From Verrucomicrobiota bacterium (GTDB lineage Bacteria; Verrucomicrobiota; Verrucomicrobiia; Opitutales; UBA2995): DNA of 61,464 nt. Below the pieces are notes generated by a model that saw only the letters and a list, made by a program, of their open reading frames with translations, was not told where the DNA came from and made no database searches. Both the position numbers and the translations under genes were made by a program. The stretch lies in assembly GCA_027622555.1 (NCBI GenBank), contig JAQBYJ010000024.1, forward strand, positions 1 to 61,464, read 5' to 3'. Below, one piece after another: positions 1-61,464 of this stretch; position 1 is the first letter of the stretch, and each line of letters begins with the position of its first letter.

Positions 1-409
1 ATACAGGCCAATTGTATGTAGTGTAATTGAACTCGATTTTAGGACAAAAACTAAAAAACGCGGCGAAGTCTTTCTGTGGCGATCTGTGATTTCCACCTTC
101 TCCCTCATATCCAATATACCGCCTTTGTGGCTGGTTAGGGAAAAAAAAGAGAACGAAAACGATTAGGGAGAATGTGGTTAGGTTTAAGGTTTTACTAAGG
201 ATCTCGGGGGACGGATCCAATCGCATATAATTAAAAGGAACATCGAAATTATAGAGATAAATTAGGGTGGGGCGAATGCAGAAAACTATAGTATGGAAGG
301 CCAGATATATGGAGACGGGGTGAAAAAGCGTTAATTGCCTTCGTATCGCAACAATGGAAATAACCCCCAGCGTGAGGAACCATTGAATTAGTATATCAGT
401 TAGTTGCAC
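1..409 (-). CDS. Partial membrane protein, Wzy-like polysaccharide polymerase (runs off window)
   Basis: Reading the minus strand from a GTG at 409 gives an uninterrupted frame of about 136 codons to the window edge, so the 3' part lies outside. Three hydrophobic stretches are visible: roughly residues 4-22, 32-55 and 82-98. The second has the pattern HPVSIYLAFHTIVFCIRP, which resembles the start of oligosaccharide repeat-unit polymerases. It begins 6 bases after the stop of the sulfotransferase gene and has the same direction, so it belongs to the glycan operon. The polymerase assignment is inferred from hydrophobicity, this motif and context; another multi-spanning glycan protein is possible. 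No strong ribosome-binding site is seen. Confidence 0.55.
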   Translation of the reverse strand, partial: MQLTDILIQWFLTLGVISIVAIRRQLTLFHPVSIYLAFHTIVFCIRPTLIYLYNFDVPFNYMRLDPSPEILSKTLNLTTFSLIVFVLFFFPNQPQRRYIGYEGEGGNHRSPQKDFAAFFSFCPKIEFNYTTYNWPV

Positions 410-414
410 TGCAA

Positions 415-1281
415 TTAACGAGCTCGATTTGGATTTCCCTTTATTCGAGCCTTTAGGGAATCGTAGATATTATAGAAGGGAAGTATGACAGCTGAGCGTT
501 GGGTGTTAACTTTCCGGAAAGACTCAATCGTTGATGGGTTAAGCAGATCATATTTGTTTGCCTCAGTTTCAAACCTTGCTTTCACGTAACTATAAAGCTC
601 GATATCATGACGATTTAATTCTTTTAGTTTGTCTATTGTTTCCTGATCTATGGGTTCCGTCTTTGTCTTCTTAGCACTCGTATTTCGACGCAAATAGTAA
701 CAGTGGTTCCAGTTCAATTTTTCCTTTAATAAAAGCAGCGATGAATCAAATTGTTCAGTGATTCCAACAAAAGAAAAATGTTTTTCTATATTTGATTTTG
801 CCTCTTCCAGCATCTTTTCGTCGCAGGTTCCAAAAGGCCGTCTGTCTATGAAAAGATCTACAGGGTTTCCTATTATATACCTTAGTTGCCCGTTGTCCGC
901 TTCGATAACCTGTTTGTTGAAGAAGAATTCTTCCGGGCTCGCATCTTTTGCGAATTTGTGAAGAAACGCAGTTGGGTTGGTTTTTGAAAAATAGTATAGT
1001 GATTTTAGTCTAGAAATCGGCTCTCTAAAAAATGCTATATATTCATATGGGGTAGGTAAATAGTGATGCACTCCAAAACCGAAGTGACCAGCCACATATC
1101 CGTCTTTCATTTTTTTGGACTCCATGGCTGGTCTTAGACGCAAGCCTTTATCTTGTCTTAAAAAGAATCGTTTAATTCTTATTATTAGAGCCGGGCCATA
1201 TTTTCTTCGGAAGAGACGTTGAACTGTCATCCCAGCCGTTTTTTGAATATGTAGAAATATGATGAAAGGATTGTTATCCAT
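415..1281 (-). CDS. Sulfotransferase, Sulfotransfer_2-like family
   Basis: The 288-residue protein has the PAPS-binding signatures of cytosolic/Golgi-type carbohydrate sulfotransferases. The 5'-phosphosulfate loop is FLHIQKTAGMT near residues 9-19, with K14 as the likely key lysine. The 3'-phosphate site is FFREPISRLKSLYYF, with R86 and S90. This family moves sulfate from PAPS to sugar hydroxyl groups. The start overlaps the 3' end of the upstream glycosyltransferase by 8 bases, which suggests translational coupling. No signal peptide is seen, so sulfation probably occurs in the cytoplasm before export. The acceptor cannot be read from sequence. Confidence 0.85.
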   Translation of the reverse strand: MDNNPFIIFLHIQKTAGMTVQRLFRRKYGPALIIRIKRFFLRQDKGLRLRPAMESKKMKDGYVAGHFGFGVHHYLPTPYEYIAFFREPISRLKSLYYFSKTNPTAFLHKFAKDASPEEFFFNKQVIEADNGQLRYIIGNPVDLFIDRRPFGTCDEKMLEEAKSNIEKHFSFVGITEQFDSSLLLLKEKLNWNHCYYLRRNTSAKKTKTEPIDQETIDKLKELNRHDIELYSYVKARFETEANKYDLLNPSTIESFRKVNTQRSAVILPFYNIYDSLKARIKGNPNRAR

Positions 1282-2470
1282 TAACTGAAATGGGGTAGTT
1301 CTTTTGAAAAAGAGTTTTCATTATGATTTCTGCATTATTCTCCCAAGATTCCTCAATCTTGTAAGCCTCCCAATTGGGTATTTGCTTATCCTCAATAATT
1401 TCAGAAATTCCACCTTTAACGGCCTCAATTGAATCCGGTTCTACAAAGACGCCCAGGTGGTATTTTTTTATTATAGACTCCAATGGGCCAGGACCACTGC
1501 TTGCAATTGAAAGTTTTTGAAAATTTGTGGCAAGACTAAGAACGCCGCTAGCGGATTTGAATGAAGAGGAATACGTGAGCACCGCATAATCACATGCACC
1601 AAAGTATTGTCCCAACTCCTTTTCAGTTATGTATCGGTTGATCCAAATTATTCTGTCTGAGACGTTCTCCTCTCTCCCCAACGATTGATAATAGGAGAAT
1701 GGCTTCTGAGAAGATGAAAGACTTTGACCAGCTACAATTAACCATAAATTGGGGAATGAGCTAAGAGCTCTAATAAATAGATCCAGGTTCTTATTGTCTC
1801 TAACATGACCAAACGCAAGGAACACCTTGGCATTTTTGGGTATTCCGAGCGATTTACGGGCTTCATTGGGGTCGATGTAATTTTGCTCAACAGGATAGGG
1901 TCCATGTGGAACTCGAGTAACATTGAAGTGCGGATTTGTTGGGCCACCCAGGTCTATTTGACCTATCTCATGAATGAAGGCATAATCTATAAAGGAATAA
2001 GCTTCAAAGACAGACTTATCGTGGAACCACTTTGGGCCGAGAACTGCATCCCGGATTGGATCGTGAATAATGGTTGCGATTTTTACTCCGTTCTTAGCAA
2101 GGCGCTTTAATTTGTACGCCCAGAAAGGTGAAAAATATTCGAAGTATGCCGAAAAAAGCAGGGTTAGGCAGCCCGTGTCTTTTTGAGTCTTAATGATTGC
2201 GCTGATATTCCGTCGAATTTGTAGGATACTCTTTAATAGTTTCACCGGCTTGGAATAAGATGAAAGGTCTTTATCCTGAATTAGAGGGTAAATAGTACAG
2301 TTTTCTCTTTCAGGCCATCGAACGTTTTTTGGACAAACAACAATCAAATCGAGGCCTGCATTTATTAGTGCGCCGACTTGTTGCTGTGCGTAGTCGGCCA
2401 ATCCGCCGGTGGAAGAAACGGAGACATAAAGTAATGCGGGTTTCTTTTGAATGGTTGCGCTTATTGGCAT
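1274..2470 (-). CDS. GT4-type glycosyltransferase
   Basis: This 398-residue protein has the two-lobed GT-B layout. The N-terminal acceptor lobe starts with LLYVSVSSTGGLADYAQQQ. The C-terminal donor lobe has GHVRDNKNLDLFIRAL and, later, a segment around SSGPGPLESIIKKYHLG where GT4 enzymes carry the nucleotide-sugar contacts. It would add one sugar of the repeat unit at the cytoplasmic face. It lies 22 bases downstream of the SDR gene and overlaps the next sulfotransferase gene. The donor and linkage cannot be predicted. Confidence 0.85.
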   Translation of the reverse strand: MPISATIQKKPALLYVSVSSTGGLADYAQQQVGALINAGLDLIVVCPKNVRWPERENCTIYPLIQDKDLSSYSKPVKLLKSILQIRRNISAIIKTQKDTGCLTLLFSAYFEYFSPFWAYKLKRLAKNGVKIATIIHDPIRDAVLGPKWFHDKSVFEAYSFIDYAFIHEIGQIDLGGPTNPHFNVTRVPHGPYPVEQNYIDPNEARKSLGIPKNAKVFLAFGHVRDNKNLDLFIRALSSFPNLWLIVAGQSLSSSQKPFSYYQSLGREENVSDRIIWINRYITEKELGQYFGACDYAVLTYSSSFKSASGVLSLATNFQKLSIASSGPGPLESIIKKYHLGVFVEPDSIEAVKGGISEIIEDKQIPNWEAYKIEESWENNAEIIMKTLFQKNYPISVNG

Positions 2471-2492
2471 ACCCAGAGTCTAAGAAAAAAGC

Positions 2493-3563
2493 TTAGGCTT
2501 TGGAAATTGAAAGCCAATCCGGATTTTCTTCTGCGTGACCGGCAATTTCCTCTAAAATTTCCTCGACGCAAAAATTTGGAAACCAGCCCCATGTGTTCAA
2601 CGCACTGGAATTATCTAATACCATCCAAGGTATATCGAACTTGCGATCTTCACTTTGCTTTTCTATCTGCATGGGTTGAAAGCGTTCTGAACTCCATTCA
2701 GTAAGTTGCTTAAGCGACATTGAATTCTTAATACCTCCGCTTACGTTAATCAGGCGGGGTTTGTCCGTTTGAAGTGGTTCGGCAATCTGTTGAATGAGCA
2801 ATTTCCCTAAATCGAAGGGGTGTAAACAATCTCTTACTTGGTGCCCATCCCCGCCAAACCCAATATATTTGAGAGCTGATTTTTCAGCAAAACTGTGTAC
2901 CCAAAATGCAAAAATTCCCTGAGCCGGATGTCCGAATTGTCCGGGACCAGCCATTACTCCGCAACGGTTTATCCACACTGGGATATTAAAACTTTCACCG
3001 TATTCGAGTGCTAAATACTCCGATGCAATTTTAGTTGAGCCGTATAGAGATATTGGAGGTTTTGTATCAAAATCTTCCGAGACTCCATTCACCGAAAGTC
3101 CTGTGGGAAAGGATTGATCAGCGACTGGGATAAACGCACCCTGGGATTCTGCTACTTTCAAATTCGCAAGAGGAGAAATCGAATAGACTCTGCTTGTTGA
3201 GAGCAGGATAAAACCGGCGCCTACTTTTTTGCAGTATTCCAGCATATTGATAGTTCCCTGAAGGTTATGCTCAACCAGCTGGCGACTGCTTGTTTTACCG
3301 TCGATCCCTGCCAAGACACTTGCGTTAGCCGCAGCGTCTATCACGAAATCTACTTCCGGTAAGTTTTCAAGATCGCTGGCTTCTCGAATGTCACCGTGAA
3401 GGAAGTTAACTCCGAGTTCTTTTAGCTTGGACACGTTTAAATGACTGCCTGGTCGGATCAAGTTGTCCATTCCCCAGATTTCAACATTTTCTACGGCATT
3501 TACTATATATTTTGCTAAGGAACTTCCTACGAAGCCTGCTGCGCCAGTTATCAAAATTCTCAT
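2493..3563 (-). CDS. NAD-dependent epimerase/dehydratase, CDP-tyvelose epimerase-like (SDR)
   Basis: I place the start at the ATG at 3563, giving MRILITGAAGFVG (356 residues). The longer frame to 3638 would overlap the upstream gene and adds no recognisable domain. The N-terminal Rossmann motif GAAGFVG and the active-site pair Y174 and K178 (YGSTK) are present, with STSRVYS supplying the Ser/Thr. The run WGMDNLIRPGS is typical of CDP-paratose/tyvelose epimerase-like SDRs. It probably makes a nucleotide sugar for the glycan. The gene starts 5 bases after the end of a related SDR gene, so the two are probably co-translated. Confidence 0.85.
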   Translation of the reverse strand: MRILITGAAGFVGSSLAKYIVNAVENVEIWGMDNLIRPGSHLNVSKLKELGVNFLHGDIREASDLENLPEVDFVIDAAANASVLAGIDGKTSSRQLVEHNLQGTINMLEYCKKVGAGFILLSTSRVYSISPLANLKVAESQGAFIPVADQSFPTGLSVNGVSEDFDTKPPISLYGSTKIASEYLALEYGESFNIPVWINRCGVMAGPGQFGHPAQGIFAFWVHSFAEKSALKYIGFGGDGHQVRDCLHPFDLGKLLIQQIAEPLQTDKPRLINVSGGIKNSMSLKQLTEWSSERFQPMQIEKQSEDRKFDIPWMVLDNSSALNTWGWFPNFCVEEILEEIAGHAEENPDWLSISKA

Positions 3564-3568
3564 ACGTA

Positions 3569-4618
3569 TTAGTTTCTGCTTTTCCAGGCTTCTACAATTT
3601 GGCGAATGGTTTCCTCCAAAGAAATAGTAATGTCCCAATTAGGATAATGGTTACGCATTTTGCGTAGGTCGGAATAATAACAAATATGGTCGCCTATCCG
3701 GTTGTCATCCAGGTAGGTGAAAACCTGTTCTTTCCCGGAAAATTTGGAGGTTATTTGAAATGCTTCAAGAATGGAGCAAGAATTGTTTTTCCCTCCTCCC
3801 AGGTTATAAACTTCTCCGCAACGTGGACTGTTCACAAACTCGAACATAAACCGGGCCACGTCTTCCGAATGGATGTTATCCCGGACTTGTTTCCCTTTGT
3901 AACCAAAAATTTTATACTCCCGACCCTCAAGATTACATTTAATCAAATAAGAAAGAAATCCATGTAACTCAACGCCCGAATGATTTGGCCCTGTCAGGCA
4001 TCCGCCTCGGAGACAACAAGTAGGCATTCCAAAATACCTTCCGTATTCCTGAACCATGACATCTGCCGCAACTTTCGAAGCTCCAAAAAGAGAGTGCTTG
4101 GATTGGTCGATCGAAAATGATTCGGCGATTCCATTTTCATATTCGGGGTCGTCGTAGTCCCAGCGAGTATCTAACTCTTTTAATTTTAATGTATTTGGTC
4201 TGTCTCCGTAAACTTTGTTAGTGGACATGTGGACAAAGGGAACTTCCGGGTTTACCTGTCGATTGGCTTCAAGTAGATTAAGAGTCCCAACAGCGTTCGT
4301 ATCAAAATCATCAAAAGGAATAGCCGCCGCACGGTCATGACTTGGTTGGGCAGCAGTATGGACAATAGCGTCTGGATTAATGTCTTTTATTAGCCCAAGG
4401 ATTTCAGGTCGATTTCGTATGTCTGCTTCGTGGTGAATGAAATTTGAAAGATCTTTCTCCAGGCGCTCTTGATTCCATCGAGTGTTTCCTTGAGGTCCAA
4501 AAAATACTTCCCTTTGATTGTTATCAACACCGTGTATTTCAAAACCATGGTCATGGAAAAACATGGAAACTTCTGATCCTATTAGGCCCGAGGAGCCAGT
4601 GACTAATAATTTTTTCAT
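3569..4618 (-). CDS. CDP-paratose 2-epimerase-like SDR lacking the usual catalytic Tyr
   Basis: The 349-residue protein begins [16 protein letters not shown], a standard NAD-binding motif. [19 protein letters not shown] and STNKVYGD are hallmarks of RfbE/CDP-tyvelose-epimerase-like SDRs. In the YxxxK motif the tyrosine is phenylalanine: the sequence is FGASK, with F178 and K182. From memory this substitution recurs in part of the family, so it may mark a subfamily with altered chemistry rather than decay. The neighbouring SDR keeps its tyrosine, so the two may act in sequence on one nucleotide sugar or as partners. Confidence 0.85.
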
Positions 4619-4631
4619 TTCGTGTTATTTT

Positions 4632-5606
4632 TTATATTCTCCAGAATGACTGGTCTGTGTACCATGGTATTTCAAACGCCAAGTTTAATTGGTGGATTCT
4701 TTCCAATAATTTTAAATCACAGTTTGTCTTCCACTTGGTTGCCATTGCCTTGCTATCGCGCTTCGTCGAATAGGCATGGACATCTTCATTGCTTTGTGTG
4801 CTTTCGCGGATACGGTTCTTTATCGATTGATCAAAAGGGATACCCAAATTACAACAAAGCTTCTCGAACTCTTTCATTGGGTTCATACATAGGTCTTCGT
4901 AAAAAACGGTTTCCCAAGAATTCCCTTCCTCCAATTGAATACTAAGAAGTCGGTGTTTGGCCATCCACGCCAAAATTATGGCATCATTTTCAGATTCCGG
5001 ATTTTGAAGTAATTTTGCGAAAGGTGCGAGTGGACCATCCATTAGCTTTTTTTGTGTGCGTATGCTTTCAAGCCAGCGATGTCCATAGGATCCCTGTTTC
5101 AAGTTTGATTGAATGACCGGGTAGGGGTGTCTGAGTACCAGAAGTACCTTGGCGTTGAGGTATTTTTCCAACCATTCGACTGCCATGATACTCCCAACAT
5201 CCTTAATAACAATATGATGGTCGGCTGATAGTCGTTTCCGAATTGTTGGTCGAGTAAACAAACCCATTGGGAGTCCCTCTTTGGGATGTTTGAAGGCGTG
5301 TTGGTATAATGGACTTTCATCCTCTTTTGTAAGATATTGATTCCACCCATCCCAATTCCCATTCGGGTTAGACTTTGGGTTCAAGGGTTCATAGAAGTAG
5401 ACAACCTTTTCTCCGAAACTAATGGTCTTGCCCACCCAGCTTGTGCCGCTTCTGTCATGACCTATTATCGCAACTGTAGGATTCGTGGTAGGAGTTTTCT
5501 TAAATCTCCCCATGTGTAGAGCCGTGTTTATCCGGTCGTACGTTCTAGCAATTTTTCGAATTTTATTCACTATAACCTTATGCCCGGTTGACTGCAGTTG
5601 AGGCAT
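4632..5606 (-). CDS. Sulfotransferase, RSGTSW type
   Basis: The 324-residue frame has a clear 5'-phosphosulfate loop, IIGHDRSGTSWVGKT at about residues 47-61, and a 3'-phosphate motif, LVLRHPYPVIQSNLKQG at about 147-163. This type differs from the two other sulfotransferases here, which have KTAG/KCGG loops. The start is uncertain. The ATG at 5606 overlaps the upstream gene by 29 bases; a GTG at 5570, 8 bases after the upstream stop and behind an AAGG, is a good alternative and would remove 12 residues. Sulfate transfer to a carbohydrate is inferred from the glycan context. Confidence 0.85.
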   Translation of the reverse strand: MPQLQSTGHKVIVNKIRKIARTYDRINTALHMGRFKKTPTTNPTVAIIGHDRSGTSWVGKTISFGEKVVYFYEPLNPKSNPNGNWDGWNQYLTKEDESPLYQHAFKHPKEGLPMGLFTRPTIRKRLSADHHIVIKDVGSIMAVEWLEKYLNAKVLLVLRHPYPVIQSNLKQGSYGHRWLESIRTQKKLMDGPLAPFAKLLQNPESENDAIILAWMAKHRLLSIQLEEGNSWETVFYEDLCMNPMKEFEKLCCNLGIPFDQSIKNRIRESTQSNEDVHAYSTKRDSKAMATKWKTNCDLKLLERIHQLNLAFEIPWYTDQSFWRI

Positions 5607-6414
5607 TTTTAAGCAACCTATTTAGAGGGTGAATCACAATCTTCCTCCATTGTTGTTGCCGTTTAAATTTTGAGATTGCGACTTTCTGTTCCGCTGGTCC
5701 GCCTATATGAGTGGAAATAAGCTGATCCATTTTCTCGTTCACATTTTGATAAAATTTCCGATCCAATTTCATAAGATTTCCGAGTCTCTCTTTTTGTGAT
5801 TCAGTAAGAGTTGGCTTTTTCGTGCGAGTGACATTTCTGATGACATAGTTGATCTTTCGAAAGTAATTCGGAAACATTGCTTTTAAGAGAATGCATCCCC
5901 AATCGTATCGTTCCTGGGTAAACGCCATTATGCTTTCTTCTTCAATGTTACTTAACAAATGATCAAAGCTTAAGGACGTTTCTCTTATCAAAAAATTTAC
6001 CTGACCATTGGCACCTAACAGGTATTTGTCCTTTGTCTCCTCGACAAAATCCAGATACTGATCCAGAGTATATTTTCGAGCGATTGTGTTTCCGGGAAGA
6101 TCTCTTGTGTAAAGGTATTGAGATAACAAGCGACTGGTTGGGTCTCTCACGATGGTTAATCCTTGGACATGCCAATCGTCCCCTTGCCAGGGAATATCAA
6201 TATTGAACCGGTGGCTACTCAAACATCTGCCAGTAGGAAACTGGGTAAAATATCGTTCCAGATTCTCACGAGCGACTGGTCCCTCCATAAGTTCTGCCGA
6301 GAAAGATCGATGAAAATGTCCAAAATTGCGTTGAAGCAGATCCTGCATGGTTGATCCCCCGCATTTCGGGATGTGGAGATAAACAAAAAACTGTTTCTTT
6401 TCGATGTCACTCAT
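5578..6414 (-). CDS. Sulfotransferase, Sulfotransfer_2-like family
   Basis: The 278-residue protein starts at an ATG at 6414. It has the PAPS loop VYLHIPKCGGST (residues 11-22; K17) and the 3'-phosphate site TIVRDPTSRLLSQYLYTRD near residue 105. This is the same broad family as the gene at 415-1281, but the two are clearly different proteins, not a recent duplication. The C-terminal ~60 residues are basic (KRQQQWRK), perhaps for contact with membrane or acceptor. It is the first of three sulfotransferases in transcription order and follows the acyltransferase gene. Confidence 0.85.
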   Translation of the reverse strand: MSDIEKKQFFVYLHIPKCGGSTMQDLLQRNFGHFHRSFSAELMEGPVARENLERYFTQFPTGRCLSSHRFNIDIPWQGDDWHVQGLTIVRDPTSRLLSQYLYTRDLPGNTIARKYTLDQYLDFVEETKDKYLLGANGQVNFLIRETSLSFDHLLSNIEEESIMAFTQERYDWGCILLKAMFPNYFRKINYVIRNVTRTKKPTLTESQKERLGNLMKLDRKFYQNVNEKMDQLISTHIGGPAEQKVAISKFKRQQQWRKIVIHPLNRLLKNASTAVNRA

Positions 6415-6432
6415 GAGTATTATGGATTCTTG

Positions 6433-6978
6433 CTAAGTGAGTATTGGATTGAATTTCAGTTTGTACTTCAGATCTCTTTCGCGTTCTCCAATTTTTTTTG
6501 CCGGGATACCTGCATTGATTGAATAAGGCGAAACGGATCGTGTTACCACTGCTCCGGCAGCTATAACTGCACCTTCTCCAATCGTCACTCCTGGTAAGAT
6601 TGTCGCCTGGTATCCTATCCAGGAATAATTTCCAATCACTATAGAACCACCCATATCGGAAAAGCTCGGAGATTGTGGATCGTGACCAAGGGTGATCAGT
6701 GACGCACAAGGACCAATTGAAACATTGTTTCCAATTTTAATCGGAAACTTTCGACCATCGAACAAACAACCAAAATTAATAACATTATTGTCTCCAAAAA
6801 ATACTTTTCGCCCGTGTAGGAATTTTACGTTCATCTGGAAATGGGTGTCCTTGCCCACCGAACCTAGATATGCCTTTAAGTACCATCGTCGGATATGCCG
6901 AGAGGGGACATGCGAAATTATATAATTGTTAAAAAATGAAAGGTAAGCTCCCGCCAGAAGCTTGGCTTTCGTTTTCAT
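6433..6978 (-). CDS. Hexapeptide-repeat acyltransferase (WcaF/Vat-like)
   Basis: The 181-residue protein shows imperfect hexapeptide repeats forming a left-handed beta-helix: IKIGNNVSIGPCASL, IVIGNYSWIGYQATI, LPGVTIGEGAVIAAGAVV. The TLGHD segment supplies the histidine expected at the active site of sugar O-acetyltransferases, and the protein ends with the usual AGIPAKKIG loop. It likely transfers acetyl from acetyl-CoA to a sugar of the glycan. The gene lies between a GT4 gene (14 bases upstream) and a sulfotransferase gene (18 bases downstream). Confidence 0.9.
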   Translation of the reverse strand: MKTKAKLLAGAYLSFFNNYIISHVPSRHIRRWYLKAYLGSVGKDTHFQMNVKFLHGRKVFFGDNNVINFGCLFDGRKFPIKIGNNVSIGPCASLITLGHDPQSPSFSDMGGSIVIGNYSWIGYQATILPGVTIGEGAVIAAGAVVTRSVSPYSINAGIPAKKIGERERDLKYKLKFNPILT

Positions 6979-6992
6979 TGGTAGTTTCGTAT

Positions 6993-8180
6993 TTATTTCG
7001 ATTCCTCCGTTAAGCTACGAAAGTTGGAGCATGAGTAAAATTCCTGTGCGGCATGCATACGTTCCTTGGCTTGAGAAAGATAGGATTGGTACTGCTCCCC
7101 AATTTTTTTAAGCGCTCCAACCAATGAATCAACATTTTCATCTTCAAAGCCGATTCCAGCTCCATATCTGTGGGCGTGCTCTTCACTCCATGATTTTGTT
7201 GTATAAATAAGAGGAATTCCTTTTTGAGACGCCTCAATTGCCACCCTCGAGACTCGAGCGTAATAAGAACTTCTGCGGTAAGGCATAACTACAACATCCG
7301 TGTTGTTCAGGAGTTGGTCGTATTCGTCTGCATCCATGGTGCGGTCAATAATTTTTAAGTACCCATTGTCTACTAATTCTGTATCGGGAGAGACTGATGA
7401 GCCATTAGGTAAGTTAAATGGACTGAGCCATTGTAAGGTAAACTCCATGCTTGGCCTACTTGTTTTCTCAGAAAGTTGCTTTATGGCCTGTTGCAGCAAA
7501 TCAGTTCCTTTTTCGTATCGTGCAAATCCGGGGCAACAAAATCTCAGAGGACCAGTCTGATCTGCTTTTGAGCGGTCAGAATCCGTGCTCAATACGGGGT
7601 GAGGAAACGCAACAAATGGGATTCCTGTGAAATTTGAAAGCTCTTCTCGCATACCTTCTGTTTCGCTGGCAAGGATCACCTTTTTCTCCTTTACCAATTG
7701 TCTCAAGTTACGAATAGCCAACCGCATTAACCGGTTATTTAAATTTAAATCTACAACTGGTTTGTTTAGCGATGAATCCCATCGTCCGACACCTTGGACG
7801 AATAGAAGTACTACTCTGCTTCCTTTTTTCAGCGTACTGCGCTTTATAAGGAAGCTCCACGCCAGCACGTGTTGAAGCCGCATAGTCAAACACATGATCA
7901 AATCAGGTGTTTCGTGTTTACTCAGGTATTTATTTACGTCTCCAGCAAATGCGAAGGGATGCATAACTTTATCCCATTTTGAAAATGGCTGACTCCATAT
8001 GGATTTTCTGAATAAGGGCTTGGCGTCTAACAAATCTATCAGCTTTTGGCTGACATCTCTGTGCGCCACTACAGCAACTTTGTCCTCTGCCGATTCAAAG
8101 CCGCGTTTTAGGGTCTCGATATAAGTTGGCCAATGCCCGGAATCCCCTTTTAAGGCTTCCTCGAAAATAGTTACTTTCAT
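6993..8180 (-). CDS. GT4-type glycosyltransferase
   Basis: This 395-residue protein begins MKVTIFEEALKGDSGHW. Its C-terminal lobe has CCPGFARYEKGTDLLQQAI and VVMPYRRSSYYARVSRVAIEA, which match the donor-binding half of GT4 enzymes, including the conserved acidic residue in AIEA. The start overlaps the stop of the truncated GT2 gene by 4 bases (ATGA type), which implies that the two were once translated together. It probably adds a sugar during repeat-unit assembly. Confidence 0.85.
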   Translation of the reverse strand: MKVTIFEEALKGDSGHWPTYIETLKRGFESAEDKVAVVAHRDVSQKLIDLLDAKPLFRKSIWSQPFSKWDKVMHPFAFAGDVNKYLSKHETPDLIMCLTMRLQHVLAWSFLIKRSTLKKGSRVVLLFVQGVGRWDSSLNKPVVDLNLNNRLMRLAIRNLRQLVKEKKVILASETEGMREELSNFTGIPFVAFPHPVLSTDSDRSKADQTGPLRFCCPGFARYEKGTDLLQQAIKQLSEKTSRPSMEFTLQWLSPFNLPNGSSVSPDTELVDNGYLKIIDRTMDADEYDQLLNNTDVVVMPYRRSSYYARVSRVAIEASQKGIPLIYTTKSWSEEHAHRYGAGIGFEDENVDSLVGALKKIGEQYQSYLSQAKERMHAAQEFYSCSNFRSLTEESK

Positions 8181-8758
8181 TTGGAACCCAGGTTATATCC
8201 TATTTCGTTGATCCACTTTTCTTGAGCTTGATTTATCGGTCCTGTTTGGAAAGACCGATTATATCGAGAGCCATTTATCCTGAATTGAATACCTTTTCTT
8301 ATGCGTAAATGGCTCCCAAGAATCTTCATTGGGAAGGTGGAATATCCCTCCAAAAGAGATTCAATAGTGTCTCTCCGGGTTTTCGATTCTGAGGTATCTA
8401 TGCGCTCAAGACTTCTCAAACTATGCCACAATCTTATTCTGAACCCAAGCCATTCACATGGATTGCCTTGTTCAGGGGTTGAAGATTTCAGCAATTCTTC
8501 GGATTCAATAAGAAAATTTGCCCAATCGATCGCTTTACGGTGGTTGCTGGTTCCTGATGTCGTTAGCTTGGAACCCTCATGAAGGCGATAAACGGTAATA
8601 TTGCCAGGTGTAAAAATAAGTCGATTGTTACTGAGAAGACTTCGCAGAAAAAAATCCTGATCTTCGGCAATCAACCAATCTTCACGAAAAGGCTCGATTT
8701 TATCCAAGGCGGATTTTCTAAACATGCAGCTTTGGAGTATCATGGACCAAGAGGTCAT
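8177..8758 (-). pseudogene. 5'-truncated GT2 glycosyltransferase (C-terminal half only)
   Basis: The 193-residue frame starts at an ATG at 8758 and matches only the second half of a GT2 enzyme. The run SCMFRKSALDKIEPFREDW and the acidic AEDQDFFLRSLL are the acceptor/catalytic-base region that normally follows about 130 residues of nucleotide-binding Rossmann fold with a DXD motif. That half is missing: the frame upstream hits a TAA about 13 codons before the ATG, and ppk1 begins less than 100 bases away. The gene was probably cut at the edge of the glycan cluster. It may still be expressed but is unlikely to be an active transferase. Confidence 0.75.
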
Positions 8759-8851
8759 TAGAAGGGTTTCCTTAATAAAAAAAGAAAGAATCCTTTAAGG
8801 CGTGTAAGGGAAAGCACTAGTCTTTTTCTCCGAAAAATCCACTCTTATTTC

Positions 8852-10948
8852 TTATAATAGGGTTTTCCTCAATTTCTCAGTTTCTTTGATGAAATACTCT
8901 TGGACTGAAAATATCTCGTTGTCCCCGGATACTTCAATGGGGATATAGTCTCCATTTGAAGTCAATTCCTTGGCGTATTTGGTATCCTTAAGGTATATTT
9001 CCAGCAGGTCGTTAATAACCCGTTTTTTTAATATGGGGTCACTCAAAGGGAATACACATTCGATTCTCCTAAAAAAGTTTCTTGGCATCCAATCGGCGCT
9101 TCCTGTGAAAACCATCGCCTCCTTTTCCCCATTTTCAAAATAATAAACTCGGCTGTGTTCGAGAAAACGGCCCAAAAGGCTTATTACCCGAATGTTTTCG
9201 CTAAGATCCTTCACGCCAGGAACCAACCCGCAAATACCACGAATAATCAGAATGATCTCTACCCCCGCAATGGAGGCTGTGTAAAGATTGTCGATGGTTT
9301 CCTGGTCGATCAAACTGTTGAGTTTGACCATTATCTTCGCAGGTTTTCCATCCCGTGCGTTTTGAGCCTCCATCCGAATTAGTCGATTGATTTCTTTATG
9401 CAGATTGAATGGCGCAACCTTTAGTATTTGAAATTTGGGTGATCTGGCAAACCCGGTGAGGGTATTAAAAAGATCGGCGATCTCCTTCGTCATTTCTTCA
9501 TGTGAAGTCATAAAGCTCAGGTCGCTATACAATTTGGCTGTTTTAGGATTGTAGTTCCCGGACCCTAGGTGGCAGTACCGTTTTAACCCCTCGGGCTCTC
9601 TTCTAACCACCAAGCAGCATTTGCAGTGAGTCTTAAGGTGGGTAAGACCATAGACAACATGCACATCCGCTTCTTCTAACTCACGCGCCCATTGAATGTT
9701 ATTGGCCTCGTCGAACCGCGCCTTCAATTCAACTAGCGCGGTGACTTGCTTCCCATTCAACGATGCTTCCTTGAGGGCTTTAATTATCGGACTGTCCCCG
9801 CTTGTCCGATACAAGGTTTGTTTAATGGCAAATACCTGCGGATCTCGAGCGGCCTGTTCAATAAATTCTACGACCGGGGTGAAAGAATCGTAAGGATGAT
9901 GAAGAAGAATATCTTCTTTGGATAGGATGTTAAAAATGGAGTCCGGCTTATTCAAAGGTGGCCTCACATAAGGAATAAAATTTTCAAATTTAAGTTCATT
10001 TCTCGGGACTATACTCTCAAAGTCCCGTAGTCTCATCATATTCAGAGGGCCGTTAATTCTGTAAACGCTTTCATCTTTTAGTCCGATTTCCTTAAGTAGC
10101 TCTGCGAGTAACCGATCCTCAATGCTATCTTCTACTTCCAATCGTACGGGATCATTTTTTCGCTGATTCCACAGTTCTTCCTCAATTTTGGTTACCAGGT
10201 TTTCTACTTCTTCTTCGTCGAAATAAAGGTCGCTATTTCTTGAGATTCTGAAGGCGTGGGCTGTTCGGATTTTATGTCCCGGAAACAAGGTGTGGGCGAA
10301 TATCTTCACAATATCGCTTAGAAATATGTATTTCAGTGTATCGTCCTTTCCCGGGTTAATTCTTACAATGCGACTTAAAATTCTTGGCACAGGAATAATC
10401 GCTTTGTGAATGGTGTCTGGATTACTCCAATTGCCTTCGACCCAAACAATTAAATTGAGCGTTTTATTTCCAATTTGCGGAAACGGATGGGTCGGATCAA
10501 TAGCGAGCGGCGTCAGGACGGGATAAACCTCTTTGTCAAAATAGTGCCTCAGCCATTTAAGATCCTTTTTTGAAAGCGTTTCAGGTGTCTTGATATCTAT
10601 TCCCTCCCTCCTCATCTCGGGAACCAGCAATTCATGCCAACATTTATATTGCTCGTCTACCTGAACACGGACTTTAGCTTGAATTAGGCTTAATTGATCT
10701 CTCGGGCTTAACCCATCGTCACTCAGCACGCTAACCTGGGAATCTGCTTGCTGCATAAGCCCGGCAACGCGAATCTCGAAAAACTCGTCAAGATTACTGC
10801 TAACAAAGGAAAGAAATTTGACGCGTTCGAGAATCGGGTATTGCTCGCTCTTCGCTTGTTCCAGGACACGATGGTTGAATGCCAACCAGCTTAACTCACG
10901 ATTGAAGTAAGGAACTTTCTTTTTTGATGATTCTGACTTAGTACCCAT
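8852..10948 (-). CDS. ppk1: Polyphosphate kinase 1
   Basis: The 698-residue protein has the full PPK1 length. The N-terminal domain starts YFNRELSWLAFNHRVLEQA and continues SSNLDEFFEIRVAGL. The catalytic phospholipase-D-like halves contain the HxK histidine in LTHLKTHCKCCLVV, with GSGNYNPKTAKLYSDL after it, and a second histidine in LEHSRVYYFENG. It polymerises the gamma-phosphate of ATP into polyphosphate, reversibly. It stands alone between the glycan cluster and htpG. A possible PhoB-type site lies in the 189-base gap upstream. Confidence 0.97.
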   Translation of the reverse strand: MGTKSESSKKKVPYFNRELSWLAFNHRVLEQAKSEQYPILERVKFLSFVSSNLDEFFEIRVAGLMQQADSQVSVLSDDGLSPRDQLSLIQAKVRVQVDEQYKCWHELLVPEMRREGIDIKTPETLSKKDLKWLRHYFDKEVYPVLTPLAIDPTHPFPQIGNKTLNLIVWVEGNWSNPDTIHKAIIPVPRILSRIVRINPGKDDTLKYIFLSDIVKIFAHTLFPGHKIRTAHAFRISRNSDLYFDEEEVENLVTKIEEELWNQRKNDPVRLEVEDSIEDRLLAELLKEIGLKDESVYRINGPLNMMRLRDFESIVPRNELKFENFIPYVRPPLNKPDSIFNILSKEDILLHHPYDSFTPVVEFIEQAARDPQVFAIKQTLYRTSGDSPIIKALKEASLNGKQVTALVELKARFDEANNIQWARELEEADVHVVYGLTHLKTHCKCCLVVRREPEGLKRYCHLGSGNYNPKTAKLYSDLSFMTSHEEMTKEIADLFNTLTGFARSPKFQILKVAPFNLHKEINRLIRMEAQNARDGKPAKIMVKLNSLIDQETIDNLYTASIAGVEIILIIRGICGLVPGVKDLSENIRVISLLGRFLEHSRVYYFENGEKEAMVFTGSADWMPRNFFRRIECVFPLSDPILKKRVINDLLEIYLKDTKYAKELTSNGDYIPIEVSGDNEIFSVQEYFIKETEKLRKTLL

Positions 10949-11099
10949 GCGATTAGAACAATATGGAGCACAAAGTTCTCAGAATAAAGAACCTTTCTTG
11001 TGACAAATCGGTTAAATCGTCTTTGTAAGGCAGCTGATCCTACAGTTTTCAAGGTGTCAGTAATAACGCTGCAACTTACTGTCAGTTCATGAAAAACAA

Positions 11100-11119
11100 C
11101 TGTGGCTAAACTGTGACAG
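11100..11119 (-). promoter_or_regulatory. Possible Pho-box-like half-site pair upstream of ppk1
   Basis: On the minus strand this reads TGTCACA, four bases, AGCCACA: two half-sites 11 bases apart, the second matching the first at 5 of 7 positions. PhoB sites are TGTCA-type direct repeats with this period, and ppk genes are often in Pho regulons. The site is about 150 bases upstream of the ppk1 start. A single imperfect pair can arise by chance. Confidence 0.25.
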
Positions 11120-11137
11120 GTCTCCTGTTCGGCTAAA

Positions 11138-12994
11138 CTACTTTTGTGTAAGTTTTTCTAGCAAGCCATAGACCCTTCCCAGCATTTTCTTCGGATCTTC
11201 CAATATGCCGGCTTCGACCAAGGTGTTATCAAATATTTGTTCGGATATAGTCTTTGCCAGGTCTGGATTTGAATCTTTTAGCTCGGCCAGGTTCTTGATA
11301 AGTCCGTGGCGCGGATTGATATGAAGAACTACTTTCGCTTCCATTTCTGGAGCGTCCGGATTCATTTGCTTCATCATGCGACGCATAGAGGCGGTCATAA
11401 ACTTGTCACTGTTTGAAGACATGGCAGGGCTATCGACCAGACGCTCGCTGGCTCGCACACTTTCCACTCGTTCACCGAGGGTTTCTTTTAACCAGGTGCA
11501 CAGCTTTTCGGCTTCATTTTTTTCCAAAGGATCACCGGCATCCTCCGGTGTCACGCTTTCCATTTCGATGTCGTCTTGATCTGCGGATACCAGAGTCTTT
11601 TCTTCAAATTCACGGACGTGGTTCATCACAAATTCATCAATCGGAAGATAAAGGAAGAGAACTTCAATATTTCGGGCCTTAAAAGCTTCCAGGTAGGGGC
11701 CGTTTTCTATCGATTCACGGCTGTTTCCCTGCAGGTAGTAAATCTCCTTTTGCTCTTCTTTCATCCGGGAAACGTAGTCAGGCAAACTCGTCAGTTTACC
11801 CTTCTCTGTCAGGGAAGATTCGAAGCGCAGTAACTTCGTCAATGAGTCTTTGTGGGTAAAATCACTGGTGACCCCTTCTTTAATAAAGATCCCAAATGTG
11901 TTCCAGAATTTTTCAAAATTCTCCGGGCGTTTTTTGGCCTCTTCTTGTAGGAGTTTGAGGTAGCGTTTCGTCAGTACCGAATTCAGTTTCTGAACCAATG
12001 CGCTATCCTGCATCGTTTCCCGCGATATATTAAGAGGAAGGTCCGCGCTATCGACTACGCCCTTTAGAAATCTTAGCCACTCTGGGAAAAGTCCTTTGGG
12101 TTCTGCATCGATTAGGACTTTGCGGCAGTAGAGGGCAACTTCGGGCTCTGCTCTAGTGAATCCCATCGCTTCCACATTGGTTGTCGGTGTGAAGAGCAGT
12201 GCATTGATGGCCAATGGTGCATCTGCATTGAAGTGGAGGCGAAGCAGCGGCTCGTCAAAAGCCTTACAGGCGAATTTGTAGAATTCGGTGTAATCTTCAT
12301 CTTTGATATCGGCCTTACTTTTTAACCATATCGCCTCTTGGGTATTTACTCGGTCGCCATTGACGTTAATCGGATACTGTACGAACGAAGAATACTCTTT
12401 TAGAATACGTTTGATCTCATTGGGTTTGGCGAAGGACTTATTTTTATCGTCCAACGAAATAACTATTTTTGTTCCTCGGCGTTGATCGGCAACCGGTTCG
12501 ACTTCATAAGCTCCCGATCCGTCGCTGGACCATACGTGGCCTTCTTCGTCGTTTTCCCAGCTGCGGGAGTATACTTTTACTTCCTTGGCCACCATAAATG
12601 CACTATAAAACCCTACGCCAAATTGACCGATCAGATTGGTGTTATGGTCGCCTCCTTCCTTTAAGGCCTGGAGGAATTGTTTTGATCCTGAGTGAGCGAT
12701 TGTTCCAAGATTTTGAACAAGCTCATCGTGTGACATTCCGATACCAAAATCCTGGATTGTCAGCGTATTAGCGGTGTCGTCGGTTGTGATATTGATTTCC
12801 AGCTCCAGATCGTCGTCGAAGACGTTCTTTTCAGTAATGCTTAGATGTCGTAACTTCTCCAAGGCATCGGATGCATTGGAAACTAGTTCGCGAACAAAGA
12901 TCTCCTTATTAGTATAAAGTGAATGGATAACTATATCCAGCAGTTGTTTTACTTCTGCCTGGAATTCGTGTTTTTCGGGTGCTTTTGCGCTCAT
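11138..12994 (-). CDS. htpG: Chaperone HtpG (Hsp90)
   Basis: The 618-residue protein is a normal bacterial Hsp90. The N-terminal ATPase has ELVSNASDALEKLR (catalytic Glu and Asn), DFGIGMS and GQFGVGFYSAFMVA, which form the lid and nucleotide pocket. The middle and C-terminal dimerisation domains follow in order. It is a cytosolic ATP-driven chaperone. It is monocistronic and divergent from deoC across a 166-base gap, where I see no CIRCE element. Confidence 0.97.
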   Translation of the reverse strand: MSAKAPEKHEFQAEVKQLLDIVIHSLYTNKEIFVRELVSNASDALEKLRHLSITEKNVFDDDLELEINITTDDTANTLTIQDFGIGMSHDELVQNLGTIAHSGSKQFLQALKEGGDHNTNLIGQFGVGFYSAFMVAKEVKVYSRSWENDEEGHVWSSDGSGAYEVEPVADQRRGTKIVISLDDKNKSFAKPNEIKRILKEYSSFVQYPINVNGDRVNTQEAIWLKSKADIKDEDYTEFYKFACKAFDEPLLRLHFNADAPLAINALLFTPTTNVEAMGFTRAEPEVALYCRKVLIDAEPKGLFPEWLRFLKGVVDSADLPLNISRETMQDSALVQKLNSVLTKRYLKLLQEEAKKRPENFEKFWNTFGIFIKEGVTSDFTHKDSLTKLLRFESSLTEKGKLTSLPDYVSRMKEEQKEIYYLQGNSRESIENGPYLEAFKARNIEVLFLYLPIDEFVMNHVREFEEKTLVSADQDDIEMESVTPEDAGDPLEKNEAEKLCTWLKETLGERVESVRASERLVDSPAMSSNSDKFMTASMRRMMKQMNPDAPEMEAKVVLHINPRHGLIKNLAELKDSNPDLAKTISEQIFDNTLVEAGILEDPKKMLGRVYGLLEKLTQK

Positions 12995-13160
12995 GATTAT
13001 AAAGGTAAAATATTCGTCTTTGGACTATCTTGAAAATTGAAAACGGAGGTTTTATACGTGTGGATAGATAAAAATCAAGACCGTCTGGATATCAATTTCA
13101 GGTCTCACATTTTTGGATTTGGTTTGTGATTCTAATTATGGTCTAACTAAATAATCCAAG

Positions 13161-14102
13161 ATGCCAACCTTCACTTCAAGCAAGTCTCCACTCAAACGTC
13201 TTTTAGATGAAGTCGGCCCGGTCGATCAGGTCGCAATTGAAGAACGTGTGGCAAAGTTTTCTACCCGCAGCATAAAAAAAGGGAGCAAGATCCAGGGACT
13301 CAAACTAGCTTTGTCCATGGTCGATCTTACGGCGTTGGAAGGCAAGGACACGCCGGGGAAGGTAGAATCACTTTGCCAAAAAGCACAAACACCGGATCCG
13401 GAACTGGATACTCCTCAAGTTGCTGCGGTATGTGTTTATCCGTTAATGGTGAAGCCCGCGCGAAGATGCCTTGGCGAATCGCCAGTACGTATTGCTTCGG
13501 TAGCAACGAGTTTCCCTTCCGGCCAGGTTCCTTTGCGCACAAGGCTGCAGGAAGTGAAGCAGGCGGTTCGTGATGGAGCAGATGAAATTGACATGGTTAT
13601 TCAGCGTGGGCTCTTCCTCTCTGGCAAGGTCCAAGCAGTTCAGGATGAAATTGCCGCGGTGGTTGAAGCGTGTGGTGAAGCACGATTGAAGGTGATCCTC
13701 GAAGTCAGCGAATTGGAAACCTACGACAATATACGTGCAGCGTCGTTTCTCGCCATGGCTGTTCTTCGTCCGGGAGATTTTATTAAGACCAGTACTGGGA
13801 AAACGTCCGGTAATGCCACTCTGGCAAATAATCAAGTGATGCTTGAGGCCATTCGCGACTTTTACCTCAATACGGGCATTCCTATTAGCATGAAGCCTGC
13901 TGGAGGCATCAAAAATTCCAAACAAGCACTTCACTTCCTCGTCGCAGTCAAAGAAACTTTAGGCGATGCCTGGTTAACGAACGAACGCTATCGCTTTGGA
14001 GCCAGTTCCTTGTTGAATGACCTCCTCATGCAGCTGCGCAAACAACAGCAAGGTGTTTATCAGGCACCTTGGAAATTCAGTGACGCCAGCTCTGGTTATT
14101 AA
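13161..14102 (+). CDS. deoC: Deoxyribose-phosphate aldolase
   Basis: The 313-residue protein is a class I DERA of the longer type. The Schiff-base lysine is K209 in GDFIKTSTGK, DEIDMVI carries the helper aspartate, and SMKPAGGIK holds the second active-site lysine. It cleaves 2-deoxyribose-5-phosphate to acetaldehyde and glyceraldehyde-3-phosphate. The aldehyde dehydrogenase gene follows after 21 bases, consistent with onward oxidation of the aldehyde product. A ribokinase gene lies nearby on the other strand. Confidence 0.95.
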   Translation: MPTFTSSKSPLKRLLDEVGPVDQVAIEERVAKFSTRSIKKGSKIQGLKLALSMVDLTALEGKDTPGKVESLCQKAQTPDPELDTPQVAAVCVYPLMVKPARRCLGESPVRIASVATSFPSGQVPLRTRLQEVKQAVRDGADEIDMVIQRGLFLSGKVQAVQDEIAAVVEACGEARLKVILEVSELETYDNIRAASFLAMAVLRPGDFIKTSTGKTSGNATLANNQVMLEAIRDFYLNTGIPISMKPAGGIKNSKQALHFLVAVKETLGDAWLTNERYRFGASSLLNDLLMQLRKQQQGVYQAPWKFSDASSGY

Positions 14103-14123
14103 TTCCCATTATCCTTTTTAAGA

Positions 14124-15626
14124 ATGTCCGCTCAAAGAAAGCCTGTCACCAAATCATCCAGCCGGAAGGCTCCTGAACTGTTGTTCGGGGACCTTTGGGA
14201 GTTTGATCCAGCACCCGAATCTGCCGATCCGAAATTAGTCGAAACTTATTCCTTGTTTATCGGAGGGAAATTTGTGGCACCGCGAAGTCGAAAATATTTT
14301 GATTCGATTAACCCGGCTACAGAAAAATGTCTCGCCAGAATACCTGCCGCCGGAAATGCCGATATCAATGCCGCATTTACCGCTGCCCAAACGGGATCGG
14401 ATAAATATTGGTCAAAGCTTTCTGGTAAGGATCGCGGGAAATACCTCTATCGCATTGCGCGCTTACTTCAGGATCGCTCCCGTGAATTTGCAGTTGCCGA
14501 ATCACTGGATGGCGGGAAACCAATCAAGGAATCGCGCGATTTCGACATTCCGATGGCCGCGGCGCACTTCTTTTATTATGCAGGCTGGGCGGATAAACTC
14601 GCATATGCATTGCCCGGAACATCGTTTCGACCTTACGGAGTAGTCGGACAAATTATCCCCTGGAATTTTCCATTGCTCATGCTCGCATGGAAAATTGCAC
14701 CCGCCTTGGCTGCTGGAAACTGCGTTGTTATCAAACCGGCCGAGACGACTTCGATAACCGCGCTGAAATTTGCTGAGATTCTTCAAGAGGCCGGACTACC
14801 GCCTGGTGTCGTAAATATTGTCTCCGGTGCCGGTTCAACCGGGCAGCTCATCGTGGATCATCCAGCAGCCAAGAAAATTGCCTTTACCGGATCGACGGCT
14901 GTGGGGAAAGCGATTCTGCGCGCGACCGCCGGAAGCGGAAAAGGACTCACGCTCGAACTGGGAGGAAAAGCAGCCAACATCGTTTTTGATGACGCCCCCA
15001 TTGATCAAGCAGTTGAAGGAGTTATAAACGGCATCTTTTTTAACCAAGGTCATGTTTGTTGTGCGGGCAGCAGACTTTTGGTGCAGGAATCCATTGCCGA
15101 GACGTTCGTTAAAAAATTGAAGACCCGCATGGCCTCCTTAAGAGTGGGAGACCCGCTCGACAAGAACACCGATATTGGGGCGATTAATTCCATGGCGCAA
15201 TTGGAGAAGATTACAGAACTCGTCGCCAGTGGCGTTAGCGAAGGAGCTGAACTCTTTCAAAGTTCCTGTTCGCTGCCGAATCAAGGTTACTTTTATCGTC
15301 CTTCCTTATTCCAGGGGGTTACTCAAAGTCACCGTATCGCTCGTGAAGAAATATTTGGGCCTGTCCTTAGTGTTCTGACTTTTCGCACGGTAAGTGAAGC
15401 TATTGATAAGGCCAACAACACGGCTTATGGCTTGTCCGCTGGTGTTTGGACAGATAAGGGTTCGAAAATCCTGAAGATGAGCACCGCATTAAAAGCCGGG
15501 GTGGTTTGGGCCAACACCTATAACAAATTTGATCCCACGTCACCATTCGGTGGGTACAAAGAAAGTGGGTTTGGCCGCGAAGGAGGCAAGCAGGGAGTTT
15601 CCGATTACCTCAAGATTGAATCCTAA
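14124..15626 (+). CDS. NAD(P)-dependent aldehyde dehydrogenase
   Basis: The 500-residue protein is a complete ALDH. PWNFPL (N181), TLELGGKAANIVF (E279, general base) and FFNQGHVCCAGSR (catalytic C312) are all present, with the cofactor motif FTGSTAVGKAI and the C-terminal PFGGYKESGFGRE. It oxidises an aldehyde to the acid. Its position between deoC and an ALDH-like gene suggests that it handles acetaldehyde from deoxyribose breakdown, but substrate cannot be fixed from sequence. Confidence 0.93.
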   Translation: MSAQRKPVTKSSSRKAPELLFGDLWEFDPAPESADPKLVETYSLFIGGKFVAPRSRKYFDSINPATEKCLARIPAAGNADINAAFTAAQTGSDKYWSKLSGKDRGKYLYRIARLLQDRSREFAVAESLDGGKPIKESRDFDIPMAAAHFFYYAGWADKLAYALPGTSFRPYGVVGQIIPWNFPLLMLAWKIAPALAAGNCVVIKPAETTSITALKFAEILQEAGLPPGVVNIVSGAGSTGQLIVDHPAAKKIAFTGSTAVGKAILRATAGSGKGLTLELGGKAANIVFDDAPIDQAVEGVINGIFFNQGHVCCAGSRLLVQESIAETFVKKLKTRMASLRVGDPLDKNTDIGAINSMAQLEKITELVASGVSEGAELFQSSCSLPNQGYFYRPSLFQGVTQSHRIAREEIFGPVLSVLTFRTVSEAIDKANNTAYGLSAGVWTDKGSKILKMSTALKAGVVWANTYNKFDPTSPFGGYKESGFGREGGKQGVSDYLKIES

Positions 15627-15640
15627 TTCGACTTTTTATC

Positions 15641-16507
15641 ATGCCAAGAATCTCCATTACCAAAACTCCCAAAGCCTACGTTGGTGGAAAGTTTATACGC
15701 TCCGAAAGTGGGAGGGTATTTCCTCTCGAGGACAAGGCCGGACAGTTTATCTGTAACATTCCACAATGTACCAGAAAGGATACTCGCAACGCCGTAGAGC
15801 TTGCAGGAAATGCTGGAAGTTCCTGGGCAGCAAGAACCGCTTATAATCGAGGTCAGGTACTTTACCGTTTGGGTGAAATGATGGAATCCCGGTCAGAGGA
15901 ATTGGCGCAAGCGATTGCTGTCACCGGCATTATTGATCTGCGAAAAGCCCGGACTGAAGTCAGTGTGGCCATCGACCGAGTCATCTATTACGCTGGTTGG
16001 ACTGACAAATATGAACAAGTATTGGGTAATACAAACCCTGTCGCTGGGTCGTTTTTCAATTTTTCTGTGACTGAGCCGATCGGTGTAGTCGGTGTATTTT
16101 GCTCCGATGGGTCACCTTTGCTAGGTCTTATCTCTCAGGTGCTTCCAATTATTACTTCTGGAAATTCAGTGGTTGCCCTGGCATCAACGTCAAATCCTTA
16201 CCCTGCAATTTTGCTCGGTGAAATGCTTGCCACTTCAGATCTTCCAGGCGGGGTCTTAAATATTCTGACTGGTTTTAAGGATGAGCTTTTGGAAACGTTT
16301 GCCAGTCATGAACAAATTCGCGGGCTTGACCTTTCAGTGGATGATAAACTCAGAAAACAGGCGGAGGTCCTTGCGGCGAAGAGTGTGAAGCGTGTCAAGG
16401 TGCGACCCGAATCTGATGAAGCTTTGTTCGAAGATTCTGCACAATCGCTCTATGTGATCCGCAATTTCCTGGAATTCAAAACAACGTGGCACCCTATTGG
16501 CGTGTAA
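15641..16507 (+). CDS. ALDH-like protein without catalytic cysteine domain
   Basis: This 288-residue protein matches the cofactor-binding half of ALDH: YVGGKFIRSESGR near the N-terminus, then EPIGVVGVFCSDGSPLLGL and LPGGVLNILTG. The protein then ends. The segment with the catalytic Cys and the ELGGK glutamate is absent, and the position of PWNFP reads CSDGSP. The frame has no internal stops and a tidy end (FKTTWHPIGV), and it sits 14 bases after the active ALDH gene, so it looks maintained. A structural or regulatory partner of the upstream enzyme is an inference. Confidence 0.8.
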   Translation: MPRISITKTPKAYVGGKFIRSESGRVFPLEDKAGQFICNIPQCTRKDTRNAVELAGNAGSSWAARTAYNRGQVLYRLGEMMESRSEELAQAIAVTGIIDLRKARTEVSVAIDRVIYYAGWTDKYEQVLGNTNPVAGSFFNFSVTEPIGVVGVFCSDGSPLLGLISQVLPIITSGNSVVALASTSNPYPAILLGEMLATSDLPGGVLNILTGFKDELLETFASHEQIRGLDLSVDDKLRKQAEVLAAKSVKRVKVRPESDEALFEDSAQSLYVIRNFLEFKTTWHPIGV

Positions 16508-16551
16508 CTTCTTAGAGATGAAGTGGTGGCGTTTTTCTGCGACTCTTCTTG

Positions 16552-17219
16552 CTATTGGTTGTCTAAAATAAAGTCCACTCTCTCAAGCCAGAGTTGGTTC
16601 CCCTTTTTGTTAAGATGGAGACCATCATTCGAATAATCTTTTAGCAAAATTCCTTCAGGAGCGATAACTTCGTTTAGATCAATTACGGATATTATGTTTT
16701 CGTCGCAAATTTCTACAATTGCTTTGTTCGCAGCAATGATATCCGGGATATGGATTTCTTTAGAAGTATAAGGGATCAAAGTAACAATTACATTTTTCGA
16801 TGCGTTCAATGCGATTGTTACCAGTTCTCTATAATCTTCGCTGAAAGAGGTAAGATTGAAATCTTCTCTATGGCCTAATATGTCGTTTGTTCCAGCAAGT
16901 ATGAACAGGTTCTTCGGTGAATATCGCTTTGCTTTGATCAACTGAAGTCTAATTTGTTTTGCCCGAAGTCCGTCCGCTCCCAAATTTATCGAATTGAAAG
17001 GAGTTCCAGTCATTCTCATACTCCAACTTCTGCCGGCTGCAGTAATATTGTCTCCGCAAAAAATATTCTCTAGGCCGAATATTTCCCCCTTCCACTGGCC
17101 AACCATATTATAGTTGATGAAGCGGATGTAATCACTCTTTAAAAAATGAGAGTTATTGGGAGTGAAAGAATTATATAAAATAATAATCCGAATCGCATTA
17201 CTTTTTTTAGATGTTTCAT
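16552..17219 (-). pseudogene. SGNH/GDSL hydrolase, frameshifted and with Ser-to-Asn change
   Basis: The intact frame (16552-17106, 184 residues) has SGNH blocks: CGDNIT (block I, normally GDS), NLGADGLR (block II), AGTND (block III) and DGLHLN (block V, Asp/His pair). The block I nucleophile serine is asparagine. Upstream, an ATG at 17219 opens MKHLKKVMRFGLLFYIILSL, a good signal or anchor segment, which stops at 17139-17141 just after a run of six T (plus strand A6 at 17141-17146). The hydrolase frame is open across this run and upstream (KSDYIRFINYNMVGQW). One indel in the homopolymer would join the two. Confidence 0.6.
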
Positions 17220-17373
17220 CGTCACGTTGGCTTTTTATTAAGATAGTATTTTAGGTGTGAGATCGGAGCGTTTATTTGTCCAAATTCATTCTCTCATCTA
17301 CCACAGTCAATTGAATTCAATGTTTCTGTCGGCGGTAGTTTTCTTGTCGGTACATTGTTTGGTGATTCTGAAA

Positions 17374-18324
17374 CTACAGGAGTTTCACAGCCTTCTCAAT
17401 TTCGTCTTTATATGGCATGGATGGGGCAGTGCCTCTGCGAGTTACGGATAATCCTGCAACTACATTCCCATACTCTGCAGCCTTCTTTATATCTCCATCA
17501 AAGGTTTGTAAGCCTGAAGCAAATCCACCAACAAAGGCATCTCCTGCTCCAGTCGTGTCTACTACGTCGATTCCTTTCATGGAGTCTGTTTGAAAATGGC
17601 TGCCTATTGTCGACACAAAGCAGCCTTTGCTACCTAAAGTAATGATAAAAGTGGGAACCCCAAACTCTCTGCACAATTCATGTAATACTTCTGGGTCGAT
17701 ACCTTGTATCTCCGCCTCTTCGAAAGAGCCATGTGATTCTGGGCACTTTGTTCTTAGGAGGTGAGCGAATTCGGTTTCGTTGGGTATTAGTATGTCGACA
17801 TTGTCTAGCATATCCATGGGAAAGTCGTCTCGCATGGGAGCTGGATTTAATAAGGTTGTTACCCCCTCCAATCGTGCGAGTTTTAGCGCATGGTTGGTCG
17901 CCTCCAAATTACATTCCAGCTGAGTCACCACAATTCCAGCGTTGGCGATAATGTCCCCCGGAATGTCTGCAGGTGTGAGTGAAGCATTCGCGCCTAAGGC
18001 GACCACAATTTCATTTTCCCCATGTTGGTTGACCAGGATTCCAGCAGTGCCTGTCTCATCAGCCGGTTTTATTGCCAGATGTGAATCTATGCCTTCCGAT
18101 TGATGGAATTCACGGGCAACTCCTGCAAAAGCATCTTGCCCGGTTGCTCCGATAAAGGCGGTGGAAACTCCTGTTCTTGCCGCGGCAACCGCTTGGTTTG
18201 AGCCCTTACCCCCTGGCCCACTTTGGAAATTTCCGATGAGTGTCTGACCTGGTTTTGGAAACTCAGGAAGATGGAAAGTCAGGTCCTGAACGTAACTACC
18301 AATAACAACGATGGATGAAGCCAT
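17374..18324 (-). CDS. rbsK: Ribokinase, PfkB family
   Basis: The 316-residue protein has both PfkB signatures. GGKGSNQAVAAARTG near residue 40 is the sugar-binding region, and DTTGAGDAFVGGFASGL near residue 253 carries the anion hole and catalytic Asp. FPKPGQTLIGNF is typical of ribokinases. It phosphorylates ribose (or deoxyribose) at O5 with ATP. The nearby deoC suggests a shared role in pentose salvage, though the genes are not in one operon. Confidence 0.9.
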   Translation of the reverse strand: MASSIVVIGSYVQDLTFHLPEFPKPGQTLIGNFQSGPGGKGSNQAVAAARTGVSTAFIGATGQDAFAGVAREFHQSEGIDSHLAIKPADETGTAGILVNQHGENEIVVALGANASLTPADIPGDIIANAGIVVTQLECNLEATNHALKLARLEGVTTLLNPAPMRDDFPMDMLDNVDILIPNETEFAHLLRTKCPESHGSFEEAEIQGIDPEVLHELCREFGVPTFIITLGSKGCFVSTIGSHFQTDSMKGIDVVDTTGAGDAFVGGFASGLQTFDGDIKKAAEYGNVVAGLSVTRRGTAPSMPYKDEIEKAVKLL

Positions 18325-18476
18325 TATTCTAAATTGAAAACGGATATCAGAAGTAGCGAATCAAAAAAAATAGGTTTAGACAGTGAAAGGCAGTTTTATC
18401 TTGGCGAATTGCCTCATCTTTAAAATGTTTTGCTTCTCAAAGTAAGAATCCACAGGGTTCCCTCAATTGCTAATAT

Positions 18477-20540
18477 ATGCATCCTAATCATCGTCCTAAC
18501 ATTCCTTACCCGGAAACTCCGGAAATCCTTCAAAAGCGTAGCTTACTTAAGTCGGACTTGAAGAATTTAGATGCTTCAACGCTCAGCCAGGTTTATAACT
18601 GGATGTATTATTCCAGGCGAACGGATGACCGTTTAAGGGACTTGTTTCGACAAGGACTCGTTTATGGAACCTTGGCAGGCGGGCAGGGGAATGAAGGGGT
18701 GGCTGCTCCCATAGGATTACTTTTGGATCGGGAAAAGGATGTCGTTTGCTTTTCTCACCGTAACTTGGCCGGTCATTTGATTTGGAGCGATCATCTCTGC
18801 GATCACCTCTGTCAGTATATCGCAAATTCTGGCAGCCCGACCCTCGGGCGTGAAGGAAATGTTCATCATGGTGACCCGCTCACCCGGAGTTTGCCCATCA
18901 TTAGTCACTTGGGGCCTATCCTTTCCAGTGTGCTTGGGGGGATCGACTCTCAGCGGCGACTTGGGAAGGATTCAATTGGAATTGGTTTCTTGGGGGATGG
19001 GGCATCCAGTACGGGCGATGTTCATGAAACTATGAATTTGGCGTCTGTTCTAAAAATTCCTATGGTGTTCGTCATTGAGAATAATGAGTATGCTTACTCG
19101 ACCCCTATAAATGAGCAATTTGCTGGCGATTCTCTAGGCAGACGCGCCGAAGTTTATGGGATGACCTACACGACCTTGGAAATTTCAGATACACGCAAAA
19201 TGGTTCAGGAGTTTGACCGTGTATTCTCTGAGGTGCGTGAATCTGGATTTCCGACTGTTGTCGAAGTTAAGACACTTCGGCTGCGTGGACATGCGGCTTA
19301 TGACACTTGCGACTATTTGACTAAAGATGTGATTGAAGGGTGGGAAAAACGAGACGCAAATCCAATCTTACGGCAACAATTGATAGAAGCGCTAGGTGAG
19401 GGTCCCATTATCGAGGCGGAGGAAACTATCGAATCATTTCTTGAAGAGTGCATTAAAGTTTCTTTGGCTCAGCCGCCGATCAAAGAGCAGGATTTACAAG
19501 CCGGTGAATTCGTAAATACGATTCATGGCTTTAAATGGAAAAAGGCTGGGCAGGTGTTCAAGAATGTTACCTTTGCCCAAGCACTAAATGAAGCTCATAG
19601 AATGATTCTGGAGGAATCAGATGTCTCGCTGGTTATGGGGCAGGATATCGCTACCTACGGTGGGGCGTTTAAAGTAACCGATAAATTGTTTAATGAATTT
19701 GGCCGGGGTCGAGTGATTAACACACCTCTGGCTGAATCGGCTACTGTCGGCTACGGCATCGGTTTAGCTTTCAATGAACATCGACCCATTATCGAGTTTC
19801 AGTTCGCTGATTTTGCGACTGATGCAACCACCCAGATTTGTCTCAACGCCGGGACCTTTTATTTCCGTTCTGGGAAATGCTTGCCCATGGTTATGCGTTT
19901 TCCATGTGGAGGAGGTCTTACCTTTGGTTCGTTTCATTCACAGGAATTAGAGGGGCTTTACACTCAATTCCCCGGACTGAAGGTTTTATATCCCAGTACG
20001 GTTCAGGATGCTTTTGATTGTATGCTTGCCGCTTACGATTCGGATGACCCGGTATTGTTGTTTGAGCATAAAAAGCTTTATCGAGGACTTCGGTCAGATG
20101 TTACTGTGAGTAATGATTATCGTCATGTATGGCACCCTCGCTTGGTTCGAGAAGGGGAGTTTGCTACACTTGTTACTTATGGGAAAATGGTTGGGATCTG
20201 TGAGAAGGTGTGCGCGTATCTGGAAGAAGAGTACGAGTATTCTTTCGAAATTATTGATCTTCGTGCTTTGAAACCGATCGATCTGGATCCGATACGTGAA
20301 TCTATCAGGAAAACCGGCCGTTTGGTTGTGGTTCACGAAGCAAGGCGCAACCTTGGGTTTGGTGCCGAAGTGATCAGTCAACTAACTGAAGAACTATTTT
20401 TTGAAATGGAAGCACCACCTTTACGGATTGGTTCCAAAGATGTACCAGTTCCTTTTGCGGCACCCTTGGAAAAACAATTTATGCCCAATGAAGAATCGAT
20501 CACCCGGGATATTATCAATTGGCTGGATAAGCTCAGTTAA
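18477..20540 (+). CDS. 2-oxoacid dehydrogenase E1, fused alpha and beta subunits
   Basis: The 687-residue protein joins both halves of a heterotetrameric E1. The E1-alpha part (about 1-345) has the TPP/Mg motif GDGASSTGDVHE ending with the VIENNEYAYST asparagine. The E1-beta part (about 360-687) starts FAQALNEAHRMILEESD and contains CGGGLTFGSFHSQELEG. It decarboxylates a 2-oxoacid (branched-chain oxoacids, pyruvate or acetoin are options) and passes the acyl group to an E2. No E2 or E3 gene lies in the window. kdsC starts 3 bases downstream, so the two are probably transcribed together. Confidence 0.9.
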   Translation: MHPNHRPNIPYPETPEILQKRSLLKSDLKNLDASTLSQVYNWMYYSRRTDDRLRDLFRQGLVYGTLAGGQGNEGVAAPIGLLLDREKDVVCFSHRNLAGHLIWSDHLCDHLCQYIANSGSPTLGREGNVHHGDPLTRSLPIISHLGPILSSVLGGIDSQRRLGKDSIGIGFLGDGASSTGDVHETMNLASVLKIPMVFVIENNEYAYSTPINEQFAGDSLGRRAEVYGMTYTTLEISDTRKMVQEFDRVFSEVRESGFPTVVEVKTLRLRGHAAYDTCDYLTKDVIEGWEKRDANPILRQQLIEALGEGPIIEAEETIESFLEECIKVSLAQPPIKEQDLQAGEFVNTIHGFKWKKAGQVFKNVTFAQALNEAHRMILEESDVSLVMGQDIATYGGAFKVTDKLFNEFGRGRVINTPLAESATVGYGIGLAFNEHRPIIEFQFADFATDATTQICLNAGTFYFRSGKCLPMVMRFPCGGGLTFGSFHSQELEGLYTQFPGLKVLYPSTVQDAFDCMLAAYDSDDPVLLFEHKKLYRGLRSDVTVSNDYRHVWHPRLVREGEFATLVTYGKMVGICEKVCAYLEEEYEYSFEIIDLRALKPIDLDPIRESIRKTGRLVVVHEARRNLGFGAEVISQLTEELFFEMEAPPLRIGSKDVPVPFAAPLEKQFMPNEESITRDIINWLDKLS

Positions 20541-20543
20541 GCG

Positions 20544-21086
20544 ATGGGTGATTTAGCTAGCAGTTTTAAAAAGGAATCTTCTCTTGATTGGGCGAAAATC
20601 CAGTTGCTTGCGCTTGATGTTGATGGGGTGCTCACGGATGGAACTATTTTTGTGGGTGCTGACGGTTTCGAGCTAAAACAATTTTCTATACTGGATGGGA
20701 TGGGGCTGGCCTGTTTAAAAAAAATGGGGATTGCGTTAGCCGTTATTTCAGGACGTTTGTCTCCGGCAACGACTTCGAGGATGCAGGAATTAAAATTTGA
20801 CCACATCATCCAAGGCCGAAACGACAAAGGAGTTGCCTTGGCTGAATTAGCTGGCCAGCTAGATTTAGCCGTGGAGTGCATTTGCTACATGGGAGACGAC
20901 GAGATAGATGTACCTGCCTTGGAATTTGCCGGGATTGGCGTTGCCGTGGCCAACGCAGTTCCGTTGGCTTTGAAAACTGCTAACTATTTAACCACAAAAC
21001 AAGGAGGGAAGGGTGCTGTACGGGAAGTCTGCGACCGAATCCTTGAAAGTAGGAACGAGAGTGTGTTAGCTTTGTCTACTTCTTAA
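20544..21086 (+). CDS. kdsC: KDO-8-phosphate phosphatase
   Basis: The 180-residue HAD protein has motif I DVDGVLTDG (D25 nucleophile, D27 acid) and motif IV GDDEIDVPAL, with ISGRLSPAT as motif II. Its size and the lack of a cap domain fit tetrameric KdsC. It removes phosphate from KDO-8-P to give KDO for the LPS inner core. The gene overlaps lptC by one base and opens the kdsC-lptC-lptA-lptB block. Confidence 0.92.
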   Translation: MGDLASSFKKESSLDWAKIQLLALDVDGVLTDGTIFVGADGFELKQFSILDGMGLACLKKMGIALAVISGRLSPATTSRMQELKFDHIIQGRNDKGVALAELAGQLDLAVECICYMGDDEIDVPALEFAGIGVAVANAVPLALKTANYLTTKQGGKGAVREVCDRILESRNESVLALSTS

Positions 21087-21547
21087 TGAATCCTATGCGA
21101 CGCCTATCCAATATTACCAAGATTGCTTTACTCTTTGCTCTCTGCTCATTGCCTCTGGGATTACTGGTAAACTCGCAGATTCTTCCCGATGCTCCAATTG
21201 AAGGAGTACGCGTAACTATGTTTAGTGATGAAGGATTTCGTCTTTGGAACCTGAAGGGAAGTTCGGCGACCTACGGAGACAATGGAATCGTTGAAATGAC
21301 AAATTTGGATCTTCAGATTTATCAGGGGGAGCAAGGTAAGGATATGGATATGCACATCCAGAGCGCTGAAGCGGTTTATCAATCTATAGACCAGGCTGTT
21401 TCTGGTGATGGCGGTGTAATTGTTGATGGCGAATTTTATGAGATTGAGGGCGAAAATTGGAATTACTCTCAGGATGATCGGATAATTCATGTCCATAAAA
21501 ACGTTAAAGTGGTAATCGATTATGAGTTGGAGGCTTTCCTAAAATGA
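21086..21547 (+). CDS. lptC: LPS export protein LptC
   Basis: The 153-residue protein has one N-terminal membrane anchor (about 10-27, KIALLFALCSLPLGLLV) and a periplasmic beta-jellyroll domain with the pattern GVRVTMFSDEGFRLWNLKG. LptC passes LPS from the inner-membrane LptB2FG complex to LptA. Overlap by 1 base with kdsC and 4 bases with lptA supports co-translation. Sequence conservation in this family is low, so context carries much of the call. Confidence 0.85.
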   Translation: MNPMRRLSNITKIALLFALCSLPLGLLVNSQILPDAPIEGVRVTMFSDEGFRLWNLKGSSATYGDNGIVEMTNLDLQIYQGEQGKDMDMHIQSAEAVYQSIDQAVSGDGGVIVDGEFYEIEGENWNYSQDDRIIHVHKNVKVVIDYELEAFLK

Positions 21548-22152
21548 TGCGCTTAATTTTATTTTTATCTTCGGTGTTTTTGGTGGATGCAGTTCTTTTG
21601 GGGCAAGACGAAAAAGTGCCTGAACTGATGACGAACACGGTGTTCACCTGTGACTATCTGGAAATGGCGAGCGGAGATGAAATCTCCGATTTTCATTTGG
21701 TCGGGAACGTCACGGTTGTCGGAACAAATCTTAAATTAACCAGCGATGAGCTACACATCACCGCAGTTAAAAAAGGGGACAAAGACGCAACCGTTGGCGA
21801 AATGGGAAATATCACAAAATTTATCGCTATAGGTGATGTTAAGTTCCAACAATTGGGACGGACCGCTGAAAGTGGGCGAGCGGAATTTTTCCCTGAGGAA
21901 AAGAAGGTGCTTCTTACAGGAAATCCTGTAATAACCGAAGAGGACCGAACCGTATCTGGCGATGAAATCGAATGGTTTGCTGGACAACGACGGGCACAAG
22001 TTCGAGGAAGCAAAGATAATAGAGTTACTGTTAAGTTGGGTGCACTTCCTGATACAGGATTCGACCCGGATAAAGCCAATGAAAGCACGGAAGCTTCAAC
22101 TCAAGTTCAGAAGGTCAATGGGACTGACAACAACGAAACTGTTAATCCTTAA
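21544..22152 (+). CDS. lptA: LPS transport periplasmic protein LptA/OstA
   Basis: The 202-residue protein has a signal peptide (ILFLSSVFLVDAVLL) and an OstA-type jellyroll with repeated motifs such as SDFHLVGNVTVVGTNLKLTS and KKVLLTGNPVITEEDRTVSG. It forms the periplasmic bridge for LPS between LptC and LptD. About 30 C-terminal residues are low complexity and polar, and look disordered. The gene is followed by lptB after 6 bases. Confidence 0.88.
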   Translation: MMRLILFLSSVFLVDAVLLGQDEKVPELMTNTVFTCDYLEMASGDEISDFHLVGNVTVVGTNLKLTSDELHITAVKKGDKDATVGEMGNITKFIAIGDVKFQQLGRTAESGRAEFFPEEKKVLLTGNPVITEEDRTVSGDEIEWFAGQRRAQVRGSKDNRVTVKLGALPDTGFDPDKANESTEASTQVQKVNGTDNNETVNP

Positions 22153-22158
22153 AAACTG

Positions 22159-22890
22159 ATGGTTTCACCCATAACTATTTCAACCAGTGATCTTGAGAAA
22201 AGCTATTCTGGGAAAAAGGTCGTTAATAAAGTAAACGTCAATGTTGCGGCCGGTGAAGTTGTCGGGCTTTTAGGACCAAATGGGGCTGGAAAAACGACGA
22301 CGTTTTATATGATTGTCGGCCTGATTCCGGCCACCCGTGGAAAGGTGTTGGTTGGGAATATCGACATCACCCCGTACTCAATGCATCGACGTTCTAGAAT
22401 GGGCATAGGTTATTTACCACAAGAACCTTCGGTATTTAGAAATCTTTCAGTGCAGGATAACATTAAGGCGATTGTTGAAACCCTTCCGATTACTCGAATC
22501 GCCAGAAAAGAAAAGGTGGATAAGCATCTTGAAGAGTTGGGGCTCACCCAGATTGCAAAACAGAAAGCCTATACTTTAAGTGGAGGTGAACGGCGGCGAT
22601 TAGAGATCTCAAGAGCCTTGGTAACTGAACCGAAATTTCTTCTGATGGATGAGCCCTTTAGCGGGGTTGATCCGATCAATGTTGCTGAAGTTCAAAAAAT
22701 TGTCCTGGAACTGAGTGACAAGGGAATAGGGATTCTCATAACGGACCACAATGTCCGCGAAACTTTGAGTATTGTAGACCGTGCCTACCTTCTCCACAAC
22801 GGAGAAGTATTGCGTGAAGGCACCAGTAATTTTCTCACAAACGACGAAGTAAGCCGGGAATTCTATCTCGGTGAAAATTTTAACATGTAA
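22159..22890 (+). CDS. lptB: LPS export ABC transporter ATPase LptB
   Basis: The 243-residue ATPase has Walker A GPNGAGKTTTFYM, the signature LSGGERRRLEISRAL, Walker B LLMDEPFSGVDP and the H-loop LITDHNVRETL, all typical of LptB. It powers LPS extraction from the inner membrane with LptF/LptG, which are not in this window. The 3' end overlaps the longest form of the hprK frame by 20 bases. Confidence 0.95.
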   Translation: MVSPITISTSDLEKSYSGKKVVNKVNVNVAAGEVVGLLGPNGAGKTTTFYMIVGLIPATRGKVLVGNIDITPYSMHRRSRMGIGYLPQEPSVFRNLSVQDNIKAIVETLPITRIARKEKVDKHLEELGLTQIAKQKAYTLSGGERRRLEISRALVTEPKFLLMDEPFSGVDPINVAEVQKIVLELSDKGIGILITDHNVRETLSIVDRAYLLHNGEVLREGTSNFLTNDEVSREFYLGENFNM

Positions 22891-23866
22891 TGGCTCCATG
22901 GATCTCCGTTCAGCACCCAGGTTAGTAGAAAGTATTGAGGTCGGTTCTTTCTACTCTAAATTCAAAGATAATCTTAAACTGACTTTGGCCGCCGGAGACG
23001 AAGGACTTAAAAAGGTAATAAAAGAAAAAAGCATTAATCGGCCCGGCATCGCTTTGAGTGGTTTTTTAACATTCTTTGCAGCCGAAAGGATACAATTATT
23101 TGGAGCTGGGGAGATGGCTTACATGGAGACTCTGACGCATGCTGATCAGGAAGATATCCTTTTAAAATTTGCCGAATTAGAGATCCCTTGCGTGATTGTC
23201 TCTCGGGATTACGAGCCTACAAGAATCATGATCGAGGTTTCAAATCGGTACGACATTTCTTTGTTTCGTTCACCCTTGAGTTCCAAGGACATTGTTACAG
23301 CCGCTACACTGTTGCTTGAATACGAGTTTGCTCCCACCGTTACTGAGCATGGCACGATGCTGGACATCAAAGGTATCGGAACTTTTCTTCGTGGCAAAAG
23401 CGGGATTGGGAAAAGCGAATGCGCTTTAGCATTAATTGAACGAGGGCACAGTTTAGTCGCGGACGATTTAACCTACATTAAACTGATTAATGATAAGGAA
23501 CTAATGGCGAATAGTTCTGAATTAAATCGTGGTTATATGGAATGCCGAGGCATTGGAATTATTAATGTCGGTGATCTTTTTGGTATTCGTAATGTTCGTT
23601 TGGAAAAAAGAATCGATATGGTTGTTACTTTTAATGAATGGTCGATTGAGCATGATGAAGATAGAACTGGGTTAGAAGAAAGCTACTTCACTATTATGGG
23701 AATTGATGTACCCCATATTGAAATATTTATTCGACCTGGTCGCGACCTTGCTCGACTTGTCGAAGTGGCCGCGATGGTAAGAGCTGCTAAAATCATGGGC
23801 CACGATTCTGCTCAAGAGTTCAATCAACGTTTGATTGATCACATGGCTAAACAATCTCCAAAATAA
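22871..23866 (+). CDS. hprK: HPr kinase/phosphorylase
   Basis: The 331-residue protein has the family set: H160 in TEHGTMLDI, Walker A RGKSGIGKSECAL (about 174-186) and the signature ECRGIGIINVGDLFG. It phosphorylates Ser of HPr and can reverse this. The start is uncertain: GTG at 22871 overlaps lptB, while ATG at 22898 removes nine residues and clears lptB; neither has a strong ribosome-binding site. No HPr or PTS gene is in the window. Linkage to lpt genes also occurs in several Gram-negative groups, where HprK serves regulation rather than sugar transport. Confidence 0.92.
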   Translation: MKILTCNGSMDLRSAPRLVESIEVGSFYSKFKDNLKLTLAAGDEGLKKVIKEKSINRPGIALSGFLTFFAAERIQLFGAGEMAYMETLTHADQEDILLKFAELEIPCVIVSRDYEPTRIMIEVSNRYDISLFRSPLSSKDIVTAATLLLEYEFAPTVTEHGTMLDIKGIGTFLRGKSGIGKSECALALIERGHSLVADDLTYIKLINDKELMANSSELNRGYMECRGIGIINVGDLFGIRNVRLEKRIDMVVTFNEWSIEHDEDRTGLEESYFTIMGIDVPHIEIFIRPGRDLARLVEVAAMVRAAKIMGHDSAQEFNQRLIDHMAKQSPK

Positions 23867-24365
23867 TTTGATTTTTTTCGATTTATTTTTTGGGCTTTTT
23901 GACTCTGGCAATCGAGAATTTTTCGACAATTAATCGCGGGTTCAGATTCTCTAAATGTTTTGTACTGATAAGCTTCTGGCTTTGTTAAAATCGCGGGGCA
24001 AATTGAACAAATCAGCTAAAAAAGTTATCCGCATTCAGATGTTAATAACTTGTGTGAAAGTTCATCTTGAAAACAGGCAGAAAACCACGATTGTTTGTAA
24101 CTCTTGCGGGTGGCTCATAGATCCCAGGCGGTAAGTCTAGATTTTGGCCGCTTTCTTTTTTCTCTATTTACTAGCCTATAGTTCTTTAAGCCATTACAAA
24201 ACAAGGACTTAAACTATTTCTAATACCTGGCTGTGTCGAACAGCATCATTTTTTTTCTTCCATGAATATTTTGTTCAACCATTTTCACCAAACTAACCAT
24301 GCGAGACCTTCATCAGGATCGATTGGAATTACTCTTGTGAATAAACCTATGGATGTTTGGAGTTA
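23867..24365 (+). other. Intergenic region hprK-dnaA, possible origin region
   Basis: About 500 bases without a credible gene. The region is AT-rich. TTATCCGCA at 24025-24033 differs from the DnaA box TTATCCACA at one base, and a TTATNCACA match lies on the minus strand at 24336-24344. This could be part of oriC or only the dnaA promoter. I see no dense box cluster or clear unwinding repeat, so the origin call is weak. Confidence 0.3.
24336..24344 (-). promoter_or_regulatory. DnaA box (TTATTCACA)
   Basis: The minus strand reads TTATTCACA, a full match to the relaxed DnaA box TTATNCACA. It ends 22 bases before the dnaA ATG. A position this close fits autoregulation of dnaA. Confidence 0.4.
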
Positions 24366-25769
24366 ATGTCACAATATTCTAAAGTAGAAAATTTCTGGGA
24401 AGCTGTAAAACCAGAGCTCGAAAATCGATTTAAAGGTGACGTTTACGATATGTGGTTCAAGCCAATGAGTTGCTTGCAGCAAACCGACACCGAAGTTATG
24501 CTGAGCGTCCCAAATGAGTTCTCAGCCATCTGGGTCGCTGACAACTATCTCGAGTTGATTTTGGACAAGATCCGTTTGGTTGCAGGTAGACCGGTAAAAG
24601 TGTCACTTAAAGTGTTCGATGATGTGGCAAAACTGAGAGAGCAGGAGTTAGATTTAGGAATTAGTAAAAAAGTAGATGCCGACCGAGCCGGTGAGTTAAT
24701 AACCAGAGAGACCCGTGCAGAGCTGCGGCCTACGATCGGAAATTTTTTAAATCCCAGAAATACTTTTGAGAATTTTGTTGTCGGCCAAAACAACAATCTT
24801 GCTCACGCAGCATCCGTCGCAATCGCCAACGCGCCAGCTAAAGCCTACAATCCACTTTTCATTTATGGAGATACCGGGTTAGGGAAAACGCACCTCATGC
24901 ACGCGGTTGGACATTTTATTTTAAAGAACAATCGCACTGCAAAAGTTGCCTATGTTTCCACCGAGAAATTTACCAACGAATTCATTCGTGCGATTCAGGA
25001 GAATACACTCGTGAAATTTCGCATGCGTTACCGCTCGGTGGATGTGCTTTTAATTGACGACATCCATTTTCTGGCCGGCAAAGAACGTATCCAGGAAGAG
25101 TTTTTCCACACCTTTAATGATCTCTTTGAATCGGGAAAACAAATTTTCCTAACCAGTGATCGACCAGCGAGTGAGATCTCAAAACTTGAAAGCCGTCTAG
25201 TCTCTCGATTTCAATGGGGATTGGTTTCGGACATGCAGGCACCTGACCTTGAGACGCGCGTGGCTATTCTCGCCAATAAAGCGCAATCACTCGACATGCG
25301 ACTCCCCGATGATGTGTTGCAATTTATTGCGGAAAAAGTGTCACGGAATATTCGACGATTGGAAGGTGCACTGACCCGTGTCGCTAGTTACAACGCATTA
25401 ATGGGAAAGACCGTTAATCTTGAGGTGGCGGAGCAGCTTTTGGGCGATATCCTTCAGGAGGAAGCTCAGAATCAAGTTACAATCGAAAAAATCCAAAAAC
25501 GCGTTGCGGATTATTTTAATTTGAGACTTTCAGATATGGTAAGCAGAAGGCGTCCCGCAAATATCGCTTTCCCAAGGCAAATCGCCATGTATCTAAGCCG
25601 TATCCTCACAAGTCATCCGTTGCAGGAGATTGGAGAAACTTTTGGTGGCAGAGATCATGGAACCGTTATTCATGCCTGCAAAACAGTGGAAAACATCATG
25701 GATCAGGATGAAGCTGTCCGCCGTAGTGTAGAATACCTGAAGACGCAGTTGGCAAAATCAGGGGGTTAA
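24366..25769 (+). CDS. dnaA: Chromosomal replication initiator DnaA
   Basis: The 467-residue protein starts at the ATG at 24366; a TTG three codons earlier is possible. Domain I starts YSKVENFWEAVKPELENRF. The AAA+ domain has Walker A GDTGLGKTHLMHA and Walker B LLIDDIHFLAGKE. Domain IV ends with the DNA-binding signature GGRDHGTVIHACKTVE. It binds DnaA boxes and opens the origin. The gene after it starts 1 base downstream. Confidence 0.97.
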   Translation: MSQYSKVENFWEAVKPELENRFKGDVYDMWFKPMSCLQQTDTEVMLSVPNEFSAIWVADNYLELILDKIRLVAGRPVKVSLKVFDDVAKLREQELDLGISKKVDADRAGELITRETRAELRPTIGNFLNPRNTFENFVVGQNNNLAHAASVAIANAPAKAYNPLFIYGDTGLGKTHLMHAVGHFILKNNRTAKVAYVSTEKFTNEFIRAIQENTLVKFRMRYRSVDVLLIDDIHFLAGKERIQEEFFHTFNDLFESGKQIFLTSDRPASEISKLESRLVSRFQWGLVSDMQAPDLETRVAILANKAQSLDMRLPDDVLQFIAEKVSRNIRRLEGALTRVASYNALMGKTVNLEVAEQLLGDILQEEAQNQVTIEKIQKRVADYFNLRLSDMVSRRRPANIAFPRQIAMYLSRILTSHPLQEIGETFGGRDHGTVIHACKTVENIMDQDEAVRRSVEYLKTQLAKSGG

Positions 25770-25770
25770 A

Positions 25771-26256
25771 ATGGTATTCACAGATTCGCAAAAACAATCC
25801 ATTGCCCAGTGGGTGGCTGAAGGGTTGAAGCTGAGCGACATTCAATCACGGATCAACAAAGAGTTCGAGGCGGCCCTGACGTATATGGATGTTCGTTTCC
25901 TGATTGATGACCTCAATCTGGAGCTCAAGGACCAGCCGCCACCTGTAGACAGCGATTTAAGAAATGCCCCTCCGCCACCATCGGATCCTCAAAAAGCGGA
26001 ACCTCTTGCGAACGACCTCGAAGGGACTACTGCCGGGGGATTGGTTTCGGTTGCTCTTCATAAAGTGTATCAACCCGGATCCATTGTAAGTGGTGAAGTA
26101 GTTTTTTCGGACGATGAAAAAGCCGTATGGGCCTTGGATCAAATGGGTCGCCTGTCTTTAAAAGCAGGTACGGCTGGTTATCAGCCTAATGAAAATGATC
26201 TTCTTGATTTCCAACAAAAGCTTAGTTCTTTGCTCCAAAGCCAAGGGTATACGTAG
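25771..26256 (+). CDS. Conserved hypothetical protein downstream of dnaA
   Basis: The 161-residue protein has no name I can give. The N-terminal ~55 residues look like a small helical, possibly HTH-type domain (QWVAEGLKLSDIQSRINKEF). A proline-rich linker (PPPVDSD, PPPPSDP) leads to a C-terminal domain of about 75 residues with VALHKVYQPGSIVSGEVVFSD. It has no signal peptide. It starts 1 base after dnaA, so it is almost surely co-transcribed. Confidence 0.75.
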   Translation: MVFTDSQKQSIAQWVAEGLKLSDIQSRINKEFEAALTYMDVRFLIDDLNLELKDQPPPVDSDLRNAPPPPSDPQKAEPLANDLEGTTAGGLVSVALHKVYQPGSIVSGEVVFSDDEKAVWALDQMGRLSLKAGTAGYQPNENDLLDFQQKLSSLLQSQGYT

Positions 26257-26333
26257 GCCTTTTGGCTTTACTTTTTGGCCCATATTAGGATGGTTTGAGC
26301 GAAGCTAAACCCTTTTAAAGTATCGGAGTCATT

Positions 26334-26891
26334 ATGAAAAAGTTACTGATTATTCCTGTATTCCTTCTGGTCTTTGCCCCATTGTTCGGAGATTCCTTGG
26401 TTGAAGAGCGGGCTAAAGCATGCATTTCAGAAAACGGTTCGGATCAAGCAGGTTTAGAATCTTGTCTTACAAAACTATTTGTACCTGCTTCAATGGATTG
26501 CGACGAGCTCCTAGAGGTTCATCGCTCAATTCTTATGGCAAGCCAAGGTCGAGACGATGCAACTATTCGTGCAGTTGCTCGGGTGTCATCAAAATTGGGT
26601 ATCGTTAGTTTAGCTGCCAATTGTTACTCCCCGGACGTAGCCGCTCGGTTAATTGCCCGAACAAGTTCAGTGATTGGCGGTGATTCAGTTATTATTGCCG
26701 ATGCAACAGTTTCTGGTGCTGTTGATGCCGCAAGTGCTTTAGGGGTCGAATCTGGATCGCTTGCCACTTCTGCTTCAAGTAGCAGCGCATCAGGAAAATC
26801 CGGGGGCGGTTCAGGAGCTATAGCCAATCCTCCAGTTGAAATCTACTTCGATAAGGAAGTGATTGTAAGTCCTTCTGGTACCCAAGGGTAA
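26334..26891 (+). CDS. Secreted hypothetical protein
   Basis: The 185-residue protein has a clear signal peptide (KKLLIIPVFLLVFAPLFG). The mature part carries four cysteines (ACISEN, ESCLTK, MDCDEL, ANCYSP), which could form two disulfides, then an alanine-rich helical stretch, and a low-complexity Ser/Gly tail (ATSASSSSASGKSGGGSG) before a short conserved-looking end. The function is unknown. It is about 80 bases from the previous gene and convergent with ligA. Confidence 0.65.
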   Translation: MKKLLIIPVFLLVFAPLFGDSLVEERAKACISENGSDQAGLESCLTKLFVPASMDCDELLEVHRSILMASQGRDDATIRAVARVSSKLGIVSLAANCYSPDVAARLIARTSSVIGGDSVIIADATVSGAVDAASALGVESGSLATSASSSSASGKSGGGSGAIANPPVEIYFDKEVIVSPSGTQG

Positions 26892-26946
26892 TTTCAACAG
26901 TCGGCCGAACCTGGTTCTTTCTGTTGGGATTACTATTCCGGGACTT

Positions 26947-29366
<2,420 letters not shown>

Positions 29367-29408
29367 TGTGCCCTAAATCGCTTCTGTCGTAATTGAAGAA
29401 TTTTAAAA

Positions 29409-29486
<78 letters not shown>

Positions 29487-29593
29487 ACCAATAAGTAAAG
29501 TCGAAAAGTGTGTTCGGATTCCTCTTTGTCGGTCAAGCATAACAAACGAGAAATCAGGCTCGATTTTACGTTTGATAACCTTAGTTTGAAATA

Positions 29594-30118
29594 ATGGTGA
29601 AGTCGTTGATCAAACCAATCTCGATTAGGGTGTGTGCCTTCGGCGTATCTATCTTTTTTCTTGGTTGTTCTTCGGATTCCTCAGATAGCGAAAAACAGGA
29701 TGTTGAAAAACCCGCCGAAGTTAAGACTGACATTACGGAAAACTCTGAGTCTATCCTGAGCCTGTTCGATGATTCTTCTTCCTTTGAACTTTCAGGATCC
29801 ACCAACCAGAATAATGATTTCTTTTTGCACAATAGCCCGAACGTTTCAAATACAACTGGAGAGTTCCCCGAAAGAGCGAATTTAAGTGAGTGGTTTGTTC
29901 TTCTTAACGCTAAAAACAAACATGAGGTCATAACCCTTCTTGGAATGCCGGACAGAACTTACAATTCTGGGGCAGTCTTTTGTTATTATAGTAAGTTACG
30001 TAGTGAAATCAGTAATAATCTTCACCTCGCATTTCACCCTGAGACATTAATGGTAGAAAAGATGGGCTGGGATTCGCAGTCTCTTAAACCCATAGAAACC
30101 TACGATGCTCCTAAATAA
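29594..30118 (+). CDS. Lipoprotein with BamE/SmpA-like C-terminal domain
   Basis: The 174-residue protein has a lipoprotein signal with lipobox FFLGCSS (Cys at residue 25). A polar, Ser/Asp/Glu-rich linker of about 70 residues follows. The end, NKHEVITLLGMPDRTYNSGAVFCYYSK, resembles the start of BamE-like domains, where G-x-P follows a helix. The family assignment is tentative. The gene lies between two tRNA genes on the other strand, but no integrase is near. Confidence 0.7.
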   Translation: MVKSLIKPISIRVCAFGVSIFFLGCSSDSSDSEKQDVEKPAEVKTDITENSESILSLFDDSSSFELSGSTNQNNDFFLHNSPNVSNTTGEFPERANLSEWFVLLNAKNKHEVITLLGMPDRTYNSGAVFCYYSKLRSEISNNLHLAFHPETLMVEKMGWDSQSLKPIETYDAPK

Positions 30119-30129
30119 TTTCTACTTGA

Positions 30130-30214
30130 TGGTACCTGGAGAGGGAATCGAACCCTCACTCCCGAAAGAACCGGATTTTGAGTCCGGCGCGTCTACCAAT
30201 TCCGCCATCCAGGC
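30130..30214 (-). tRNA. tRNA-Leu (anticodon CAA)
   Basis: The minus strand begins GCCTGGATGGCGGAATTGG and has a long variable arm (TTCTTTCGGGAG), as expected for tRNA-Leu. The stem CCGGA/TCCGG encloses the loop CTCAAAA, giving the anticodon CAA. CCA is encoded after TCCAGGTA. Confidence 0.94.
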
Positions 30215-30314
30215 CTATCAATGACAATCAAACGGCTAGTTGGATCGCCTAAGAAATAAGAGTGAGTTTTATGGGTAATTGCTTTGCTCAAGTCCAATCA
30301 AAAAAGGCCTGGGT

Positions 30315-31547
30315 TTAATAATCTTTAAGCAGGTCCTTGTGGGCTTTGCTTCGTGCACGCAAACGCAACGCTTGAAGGTGAATGAATCCCGTTGCGTCGT
30401 CTGGATTGTAATCGCTCGCAACACCTTCCATCGACGCAACCTTCTCATCATACAAAGAGTAGGGAGATTTTCTTCCCACCGTTGTAATGTTTCCTTTATA
30501 CAACTTCAGGCGAACGGTACCTGAAACAGATTGCTGACTGTGATCAATCAATGCCTGCAACGCTTCCCTCTCCGGAGCATACCAAAAGCCGTTATAAACC
30601 AGCTGGGCATACTTTGGAATCAGGCTATCACGAAGATGCATGAGCTCACGGTCCATGGTCAGGGTTTCTAATTGGCGATGGCCGTGAATAAGTATGGATC
30701 CTCCGGGTGTTTCATAAACACCTCTACTCTTCATTCCGACGAAACGATTTTCAACGATGTCAACTCGCCCAATACCATGCCTGCCAGCAATTTTGTTTAG
30801 GCTTTTAAGGATTGCTGCTGGATTGCCAGCCACTCCGTTGACCGCTACGCAGTCTCCCCTTTCAAACTCTAATTCCAAATACTCTGGTTCATTGGGGGCG
30901 TCTGTCGGGTCAACTGTCAGTTTAAACATGGATTTGTTATCCAGAGTTGTCGGATCAAACCAAGGGTCTTCAAGAATGCCTGCTTCATAAGAGATATGGA
31001 GTAGGTTTCTATCCATCGAGTAGGGTTTTGACGAGGACGCTTCAACATTGATCCCGTTGGCTGCACAATAATTGATCATCTCGGTTCGCCCCGGAAATGC
31101 TTGGCGGAAAATGTCCATACGCCAGGGAGAAATGACTTCCATATGTGGCGATAGAGCCGCGTAAGTGAGTTCAAAACGAACTTGGTCATTTCCCTTTCCG
31201 GTGGCTCCGTGAGCCAACGCATTTGCTCCCGTTTTTTTGGCGATCCCAATTTGAGCTTTGGCTATCAAAGGCCGCGCTATGGATGTACCGAGTAGATATT
31301 GGCCTTCATAAATGGCGTTAGCCCGTATGATCGGATAGATAAAATCACTCGCGAACTCCTCTACCAAATCAATTGTATGATGTTCGCTCGCACCGGTCGC
31401 TTTCGCTTTTTCTTCCAGCCCATCGAGTTCTTCTTCCTGTCCGACATCTGCGGCAAAGGTAATAATTTCGGCGTTGTAGTGATCTTTAAGCCAACGAACC
31501 AGAACAGACGTGTCCAGGCCGCCAGAATATGCGAGTACGATTTTCAT
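30315..31547 (-). CDS. argG: Argininosuccinate synthase
   Basis: The 410-residue protein has the ATP-pyrophosphatase P-loop [15 protein letters not shown] at the N-terminus and [13 protein letters not shown] in the middle, both invariant in ArgG. It joins citrulline and aspartate at the expense of ATP. It is the last of five arginine genes, 18 bases after argF. No argH lies in the window. Confidence 0.97.
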
Positions 31548-31565
31548 AGTGTGATAATGGGAAAA

Positions 31566-32510
31566 TTATTTTTTTGAGGCATTGGCCAAGACGGCTAGAA
31601 TTGCTTTTTGTGCATGTAGTCGATTTTCCGCCTGATCGAAGATCACTGAAGCCGAACTGTCCAGTACCTCTTGCGTCACTTCTTCACCTGCGTGCGCCGG
31701 CAAGCAGTGCAAAAACAAAGCATCTGACTTTGCCGCATTCATTATTTTTTGGGTCACCTGGTAAGGATTCAGGATCTGAAGTCTCTCCTCTTTTTCTGCT
31801 TCCATACCCATACTTACCCACACGTCGGTATAAACTGCGTCCGCACCTTCAACCGCTTCCATGGGATCGGTGTGGTATGACCAAGTTGGCTCAAGTCCAG
31901 ACTGCTTGATCGTTTCTTTTATGTGCGGACCTGGTTCAAAACCTTCTGGGCCAGCAAGCGCTATTTCCATTCCAAAGAGTGCGGCCCCGAGCATCCAGGA
32001 ATTACCCATGTTACAGGCGGTATCTCCGAGGAAAGCGATTTTCTTTCCTTTCAAAGATTCAAGAAGCAGTCCTCCATTCGACCACCGCTCTGCCATAGTA
32101 AACGCATCCGAATAGATCTGGCACGGGTGAAGGAAATCTGAGAGTGCATTCACAACCGGAATAGAACCTTCTGCGGCAAACTCTTCTAAAAGCGAATGCT
32201 CATAACACCGAATAATTATTCCATGTAAGTATCGAGACAGTACTTTTGCCGTGTCTGCGATCGGTTCCCCCCGACTTATTTGGATATCATTTTTATTTAG
32301 GTAAAGTGCATTTCCTCCCAGCTCATGAATGCCGACTTCAAAGGAAACGCGGGTCCTGGTACTCGATTTAAAAAATAGCATTCCCCAGGACTGCCCGTCT
32401 AAAATGGAATGTGTCTTGTGTCCTCTTTGTTTTTTAAACTGCTTGGCTAAAGAAAATACCTCCTCGACTTCTGAGTGCTTAAAATCTGTTGATTTCAGAA
32501 AGTGTTTCAT
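31566..32510 (-). CDS. argF: Ornithine carbamoyltransferase
   Basis: The 314-residue protein has the carbamoyl-phosphate motif KSSTRTRVSFEVG near residue 55, HPCQIYSDAFT, and the ornithine-binding loop HCLPAHAGEEV. It makes citrulline from ornithine and carbamoyl phosphate. It sits between argD (6 bases upstream) and argG. Confidence 0.96.
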   Translation of the reverse strand: MKHFLKSTDFKHSEVEEVFSLAKQFKKQRGHKTHSILDGQSWGMLFFKSSTRTRVSFEVGIHELGGNALYLNKNDIQISRGEPIADTAKVLSRYLHGIIIRCYEHSLLEEFAAEGSIPVVNALSDFLHPCQIYSDAFTMAERWSNGGLLLESLKGKKIAFLGDTACNMGNSWMLGAALFGMEIALAGPEGFEPGPHIKETIKQSGLEPTWSYHTDPMEAVEGADAVYTDVWVSMGMEAEKEERLQILNPYQVTQKIMNAAKSDALFLHCLPAHAGEEVTQEVLDSSASVIFDQAENRLHAQKAILAVLANASKK

Positions 32511-32516
32511 AATAAA

Positions 32517-33737
32517 TTACTGGTTGGTAATTGGAGTTGCGACTTCACTAAAAACAGAAGCCAGTATCTCAATCGATTTTTGAAGGCTTGTTTCTGCAAC
32601 TGTGAGAGGCGGTAATAGCCTTAGGACGTTTCCACCTGCTCTTACTGTAAGTAGCCCTTTCCCCTCGAGCTGCTTCTGGATGTTCGTTGGATCTTCTTTA
32701 AAATCTAAACCGATTAAAAACCCTCTGCCTCTGACCTCATTCAGGATATCGAATTGGTCTTTCAGTGCTTCAAGTTGTTGAATCCAGGGTTGGGACAGTT
32801 CTTTTACGCGTGTCAGGAGGTCTTCCTTTTCTATCGTATCGAGGACGGCCAATGCGGCTGCACATGCTAATGGATTCCCACCGAAGGTGCTACCGTGGCT
32901 TCCGGGTTTAAACAGCCCCGCGTAAGCTTCACTAATCCAAACAGCTCCGATTGGAAATCCTCCTCCGAGTCCTTTAGCCATTCCAACCGCGTCAGCTTTG
33001 ATATCCGCAATTTCATGGGCGAAAAATGTCCCCGTTCTACCGTTTCCACTTTGTACCTCGTCGATTAGTAACAGGATATTTTTTGCTGTACAAAGGGCCC
33101 GAAGCTCTTGCAAAAATTCTTTTGAGGCAACGTGAATTCCTCCCTCTCCCTGAATCGGTTCAATGAGAACCGCTGCGGTATCTTCGTCCATCAGCGCCGC
33201 AAAGCTCTGAATATCATTCAACTTTCCTACCGGGAAATTGGGGAGCATTGGGAAAAATCCCTTTTGGATTTTTTCCTGGGGAGTTGCACTCATGCCACCA
33301 AAGGTTCTTCCATGAAACCCGTTATTTGAAACGATGACTTTTGTGGCTGGGGATTCGGTACCCGATTTATGAATACCGAAAAGTCGAGAAAGCTTAATCA
33401 AGGTTTCGCTGGATTCGGTGCCGCTGTTACAAAAGAATATCCTCCCTGGTCCTGCGATAGAAACAAGAGCCTCTGCAAGGTCACCTTGGGGTTTGATTCT
33501 AAACAAGTTGCTTACATGAATTAGGATTTCTGCCTGGCCCTGAATTGCTTTGACCAGGGCAGGGTGGCAATGCCCCAAGCCGACTGTTGCAATCCCCGTG
33601 GTAAAATCCAGGTATTGTTTGTTGTTTTCATCCCAAACGAATTCACCTTCGCCTTTTACCAAGGTAATGCTCGGAGCACTGTAGTTGTTCAACCGGTACT
33701 TTGTGTATTGGGTTTCGGTGGATTTTGTAAAATTCAT
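32517..33737 (-). CDS. argD: Acetylornithine aminotransferase
   Basis: The 406-residue class III aminotransferase has the PLP lysine in VGMAKGLGGGFPIGA, the upstream LLIDEVQSGNGRTGTFFAHE and the phosphate-binding NSGTESSETLIKLSR. It converts N-acetylglutamate semialdehyde to N-acetylornithine. A role in succinyl-diaminopimelate synthesis is also possible, as ArgD enzymes often serve both. Confidence 0.94.
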   Translation of the reverse strand: MNFTKSTETQYTKYRLNNYSAPSITLVKGEGEFVWDENNKQYLDFTTGIATVGLGHCHPALVKAIQGQAEILIHVSNLFRIKPQGDLAEALVSIAGPGRIFFCNSGTESSETLIKLSRLFGIHKSGTESPATKVIVSNNGFHGRTFGGMSATPQEKIQKGFFPMLPNFPVGKLNDIQSFAALMDEDTAAVLIEPIQGEGGIHVASKEFLQELRALCTAKNILLLIDEVQSGNGRTGTFFAHEIADIKADAVGMAKGLGGGFPIGAVWISEAYAGLFKPGSHGSTFGGNPLACAAALAVLDTIEKEDLLTRVKELSQPWIQQLEALKDQFDILNEVRGRGFLIGLDFKEDPTNIQKQLEGKGLLTVRAGGNVLRLLPPLTVAETSLQKSIEILASVFSEVATPITNQ

Positions 33738-33745
33738 GACTATTC

Positions 33746-34642
33746 CTAATGAACGATTTCTGTTCCTACGCCTTTGTCTGTGAAAATTTCCAATAGGATG
33801 CTGTGCGGTAGCCGTCCGTGAACAAAATGCACACGTTGAACACCTTCTTGTAACGCTTTGATTGCCGAGTCTACTTTCGGAAGCATTCCTTTTCCGATGA
33901 CCCCTTCTTTCTTTAAGCCATTTACTTCGCTCGCTAGTAAAGTTGAAATGATCGAATTATGATCTTCCGGGTCTCGTAATAAGCCTGGAACGTCAGTCAT
34001 GTATACCAATCTCCGGGCACGAAGATTGCAGGCAACATGAGCGGCTGCGACGTCCGCGTTTATATTATAGAGATTTCCTTCGTCATCACTTCCTATGGGA
34101 GAAATAATCGGTGTGTAGCCTTGTGAAATGGCTCGTTTGATCAGTCTAGACCTTACGAATTGGATATCGCCGACAAATCCCAGATCGACTGGATTCCCTT
34201 CCGAGTCTTTTTCGAGTTTTGAACAGGTAAACAAATTCTGTCCGTTTACGCCCAGCGGTTTACCTTTATTGGCTTGAAGCAATTCACAGATGTCCAGATT
34301 CACAGATTTATTTAGAGTCCGCTCAACGATGGAAACCGTTTCCTTATCGGTGAATCGAAGACCATTAATAAACAAAGGTTTAATGCCCGCGTCTTCCATC
34401 GCCGAGCTTATCGCTTTGCCGCCACCGTGCACGACTACAACGTGGATACCAACCGCCGCTAAAAACACAATATCCTGAGCCACGCGACTCCTAACTATTG
34501 GATCTTTATCGTCCATGAAACTGCCTCCATACTTAACAACAAAGATGCTGTCCTTAAATGTTTGAATATATGGGAGCGCTTCCAATAGCACTTCTGCTTT
34601 TGCAATCACTTCTTTTTCAGAGAGGGTATGAGCTATTTCCAT
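33746..34642 (-). CDS. argB: Acetylglutamate kinase
   Basis: The 298-residue amino-acid kinase has [11 protein letters not shown] near residue 35, [18 protein letters not shown], and [15 protein letters not shown]. Its longer N-terminal segment before VVKYGG (about 35 residues) is of the kind seen in arginine-sensitive hexameric forms, so feedback inhibition by arginine is plausible. It lies 17 bases downstream of argC. Confidence 0.95.
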
Positions 34643-34659
34643 GATTCCTGGTTTGAGGA

Positions 34660-35685
34660 TTAGATAAGGCCGGCTGTTTCTTCAAAGTTACACCAAACGT
34701 TCATGATTTGGATAGCTTGACCTGCAGCACCTTTCATCAAGTTATCTTCAGCAGAAGTGATCAAAAGGTTATTCGTTCTGGCATCATAGATTGCTGAGAA
34801 ATCAATCCGGTTAGTTTGGCAAACCCATTTCGTGTCTGGAGCATTACCCGATTCTAGAATGGAAATGAAGGGTTTATCCGCATAAATCTCATTCCATGTT
34901 TCGTATACTTTTTCGAGACAGTTTCCGGAGTTTGAAATTGTAATCGTTGTCGCAATACCCCGGTTAAGAGGGACAATGTGCGGGGTGAACTGGACCATGA
35001 TTTCTTTTCCCGCAAATATAGATAGCTGCTCTTCAATTTCGGATAAATGCCTATGCTTTACCAAGCCGTAAGCTTTAGTACTTTCATTCCTTTCACAGTA
35101 TAAAAAGTCTTCGGCAAGTTTTCTGCCAGCGCCACTGACTCCGCTTAATGAATTAATAACGATGCCATTACCATCAATGATGTTGTTTTTAACCAAAGGT
35201 AGTAGAGGAACCAATACACTCGTTGGGTAACAACCAGGTGCAGCGATCAGTTTGTTGTCCTGCCAACCGTTCGGGGTTATTTCAGGTATAACATAAGACG
35301 ATTTACCCAACCACTCTGGATAAGGGTGAGGGTGTCCATAGTACTCCTCATAAACGTTGGCTGAGCTAAGTCTGAAATCGGCGCTAAGATCAATTACGCG
35401 TTTTCCGGCCATGCAAAGTGGGACCGCATATTCGCTGGCAACCCCGTGGGGAAGGGCCAGAAAGACCAAATCCAAATCCGGGTGGTCAGCCAGTTCTTCA
35501 GGATCAGAGGCGGAAAACAAAAGTCCTTGCCCTCTGTTTCTGAGGCTTGGGAATACAGACTCTACGGACTTACCCACCAAGGAACGTGAAGTCACCGTGG
35601 TGAGTGAAATATTCGGATGATCTAAAAGTAGGGAGAGCAAGACCTCTCCGGAGTATCCAGATGCGCCTACTATGCCGATGTTCAT
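34660..35685 (-). CDS. argC: N-acetyl-gamma-glutamyl-phosphate reductase
   Basis: The 341-residue protein has the N-terminal NADP fold [21 protein letters not shown] and the catalytic cysteine in [18 protein letters not shown]. It reduces acetylglutamyl phosphate to the semialdehyde. It is the first gene of argC-argB-argD-argF-argG, with gaps of 6-18 bases. No ARG-box-like palindrome is obvious in the ~100 bases upstream. Confidence 0.96.
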
Positions 35686-35735
35686 GAGATGTTTTTTAAA
35701 ATATGTAGGAAGTATTATAAATTTGGAAATAAAAA

Positions 35736-35761
35736 GCCCTCCGAGGTATTCCTGGGAGGGC
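35736..35761 (-). terminator. Rho-independent terminator after rplM-rpsI
   Basis: On the minus strand GCCCTCC pairs with GGAGGGC around a 12-base loop and is followed by TTTTTATTT. It lies about 30 bases after the rpsI stop and separates the ribosomal operon from argC. Confidence 0.8.
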
Positions 35762-35789
35762 GTAAAGAGGTAGAACCTGTGGTCCCGGA

Positions 35790-36185
35790 TTAACGCTTTG
35801 AAAATTGGAAACGTTTACGGGCTCCTGGTTGACCTGCCTTTTTACGCTCGCGGCGGCGAGGATCTCGTCGTAAATGTCCGCCTTTTTTCAATGGGATTCT
35901 TAATTCTTCGTCAAATTTGAGCAGTGCTCTGGCTATTCCATGAGCGCAGGCTGTTGCTTGGCCGTTTACGCCACCGCCTTCAACTTTAGCTATTACGTCG
36001 AACTTTCCTTTTTGTTCGATCGTATTAAAAGGTCCTTCAACCGTACGAACAGCTTGATCAAGGCTGAAATAGTCCGCCAGCTCCTTATCGTTGACTTGTA
36101 TTTTGCCTTCCCCTTCAACGAGGCGAATACGAGCAGACGCTGTTTTACGCCTTCCAGTTCCTAAATATATAGTTTCGTTACTCAT
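35790..36185 (-). CDS. rpsI: 30S ribosomal protein S9
   Basis: I place the start at the ATG at 36185 (MSNETIYLGTGRRKTASAR, 131 residues). A longer frame to 36251 would overlap rplM and is not typical. The C-terminal GHLRRDPRRRERKKAGQPGA and the final FQFSKR match the basic S9 tail that reaches the P-site tRNA. It follows rplM after 16 bases, the usual L13-S9 pair. Confidence 0.96.
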   Translation of the reverse strand: MSNETIYLGTGRRKTASARIRLVEGEGKIQVNDKELADYFSLDQAVRTVEGPFNTIEQKGKFDVIAKVEGGGVNGQATACAHGIARALLKFDEELRIPLKKGGHLRRDPRRRERKKAGQPGARKRFQFSKR

Positions 36186-36201
36186 AGGTTTAAATCGAAT
36201 G

Positions 36202-36624
36202 CTAGAGCGCAATCGGCTCTTGGGCTTCATGAGGATGATTTGGACCGGCATAAACTTTTAGTTTCCGGAACATTTGTCTGCCTAGGTTGTTTCTTGGCAT
36301 CATTCCTTTTATTGCGTGGCGTAAAATAAAATCGGGTCTTTTTTCGCGAAAATCAGCTAAGGTTCGGTAATATTCGTTTCCAACCCAACCCGTGTAGAAC
36401 ATATAGGTTTTGTTTTGTTCTTTTTTCCCTGTAACCGCAATTTTTTCGGCATTAGTGATGATCACAAAATCGCCGGTATCCACATGAGGAGTATACGTAG
36501 GTTTGTCACGACCCCGAAGGATATTGGCAATCTTTACTGACAATCTTCCTAGCGTTTGTCCTGTCGCGTCGACAACGTACCACTTTCTTTGGACGGTCTC
36601 TTTCTTGGCTAATGTGGTTTTCAT
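36202..36624 (-). CDS. rplM: 50S ribosomal protein L13
   Basis: The 140-residue protein has the L13 run KWYVVDATGQTLGRLSVKIA, DKPTYTPHVDTGDFVIITNA, and AIKGMMPRNNLGRQMFRKL. It is an early-assembly protein of the large subunit. It is first in the rplM-rpsI operon. Confidence 0.97.
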   Translation of the reverse strand: MKTTLAKKETVQRKWYVVDATGQTLGRLSVKIANILRGRDKPTYTPHVDTGDFVIITNAEKIAVTGKKEQNKTYMFYTGWVGNEYYRTLADFREKRPDFILRHAIKGMMPRNNLGRQMFRKLKVYAGPNHPHEAQEPIAL

Positions 36625-36702
36625 ATATTTGGAGAAAGGGGGAGAAAATGCATAGTTGATTTTGCTTTGTCAACTATCGAGACGATCAAAAATGATAAAA
36701 TA

Positions 36703-36728
36703 AAAGCCTGTCCAAATGGACAGGCTTT
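36703..36728 (-). terminator. Rho-independent terminator after the outer-membrane protein gene
   Basis: AAAGCCTGTCC and GGACAGGCTTT form a perfect 11-bp stem with loop ATTT on the minus strand, followed by TATTTTATCATTTTTG. It ends the transcript of the gene at 36752-37405 and shields rplM from read-through. Confidence 0.88.
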
Positions 36729-36751
36729 GTTGAAAATTTTGTGGTTATTTC

Positions 36752-37405
36752 TTACCAGCCAGTGCTGATAGAAGCACCAAACCAAACTTCGTCCTCCGGT
36801 CCGTCCGATCCATCGGAGTAACGGATTCCTATGCTTGAAGAAGCGGTGTCGCTCAAGCTATAAACTATGTCAGCAGAAGCACCAAAATAGTTGTAGTCGA
36901 AACCCATGCCATCAACATAACCCAAAAATGCGGATACATCGATAGAAGCCTTTTCGTCCATTTCCCAGCTTTCTCCGATTGAGCCTTCAACTGTAAAAGC
37001 TTCAAGATCAAGATCGTAGAAAAATGTGACTGTCGGATCAAGGTCAGCTTCGAAGCCAAATGACGCATAAAGCTCAAACGTTTCAGAGTTTTGCCCGGAT
37101 TCCGGGTAAAAATATAGAGTTCCACCAACATCGAGGCCAATACCTTCAGCGATATCAAAAGCTAAGCCTCCGTAAAAATCGAACTCATTGTCGAAACTGC
37201 CTGTTATTGGCTGATTAGTCCAAAAACCGAGATGGGCATCACCGAAGTTTGCTTCGACGGTGGCGACCATGCTTTCATCCGCAAGTGCAAACCCACGAAA
37301 TACATATTGTGATTCATAGCCAACACTCATAGTTACTTCTGAGTCTTGTGCTTTGAGTGAGGAGATTGCTGCAAGAGTTGCAGCTAATACTAGTAGCTTT
37401 TTCAT
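36752..37405 (-). CDS. Outer-membrane beta-barrel protein, TorF-like putative porin
   Basis: The 217-residue protein has a signal peptide ending in SLKA and then SVGYESQYVFRGFALADES, the opening strand pattern of TorF/Gcw_chp-type putative porins. Alternating hydrophobic strands rich in Asp, Gly and aromatic residues continue to a terminal SISTGW, with an aromatic last residue as barrel proteins have. The substrate is unknown. It has its own terminator. Confidence 0.75.
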   Translation of the reverse strand: MKKLLVLAATLAAISSLKAQDSEVTMSVGYESQYVFRGFALADESMVATVEANFGDAHLGFWTNQPITGSFDNEFDFYGGLAFDIAEGIGLDVGGTLYFYPESGQNSETFELYASFGFEADLDPTVTFFYDLDLEAFTVEGSIGESWEMDEKASIDVSAFLGYVDGMGFDYNYFGASADIVYSLSDTASSSIGIRYSDGSDGPEDEVWFGASISTGW

Positions 37406-37824
37406 ATTTATTTTCTGATTTCAGGTTAGTTCGAGTTCCACCAGGTGGCTTAATTGGTTAATTTCCTGATTAGGAATGTTTTGTAGAAAACAGTAAATTA
37501 AAGTCATCCTGATATATTAGTTCTTATCTTGGTCAAGCATTTAGCAGCTTGGATGCCAAGAAAGTAGTGTGTGGAGATTTTGTTTTAAAATAGGTTTTTT
37601 CGGCAATCGAGAACATTTTATTCCTTCAATATGCTTACTTTTAGACTGCTGCTGATCAAAATGTTTCAATTACTTTTGTTATAACAAACTTTTGGGGATA
37701 CCCTTTCGGTTCATTTATGATAAAAGATCGAGTGGTAAGCCGATAAAAAATAAGGCTAGCAATGACTGTCTTTTAAGCTAATGAGCAATTTACATAAGTT
37801 ATACAACCTGACATTGCTGAACCC
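37406..37824. other. Gene-free stretch between divergent genes
   Basis: About 420 AT-rich bases between the outer-membrane protein gene (minus) and the DUF423 gene (plus). It presumably holds both promoters. I see no RNA gene, long repeat or open frame with coding character. Confidence 0.5.
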
Positions 37825-38208
37825 ATGAATAAATTTCGCTTGATAGGAGCCTTGTACGGATTTGTCGGTGTGGCCTTGGGTGCCTTTGGCGCACATAGTT
37901 TGAAACCTTTACTTATTGAGAATGATCATGTGGATGTGTGGGAAAAGGCTACATTGTATCTATTTGTACATGCACTCGCCATATTGACCCTTCCCACCAT
38001 TGAATCCAAAGAAACCTTCGCCTCCTTCAAACTGGTTTACTGGAGTTGGATAGTTGGAGCCTTTCTTTTTTCAGGCTCATTGTATGTATTGGCACTGACC
38101 AATATCAGCAAACTAGGTATGATTACCCCACTTGGAGGAGTCGGCTTTCTCTTTGGATGGGGCACTTTAATCTATTCGATTGTTCAATCTAATCGCTCCG
38201 TTTCTTGA
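37825..38208 (+). CDS. DUF423 membrane protein
   Basis: The 127-residue protein has four hydrophobic segments. The opening LIGALYGFVGVALGAFGAHSL and the later SGSLYVLALTN and ITPLGGVGFLFGW are the DUF423 pattern. The molecular role of the family is unknown. Its stop overlaps the TTG start of the next gene, so the two are translationally coupled. Confidence 0.9.
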   Translation: MNKFRLIGALYGFVGVALGAFGAHSLKPLLIENDHVDVWEKATLYLFVHALAILTLPTIESKETFASFKLVYWSWIVGAFLFSGSLYVLALTNISKLGMITPLGGVGFLFGWGTLIYSIVQSNRSVS

Positions 38209-39620
38209 AATCCTATGAATCCACCAATTTTCCGGTAACCCCTGAGGTTGCAGGATTATTAAATGCTGTCGCGGAGATTGCCCTACCGATGATCGCAGGT
38301 GGTGCCGTTCGTGACTGGCTTATGGGAAAAGAAAGCAAGGATTTGGACGTGGAAGTGTTTGGATGCTCCTGGGAAGCCTTGATCCAAGTCCTCGAGATGT
38401 ATGGCAAAGTGAATGTCGTTGGAAAGAGCTTCGGCGTTGCGAAGGTTTGTGTTGGTGAATTGGAGATCGATTTTGCTTTGCCGAGATCCGAAGTGAAAAC
38501 GGCCGATGGGCATAGAGGATTTGATATAACTTCAGACCCCCAATTAGACCCGAAACAAGCAGCGTTGCGTAGAGATTTTACCTTGAACGCCATTTACTAC
38601 AGCTGGAAAGGCAAGGAGTTATTTGATCCTTTGAATGGGAAAAGAGATTTGGAAAATCAGGTTCTCAAGCATTGCAGCTCTGCGTTTAGCGAGGACCCGC
38701 TTCGCGTTCTGAGGGGATTTCAGTTTTGTAGTCGTTTTCAGCTAAAAACCTCTGAGGAAACATTAGTTGTCTGCCGCAATATCCAGGACGATTTTGCCCA
38801 ATTGCCCAGAGAACGTGTGTGGATGGAATGGGAAAAATGGGCAACCAGGGCAACCAAACCATCGTTGGGACTTAAGTTTCTAAAGGCAACGAGCTGGCTT
38901 GTACGCTTTCCTGAAATCAATGCCTTGGTCGATTGTCCACAAGATCCCGCCTGGCATCCGGAAGGGGACGTGTTTGTGCATACCTGTTATTGCTTGGATG
39001 CAATGGCCGAATCTGAAGCTTTTCAAAAGTCTGATCGCTTTGGTCGACTGACTCTCATGTTTGGGGTTCTTTGTCATGACTTTGGGAAGCCTCAAACGAC
39101 AATCAAAACTTTGAAAGACGGAAAAGATCACTGGGTCAGTCCCGGGCACGACCAACAAGGCATCCCTCTATCGGAGCGTTTTCTCCTAAGTATCGGAGCA
39201 CCCATGCACCTGATTCCCAAGGTTCAAGCCTTGGTTGGTTGTCATATGGCCTCAGTTCAAATATCCAGTCGGCCTTCTCTGCCTCAGGTGCGTCGGTTGG
39301 CTAAACGCGTTTTCCCTGCGACGATGAACCAATTGTTTGCTTTGATTCGTGCCGACCTCGCTGGCCGTCCGCCGCTTTCGCCAGATCCGAATCAAGGGTT
39401 ATTGTTATTAGAGGAAGTGGTCTCAGAGGAGAAACTTTCAACGAATGCTCCTAAACCGCTGGTGCTCGGACGTCATTTGATTGAAAGAGGTTTTCATCCA
39501 GGTAAAGATTTTAAGATCATTCTCGATGAATTATTTGAGCATCAATTGGATGGTCATTTCTCCAGCCTTGAAGAGGCCGAGCCTTATTTAAAAACGCTTT
39601 GTGACCGGTTCTTAAATTAG
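38205..39620 (+). CDS. CCA tRNA nucleotidyltransferase / poly(A) polymerase family with HD domain
   Basis: The 471-residue protein has the class II nucleotidyltransferase head: [10 protein letters not shown], then the metal-binding DLDVEVFG, and [11 protein letters not shown]. An HD phosphohydrolase-type domain follows ([14 protein letters not shown], about residues 288-300). CCA addition to tRNA or poly(A) addition cannot be separated by sight. The start is TTG at 38205, as no in-frame ATG precedes the conserved domain. Both tRNA genes in the window encode CCA, so the enzyme may act mostly in repair. Confidence 0.88.
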
Positions 39621-39676
39621 GGCTGATTGACTTTGTCTCTCCAATTGTCCTAGCCATTCTTAAATATTTTAGAAAC

Positions 39677-40645
39677 ATGAGCAATTCAGGATTAAACTCT
39701 CTCGAGCAACTTAAGCAACTGACCAAAGTGGTCGCTGATACGGGTGACTTTGGACTCATCAAACAATACGAGCCGCAGGATGCGACCACCAACCCCAGCC
39801 TCATTTTTAAAGCACTTCAGCAGGAAGAGTATGCTGCCTTACTTGACCAGGCGGTTGGAGAGTTCAAGGGACACTCAGGTTCTGAGTCAGAGAAACTTGG
39901 ATTGATTATTGATCGTGTATTGATCCTTTTCGGATTGGAAATTCTTAAACTTATTCCGGGTAGGGTTTCTACTGAGGTTGATGCCCGTCTTTCGTTTGAT
40001 GCTCAGTCCACTTTCGATCGTGCGCGCAAGCTGATTGCTGACTACGCGGCTGAGGGTATAGATAAAGAAAGAATTCTCATAAAAATCGCCTCCACCTGGG
40101 AAGGCATCAAGGCCGCGGAAGTTCTTCAGGAAGAAGGTATCAACTGCAACATGACTTTGCTTTTTTCTCTTCCCCAAGCAGTGGGTTGCGCCGAGGCGAC
40201 CGCCAAACTCATCTCTCCATTTGTTGGCCGAATTATGGATTGGCATAAAGCGAAGACCGGACAGACGTATTCAGGCGAAAACGACCCTGGCGTTCAGTCG
40301 GTAAAAGAGATCTTCACTTATTATAAGAAATTTGGCTATTCAACTGAAGTCATGGGAGCGTCCTTTAGAAATACGGATGAGATTCTTGAATTGGCAGGGT
40401 GTGATCTTCTCACCATCAGCCCGGGATTGCTCGGGGAGTTGCAGGAGTCCCATGCAAGTGTTTCACAAAAGCTGGATGCTGGTGAAGCTAAAGAAGCATC
40501 GATTCAAAAGCTTGTCCTTGATGAAAGTACCTTTCGTTTTCTTATGAATGAAGACCCGATGGCCACTGAAAAGCTTGCCGAAGGAATTCGTCTTTTTGCA
40601 GCAGATATCGTAAAGCTGGAGGCAATTATCGCAGCTAAGCTTTAG
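39677..40645 (+). CDS. tal: Transaldolase
   Basis: The 322-residue protein has the TalB-type motifs [23 protein letters not shown], and the Schiff-base lysine in [17 protein letters not shown] (about K135). It moves dihydroxyacetone units in the non-oxidative pentose phosphate pathway. Its own terminator follows. Confidence 0.96.
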
Positions 40646-40664
40646 TGCCTAGCTTCTACCCCTG

Positions 40665-40687
40665 ACTCAAGCCCACCTGGGGTGAGT
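40665..40687 (+). terminator. Probable terminator after transaldolase
   Basis: ACTCA and TGAGT close a hairpin with an inner CCC/GGG helix, followed by TTTATTTGG. The stem has an internal loop, so it is only moderately strong. Confidence 0.5.
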
Positions 40688-40751
40688 TTTATTTGGATTC
40701 TTTCTATATTGGAGTTGAATCGAGACTCATTCTCATTAAGTTTCCTTTCTT

Positions 40752-41972
40752 ATGTCATTCGATGTCACAGCGGTGCGGAACGATTTTCCCATTTTACACA
40801 CTTTGGTTGGGAAGAAGGAGCTTGTTTACCTGGATAACGCTGCAACCACTCAGAAACCACAGTCTGTTATCGATACTATCGATCATTTTTATTCCACCTC
40901 GAATGCGAATATTCACCGTGGAGTCCACTATTTAGCAGAATTAGCCACGGAGGAATACGAGGAATCCAGAAGAGTTGTTGGTCGATTTTTGAATGCGAAG
41001 TCTGAAAATGAGATCGTTTTTGTAAAAGGAACTACGGAGGGAATCAACCTGATCGCTCACTCTTTTGGTAAACGATACATCCACGCTGGAGACGAAATCC
41101 TGATTTCTACCATGGAACACCATGCCAATATTGTTCCCTGGCAATTACTCTGCGAATCGACGGGCGCCCTTCTTAAGATTATCCCGGTCAGCGATACTGG
41201 AGAACTCGATATGGTGGCATTCACTCAACTGTTGTCTGATCGAACTCGCTTGGTTTCGGTGGTTCATGCTTCCAATTCTTTGGGTACGATCAATCCCGTA
41301 AAAACCATCGTTGAGAAAGCCCACGCGGCTGGTGCAAAAGTGCTCTTGGATGGAGCTCAGGCGGTCGGCCATTTCCCTGTTGATGTTCAGGATCTGGATT
41401 GTGACTTTTATGTGTTTTCAGGTCACAAGTTATTTGGGCCTACGGGTATTGGTGCAATATACGGAAAGTACGATTTATTGGAAACACTCCCTCCTTACCA
41501 AGGTGGGGGCGATATGATAAGCAAAGTAACCTTTGAAAAAACAACTTTCAAAGAGCCTCCCGGCAGGTTTGAGGCCGGCACGCCCCATATTAGTGGGGCT
41601 ATTGCTTTGGCTGCTTCGATCCGGTATCTTGAAGGTTTAGACCGTTCGGCTTTACTTGCACATGAGCATGAGCTTCTTGAATACGGAACCAAGCTACTTT
41701 CCCGGTGCGAGGGAATCACCCTGATTGGGACTGCCAAAAACAAGGTTAGTATTCTTTCATTTACCATGGAAGGGAGTCATCCGCACGACATTGCGACGAT
41801 TCTTGATTCAGATGGAATCGCCATTCGGGCGGGTCATCATTGTACTCAACCTCTTTTGCAACGCTTTGGAGTTTCTGCGACAGCTCGTGCCTCCTTCGCA
41901 TTTTACAATACAAAGAACGAAATTGATAAGCTGGTTGAATCCCTTAAAAAGATTCAGGTTCTGTTCGCCTAA
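40752..41972 (+). CDS. sufS: Cysteine desulfurase SufS
   Basis: The 406-residue class V aminotransferase has [12 protein letters not shown] at the N-terminus, the PLP lysine in [13 protein letters not shown], and the sulfur-accepting cysteine in [11 protein letters not shown], which is the SufS (group II) form. It mobilises sulfur from cysteine for Fe-S clusters. The stop and the sufU start share bases (TAATG). No sufBCD is in the window. Confidence 0.95.
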
Positions 41973-42394
41973 TGTCAGACCTTACTCAGTTGTACCAAGA
42001 AATAATTCTTGGTCATAATAAGAACCCCAGAAATTACCAGACACTCGAAAATTATTCTGGTAAGGCCGAAATAAACAACCCGCTCTGTGGGGATGAAGTT
42101 TCGGTCTACTGGAATATCGAAGACGAGGTGTTTTCTGAAATAACTTTCCAGGCCCAAGGTTGTGCAATCTCTCGATCCTCTGCGTCAATGATGACCGAGT
42201 TGTTAAAAGGTAAATCCCTGGAAGAGTCCAAACGCTTGTATTCTGAACTGTTCAATTTTCTTTCGGTTTCAGATCCTTCAGAAAGTATGGGTGATGAGTT
42301 TGGCGAACTGGCAGCACTTTCCGGTGTCCGTAAGTACCCTTCACGAATCAAGTGCGCTACTCTCGCCTGGCAGGCGTTATTGGGCAAAAAATAA
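41972..42394 (+). CDS. sufU: SufU-type Fe-S assembly protein
   Basis: The 140-residue protein has the three cysteines of SufU in NPLCGDEVSV, AQGCAISRSSASMM and RIKCATLAWQAL, plus HNKNPRNY. In systems with SufS of this type, SufU is a zinc-containing sulfur-transfer partner of SufS. The one-base overlap with sufS supports that pairing. Confidence 0.93.
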   Translation: MSDLTQLYQEIILGHNKNPRNYQTLENYSGKAEINNPLCGDEVSVYWNIEDEVFSEITFQAQGCAISRSSASMMTELLKGKSLEESKRLYSELFNFLSVSDPSESMGDEFGELAALSGVRKYPSRIKCATLAWQALLGKK

Positions 42395-42422
42395 GGCAGC
42401 CCTTTTTCAAGGACTGCCTTAT
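42391..42422 (-). terminator. Terminator, minus-strand orientation, inside end of sufU
   Basis: ATAAGGCAG and CTGCCTTAT pair, with extra pairing inside. On the minus strand the stem is followed by TTTTTTG, while on the plus strand no T run follows at once. It therefore best fits the end of the minus-strand receptor gene whose last codons are at 42441, and may serve sufU as well. Confidence 0.65.
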
Positions 42423-42440
42423 GAAAGAGTGTTGTTTTAT

Positions 42441-42563
42441 TTAGAACTTAATTTTTATCCCTGCCTGGGCTCTCCAACGCGAAAGGTTGGCGAATGTACC
42501 AGTTCTGATACTTGTAGTCGGATCAGTGCTGTAGTTATAAATAATGCGGCCATCACTCGATAT
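42441..42563 (-). pseudogene. 3' remnant of a TonB-dependent receptor gene
   Basis: The minus strand encodes about 40 residues ending NLSRWRAQAGIKIKF and TAA. The end pattern (R-W-R-A-Q, then alternating hydrophobic residues and a final Phe) is that of outer-membrane receptor barrels. The piece is followed by its terminator at 42391-42422. Upstream, at about 42561-42566, the sequence changes to a reverse-transcriptase gene on the other strand, so the rest of the receptor gene has been lost or moved. Confidence 0.65.
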
Positions 42564-43022
42564 GCGGAGAAAACAAAACTGGTGCGGTTCAAACGGCCAA
42601 GCAAATACCCGAACGATCAGGAAGAAAAACCTGAGACGTTCGACTTCCTCGGCTTCACGCACTACTGGTGCAAGTCCCGCCAGGGCCACAACGTAGTCAA
42701 ACGCAAGACCTCCGGCAAACGCTTCCGCCGGTCGCTCAATGCGATCAAGGAGTGGGGCTGGAAGAACCGCCACAAGCCACTGAAAGAACAACAAGAGCAG
42801 ATAAACCTAAAGCTGCGCGGGCATTATGCCTATTACGGAATCACGGACAACTCCCGCCGCCTCAGCGAGCTCCACCATCAAGTGAAGCATCTTTGGCGAA
42901 AATGGTTGGGTCGTCGAAACCGCGATGGGCCGATGAACTGGCAGGCCTTCGGGCAGCTACTCATCAACTATCCGCTGCTGGCTCCAAGGATTGTTCACTC
43001 TTATCTCCCAGCGAATCCATAA
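42564..43022 (+). pseudogene. Group II intron reverse transcriptase/maturase, C-terminal fragment
   Basis: About 150 residues from EKTKLVRFKRPS through TFDFLGFTHYW to SYLPANP. The FDFLGF run and the helical basic region with GHYAYYGITDN and LSELHHQVKHLWRKWL are the end of the RT domain and the maturase (GIIM) domain. The catalytic palm with YADD is absent. The open frame continues upstream into sufU sequence by chance, so the real start is lost. Confidence 0.85.
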
Positions 43023-43103
43023 TCTGAGGAACCGTGTGCCTTAATCAGGCTCGCACGGGTCTGTAGGAGCGCGGCCGGGCAACCGGCCGCTCGACCTAGA
43101 CCC
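42564..43103 (+). mobile_element. 5'-truncated group II intron (RT C-terminus plus domains V-VI)
   Basis: The left edge lies inside the RT coding part; the right part keeps the intron RNA end. Domain V is seen as GAACCGTGTGCC paired with GGCTCGCACGGGTC (about 43028-43060). Domain VI is the long hairpin GGGTCTGTAGG... CCTAGACCC with the inner stem GGCCGG/CCGGCC (to about 43103). Domains I-IV and most of the RT gene are missing. Loss of the 5' part is typical of incomplete reverse transcription during retrohoming. It cannot be mobile by itself. Confidence 0.75.
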
Positions 43104-43172
43104 GGTAGGAAACGCTTCAGATTTTTCGAGTTGATAAAATAGCGAATCCATCCGATTGTCTCCTGTTTCTTA

Positions 43173-43195
43173 GGGCGCGAACAGGCTCGCGACCC
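43173..43195. repeat. GC-rich palindrome, possible REP-like element
   Basis: GGGCGCGA and TCGCGACCC form an 8-bp stem with one bulged A around the loop ACAGGC. It is far more GC-rich than its AT-rich surroundings and lacks a T run, so it is not a plain terminator. Whether it is dispersed in the genome cannot be seen here. Confidence 0.4.
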
Positions 43196-43233
43196 AATTT
43201 ACATTCTAAATTTTTTATTTGAGGACTTGATCT

Positions 43234-43323
43234 ATGAGACGAGTACCTGATCAGGAAACACAGTTTCCTTTGGGCAGAGGCGTTGTTGTGTTAGTAAACG
43301 CCCGGGAAAGGAGTAGCACGTGA
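43234..43323 (+). CDS. Possible 29-residue leader peptide upstream of panB
   Basis: An ATG at 43234 behind GAGG (9 bases upstream) opens a frame of 29 codons, beginning MRRVPDQETQFPLGRG. Its TGA overlaps the panB GTG start (GTGA), an arrangement typical of translational coupling. The peptide matches nothing I know and may be a leader or a remnant of a longer gene. Confidence 0.35.
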   Translation: MRRVPDQETQFPLGRGVVVLVNARERSST

Positions 43324-44111
43324 AAAGCGTACTCGATTTCCAAAACAAAAAGGCACTGGGAGAATCTATCTCTATGGTGACCAGCTACGACACTTGGTCG
43401 GCCAAGATTATTAATGACTCGGCCATCGATTGTATCTTGGTAGGGGATAGTGCATCCATGGTCATGCATGGATATCCCAGCACGGTTCACGCGACTATTG
43501 AAATGATGGCTTCTCATGTTCGGGCGGTTTCTCAAGGGGCGCCGAACAAGTTCATTATAGGTGATATTCCCTTTCTTGCTCATCGCAAAGGGCGAAACGT
43601 GCTTATGAATGCGGTGGAGATGCTAATGAAGGCCGGTGCTCATGCTATAAAACTGGAAGGCGCACGTGGTCATCTCGATGAGGTTTCCTATATTGTACAA
43701 TCCGGAGTCCCGGTTATGGGGCACCTAGGCTTGACTCCCCAATCGGTTAACCAGCTTGGTGGATTCAAGGTCCAGGGCAAAGGAGAGGATACGGCGCTTG
43801 GCATTTATGAGGACGCTCTGGCACTCGAAAAAGCCGGTTGTTTTTCAATGGTACTGGAATGTATTCCAGCTCCCTTAGGTCATAAAATTACCCAAGCACT
43901 CAGCATCCCGACGATTGGGATTGGTTCGGGAGCTGACACATCAGGTCAAGTCCTGGTCTTGCAAGATCTACTTGGCATGGACCCGAGTTTTAAACCCAAG
44001 TTCGTTCGACGTTACCTGGATGGTCATGCACTCATCAAGTCGGCCTTGAACCAGTTTGATGCCGATGTGAAATCCAATGGGTTCCCGGTAATAAGTGAAA
44101 GCTTTGTATGA
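43320..44111 (+). CDS. panB: Ketopantoate hydroxymethyltransferase
   Basis: The 263-residue TIM-barrel protein has SMVTSYDTWSAKI, VGDSASMVMHGYPSTVHAT, HAIKLEGARGHLDEV and MGHLGLTPQSVNQLGGFKVQ, all PanB hallmarks. It makes ketopantoate from 2-oxoisovalerate and methylene-THF. The start is GTG at 43320, six bases after AAAGGAG (43307-43313), the clearest ribosome-binding site in this area. It is first of panB-panC-coaBC-coaX. Confidence 0.96.
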   Translation: MKSVLDFQNKKALGESISMVTSYDTWSAKIINDSAIDCILVGDSASMVMHGYPSTVHATIEMMASHVRAVSQGAPNKFIIGDIPFLAHRKGRNVLMNAVEMLMKAGAHAIKLEGARGHLDEVSYIVQSGVPVMGHLGLTPQSVNQLGGFKVQGKGEDTALGIYEDALALEKAGCFSMVLECIPAPLGHKITQALSIPTIGIGSGADTSGQVLVLQDLLGMDPSFKPKFVRRYLDGHALIKSALNQFDADVKSNGFPVISESFV

Positions 44112-44884
44112 CTTCAGTTATTGAAACACTCGAGGCCTGGACAACATATAGAAACGACCTGAAAGCCTCCCAGTCGACTATTGGATTTGTCCCAACCATG
44201 GGCGCGCTTCACAAAGGCCACTTGGAACTTATTCGACAGGCCCGCCGGGAAAACGATTTCGTGGTGGTCAGTATCTTTCTGAACCCAACGCAGTTTAATA
44301 ATCCAAACGATTTCGACAAGTATCCAAGAACCTTGGATCAAGATCGCACCCTGGCTTCCGAGGCGGGAGCGGATGTAATTCTGGCACCGGACAAAGAGAC
44401 GCTCTATCCTGATGGGTACCGTTACCAGTTAACCGAAACAGATTTTTCCAAAAGCTTTGAAGGCGAGCATCGGCCTGGTCATTTTGACGGGGTGCTGTCC
44501 GTTGTTATGAAGCTCTTCAATCTCGTGCAACCAGACCGCGCCTATTTCGGCGAGAAAGACTATCAGCAATTGAAGCTGATTGAAGGGATGGTCGAAGCAT
44601 TTTTCATGGATATCAAAATTGTGGGTGTCCCCACCGTTCGCGAACCCAATGGATTGGCCATGAGCTCTCGCAATGCTTTGCTTAGTAATGACGGTCGTCA
44701 AAGAGCCTCTGTCTTTTATCACACTTTGGTTCAATCGCTGACACCTGAAGAGGTCAGGTCAAAATTAAAATCGGAAGGATTCACCGTGGAATACGTCCAA
44801 GACTTTGAAGATCGCCGTCTGGGTGCGGTCGTAATCGATAACGTACGTTTAATAGATAATGTCTCCATCAAAAATACTATTTAA
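44108..44884 (+). CDS. panC: Pantothenate synthetase (short form)
   Basis: The 258-residue protein has VPTMGALHKGHLELIRQA, FLNPTQFNNPNDFDKYPRT and the KMSKS-like region SSRNALLS. It joins pantoate and beta-alanine with ATP. It is about 25 residues shorter than most PanC proteins; the C-terminal part between VEYVQDFED and GAVVIDNVRLIDN is compressed. The catalytic N-terminal domain is complete. It overlaps panB by 4 bases and coaBC by 26. Confidence 0.93.
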   Translation: MTSVIETLEAWTTYRNDLKASQSTIGFVPTMGALHKGHLELIRQARRENDFVVVSIFLNPTQFNNPNDFDKYPRTLDQDRTLASEAGADVILAPDKETLYPDGYRYQLTETDFSKSFEGEHRPGHFDGVLSVVMKLFNLVQPDRAYFGEKDYQQLKLIEGMVEAFFMDIKIVGVPTVREPNGLAMSSRNALLSNDGRQRASVFYHTLVQSLTPEEVRSKLKSEGFTVEYVQDFEDRRLGAVVIDNVRLIDNVSIKNTI

Positions 44885-46103
44885 ACTGTCCGGCTCAATT
44901 GCCTGCTACAAGGCCTGCAATCTCATTTCGAAATGGGTGAAGGACGGCCATGAAGTGCAAACCGTTGCCACTGAAGCCGCATTAAAATTCGTCGGAGCCT
45001 CCACCCTGGAAGGCCTGAGTGGCAAGCCGGTCTTTCACGATCTCTTTGAGTCCGGCAAGCAAATGGCACATATCAATTTGGTGAAATGGGCCGATGTCAC
45101 GGTGCTCTGTCCGGGCACGGCCAATACCATTAACAAGTTTGCCCAAGGCTTGGGAGACGATCTTATAAGTAGCCTCTTTCTTGCCCATGATTTTAGCAAA
45201 CCGTACTTCATCGCTCCGGCAATGAATACCGCGATTTATAATCATCCGGCGACGCAAGCTGCCATACATAAATTACAAACCTGGGGAGTTCGCATTCTTC
45301 CAACCGGGGAGGGGCGATTGGCCTGTGGCGATATTGGTGAGGGCAAATTACTTGAGCCTGAGCTCATCGCTGAGTCGATCGAACAAGCGTTGGCTAAACC
45401 GGCCAATGGGTCGGACCGAAAACTGCGATTCTTAATTACATCAGGCGGAACGGAGGAGCCGATCGATGGAGTGCGATCCATATCCAATTTTTCGAGCGGG
45501 AGAACTGGAGTTGAATTTGCTGAACACCTTTTCGAGCAAGGTCACGATGTTACCTTGCTTCGTGCGCAGCGTGCGTTGGCACCTGAAAAACCGGTCCAGC
45601 AAGTTACTTTTAAATCGTTCCATGATCTCGATCGAAATCTCAAGGAACTACTTTCCGGTCAGAGTTTTGACTGCGTGATTCATTTGGCCGCAGTGAGTGA
45701 TTATTCTGTGGATCATTTACTGATCAATGGGGAGAAGATTGCTCCGGGTTCTGACACCAAGTTTAGCTCCGACCATGACATTACGCTCAACCTGGCTCGC
45801 AACTACAAGATTGTTGATCGCATCCATCAGTATAGCAAAAATGCCAAAGTGCTTTTGATTGCTTTCAAGCTAACTAACAATGCTTCTGAAGAGGAACGTG
45901 GAAAGGCGGTGCTTCATCTACTTGAGCATTCTCTTGCCGACATCGTAGTTCAAAATGACCTCACAGAAGTGGACCCTCTAAACGGTAAACACCGGGCCGC
46001 ACTCTATTTGGGTAACCGATTGACCCAGCGAGTTGAGAATAAGCGCGAACTCATACAATCCGTTGAGCGGCTTATTTTGGAATCCTTTAAAGACCAGGAA
46101 TAA
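44859..46103 (+). CDS. coaBC: Bifunctional CoaBC (PPC synthetase/decarboxylase)
   Basis: The 414-residue protein has the FMN-dependent decarboxylase first: LFKLSGSIACYKACNLIS, the PAMN motif in APAMNTAIYNHP, and the reactive Cys in RLACGDIGEGKL. The synthetase half starts LITSGGTEEPIDGVRSISNF. It converts phosphopantothenate to phosphopantetheine in two steps. The ATG at 44859 lies inside panC; the first residues MSPSKILFKLSG fit the family start. Confidence 0.94.
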   Translation: MSPSKILFKLSGSIACYKACNLISKWVKDGHEVQTVATEAALKFVGASTLEGLSGKPVFHDLFESGKQMAHINLVKWADVTVLCPGTANTINKFAQGLGDDLISSLFLAHDFSKPYFIAPAMNTAIYNHPATQAAIHKLQTWGVRILPTGEGRLACGDIGEGKLLEPELIAESIEQALAKPANGSDRKLRFLITSGGTEEPIDGVRSISNFSSGRTGVEFAEHLFEQGHDVTLLRAQRALAPEKPVQQVTFKSFHDLDRNLKELLSGQSFDCVIHLAAVSDYSVDHLLINGEKIAPGSDTKFSSDHDITLNLARNYKIVDRIHQYSKNAKVLLIAFKLTNNASEEERGKAVLHLLEHSLADIVVQNDLTEVDPLNGKHRAALYLGNRLTQRVENKRELIQSVERLILESFKDQE

Positions 46104-46106
46104 ATC

Positions 46107-46877
46107 ATGTTACTTTGTTTAGATATCGGAAATACCACCATTCATGGTGGCGTCTTTAAAGGGGAGGAACTCATTTTGCATTTCAGAAAAACCTCCGAAA
46201 CGAGGAATTCATCTGACGAGTTTGGGATTTTTCTACGCAGCATACTTCGCGAAAATAACCTGGCTCCGGAAGAGATCTCACAAATTGCCCTTTGTTCTGT
46301 GGTTCCGTCGCTGCTTCACGCCATTCGCAACGCAAGCTACAAGTTTTTCAATGTTGAACCCTTTGTGCTGCAGGCAGGAATAAAAACGGGTCTTAAGATT
46401 AAGTATCGAAACCCACTCGAAGTCGGTGCAGATCGTATTGCGACAGCCATCGCCGCAACAAATCTATTTCCAAAAAGAAACATTATCGTAGTCGATTTTG
46501 GAACGGCCACGACCTTCTGCGCTATCACCGCCACCAAAGAATATTTGGGCGGTGCCATAATACCGGGAATCGCCATATCGATGGAGGCCCTTGAAAAACG
46601 AACTGCAAAATTACCGTCTGTCGAAATAGTCCAACCAGGTGAGGCTGTGGGTCGATCCACCGTTGAAAGCATTCAGGCGGGATTGTTTTACTCGCAGGTG
46701 GGAACCGTGAAAGAATTAACCCGGCGATTCTCTGAAGAATCTTTCCCCGATAACAAACCGGTTATCGTAGGAACAGGTGGATATGCCCGCCTCTTTGAAA
46801 ACGAAAATCTTTTTGATAAGATCGTCCCGAATCTTGTGCTTAACGGTCTTTATTTGGCCTATCATCTGAATCAATAG
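46107..46877 (+). CDS. coaX: Type III pantothenate kinase
   Basis: The 256-residue ASKHA-fold kinase has CLDIGNTTIHGGVF, the pantothenate-binding EVGADRIATAIAA, and VVDFGTATTFCAI with LGGAIIPGIAIS. It phosphorylates pantothenate and, unlike CoaA, is usually not feedback-inhibited by CoA. It follows coaBC after 3 bases, completing the path from ketopantoate to phosphopantetheine apart from the ketopantoate reductase panE. Confidence 0.95.
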   Translation: MLLCLDIGNTTIHGGVFKGEELILHFRKTSETRNSSDEFGIFLRSILRENNLAPEEISQIALCSVVPSLLHAIRNASYKFFNVEPFVLQAGIKTGLKIKYRNPLEVGADRIATAIAATNLFPKRNIIVVDFGTATTFCAITATKEYLGGAIIPGIAISMEALEKRTAKLPSVEIVQPGEAVGRSTVESIQAGLFYSQVGTVKELTRRFSEESFPDNKPVIVGTGGYARLFENENLFDKIVPNLVLNGLYLAYHLNQ

Positions 46878-47069
46878 TCGCTCCCTTTCCTGAACAAAAT
46901 CTCGGCTGATTAAGAAATTATTGCTTCTTCCCATCAGATGCTTGAAGAACTTGCGGACACAATTGAGCCCACAGAAGTTTTAGTTCACCGTGACAATGCT
47001 ATCAATTCAGTCAAAAGAAACAAGTTGGCCAACCGCTAGAAGTTGAAAGCCCGATTATTGAATACGAGT

Positions 47070-48452
47070 ATGGAACGAACCCTTATCAAACATGCGCTAG
47101 TCAGTGACGGCCCCTTGGATTCAATCCTTATTAAAGCCTGGGTGCGCACACGCAGAGATGCAAAAAGCTTTTCGTTCCTGGAAGTGAACGACGGTTCATC
47201 GCTTAAGAACCTTCAGGTCATCGTCGACGCCACCCTTCCTGATTATCAATTCATCGAGAAAGCAACCACAGGTTCTTCTGTCAGTATCATAGGAAAGTTG
47301 GTTCAGTCGCAAGGGAAGGGACAAAGTTGGGAGGTGACTGCCGAACAGTTGGAAGTGATCGGGGAGGCAGGTGAGGACTACCCACTGCAAAAGAAGGGAC
47401 ACTCATTGGAGTTTCTGCGGGAGAACGCTCATCTGCGTTCCAGGACCAATTTATTTGGAAGCGTCTTTCGCGTCCGTAGTCGTGTTGCATACGCCATTCA
47501 TCAATTCTTTCAGGAAAAAGATTTTGTTTATATCCATACGCCCATCATCACAGCGAGTGATTGTGAAGGGGCAGGGGAGTTGTTTCGCGTATCGACCCTG
47601 GATTTTAAGAGCCCTCCACAAAAGGAAGGTGAAGTGGATTTTTCAGAAGACTTCTTTGGTCGCCCGACTTACCTCACCGTGAGCGGTCAATTGGAAGCTG
47701 AGGTATTCGCAACGGCCCTTTCGAATATTTATACCTTCGGCCCAACTTTCCGTGCCGAGAATTCAAATACAAGTCGCCACGCGAATGAGTTTTGGATGAT
47801 CGAGCCCGAAGTTGCCTTCTGTGACCTGGAAGGCGACATGGATTTGGCAGAAGCCTTTGTAAAGTTCCTGATCTCCGACACCCTTGAGCATTGTAGTGCC
47901 GAGTTGGAATTCTTTAATAGTTTTGTCGATAAAGGACTCCTGGAGAGACTGAAAATTATCACAGACAGACCCTTCGTTAGGATCAGTTATACCGACGCGG
48001 TTACCCTGCTTACGGAAAGCGGAAAACAGTTTGAATACCCGGTCAAGTATGGAGCGAATTTACAGTCCGAACATGAACGCTACTTAACCGAAGTGCACTT
48101 TCAATGTCCGGTAACGGTTTATGATTATCCCAAAGAAATAAAACCCTTTTACATGCGGGTGAATGACGATGGGAAAACTGTGGCAGCCATGGATGTACTG
48201 GTTCCCGGAATCGGTGAGATTGTGGGTGGAAGCCAACGTGAGGAACGCCTTGAGATCCTTGACGCGAATTTTGAAGCCCACCACATATCCAAAGAGGATT
48301 ACTGGTGGTACCGTGACCTCCGTCGCTATGGCTCGGTCCCGCACAGCGGATTCGGTCTAGGCTTTGAAAGAATGCTCATGCTGGTAACAGGTGTAGCGAA
48401 CATCCGCGATGTCATCCCCTTCGCCCGGACCCCTGGCAACGCGGAGTTTTAA
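47070..48452 (+). CDS. asnS: Asparaginyl-tRNA synthetase
   Basis: The 460-residue class II synthetase starts at the ATG at 47070 (MERTLIKHALV); an upstream TTG at 47043 adds nine residues and is less likely. The OB-fold anticodon domain (VRTRRDAKSFSFLEVNDGSS) is followed by motif 2 (FGPTFRAENSNTSRHANEFW) and motif 3 (GFGLGFERMLMLVTG). It charges tRNA-Asn directly. It is 192 bases from coaX and probably separately transcribed. Confidence 0.95.
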   Translation: MERTLIKHALVSDGPLDSILIKAWVRTRRDAKSFSFLEVNDGSSLKNLQVIVDATLPDYQFIEKATTGSSVSIIGKLVQSQGKGQSWEVTAEQLEVIGEAGEDYPLQKKGHSLEFLRENAHLRSRTNLFGSVFRVRSRVAYAIHQFFQEKDFVYIHTPIITASDCEGAGELFRVSTLDFKSPPQKEGEVDFSEDFFGRPTYLTVSGQLEAEVFATALSNIYTFGPTFRAENSNTSRHANEFWMIEPEVAFCDLEGDMDLAEAFVKFLISDTLEHCSAELEFFNSFVDKGLLERLKIITDRPFVRISYTDAVTLLTESGKQFEYPVKYGANLQSEHERYLTEVHFQCPVTVYDYPKEIKPFYMRVNDDGKTVAAMDVLVPGIGEIVGGSQREERLEILDANFEAHHISKEDYWWYRDLRRYGSVPHSGFGLGFERMLMLVTGVANIRDVIPFARTPGNAEF

Positions 48453-48553
48453 TCCAGAAAGATCGGATAACAGAAGGGAGGCCGAAAAAGGTGCCGGGCC
48501 CGGTATTTAAGTGTTTGCATCATGGTGCCTGTGACTACGCAGGAGTGTCTCGC

Positions 48554-49657
48554 TTACTCCCATTGGTCTGAGGAAGGTGCGGTGAAGTGGTTGAAGGTGG
48601 GCTTGCCGGATCCTTTTAATGAGTCAGCTAATCGGTGCAGATTTACCGAAACAATCTCCCCCATGGATTCGCAGACTTTGAAAGCTGAGTGTCCATAGAA
48701 TTCCGCCATGGCTGAACGTAGCTGTTTTACTTTTTCAGGCGTTGATAGCTCGGTGGCACGCATGCTTTTTAGTAAGGTCTCAAAACGGTTGTGACCAAGC
48801 TGCATCCGACGGAAAATGTGCGATTGTTCCTCTCGTTGGTACTGGAGGGACGTGGCCATGTTCAGGTGTTTGGTGCAAAAGAAAACGAGTTCATTGTTTT
48901 CTTTGAAAAATTGAGGTCGGTAAAAATTCAATCGGCCATTGTAACACTGTTGGTCGAAATCCATTGGGCGGATCATCAGCTGGATGTCTTCGAAGTCGGG
49001 CGTAATATCGACGATGAAATTGTAGGCTCGCATATCACCCAACAACCGCAAGAAACAACGTTCGTTAAACTTGACCAGTTCCTTGGCGATTCGAACGGGC
49101 TTGAGGCGTTTACTGTTTAACCATTTATCGATAAACACATCTCCGGGTATTCCCACGATATGCTCTTCCGCCAAAGTGTTGTGGTAAGTAAAATAGTGCA
49201 TCCGGTTCGGGGACAACAAATGCTCCAGTTCAAGTCCGAAGATGCGTGAAGCGTCGGCTTTCTTAATGTAGTAGTAATCCTGATTGTCGTTGTGCGAGTT
49301 CACAATCCGGATACGGAAAGGATTTGAATTGCCGAAGGTGCAAAAATCGATGCGGTCCACGTAGAGGTGTTCCATGAAACTTAGATCACCGTCCGTCTTC
49401 AGCATAGCGTAAATCTTCTTTAATCCGAAGGAGAAGAGCTTCATTTTTTCTGGAGAATAGACCACTGTCAACCACAGGGTGTCCTCGCCATCCTTGTCGT
49501 AGAGTGGCATGGCTTCCTCCCAATGTAGGAGCTGAGAATAACGAACGGGCAACTCCATATCGCGTTTGAAACGAGCCAGGTATTCGCGTAACTCCTCACC
49601 TATGGGGTAGGATGGTTTCCTGTCAGTGACGCGTCGTTGTTGGCCGATGTTACTCAT
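48554..49657 (-). CDS. Uncharacterised protein with kinase-fold signature residues
   Basis: I do not recognise this 367-residue protein by name. Its residues fit the protein-kinase/APH fold. YYYIKKADASRIF (K132/K133) resembles the ATP-binding lysine strand, and LELEHLL (E143/E145) the helix C glutamate. GDMRAYNFIVD gives D208-x4-N213 like a catalytic loop, and MDFDQQ gives D233-F-D like the metal-binding DFG. It has no signal peptide. A C-terminal helical region of about 110 residues follows. The kinase idea is inference and the substrate unknown. It is divergent from the tonB-like gene. Confidence 0.6.
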   Translation of the reverse strand: MSNIGQQRRVTDRKPSYPIGEELREYLARFKRDMELPVRYSQLLHWEEAMPLYDKDGEDTLWLTVVYSPEKMKLFSFGLKKIYAMLKTDGDLSFMEHLYVDRIDFCTFGNSNPFRIRIVNSHNDNQDYYYIKKADASRIFGLELEHLLSPNRMHYFTYHNTLAEEHIVGIPGDVFIDKWLNSKRLKPVRIAKELVKFNERCFLRLLGDMRAYNFIVDITPDFEDIQLMIRPMDFDQQCYNGRLNFYRPQFFKENNELVFFCTKHLNMATSLQYQREEQSHIFRRMQLGHNRFETLLKSMRATELSTPEKVKQLRSAMAEFYGHSAFKVCESMGEIVSVNLHRLADSLKGSGKPTFNHFTAPSSDQWE

Positions 49658-49783
49658 TATGATTCCCTCATAGAATCCGATTTCTCTCCTATGGCAAACT
49701 GGAATGCCGTTGATCTGGAATGGATCTAAGATTTAGATTTATTGGATTGATAGCCTGTTCATGGAGGACCTTTTGGCTTCTAT

Positions 49784-49811
49784 TGTAACATTATCGTAAC
49801 CTATATGTAAC
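49784..49811 (+). promoter_or_regulatory. Three TGTAAC-type direct repeats at exact 11-bp spacing
   Basis: TGTAAC at 49784, CGTAAC at 49795 and TGTAAC at 49806 lie on one face of the helix. Three tandem half-sites with 11-bp period are the classical operator form for OmpR/PhoB-family response regulators. A TAGGAAT-like -10 follows about 11 bases downstream. The array lies 112-90 bases before the first ATG of the tonB-like gene. Confidence 0.6.
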
Positions 49812-49882
49812 ATCACAGATTTAGGAATGTAGGTGATTACCTCAATGTTTACGAGGATTTAACTATAAAACTGCTTTACTTT

Positions 49883-49899
49883 TGTAACCTGTTTGTAAC
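49883..49899 (+). promoter_or_regulatory. Second TGTAAC pair, 11-bp spacing, abutting the tonB-like start
   Basis: TGTAAC at 49883 and again at 49894, with the second copy ending one base before the ATG at 49901. It has the same half-site and period as the upstream array. Bound protein here would cover the translation start region and could repress or modulate. Confidence 0.5.
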
Positions 49900-49900
49900 A

Positions 49901-50266
49901 ATGTTTGTTATGAATTCTGTAATTAAGTTAGCGGTAGTAATTACCCTCCTCTCCCCGGTAGGTCTGTTTGCGGAAGATTGCGAAGTATCCTGCTGTAAAG
50001 CGCCAACCGTTGTTAATTACTCTAAACCTGAGATTCCGGCCGATATGCTTAAATCGGGTGAAACGGCTGAAATTGTTCTTCGTTGTGCTATTGATGAAAA
50101 AGGACAATTAATCGGAGTTAAAACCTTATCAACATCCCATGATAAATTGGAAGCTGTGGTTCTCGCAGCCGTTCAACATTGGACCTTTGATGCATCCCTG
50201 GAAAAGGGTGAGCCCCAGCGAGCGACCGTTAATATACCTTTCAAATTCACAGTGGCCTCTAAGTAG
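49901..50266 (+). CDS. Secreted TonB C-terminal-domain protein
   Basis: The 121-residue protein has an N-terminal signal or anchor (SVIKLAVVITLLSPVGLFA), then directly a TonB-CTD fold: KPEIPADMLKSGETAEIVL, DEKGQLIGVKTLS, VVLAAVQHWTFDASLEKG, ending NIPFKFTV. Normal TonB has a proline-rich spacer of ~100 residues to span the periplasm; here there is none. A cysteine cluster (DCEVSCCKAP) follows the likely cleavage site. ATG at 49910 is an alternative start. It may act as an adaptor or carry out a TonB-like task for the next receptor. Confidence 0.75.
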   Translation: MFVMNSVIKLAVVITLLSPVGLFAEDCEVSCCKAPTVVNYSKPEIPADMLKSGETAEIVLRCAIDEKGQLIGVKTLSTSHDKLEAVVLAAVQHWTFDASLEKGEPQRATVNIPFKFTVASK

Positions 50267-50291
50267 CCCGTCCAAGGAATAAATCATTTTC

Positions 50292-50319
50292 AAGCACCAC
50301 CTTCGGGTGGTGCTTTTTT
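50292..50319 (+). terminator. Strong Rho-independent terminator
   Basis: AAGCACCACC and GGTGGTGCTT form a perfect 10-bp stem with a TTCG tetraloop, followed by TTTT. It ends the transcript of the tonB-like gene, so the receptor gene downstream needs its own promoter. Confidence 0.9.
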
Positions 50320-50329
50320 GTGTATTTTA

Positions 50330-50366
50330 GTTACAGCCATGTTACGTAGGTAACAATTCAGTTACA
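50330..50366. promoter_or_regulatory. TGTAAC-type repeats (inverted orientation) upstream of the receptor gene
   Basis: GTTACA at 50330, GTTACG at 50341 (11 bases on) and GTTACA at 50361 are the reverse complements of the repeats before the tonB-like gene. GGTAAC at 50349 makes a palindrome with the second copy (GTTACGTAGGTAAC). The array lies about 70-107 bases before the receptor ATG. Confidence 0.5.
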
Positions 50367-50436
50367 GCGATTGATTGTAGTTGTTTTCGGAAAATATGCC
50401 GCCCATATCCGGCCATGTTTTAACAAACGTTATCAC

Positions 50437-53343
50437 ATGGGTATGCTTAAAAATAAACGGCTTGGTTTATTTAATTCTCTATTGGGAGTTCTATTGACCA
50501 CAATAATTTCATACGGACAAAACGAGACCGGAACCATATCTGGAAAAATCATCGACAAAGATTTTGGCGATGGGTTACGAGGCGTTTTAGTAAAGGTGGA
50601 AGGGCTGGAAACAGATTTCATTTATTCCGACCTGGAAGGACGATATGTGGTGCGTAATGTCCCGATGGGTACTTACACGCTGATCTACGAAAAAAAGAAT
50701 TATCAGACAGCTCGGATCGCAGATGTCGAAGTCATCGCGTCTGAAGTATTTTCATTGGATGTTCCGCTTCAAGCCATAGGCGCTGACTTTACCCTGGATG
50801 TCTTTGAAATTACCGTCGATCAGATGGTTTCCCAGAACGTTGTTCTGCTTGCCGACCGGCAACGGTCAGCCTCACTTAGCGATGCGTTGAGCTCTGAAGA
50901 CTTTTCGCGTGCCAGTGCGGGTGATGCAGCCGAGGCCATGACAAAAATTACAGGTGTGAATATCGTCGATGGCAAATACGCGGTCGTGCGCGGCTTGGGT
51001 GACCGTTACTCAAACACCTTGATGAACGGTGCTGTTCTACCAAGTAACGATCCCAGTAAAAAGTCGGTTCAACTCGATATCATTCCCTCAGACCTTTTAG
51101 AGAAAATTGTTACCACCAAATCATTTACGCCTGACAAGCCGGGAGACTTTACGGGTGGTTCAGTAGAGATAACAACCAAGCCCTTCCCCGACGAATTCGT
51201 CCTAACGGCGAGTGTCGGGTTAGGCTTTAATGAGGCTACAGGGGAAAATATATTGGGAATTCCGGGAAGGGATATGGATTTTCTCGGCGATACGGATGAT
51301 GCCCTACCGGCAACCATTCCTCCTACACCGGGCGAGTACGCTCTGGCTACTCGTTTCAAAACCACTGATGAAGCAAAGTCATTGTTTCGGGATTTGCATC
51401 GTTCGGGATGGTATCCAGTAAGGAAAAAAGCCGACCCAAATCTTTCGTTTGGAGCCACTGTAGGGGATAGTAAATCCGTCTTCACCTCGGGTAACTTTGG
51501 CTATCTGGTCAGTTTCACCTACGACCACAACTATGATCTGATCGACAACAAGCGTTCCGAGCGCTGGATTGGTACGCCCGAAGAACTTCGGCCCAAGAAT
51601 GGATTCGATATTACAGAATCAGATGAAGAGATCAGTTGGGGAGGACTCATCAACCTCGCCTTGCTTCCTAATCCGGAGCATGAAGTTTCCTACAACTTTA
51701 TAATCAATACCAAGAGTAGCGATTCCGTTGTTTTTGGTGACAATGGGTTTGAAAATACGACTAATGTAGTTGAGCCAGGATTGCCAGTTGGATCCTTTAA
51801 TCTGCCGACGGGGAGGGATGCCGCCGCTGAGTTTTTAAATATCACCCGCTTGCAGCACTCGGTTAAGGAGTTGAACCTCCACCAATTTAAAGGGAAGCAC
51901 GTGTTTCCAGCGTTCTCCGAAATGGAGCTCAATTGGTCGGCCAATTTTTCAGAAACCTCGGAGGAAAATCCAGACAAGCGAACCTTTACAAACCTGAAAT
52001 ATGCCTATCCTGATGGAGCTGCCAATTCACTATTCCTGTCTGAGAATCCGAAATTTCCCTTCAAGTCGTATGATAACCTGGTCGACGACAAAACGAACTA
52101 CACAATCGACCTGACCTTTCCTCTCAATATTTCCGCTCTGAATTCAGGAGAGATTAAGTTGGGAGCGTTCACCTCGGAATCAGACAGAAACTCGATTGGA
52201 CGCTACTTTTCGGCGACAGGGTCCAATGGCATTGTAAGTAATACGGATTCCAAGATAGAGTTTTATCAACGCTTCGAGGAAGACGTCTGGATCGATCAAA
52301 GTTTTGATCCGGGAAATGGGAAATTCCGACCGGGGCAGGTGACCTTCATTGAGCAGACAAGTCGCCAGGGAAATGTGCAGTCCTATTCGGGAACCGAGAA
52401 AATTGATGCCTACTACCTGATGGCTGACCTCCAGTTCAAAAACAACCTCCGATTCATTTTCGGTGCCCGTAATGAAAAAACGGATATGGATGTCGCTACA
52501 GTGGATGATTTTGTCAATCAGGCGCTTCGTAACTCCGGTGCGATTGATAATGACAAGTGGCTACCCGCTTTCCATGCCGTCTATCCTCTCGGAGAAGATA
52601 AAACTCAGAATCTGAGATTCTCATACGGCAAGACGCTTGCCCGTCCTACCTTCCGGGAGTTTTCACCTTTCCGGGTGGAAGATTCGCAGAGCGGGGAAAT
52701 TTATACTGGCAATCCGGATCTGGAACTCACTTTTACCAACAACTTTGACCTGCGTTGGGAATGGTTTATCGGTGAAGTAGACTTGCTCGCATTTGGCTTC
52801 TACTACAAAGACTTCTCCAATCCAATTGTTCAAACCGTATCCAGCGGCGTAAACGCGAACCCGCTCTACTCCTGGGAAAACGCTCCGGCTGGAACCATCG
52901 CTGGTGCCGAATTTGAAGTAAGAAAATCAGTAGGAGATTTTTGGAGTGTTGGAGGAAACGTCACCTACATCGATTCCGAGATTGATCCTTTAGATATGGA
53001 TGCTTCTGGAACCATTTTTGAAGGACAACCGGAATACATTCTCAATTTTAATGTCGGTTACAACAACCCGGACAATGGTTGGGCCGCCAATGTGTTTGTT
53101 AACCATGTAGCCGAGACCTTGAGGTATATTGGCGAAACGGTTCCAAATATTTTCGAAGACGCATATTCTTCCGTCGATCTGAATGCGTCCAAATCCATCG
53201 GTCGTTGGACGATCAAGTTTACCGCCAAGAATGTCACAGATCAACGCCGACAATTCTTCTACGACGGCATCAATGAAAAACCGGTGTATGAATCCTGGAA
53301 ACCAGGTCCGTCCTACAGTCTTAGCGCCTCCTACCGGCACTAA
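50437..53343 (+). CDS. TonB-dependent outer-membrane receptor with CarboxypepD_reg-like domain
   Basis: I place the start at the ATG at 50437 (MGMLKNKRLG), giving 968 residues with a signal peptide ending near SYGQ. A CarboxypepD_reg-like domain follows (GTISGKIIDKDFGDGLRGV to about residue 115), a probable TonB box (DVFEITVDQ), the plug (ASAGDAAEAMTKITGVNIV, VRGLGDRYSNTLMNGAVLP, GGSVEITTK) and a barrel to the end (YSLSASYRH). The last residue is His, not the usual Phe. It imports a large or scarce solute across the outer membrane. The beta-helix gene follows after 25 bases. Confidence 0.93.
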   Translation: MGMLKNKRLGLFNSLLGVLLTTIISYGQNETGTISGKIIDKDFGDGLRGVLVKVEGLETDFIYSDLEGRYVVRNVPMGTYTLIYEKKNYQTARIADVEVIASEVFSLDVPLQAIGADFTLDVFEITVDQMVSQNVVLLADRQRSASLSDALSSEDFSRASAGDAAEAMTKITGVNIVDGKYAVVRGLGDRYSNTLMNGAVLPSNDPSKKSVQLDIIPSDLLEKIVTTKSFTPDKPGDFTGGSVEITTKPFPDEFVLTASVGLGFNEATGENILGIPGRDMDFLGDTDDALPATIPPTPGEYALATRFKTTDEAKSLFRDLHRSGWYPVRKKADPNLSFGATVGDSKSVFTSGNFGYLVSFTYDHNYDLIDNKRSERWIGTPEELRPKNGFDITESDEEISWGGLINLALLPNPEHEVSYNFIINTKSSDSVVFGDNGFENTTNVVEPGLPVGSFNLPTGRDAAAEFLNITRLQHSVKELNLHQFKGKHVFPAFSEMELNWSANFSETSEENPDKRTFTNLKYAYPDGAANSLFLSENPKFPFKSYDNLVDDKTNYTIDLTFPLNISALNSGEIKLGAFTSESDRNSIGRYFSATGSNGIVSNTDSKIEFYQRFEEDVWIDQSFDPGNGKFRPGQVTFIEQTSRQGNVQSYSGTEKIDAYYLMADLQFKNNLRFIFGARNEKTDMDVATVDDFVNQALRNSGAIDNDKWLPAFHAVYPLGEDKTQNLRFSYGKTLARPTFREFSPFRVEDSQSGEIYTGNPDLELTFTNNFDLRWEWFIGEVDLLAFGFYYKDFSNPIVQTVSSGVNANPLYSWENAPAGTIAGAEFEVRKSVGDFWSVGGNVTYIDSEIDPLDMDASGTIFEGQPEYILNFNVGYNNPDNGWAANVFVNHVAETLRYIGETVPNIFEDAYSSVDLNASKSIGRWTIKFTAKNVTDQRRQFFYDGINEKPVYESWKPGPSYSLSASYRH

Positions 53344-53368
53344 TATTTACCTATCCAAAAATAAAGTT

Positions 53369-55204
53369 ATGAAACCCATAAAAATAAAAATGAAAATGAA
53401 AAATCTGATTAGTATCCTAGCAACGATGGCAGTGATGTCATCCGTATACGCCGCAGATGTCCCAGTGACGGCGAATATAACTACAAACACCACTTGGACT
53501 GCAGACAATGAATACCTCCTCGGACAACCTGTTTTTGTTACCGATGAAGCCATTCTAACCATTGAACCTGGCACTAGAATTCTCGCATTTGAAGATATTG
53601 CGAACCAGACCTTTGGATCACTCATCATCACTCGCGGTTGCCAAATAATCGCTGATGGAACTCCGAGAGCACCGATCGTTTTCACTGCTTTGGCAGAGCG
53701 TGATGGAGTTGAAACGGCGCCTGGCGTATTTCGCGACATAGAAATCACAGACGTTAGTCTTTGGGGCGGCGTCATTCTTCTCGGTAATGCCGTAGTCAAT
53801 GGTCCAGGAAACATCCTCATTGATCCTACCAACACCGCGAACCCACCTACCTTTGAGGTTGAAGGTTTTCCAGCCGGTTCTTCAGATCTGATCACCTACG
53901 GTGGTATCGATGACACCGATAACTCAGGAGTTCTTCGCTTCGTATCCATTCGTTATGGTGGATTCGAGTTTGCTGAAGACGAAGAAATCAACGGACTTAC
54001 TTTGGGGGCTGTTGGAAGCGGAACAACCATCGAGTTCGTTGAAGTATTCAACAATTCGGATGACGGAGTTGAGTTCTTTGGCGGCACCGTAAACACCAAG
54101 TTCATGGTTATGGCCTTCAACGAAGACGAGTCGTTTGACTCCGACCAGGGATGGCGTGGTAAAAACCAATTTTGGTTCGCCATTCAAAAAGATGTTGGAA
54201 ACGGTTCAAATTATGGATCCGAACAAGATGGTGGTGACGGAGATGACAAAACGCTCATGCCTTTTTCCACGCCTATGATTGCTAACGCCACTTTCATCGG
54301 TTCTGGCGTTGGAGGATCTAATCCTCAAGACAACGCGGCACTTAGATGGAAAGAAAATGCTGCCCCCAGCTATTACAACTCTCTGTTCACTGATTTCAAA
54401 AAATATGTCATCCGTATGGACGATGCCGATACCGAGGCTCAATACACGGCCGGGCGTAGTGCGATCGAAGGTTCTGTTTTCGGAAACTTCGGAACTTGGG
54501 ACGGCACGATTAATTCTCTCACTAAAGGCAGCAAAGCGGCTGAAGTGTCTATTCTTACAGGAACGAACAGCTCCAACACCGCGATTGGTGATGCGATTGT
54601 TGTGGAATCCATTTCACGGGAAGCAGATAGCGGTGGGCTCGATCCTCGTGTGTTGGACTTATCTAGCCCAGTCTATGACATGGCAACGATTATGGATCTT
54701 CCAGACGACCCCTTTTACTCTGTCGTAGACCACAAAGGAGCGGTTGGAACCTTCAACTGGATGAAAGGTTGGACTGCTCTTGACGAAAAGGGTTACTTGG
54801 CGACTTCTGCTGAAGACCTTAAGCTTGATGCAGAATTCTTAAACACTTCCACGCGTGCTCTGATTGGAGTAGGTCCTGGTGAGGAAATGAACCTAGGGTT
54901 CGTTATCGGCGGCACGGAGCCTCAGACGGTATATGTCACTGCGAAGGGTCCAAGTCTTCCCGTTCCTACGCCTTTGGATGACCCCAAGCTGACTCTTTTT
55001 TCTGGTGGTACTCCGATCGAAGTGAACTTCGCATGGAAAGATTCTCCTAATCGTGGGTTGATCGAAGCGACAACCTTGCCTCCTTCCGACGATTTGGAAG
55101 CAGCCATCGTAGCCACGCTTCCTCCCGGTTCCTATACTGCTCTCATTGAAAGCGAAAGCGGCAACGTAGGAATCGCGATTGGCGAAGTATTTATTTATCG
55201 TTAA
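53369..55204 (+). CDS. Secreted beta-helix-type surface protein, probable receptor partner
   Basis: I take the ATG at 53369, giving 611 residues; a longer frame to 53183 runs back into the receptor gene. A signal peptide (NLISILATMAVMSSVYA) is followed by WTADNEYLLGQPVFV, AILTIEPGTRILAFED and RGCQIIADGTPRAPIVFTA, typical of right-handed beta-helix proteins. An Asp/Gly-rich middle has NNSDDGVEFFGG and DNAALRWKENA. The C-terminal ~100 residues (AKGPSLPVPTPLDDPKLTLF to IGEVFIYR) look like a domain common on verrucomicrobial surface proteins. Tight linkage suggests it works with the receptor, perhaps in substrate capture. Confidence 0.8.
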   Translation: MKPIKIKMKMKNLISILATMAVMSSVYAADVPVTANITTNTTWTADNEYLLGQPVFVTDEAILTIEPGTRILAFEDIANQTFGSLIITRGCQIIADGTPRAPIVFTALAERDGVETAPGVFRDIEITDVSLWGGVILLGNAVVNGPGNILIDPTNTANPPTFEVEGFPAGSSDLITYGGIDDTDNSGVLRFVSIRYGGFEFAEDEEINGLTLGAVGSGTTIEFVEVFNNSDDGVEFFGGTVNTKFMVMAFNEDESFDSDQGWRGKNQFWFAIQKDVGNGSNYGSEQDGGDGDDKTLMPFSTPMIANATFIGSGVGGSNPQDNAALRWKENAAPSYYNSLFTDFKKYVIRMDDADTEAQYTAGRSAIEGSVFGNFGTWDGTINSLTKGSKAAEVSILTGTNSSNTAIGDAIVVESISREADSGGLDPRVLDLSSPVYDMATIMDLPDDPFYSVVDHKGAVGTFNWMKGWTALDEKGYLATSAEDLKLDAEFLNTSTRALIGVGPGEEMNLGFVIGGTEPQTVYVTAKGPSLPVPTPLDDPKLTLFSGGTPIEVNFAWKDSPNRGLIEATTLPPSDDLEAAIVATLPPGSYTALIESESGNVGIAIGEVFIYR

Positions 55205-55229
55205 TTTTCCAAGCCAGCATAATACCCAA

Positions 55230-55270
55230 GGGGCTCGTCGTGTTTCTAACACGGCGGGCCCCTGTTTTTT
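55230..55270 (+). terminator. Rho-independent terminator after the beta-helix gene
   Basis: GGGGCTCGTCGTGT and ACACGGCGGGCCCC form a long stem around a short TTCTA loop, followed by TGTTTTTTT. It closes the receptor/beta-helix transcript. Confidence 0.85.
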
Positions 55271-55311
55271 TGATCGACGCCCAAGCAGCTTTTTTAAAAC
55301 TCCACCTCCTT

Positions 55312-56574
55312 ATGTCTACGCCTCGATTTTTATCCCATGACCAATGCAAGCAGATCGCTCGTGAGTTTCGCACTCCGACTTATGTGTACGACGAGGCATC
55401 GTTAAGAAAAGCTGCCGAAGCAGTCCTGGCTTTTCCAAGACCTTTCGGATTTACGGGACGTTATGCCATGAAGGCGTGTCCAAACGGTGCTGTCCTCAGT
55501 TTATTTCGTGACTGGGGTCTTCACTTCGATGCAAGCAGTGGGCACGAGGTGCTACGCGCGGTGCAGTCCGGGATTCCGGCAGAGCGAATTAGTCTCTCTT
55601 CGCAAGAGTTTCCTGAAAACATAACTGACCTGGTGAATCTCGGGATTTCGGTCAATGCCTGCTCATTAAAGCAAGTGGAAGCCTTTGGAAGAGCCTTCCC
55701 CGGAGGTCGGCTCGGACTGCGCGTAAACCCAGGTGTAGGCTCCGGTGGCACACTCAAAACTAATGTGGGAGGTCCATCTTCCAGCTTTGGCATCTGGCAT
55801 GAGCTTCTGGGGCAGACTCAGGAAATTGTGGAGAAGTATTCGTTGCAGGTATTTCGCATCCATTCCCACATTGGTTCAGGCAGCGACGCGGATGTTTGGG
55901 TTAAAGCTGCCAATCTGACTTTGAATCAGGTGCGTCTATTTCCCAATGTTACCCATGTGAATCTTGGTGGAGGCTTCAAAGTCGGCCGTATGCCAGGGGA
56001 AGTTTCAACGGATCTCCAAGTGGTTGGGCAACCGGTCAAAGCCGCACTCGAAGCCTTTGCTAAAGAAACGGGTCGTGAGCTCCATCTTGAGATCGAACCA
56101 GGAACCTACCTGGCCGCCAACTCCGGTTGCCTGCTTGCCTCCGTTCAGGACAAAACCCATACCGGTGCTGAAGGACATGTCTTTCTAAAACTGGATACAG
56201 GGATGACAGAAATTCTCCGTCCTACGCTTTACGCTGCTCAGCAGCCGATGACTGTTGTGCCCGTCGAATACAGATCCTCAGAAGAAAAAGAATCCGTCAT
56301 CGTTGTGGGGCATTGCTGTGAATCAGGTGATCTTCTAACCCCGGATCAGTCTGACCCAGGTCTCTTGAAAGAGCGCGTCCTAACCAAGGCCGAAATCGGT
56401 GATCTCTTCGTGATCGATGGAGCGGGTGCCTATTGCTCAAGCATGCCGGCAAAAAACTATAATTCGTTTCCAGAAGTCCCTGAGGTGCTATTGCGCGAAT
56501 CCGGAGAAGTGGTGCTTATCCGCAAACGTCAAACACTGGCTCAGGTTTTCCAGAACGAGGTGCCCTTGGCCTGA
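55312..56574 (+). CDS. lysA: Diaminopimelate decarboxylase-like PLP enzyme
   Basis: I use the ATG at 55312 (MSTPRFLSHDQ), giving 420 residues; the longer frame to 55240 crosses the terminator. The group IV decarboxylase fold is clear: PLP lysine in RYAMKACPNGAVL, HSHIGSG, NLGGGFKVG, EPGTYLAANSG and the active-site cysteine region GHCCESGDLLTP, ending AGAYCSSMPAKNYNSFP. It most likely makes lysine from meso-DAP; a related amino-acid decarboxylase cannot be excluded. It stands alone. Confidence 0.82.
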   Translation: MSTPRFLSHDQCKQIAREFRTPTYVYDEASLRKAAEAVLAFPRPFGFTGRYAMKACPNGAVLSLFRDWGLHFDASSGHEVLRAVQSGIPAERISLSSQEFPENITDLVNLGISVNACSLKQVEAFGRAFPGGRLGLRVNPGVGSGGTLKTNVGGPSSSFGIWHELLGQTQEIVEKYSLQVFRIHSHIGSGSDADVWVKAANLTLNQVRLFPNVTHVNLGGGFKVGRMPGEVSTDLQVVGQPVKAALEAFAKETGRELHLEIEPGTYLAANSGCLLASVQDKTHTGAEGHVFLKLDTGMTEILRPTLYAAQQPMTVVPVEYRSSEEKESVIVVGHCCESGDLLTPDQSDPGLLKERVLTKAEIGDLFVIDGAGAYCSSMPAKNYNSFPEVPEVLLRESGEVVLIRKRQTLAQVFQNEVPLA

Positions 56575-56769
56575 ATCCTTTTTGGAGGTTTGAACGGTTG
56601 GATATGGGGGTGTCAGATTTCTGAAACGAAAACGTTTCTCACTTTCCTCGTCGGAGAACGTCGGCCTACTGAAACCTGTACACTGAAACCACCCTTCTTT
56701 TTTGCCTGGTTGAGGCAGGGCAGGTTCCCTTAGTTCCAGCAAGCTCGCTGGGAAATCACTTCTTTCAGG

Positions 56770-57123
56770 CTACTGCCAGACTACGATATCCGCGACCCAG
56801 TGGTGAACGGATAACCCACGGTAGTTGCCGACCTTGACCGCCCGAATATTCACCGCAGCCTGGCCTTTGACCTTCTTCCCCTGTTTGGTGAATATATCTT
56901 TGGCCTTTTCGATATTGGTCGTTTCCGCAGTCACCTCAGCAATTTTCACGTAGGGCCGGGCTTCGGGGGCATTTCTGAATATTTCGAATCTATACTTGGC
57001 AACGCGTGTTGCGTTGGCTCCAGGAACTGGATTAACCGAGTACTCAACAGATCGTTTTCCGCAACCTGCGAAAAACATCAAAGCGGTTAATGATAGAACA
57101 GAAATTTGAAACATACCCTTCAT
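56770..57123 (-). CDS. Small lipoprotein of unknown function
   Basis: The 117-residue protein has a lipoprotein signal with lipobox FFAGCGK (Cys at residue 21). The mature part has an alternating beta-strand pattern (RVAKYRFEIFRNAP, YVKIAEVTAETTN) and ends HHWVADIVVWQ, which resembles a compact alpha/beta fold. No family name can be given. The convergent gap to the decarboxylase gene (56575-56769) has no gene. Confidence 0.65.
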   Translation of the reverse strand: MKGMFQISVLSLTALMFFAGCGKRSVEYSVNPVPGANATRVAKYRFEIFRNAPEARPYVKIAEVTAETTNIEKAKDIFTKQGKKVKGQAAVNIRAVKVGNYRGLSVHHWVADIVVWQ

Positions 57124-57275
57124 TGCAAGGTGGTTAAAACGATTGGCTATCCGCCTGTCAAAATTTCATTTGCGTGATTTTAAAGAACACAAACCTGTCG
57201 GATTCCTGTAATGGTTTCCGCCTTTTGGATTTTCCACACTGTAAGCGTGGCGATAAAAATATTCGAAGTACGGGG

Positions 57276-58556
57276 TCACCCCTTTCTGTAGAGCTTTTCC
57301 TGATTGCGGTTGTAAGCTGCGACAAATGCTTCAAGAGCCTTCACCGCGTTTCCAGGACCGTCTTCTTCCTGGAGCACCTGTTGTATCTCACGGGCTTTCC
57401 CGCGATAGTCCTCTTGTTGTTCGATTCGTTGAACTTGAGAAGGTAGCCGTTCGGGCCAGTGCTTTTGTTTTATGACCCAACCTACTCCCAGACGTTTCAT
57501 TTCGGCTCCGAAGAAATGTTGATCCGCAATATGAGGGATTATTATATGTGGCTTTCCGGCTGTAAGGACTGACGCCGTCGTTCCTGCCCCACCATGATGA
57601 ATCACGCAAGATGCATGGCGGAAAAGCTGGTCGTGCGACATGCTGCCAACCACAAGAATTTCGGGGCGTTCCACTTCTACCGAAAGCCCGGACCAGCCAG
57701 TCTGAATAATAATCTTTTTGCCTTCGGGCCAGTTTTTCTCAAATCGGCTCATGATAGAATGGGTATCATCAAAGGCGACACTTCCAAAAGTGAGAACGGG
57801 GACCAGTTCTCCTCCTGAAAAGGCTGTAATTCTAGTTTCCTTTTCCTCAGATTCGGGTGCTTGCCAACGCAGGAACCCCGTAAATTTGAAAATATCATCC
57901 ACGCGTCCGCGATTCGACATGAGTGCTTTCGAAACCACGGTTAGTACAAGGTCGCAGGGTCTGATTAAAAAATCCTTTGATAATGGAAGATTCTTTTCCC
58001 TAAAAACCTGTCCAATGACTCCATTGATGGTCATATCCACTATGAAATTGGAAATGCTCCAAAAGGTCCTATTCCAAATAGACTGAACGAAGTCAGGCAT
58101 CCAGTTTAGTGAGGGGACCAACTCCGGCGGGTAGTTCGGCGATGGGATGGTATTGTGGCAAAATGCGAAAGAGATGAAAGGCTTGCCCTGCCGTTCCGCT
58201 ATGGCTTTGTAATTAGGAAATAGGTACGAGCTGACCAACACATCGTTGTCCCTCAAGGCCTCATCAATTTTATCAATGAGCTCGGACAAAAAGGGCAATG
58301 CCCCTTTATAAATTTTGCGAAGCTGCAAAATAGGATTATGGGTCCGGTCCAAGTCGCGCATGAACTCAGTAAAGATCTCCTGTTCCCAATCCGGAGGAAG
58401 ATGAAAATAAGTGATGCCCGCCCTAAGGATTTCGGATTTGTAAAGCCGTGCGGATGCGAAAGTTACTTCATGCCCGGCTTCCCGTAGGGCTTTGCCGTAG
58501 GCTATGATCGGATAAATGTCACCGATGGATCCGTGGGACGTTAGGAGTACTCGCAT
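57276..58556 (-). CDS. UGT/GT1-type glycosyltransferase
   Basis: The 426-residue GT-B enzyme begins VLLTSHGSIGDIYPIIAYGKAL, the GT28/GT1 acceptor-lobe motif. The donor lobe has VPVLTFGSVAFDD and the signature CVIHHGGAGTTASVLTAGKP, with HHGGAGT contacting the diphosphate. Such enzymes glycosylate lipids, sterols or secondary metabolites. No pathway genes are adjacent, so the acceptor is unknown. Confidence 0.9.
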   Translation of the reverse strand: MRVLLTSHGSIGDIYPIIAYGKALREAGHEVTFASARLYKSEILRAGITYFHLPPDWEQEIFTEFMRDLDRTHNPILQLRKIYKGALPFLSELIDKIDEALRDNDVLVSSYLFPNYKAIAERQGKPFISFAFCHNTIPSPNYPPELVPSLNWMPDFVQSIWNRTFWSISNFIVDMTINGVIGQVFREKNLPLSKDFLIRPCDLVLTVVSKALMSNRGRVDDIFKFTGFLRWQAPESEEKETRITAFSGGELVPVLTFGSVAFDDTHSIMSRFEKNWPEGKKIIIQTGWSGLSVEVERPEILVVGSMSHDQLFRHASCVIHHGGAGTTASVLTAGKPHIIIPHIADQHFFGAEMKRLGVGWVIKQKHWPERLPSQVQRIEQQEDYRGKAREIQQVLQEEDGPGNAVKALEAFVAAYNRNQEKLYRKG

Positions 58557-58666
58557 TGTAGGACTTCCTCCTTGATAACCGGGGTGTTTTTCTCAACCAC
58601 TTTACTTTGACGATTCTTTGTTAAATCGGTGACCTCCACTTCCACTGGAGTGGTAAACAAACGGTA

Positions 58667-58807
58667 TTATTCCCCAGCCTTAAAATGGAGAAATACGCGA
58701 ATCAGGATGTAAAGTACACCTACGCCCAGGATGGCAAACATAGCCAGATTGGGATTTGATTTCCGGTCTTTGTTGAAATGTTTTGGGTTATTTTCTTCTG
58801 CGGTCAT
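58667..58807 (-). CDS. Small single-pass membrane protein
   Basis: I take the ATG at 58807, giving 46 residues (MTAEENNPKHFNKDRKSN). The N-terminal half is charged, followed by one helix (LAMFAILGVGVLYILIRVFL) and a short polar end. No function is evident. A longer frame to 58852 is possible. Confidence 0.5.
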   Translation of the reverse strand: MTAEENNPKHFNKDRKSNPNLAMFAILGVGVLYILIRVFLHFKAGE

Positions 58808-58964
58808 GGTTCTTTTTAATATACTCACCACGGTATGAATTGAAAGAACCAATCCCCCTGATTCCAGGTTGAATGGATTCTGGTTGGGGTCAGGAGTCTG
58901 GTGACTCCAGGAAGCTGGATAAATTGGAAAGCCTGGAAAAGGGACTCGCAGCCATCAGGCGAAG

Positions 58965-60248
58965 CTATCGACGACGACCTTTAAGGTTGAAGGGCATTGT
59001 GTCGGCCGGAATGTAGCCACGATTTCTTCCTCTGCGAACCGGACGGGATACCTCCTGTGTTTGGAGCAGGGTGGTAAATGCGTATTCAAAGTTTTCAATC
59101 GTTTCGCGTTTGAGTGGTTCACCGAGGTAAGCTTCTATCGCCTTTACAGGGTCCATCTCATCTGCACTGAAAAGTGTTATAGCATCCCCTTCCGTGTTGG
59201 CTCTTCCCGTTCGACCGATTCTGTGTACGTAGTTTTCCGGATTTCGCGGGACATCGTAATTAATGACGTGGCTGATGCCTGTGATGTCTAGTCCACGACC
59301 GGCTACATCGGTAGCGATCATAATTTTGTGGGCACCGCTTTTGAATCCATCCAACGCTTGCTTTCGTTCTTTTTGGGAACGATCCGAGTGAAGCGTGATA
59401 GCTTCGTGCCCGTTTTTCTCAAGTTTTCGAGCGACCACTTCGGCGTCGAGCTTACGTTCGGTAAATATTAGAATGCTTTCGTAGTTAAGATCGTCGAGAA
59501 TGCGAATTAGCAGCTCCATCTTTTGCTCTCTGGCAACAGGGTAGAGGCTGTGGCTCACTGTTTCTGCAGCCGACCGCCTTTGACCGGCGTCAATGGTGAA
59601 CGGGTTGGTCAGGGACCACTGGGCCAGGTATTCGATTTCTGAAGGAATGGTTGCTGAAAAGAACAAGGTCTGCCGCTTTTTTGGAGTAAGCTTCACGATT
59701 CGTTTCACGTCCGGCAGGAAACCCATGTCCAGCATTCGATCAACTTCATCCAAAATCACGATTTCGATATCTTTAAAGCTGATGGTTCTTTGCTGGTGGT
59801 GATCGAGTAAACGACCCGGGGTAGCTACAACGATATCCACGCCACTTGCCAAAATCTCCTTTTGACGACCGTAACCAACCCCACCCTGGATGAGGACTGT
59901 TTTCAAGTTAGTGTATTTTGCGTAGGTCCTGAATGCGTCGTTTACCTGGTCTGCCAGTTCCCGCGTCGGTTCTAGGACCAGCACTCGGAATTTGCCGTGT
60001 TTGACCAGATTTGAAATAACAGGTAAGGCGAAGGCTGCCGTCTTTCCTGTGCCTGTTTGCGAGGAGCCGATAACGTCTCTTCCTGACAGTACTACTGGAA
60101 TGGCTTGAGCCTGGATGTTGGTTGGTTGTTGATAGCCACTACTTGCGACTGCCCTAACTACCCTTTCAGAGAGACCTAAGGCCGTAAACGGATGATCTTC
60201 CAGATTGTCTGTATTCCCGGTTTCGGGTGTTTCTTCTTGGTCGGGCAT
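58965..60248 (-). CDS. DEAD-box RNA helicase, RhlE-like
   Basis: I take the ATG at 60248 (MPDQEETPETG), giving 427 residues; the frame extends to 60344 but the added part is not conserved-looking. All helicase motifs are visible: Q motif (GYQQPTNIQAQAIP), motif I (SSQTGTGKTAAF), PTRELA, TPGRL, DEVD (in place of DEAD), SAT, and HRIGRTGR. A short basic tail (RPVRRGRNRGYIP) may bind RNA. Motif II reads D-E-V-D, a substitution found in some bacterial members. A role in RNA or ribosome remodelling is likely. Confidence 0.93.
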   Translation of the reverse strand: MPDQEETPETGNTDNLEDHPFTALGLSERVVRAVASSGYQQPTNIQAQAIPVVLSGRDVIGSSQTGTGKTAAFALPVISNLVKHGKFRVLVLEPTRELADQVNDAFRTYAKYTNLKTVLIQGGVGYGRQKEILASGVDIVVATPGRLLDHHQQRTISFKDIEIVILDEVDRMLDMGFLPDVKRIVKLTPKKRQTLFFSATIPSEIEYLAQWSLTNPFTIDAGQRRSAAETVSHSLYPVAREQKMELLIRILDDLNYESILIFTERKLDAEVVARKLEKNGHEAITLHSDRSQKERKQALDGFKSGAHKIMIATDVAGRGLDITGISHVINYDVPRNPENYVHRIGRTGRANTEGDAITLFSADEMDPVKAIEAYLGEPLKRETIENFEYAFTTLLQTQEVSRPVRRGRNRGYIPADTMPFNLKGRRR

Positions 60249-60477
60249 AAGTGTCTTTTGATAAGTCTGATCGTTTCGAAGCCACACCAGAAGCGATAAC
60301 TCAAGAAAACCCAAGATCATTTTTTGATCCTCCTTATATCTCAAATTGACCGAAAGTCCCTATAAGCAAAGGATTCAAAGATAAATTACCTGGTGCTGGC
60401 CTCGCCGCTTTACCCACTACGATTTGGTCTAAAAAATGGTTGTTATTAGCCAAGCTTCGTCAATGTTCCTAAGAATA

Positions 60478-61419
60478 ATGAGGTACTTGTTTGTCAGCAG
60501 TGTCATTGTCTTAGGAATAATTTCAGGCCTGTCAGCGGCCGAGGCCTATCCGAAAGCGTCCAGGTCGGATGGCGGTGTTTTAAGCTTATACTTTGAGAAC
60601 GATCTGTTTGCTGATACGGACCAACAGTACACCAATGGCACCAAAATTGGATGGGTATCACCTGACCTGGAGGAGTTTGCACAAACGTATTTCCCACGGT
60701 TTACAGAGTTCTTTGCCGAGAAGGTCCCCTACCTCAGGAACGATGAGCTGAGCAAGAATGTTGCTTTCTCAATTGGCCAAAACATGTATACTCCGGAAAA
60801 TATTATAACAACGGATTTGGTGGAAAATGACCGCCCTTATGCGGCCTGGTTGTATCTTGGGGCTGGGTTTCATATGAAAGATGAAAAATTTCAAAACACT
60901 TTCGAAATTCAGCTGGGAGTGGTTGGTCCTTCCGCGCTTGGAAAGGAAATTCAGGATTTTGTTCATGACCGTCGCGGCATACCTCGTGCCAATGGGTGGG
61001 CAAACCAGCTTGATGATGAGCTTGGAATTAATCTGATTGCGGAACACCGAAGACGATTAAACCAGAATAACATAGGCAAAGGCTGGGAGATGGACGCGAC
61101 CGCCAACGGAAGTGCGGTTTTGGGAAATGTCAGTACCTACGTCAATGCGGGTATCGAAGGCCGTTTGGGTTATAATCTTCCGCTCGATTTTGGAACCACC
61201 CACATACGTCCCGGTGGAGAGACAAATATCCCTGTTCTGCCTGGGATCCACAGGAAAGAGGAAACCTATAGTTTTCTTCTTTTCGCTTCGATGGATGGTC
61301 GGGCGGTTGCCCGCGATATTTTCCTCGACGGAAATACATTCGCGGATAGCCACTCGGTTAGGAAAGAGCCTCTAGTCGCAGATTTCGCTATGGGAGTTAC
61401 TGATCAATCTTTAGGATAG
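60478..61419 (+). CDS. lpxR: LpxR-like lipid A 3-O-deacylase, possibly C-terminally truncated
   Basis: Starting at the ATG at 60478 (MRYLFVSSVIVLG) gives 313 residues with a signal peptide ending near SAAEA; ATG at 60463 is an alternative. LSLYFENDLFADTDQQYTNG holds the Asn/Asp and Thr of the LpxR active site, and GPSALGKEIQDFVHDRRG the later conserved helix. The protein removes the 3'-acyloxyacyl chain of lipid A in the outer membrane. It ends MGVTDQSLG, before the usual last strands with a terminal aromatic residue. Another frame then reads FRIDYT, which resembles the missing strand, so a late frameshift is possible. Confidence 0.8.
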   Translation: MRYLFVSSVIVLGIISGLSAAEAYPKASRSDGGVLSLYFENDLFADTDQQYTNGTKIGWVSPDLEEFAQTYFPRFTEFFAEKVPYLRNDELSKNVAFSIGQNMYTPENIITTDLVENDRPYAAWLYLGAGFHMKDEKFQNTFEIQLGVVGPSALGKEIQDFVHDRRGIPRANGWANQLDDELGINLIAEHRRRLNQNNIGKGWEMDATANGSAVLGNVSTYVNAGIEGRLGYNLPLDFGTTHIRPGGETNIPVLPGIHRKEETYSFLLFASMDGRAVARDIFLDGNTFADSHSVRKEPLVADFAMGVTDQSLG

Positions 61420-61464
61420 ACTACACTCCTGTTATATGCCACAGTGTATGAATGATAAAAATAG

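Follow-up and report, generated by a model that had tools for sequence, protein, structure and literature searches.

The repeats that precede a tonB-like gene and a TonB-dependent receptor gene in a bacterium of the order Opitutales (Verrucomicrobiota) are very probably docking sites for the phosphate-starvation regulator. They lie in the window, by which we mean the whole stretch of 61,464 nucleotides that was analysed, corresponding to contig C24 of a genome (G000) of 6,017,364 bases in 238 contigs. In the reading that we favour, and that we consider highly likely to be correct, the arrays are Pho boxes of the Opitutales lineage, bound by the PhoB protein of the pst operon, and would raise outer-membrane uptake together with the phosphate importer. 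PhoB control of the locus is well supported by the comparison of sequences, from which we infer that PhoB binds the arrays, that this binding activates and that the cargo of the receptor is a phosphorus compound. The elements of the locus are the following.

49784..49812, + strand: array A, TGTAACA / CGTAACC / TGTAACA, three 11-bp units forming a Pho-box-like tandem 5′ of the tonB-like gene
49883..49900, + strand: array B, units TGTAACC / TGTAACA, its end 9 bp 5′ of the probable tonB start codon
49910..50266, + strand: tonB-like gene, an apparent signal peptide (by eye) followed directly by a TonB C-terminal domain (PF03544, E 1.2e-10)
50292..50319, + strand: hairpin plus T run separating the tonB-like and receptor genes, a probable terminator read from the sequence, similar in G004
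50329..50346, - strand: first half of the receptor operator, pair CGTAACA-N4-TGTAACT
50349..50366, + strand: pair GGTAACA-N4-AGTTACA, the other half of the receptor operator, in back-to-back orientation to the first
50381..50409, + strand: likely receptor promoter, TTGTTT-17-CATATC, its start 51 bp downstream of where the first core begins
50437..53343, + strand: TonB-dependent receptor (PF00593, PF13620, PF07715), with an N-terminal carboxypeptidase-regulatory-like domain; TIGR01782 below its cut-off
53390..55204, + strand: secreted-type protein of 604 aa, with a predicted parallel beta-helix and a C-terminal beta-sandwich, candidate receptor partner

The arrays are read directly from the letters. 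A preliminary description of this DNA had listed three TGTAAC repeats at 49784, 49795 and 49806, a pair at 49883 and 49894 and the inverted word at 50330, 50341 and 50361, and had described the spacing as an exact 11-base phase. The pair is exact in both words and positions, and the three repeats are correctly placed, with TGTAAC at 49784 and 49806 and the deviating word CGTAAC at 49795. The coordinates of the inverted sites also hold, with GTTACA at 50330 and GTTACG, one mismatch away, at 50341. These two cores keep the 11-base phase, which is broken at 50361, a site lying 20 bases from 50341 and hence at neither 11 nor 22. A core GTAACA at 50350, absent from the earlier list, completes the receptor array, whose GTNAC-like cores stand at 50330, 50341, 50350 and 50361, in steps of 11-9-11. 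The description of both flanking genes as TonB-linked was borne out by their domains, one encoding the TonB C-terminal domain (E 1.2e-10) and the other a TonB-dependent receptor.

The non-randomness of the spacing, which had also been proposed, was confirmed by counting. Specifically, five TGTAAC-N5-TGTAAC pairs with at most one mismatch are found in 583 bp of the window against 0.18 expected, and none of 100 shuffles reaches five pairs, the maximum being two. Single TGTAAC words in the window are at background (21 vs 19.4 expected). The whole genome holds 13 pairs with at most one mismatch, five of them within the window locus and eight elsewhere, against 18 for the reversed control pattern; in other words, the pair motif is clustered locally, without enrichment over the genome. 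A genome-wide regulon of TGTAAC pairs was looked for and not found; five of the eight pairs outside the window lie within long reading frames. The other three comprise a pair directly 5′ of pstS (C15:31465-31481), one before a gene for an 86-aa antitoxin-like protein (by eye) and an ambiguous one, so that, besides the window locus, a clear meaning attaches to the pstS pair only. The suggested genome scan for 11-bp pairs has given one match before a phosphate gene, and no genome-wide enrichment.

With the pair before pstS, the motif also precedes the pst operon of this genome, as is expected of a Pho box. This operon, as assigned by position and Pfam domains, has the order pstS-pstC-pstA-pstB-phoU-phoB-phoR. 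Its phoB-type gene, next to one for a phoR-type kinase, encodes a receiver and a winged helix, which is the composition expected of a PhoB protein, and the product is the best match of the genome to the PhoB profile, with 227 bits. No candidate of the genome reaches the curated cut-off of that profile (TIGR02154, 296 bits), a cut-off passed in only 2 of 12 control genomes in which the profile matches. Alignments to the PhoB profile, 226 positions long, extend to position 224 or 225 for five of the genome's response regulators. The operon regulator has the recognition helix RTVDTHVRRLRE, which closely resembles the helix RTVDVHIRRLRK of E. coli PhoB.

Arrays of this type also stand before pstS in other genomes of the order. 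An exploratory survey searched 32 pstS-like loci for three-unit arrays, each compared with 200 mononucleotide shuffles, using a scoring scheme made by hand after the arrays of the genus were known. At 11 loci, including five of the seven in the family, the array was matched by none of the 200 shuffles. The remaining two family loci gave p 0.03 (G001) and no array (G003), and the search of G005 for pstS returned no match; over the order, 18 of the 32 loci are without a significant array (p >= 0.05). Ten of the 14 promoters with p<0.05 (own, G004, G007, G006, G002, G001, G038, G053, G030 and G061) were taken further; they are a selection, from which L071, L077, L078 and L080 were omitted in spite of p<0.05. 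The ten promoters align gap-free over 56 columns, in which the units are spaced 11-11-11 and end 9 bp 5′ of the -10 box, that is, of a common TA-rich box (TATACA, TATAAA, TATCTT, TAGTAT) starting 9 bp past the last unit. Pho boxes of E. coli end about 10 bp before the -10 box. The pstS units alternate between A and C at position 4, and the same alternation is found in the first pair of the receptor.

The match between the window arrays and the pstS promoters emerges from models built on the latter. A sequence-only profile, R1, was made from the ten pstS promoters of the order, with no window sequence included. On the window alone it returned a single match, array A (E 1.6e-5). On the genome, up to E 10, it returned pstS (1.2e-10, a training member), array A (0.0016, 49780-49823) and a site on contig C157 (0.34); 150 of 859 first-look candidates were scored, and these E-values are rough. 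The third match precedes a dehydrogenase-like gene (by eye) with no phosphate link and was taken as chance. Over the eight family genomes, the strongest R1 matches were six pstS promoters, all of them training members, followed by array A and, in G006, by a site preceding a porin-like gene. That site (L146, contig C350 of G006, about 3193-3271) consists of several Pho-like units, and the porin-like gene that it precedes adjoins pstS.

A matrix of the 7-mer unit, derived from the same promoters, ranks the arrays of the preliminary description 1 to 4 among 122,894 pair positions of the window. The minus-strand pair of the receptor is the top-scoring pair (17.4 bits), array B is the second-best pair (16.8 bits) and array A is the best triple (26.7 bits). 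The pair ranked fifth lies before ppk. Here a Pho-like pair, TTTAACC-N4-TGTCACA, stands at 10999-11016 on the minus strand, 9 bp before a CTTTAT box and upstream of ppk (8852-10948, minus strand); among the relatives, a weaker similar pair was found in G003 and none in G004, G007, G002 and G006.

The spacing of the receptor array is conserved in the family wherever the gene was found. A receptor orthologue is present in five of the eight family genomes, namely our own, G004 (80% identity), G006 (73%), G002 and G001 (both 61%), and in all five the cores lie at 0, 11, 20 and 31. Core 3 reads GCAACG in G004 and G006, and core 4 reads GAAACA in G002 and G001. Read on the minus strand, the first pair of these orthologues is CGT[A/C]AC-N5-[C/T]GTAAC. 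All five further share TTGTTTT from position 51 and, after a spacer of 17 bp following TTGTTT, the box CATAYC (CATACC in G006). The tonB-like gene adjoins the receptor in our genome and in G004 (61% identity), and blastp gave no match to a tonB-like homologue at the G006 and G002 receptor loci. G004 retains both tonB arrays, its array A having two units rather than three, and the distance from the start of the last unit of array A to the first unit of array B is 77 bp in both genomes (867 to 944 in our own, 719 to 796 in G004).

Across the order, 34 of 177 genomes gave a match to the receptor at 1e-30, and loci were taken from 19 of the 33 other genomes, chosen for the best scores together with some lower ones. 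At every one of the 19, a homologue of the 604-aa protein comes directly after the receptor homologue. The upstream regions were scored from -250 to +60 of the most upstream start; of the 16 extra-family loci, 10 reach p<0.01 and 14 reach p<0.05. Taking all 20 loci together, 15 out of 1004 other tiles equal or exceed the receptor region of their own locus in score. In nine of the 16 extra-family regions GTNAC pairs at 11 bp are present, against at most one region for each of the other 15 palindromic 5-mers; GTNAC cores of the same regions also form nine pairs each at 19-20 and at 30-31 bp. The arrays are thus kept before the orthologous receptors of 5/5 family genomes having the gene and before many homologues elsewhere in the order, which answers the doubt, raised in the preliminary description, that they might not be conserved.

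The gene context of the homologues also includes phosphate genes. In G038 and G053 divergent pstSCA genes lie near the receptor pair, in G038 with a gene of the phosphate-porin type (PF07396) in between and in G053 with a gene in the corresponding place that is porin-like by placement. In G037, phoB/phoR-like genes are divergent from the receptor, and in G125 two PstS-like genes follow the receptor pair. Most of the 19 loci show no evident phosphate gene within the examined stretch, and Pho-like arrays are commoner at the receptor loci than phosphate gene neighbours. In two relatives from Myxococcota (L047 and L048) the receptor and the partner are present, with a PhoB/PhoR-like pair also nearby in L047, and neither locus has a high-scoring array of the Pho-like type.

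As a control, other TonB receptors of the family were scored, nine of 18 loci being testable. Six of the nine are without a significant array and three reach p<0.01 (L022, L023 and L025), with the high score of L025 falling inside its own coding start. L022 (G004) and L023 (G006) belong to a second type of TonB receptor and carry Pho-like arrays about 75 bp upstream; they may represent a second phosphate-linked receptor. By tblastn, no gene for a beta-helix partner was found near either of them in the examined stretches. A further observation concerns a locus of our genome, L030, where about 69 bases at the end of contig C173 equal the leader of the window receptor (about 50413-50481, by eye) and are followed by a different TonB receptor, which reflects either an assembly chimera or a duplicated leader.

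Some features of the locus itself deserve attention. The tonB-like protein seemingly consists of a signal peptide and a TonB C-terminal domain alone, without a proline-rich stretch. Upstream of array A, a gene for a 367-aa protein (48554-49657, minus strand) gave no Pfam match at E 0.001 and is kept at this place in G004 and G006 (88% and 83% identity). The structure of the 604-aa protein was predicted with confidence (mean pLDDT 87.8), its fold class being taken from one model, and by position and fold class the protein is predicted to be a receptor partner of the ElpS/FII kind. A fold search gave weak matches only (tailspike beta-helices, with a TM of about 0.2, and small sandwich domains), and consequently no enzyme function is claimed for it.

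On these grounds a mechanism can be proposed. The units would be tandem 11-bp elements of the form [C/T]GTNACA, and their ligand would be PhoB, the response regulator whose gene stands towards the end of the pst operon, in its phosphorylated form. Under phosphate shortage PhoB would be phosphorylated by PhoR, and its dimers would occupy the units upstream of pstS, of the tonB-like gene and of the receptor gene and recruit RNA polymerase there. The receptor, its secreted beta-helix partner and an additional TonB domain would consequently rise together with the inner-membrane phosphate importer. The idea that the tonB-like and receptor genes belong to one regulon is supported in the sequence by the Pho-like arrays found before both. 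The assignment to a PhoB/OmpR-type operator was likewise strengthened, by the pstS pair, the orthologue arrays and the finding of array A with a profile made from pstS promoters only.

The geometry of the sites gives indications on how each of them might work. At least two direct 11-bp units with a conserved 7-mer, as required of a Pho box, are present throughout arrays A and B and, in the receptor array, within each pair, the neighbouring cores of the two pairs being 9 bp apart. Array A resembles the pstS promoters up to the -10 region, where the box is weak (TAGGAA), and none convincing is found 9 bp on in G004. Array B, 9 bp from the start codon, may serve repression or be part of a second promoter. 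With a probable terminator 5′ of it, the receptor gene needs a promoter of its own; since this promoter has its own -35 and -10 downstream of the operator, the activator probably acts from upstream, the operator lying about 50 to 87 bp upstream of the transcription start implied by the -10. A more specific proposal is that this phosphate-linked TonB receptor of Opitutales is under its own composite Pho operator, in which two back-to-back PhoB pairs, spaced 11-9-11 and placed roughly on one face of the helix, lie upstream of a promoter with its own -35. We put this forward tentatively, as a possibility that we judge slightly more doubtful than even. If true, it would imply either that the orientation of the boxes is immaterial to activation or that two divergent promoters are controlled jointly.

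Other explanations of the arrays have to be weighed against PhoB-mediated activation. That a short word has clustered by chance in AT-rich intergenic DNA could be argued from the background frequency of single TGTAAC words and from the lack of genome-wide enrichment of pairs; we hold it to be extremely improbable and reject it on the shuffles, none of whose 100 replicates reaches five pairs, on the identical spacing in 5/5 family orthologues and on the recovery of the arrays by pstS-trained models. A more serious concern is the identity of the protein, as the window arrays might be bound by another OmpR/PhoB-family regulator of the same genome. TGTNAC-like direct repeats at 11 bp are recognised by members of this family, as reported for WalR/VicR (TGTWAH-N5-TGTWAH, PMC4168254), and TGTAAC-N5-TGTAAC agrees letter by letter with the WalR consensus given there (PMC4168254). 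Moreover, the genome has five response regulators whose match to the PhoB profile runs almost end to end, and the geometry of the receptor array is unlike that of pstS. Against this, the motif recurs before the pstS genes of the family, down to the A/C alternation at position 4, and several genomes have pst, phoBR-like or phosphate-porin genes in the vicinity of the receptor homologue, so that we regard a different regulator as quite unlikely.

Also unlikely, in our judgment, though not as much so, is repression by PhoB or a relative, exerted at arrays A and B or at the minus-strand half of the receptor operator. PhoB is described as a dual regulator according to site position (PMC10294691), 9 bp separate the end of array B from the tonB start codon, and the best-scoring half of the receptor operator faces away from the receptor. 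These considerations are countered by the match of array A to the pstS promoters up to the -10 region and by the induction at low phosphate reported for a receptor/partner pair of the same layout in Flavobacterium (PMC8115612), the likeness being one of layout.

Should activation by PhoB be right, a readable Pho-box code would become available for Opitutales, a poorly studied group of Verrucomicrobiota, and phosphate-starvation genes could be called there from sequence. An orphan TonB receptor would gain a likely substrate class, phosphorus compounds, and the low-phosphate layout of receptor and beta-helix protein known from Flavobacterium and Caulobacter would appear to occur, with its operators, in another phylum. 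The arrays very probably make an outer-membrane uptake receptor, together with its partner proteins, part of the response to phosphate starvation in this little-known order.

In comparison with known systems, the Pho box is described as a direct repeat of 11-bp units with seven conserved and four less conserved bases (PMC4415409), and direct 11-bp units before pstS are what the Opitutales arrays have in common with the E. coli box. They differ from it in a core that is mostly TGTAACA rather than CTGTCAT and, at the receptor, in the 11-9-11 steps and the back-to-back pairs. The preliminary description had considered a lineage-specific Pho box, set apart from the standard one. The first part of this idea agrees with the TGTAAC-type box before the genome's own pstS; the supposed distance from the standard box does not stand, as the E. 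coli PhoB sites reported from ChIP-seq include TGTAACCCGTATGTAACA at mglB (PMC10294691), and the TGTAAC pair falls in the known range of such sites (PMC10294691). Half-site and spacing are also the same as in the WalR/VicR box TGTWAH-N5-TGTWAH, which, unlike the window motif with its occurrence before pstS, is described in the cited text for Bacillus, Staphylococcus and Streptococcus (PMC4168254). Among the literature matches listed, no Pho box of the Opitutales lineage is described. Predicted Pho boxes are reported for plcP clusters of marine bacteria, with Verrucomicrobia among the clades named (PMC4796936), and a predicted verrucomicrobial Pho box may thus already be in print in that source.

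As for the gene layout, the phoBR cluster of Flavobacterium johnsoniae includes the TonB-dependent transporter Fjoh_0545, the lipoprotein FII Fjoh_0546 (IPR011050) and OprP (PF07396), and low phosphate strongly induces Fjoh_0545 and Fjoh_0546, OprP itself not being induced (PMC8115612). The window locus shares with Fjoh_0545/0546 the succession of a receptor and an exported protein of the beta-helix class, a likeness of layout; it belongs to another phylum, and the cited passages of PMC8115612 do not mention a Pho box for Flavobacterium. In Caulobacter, whose PhoB regulon contains TonB receptors (PMC11208175), Cc0170 (ElpS) is made under phosphate starvation and adjoins the receptor Cc0171, reported as constitutive (PMC2996285). 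Here too a receptor gene lies beside a gene for a secreted protein, compared again by layout, whereas the Cc0171/ElpS genes, unlike the window locus, lie beside type II secretion genes (PMC2996285). The kind of operator is therefore known and the gene layout resembles known ones, and what is new is the Opitutales setting, the TGTAAC-type Pho box and the 11-9-11 operator of the receptor.
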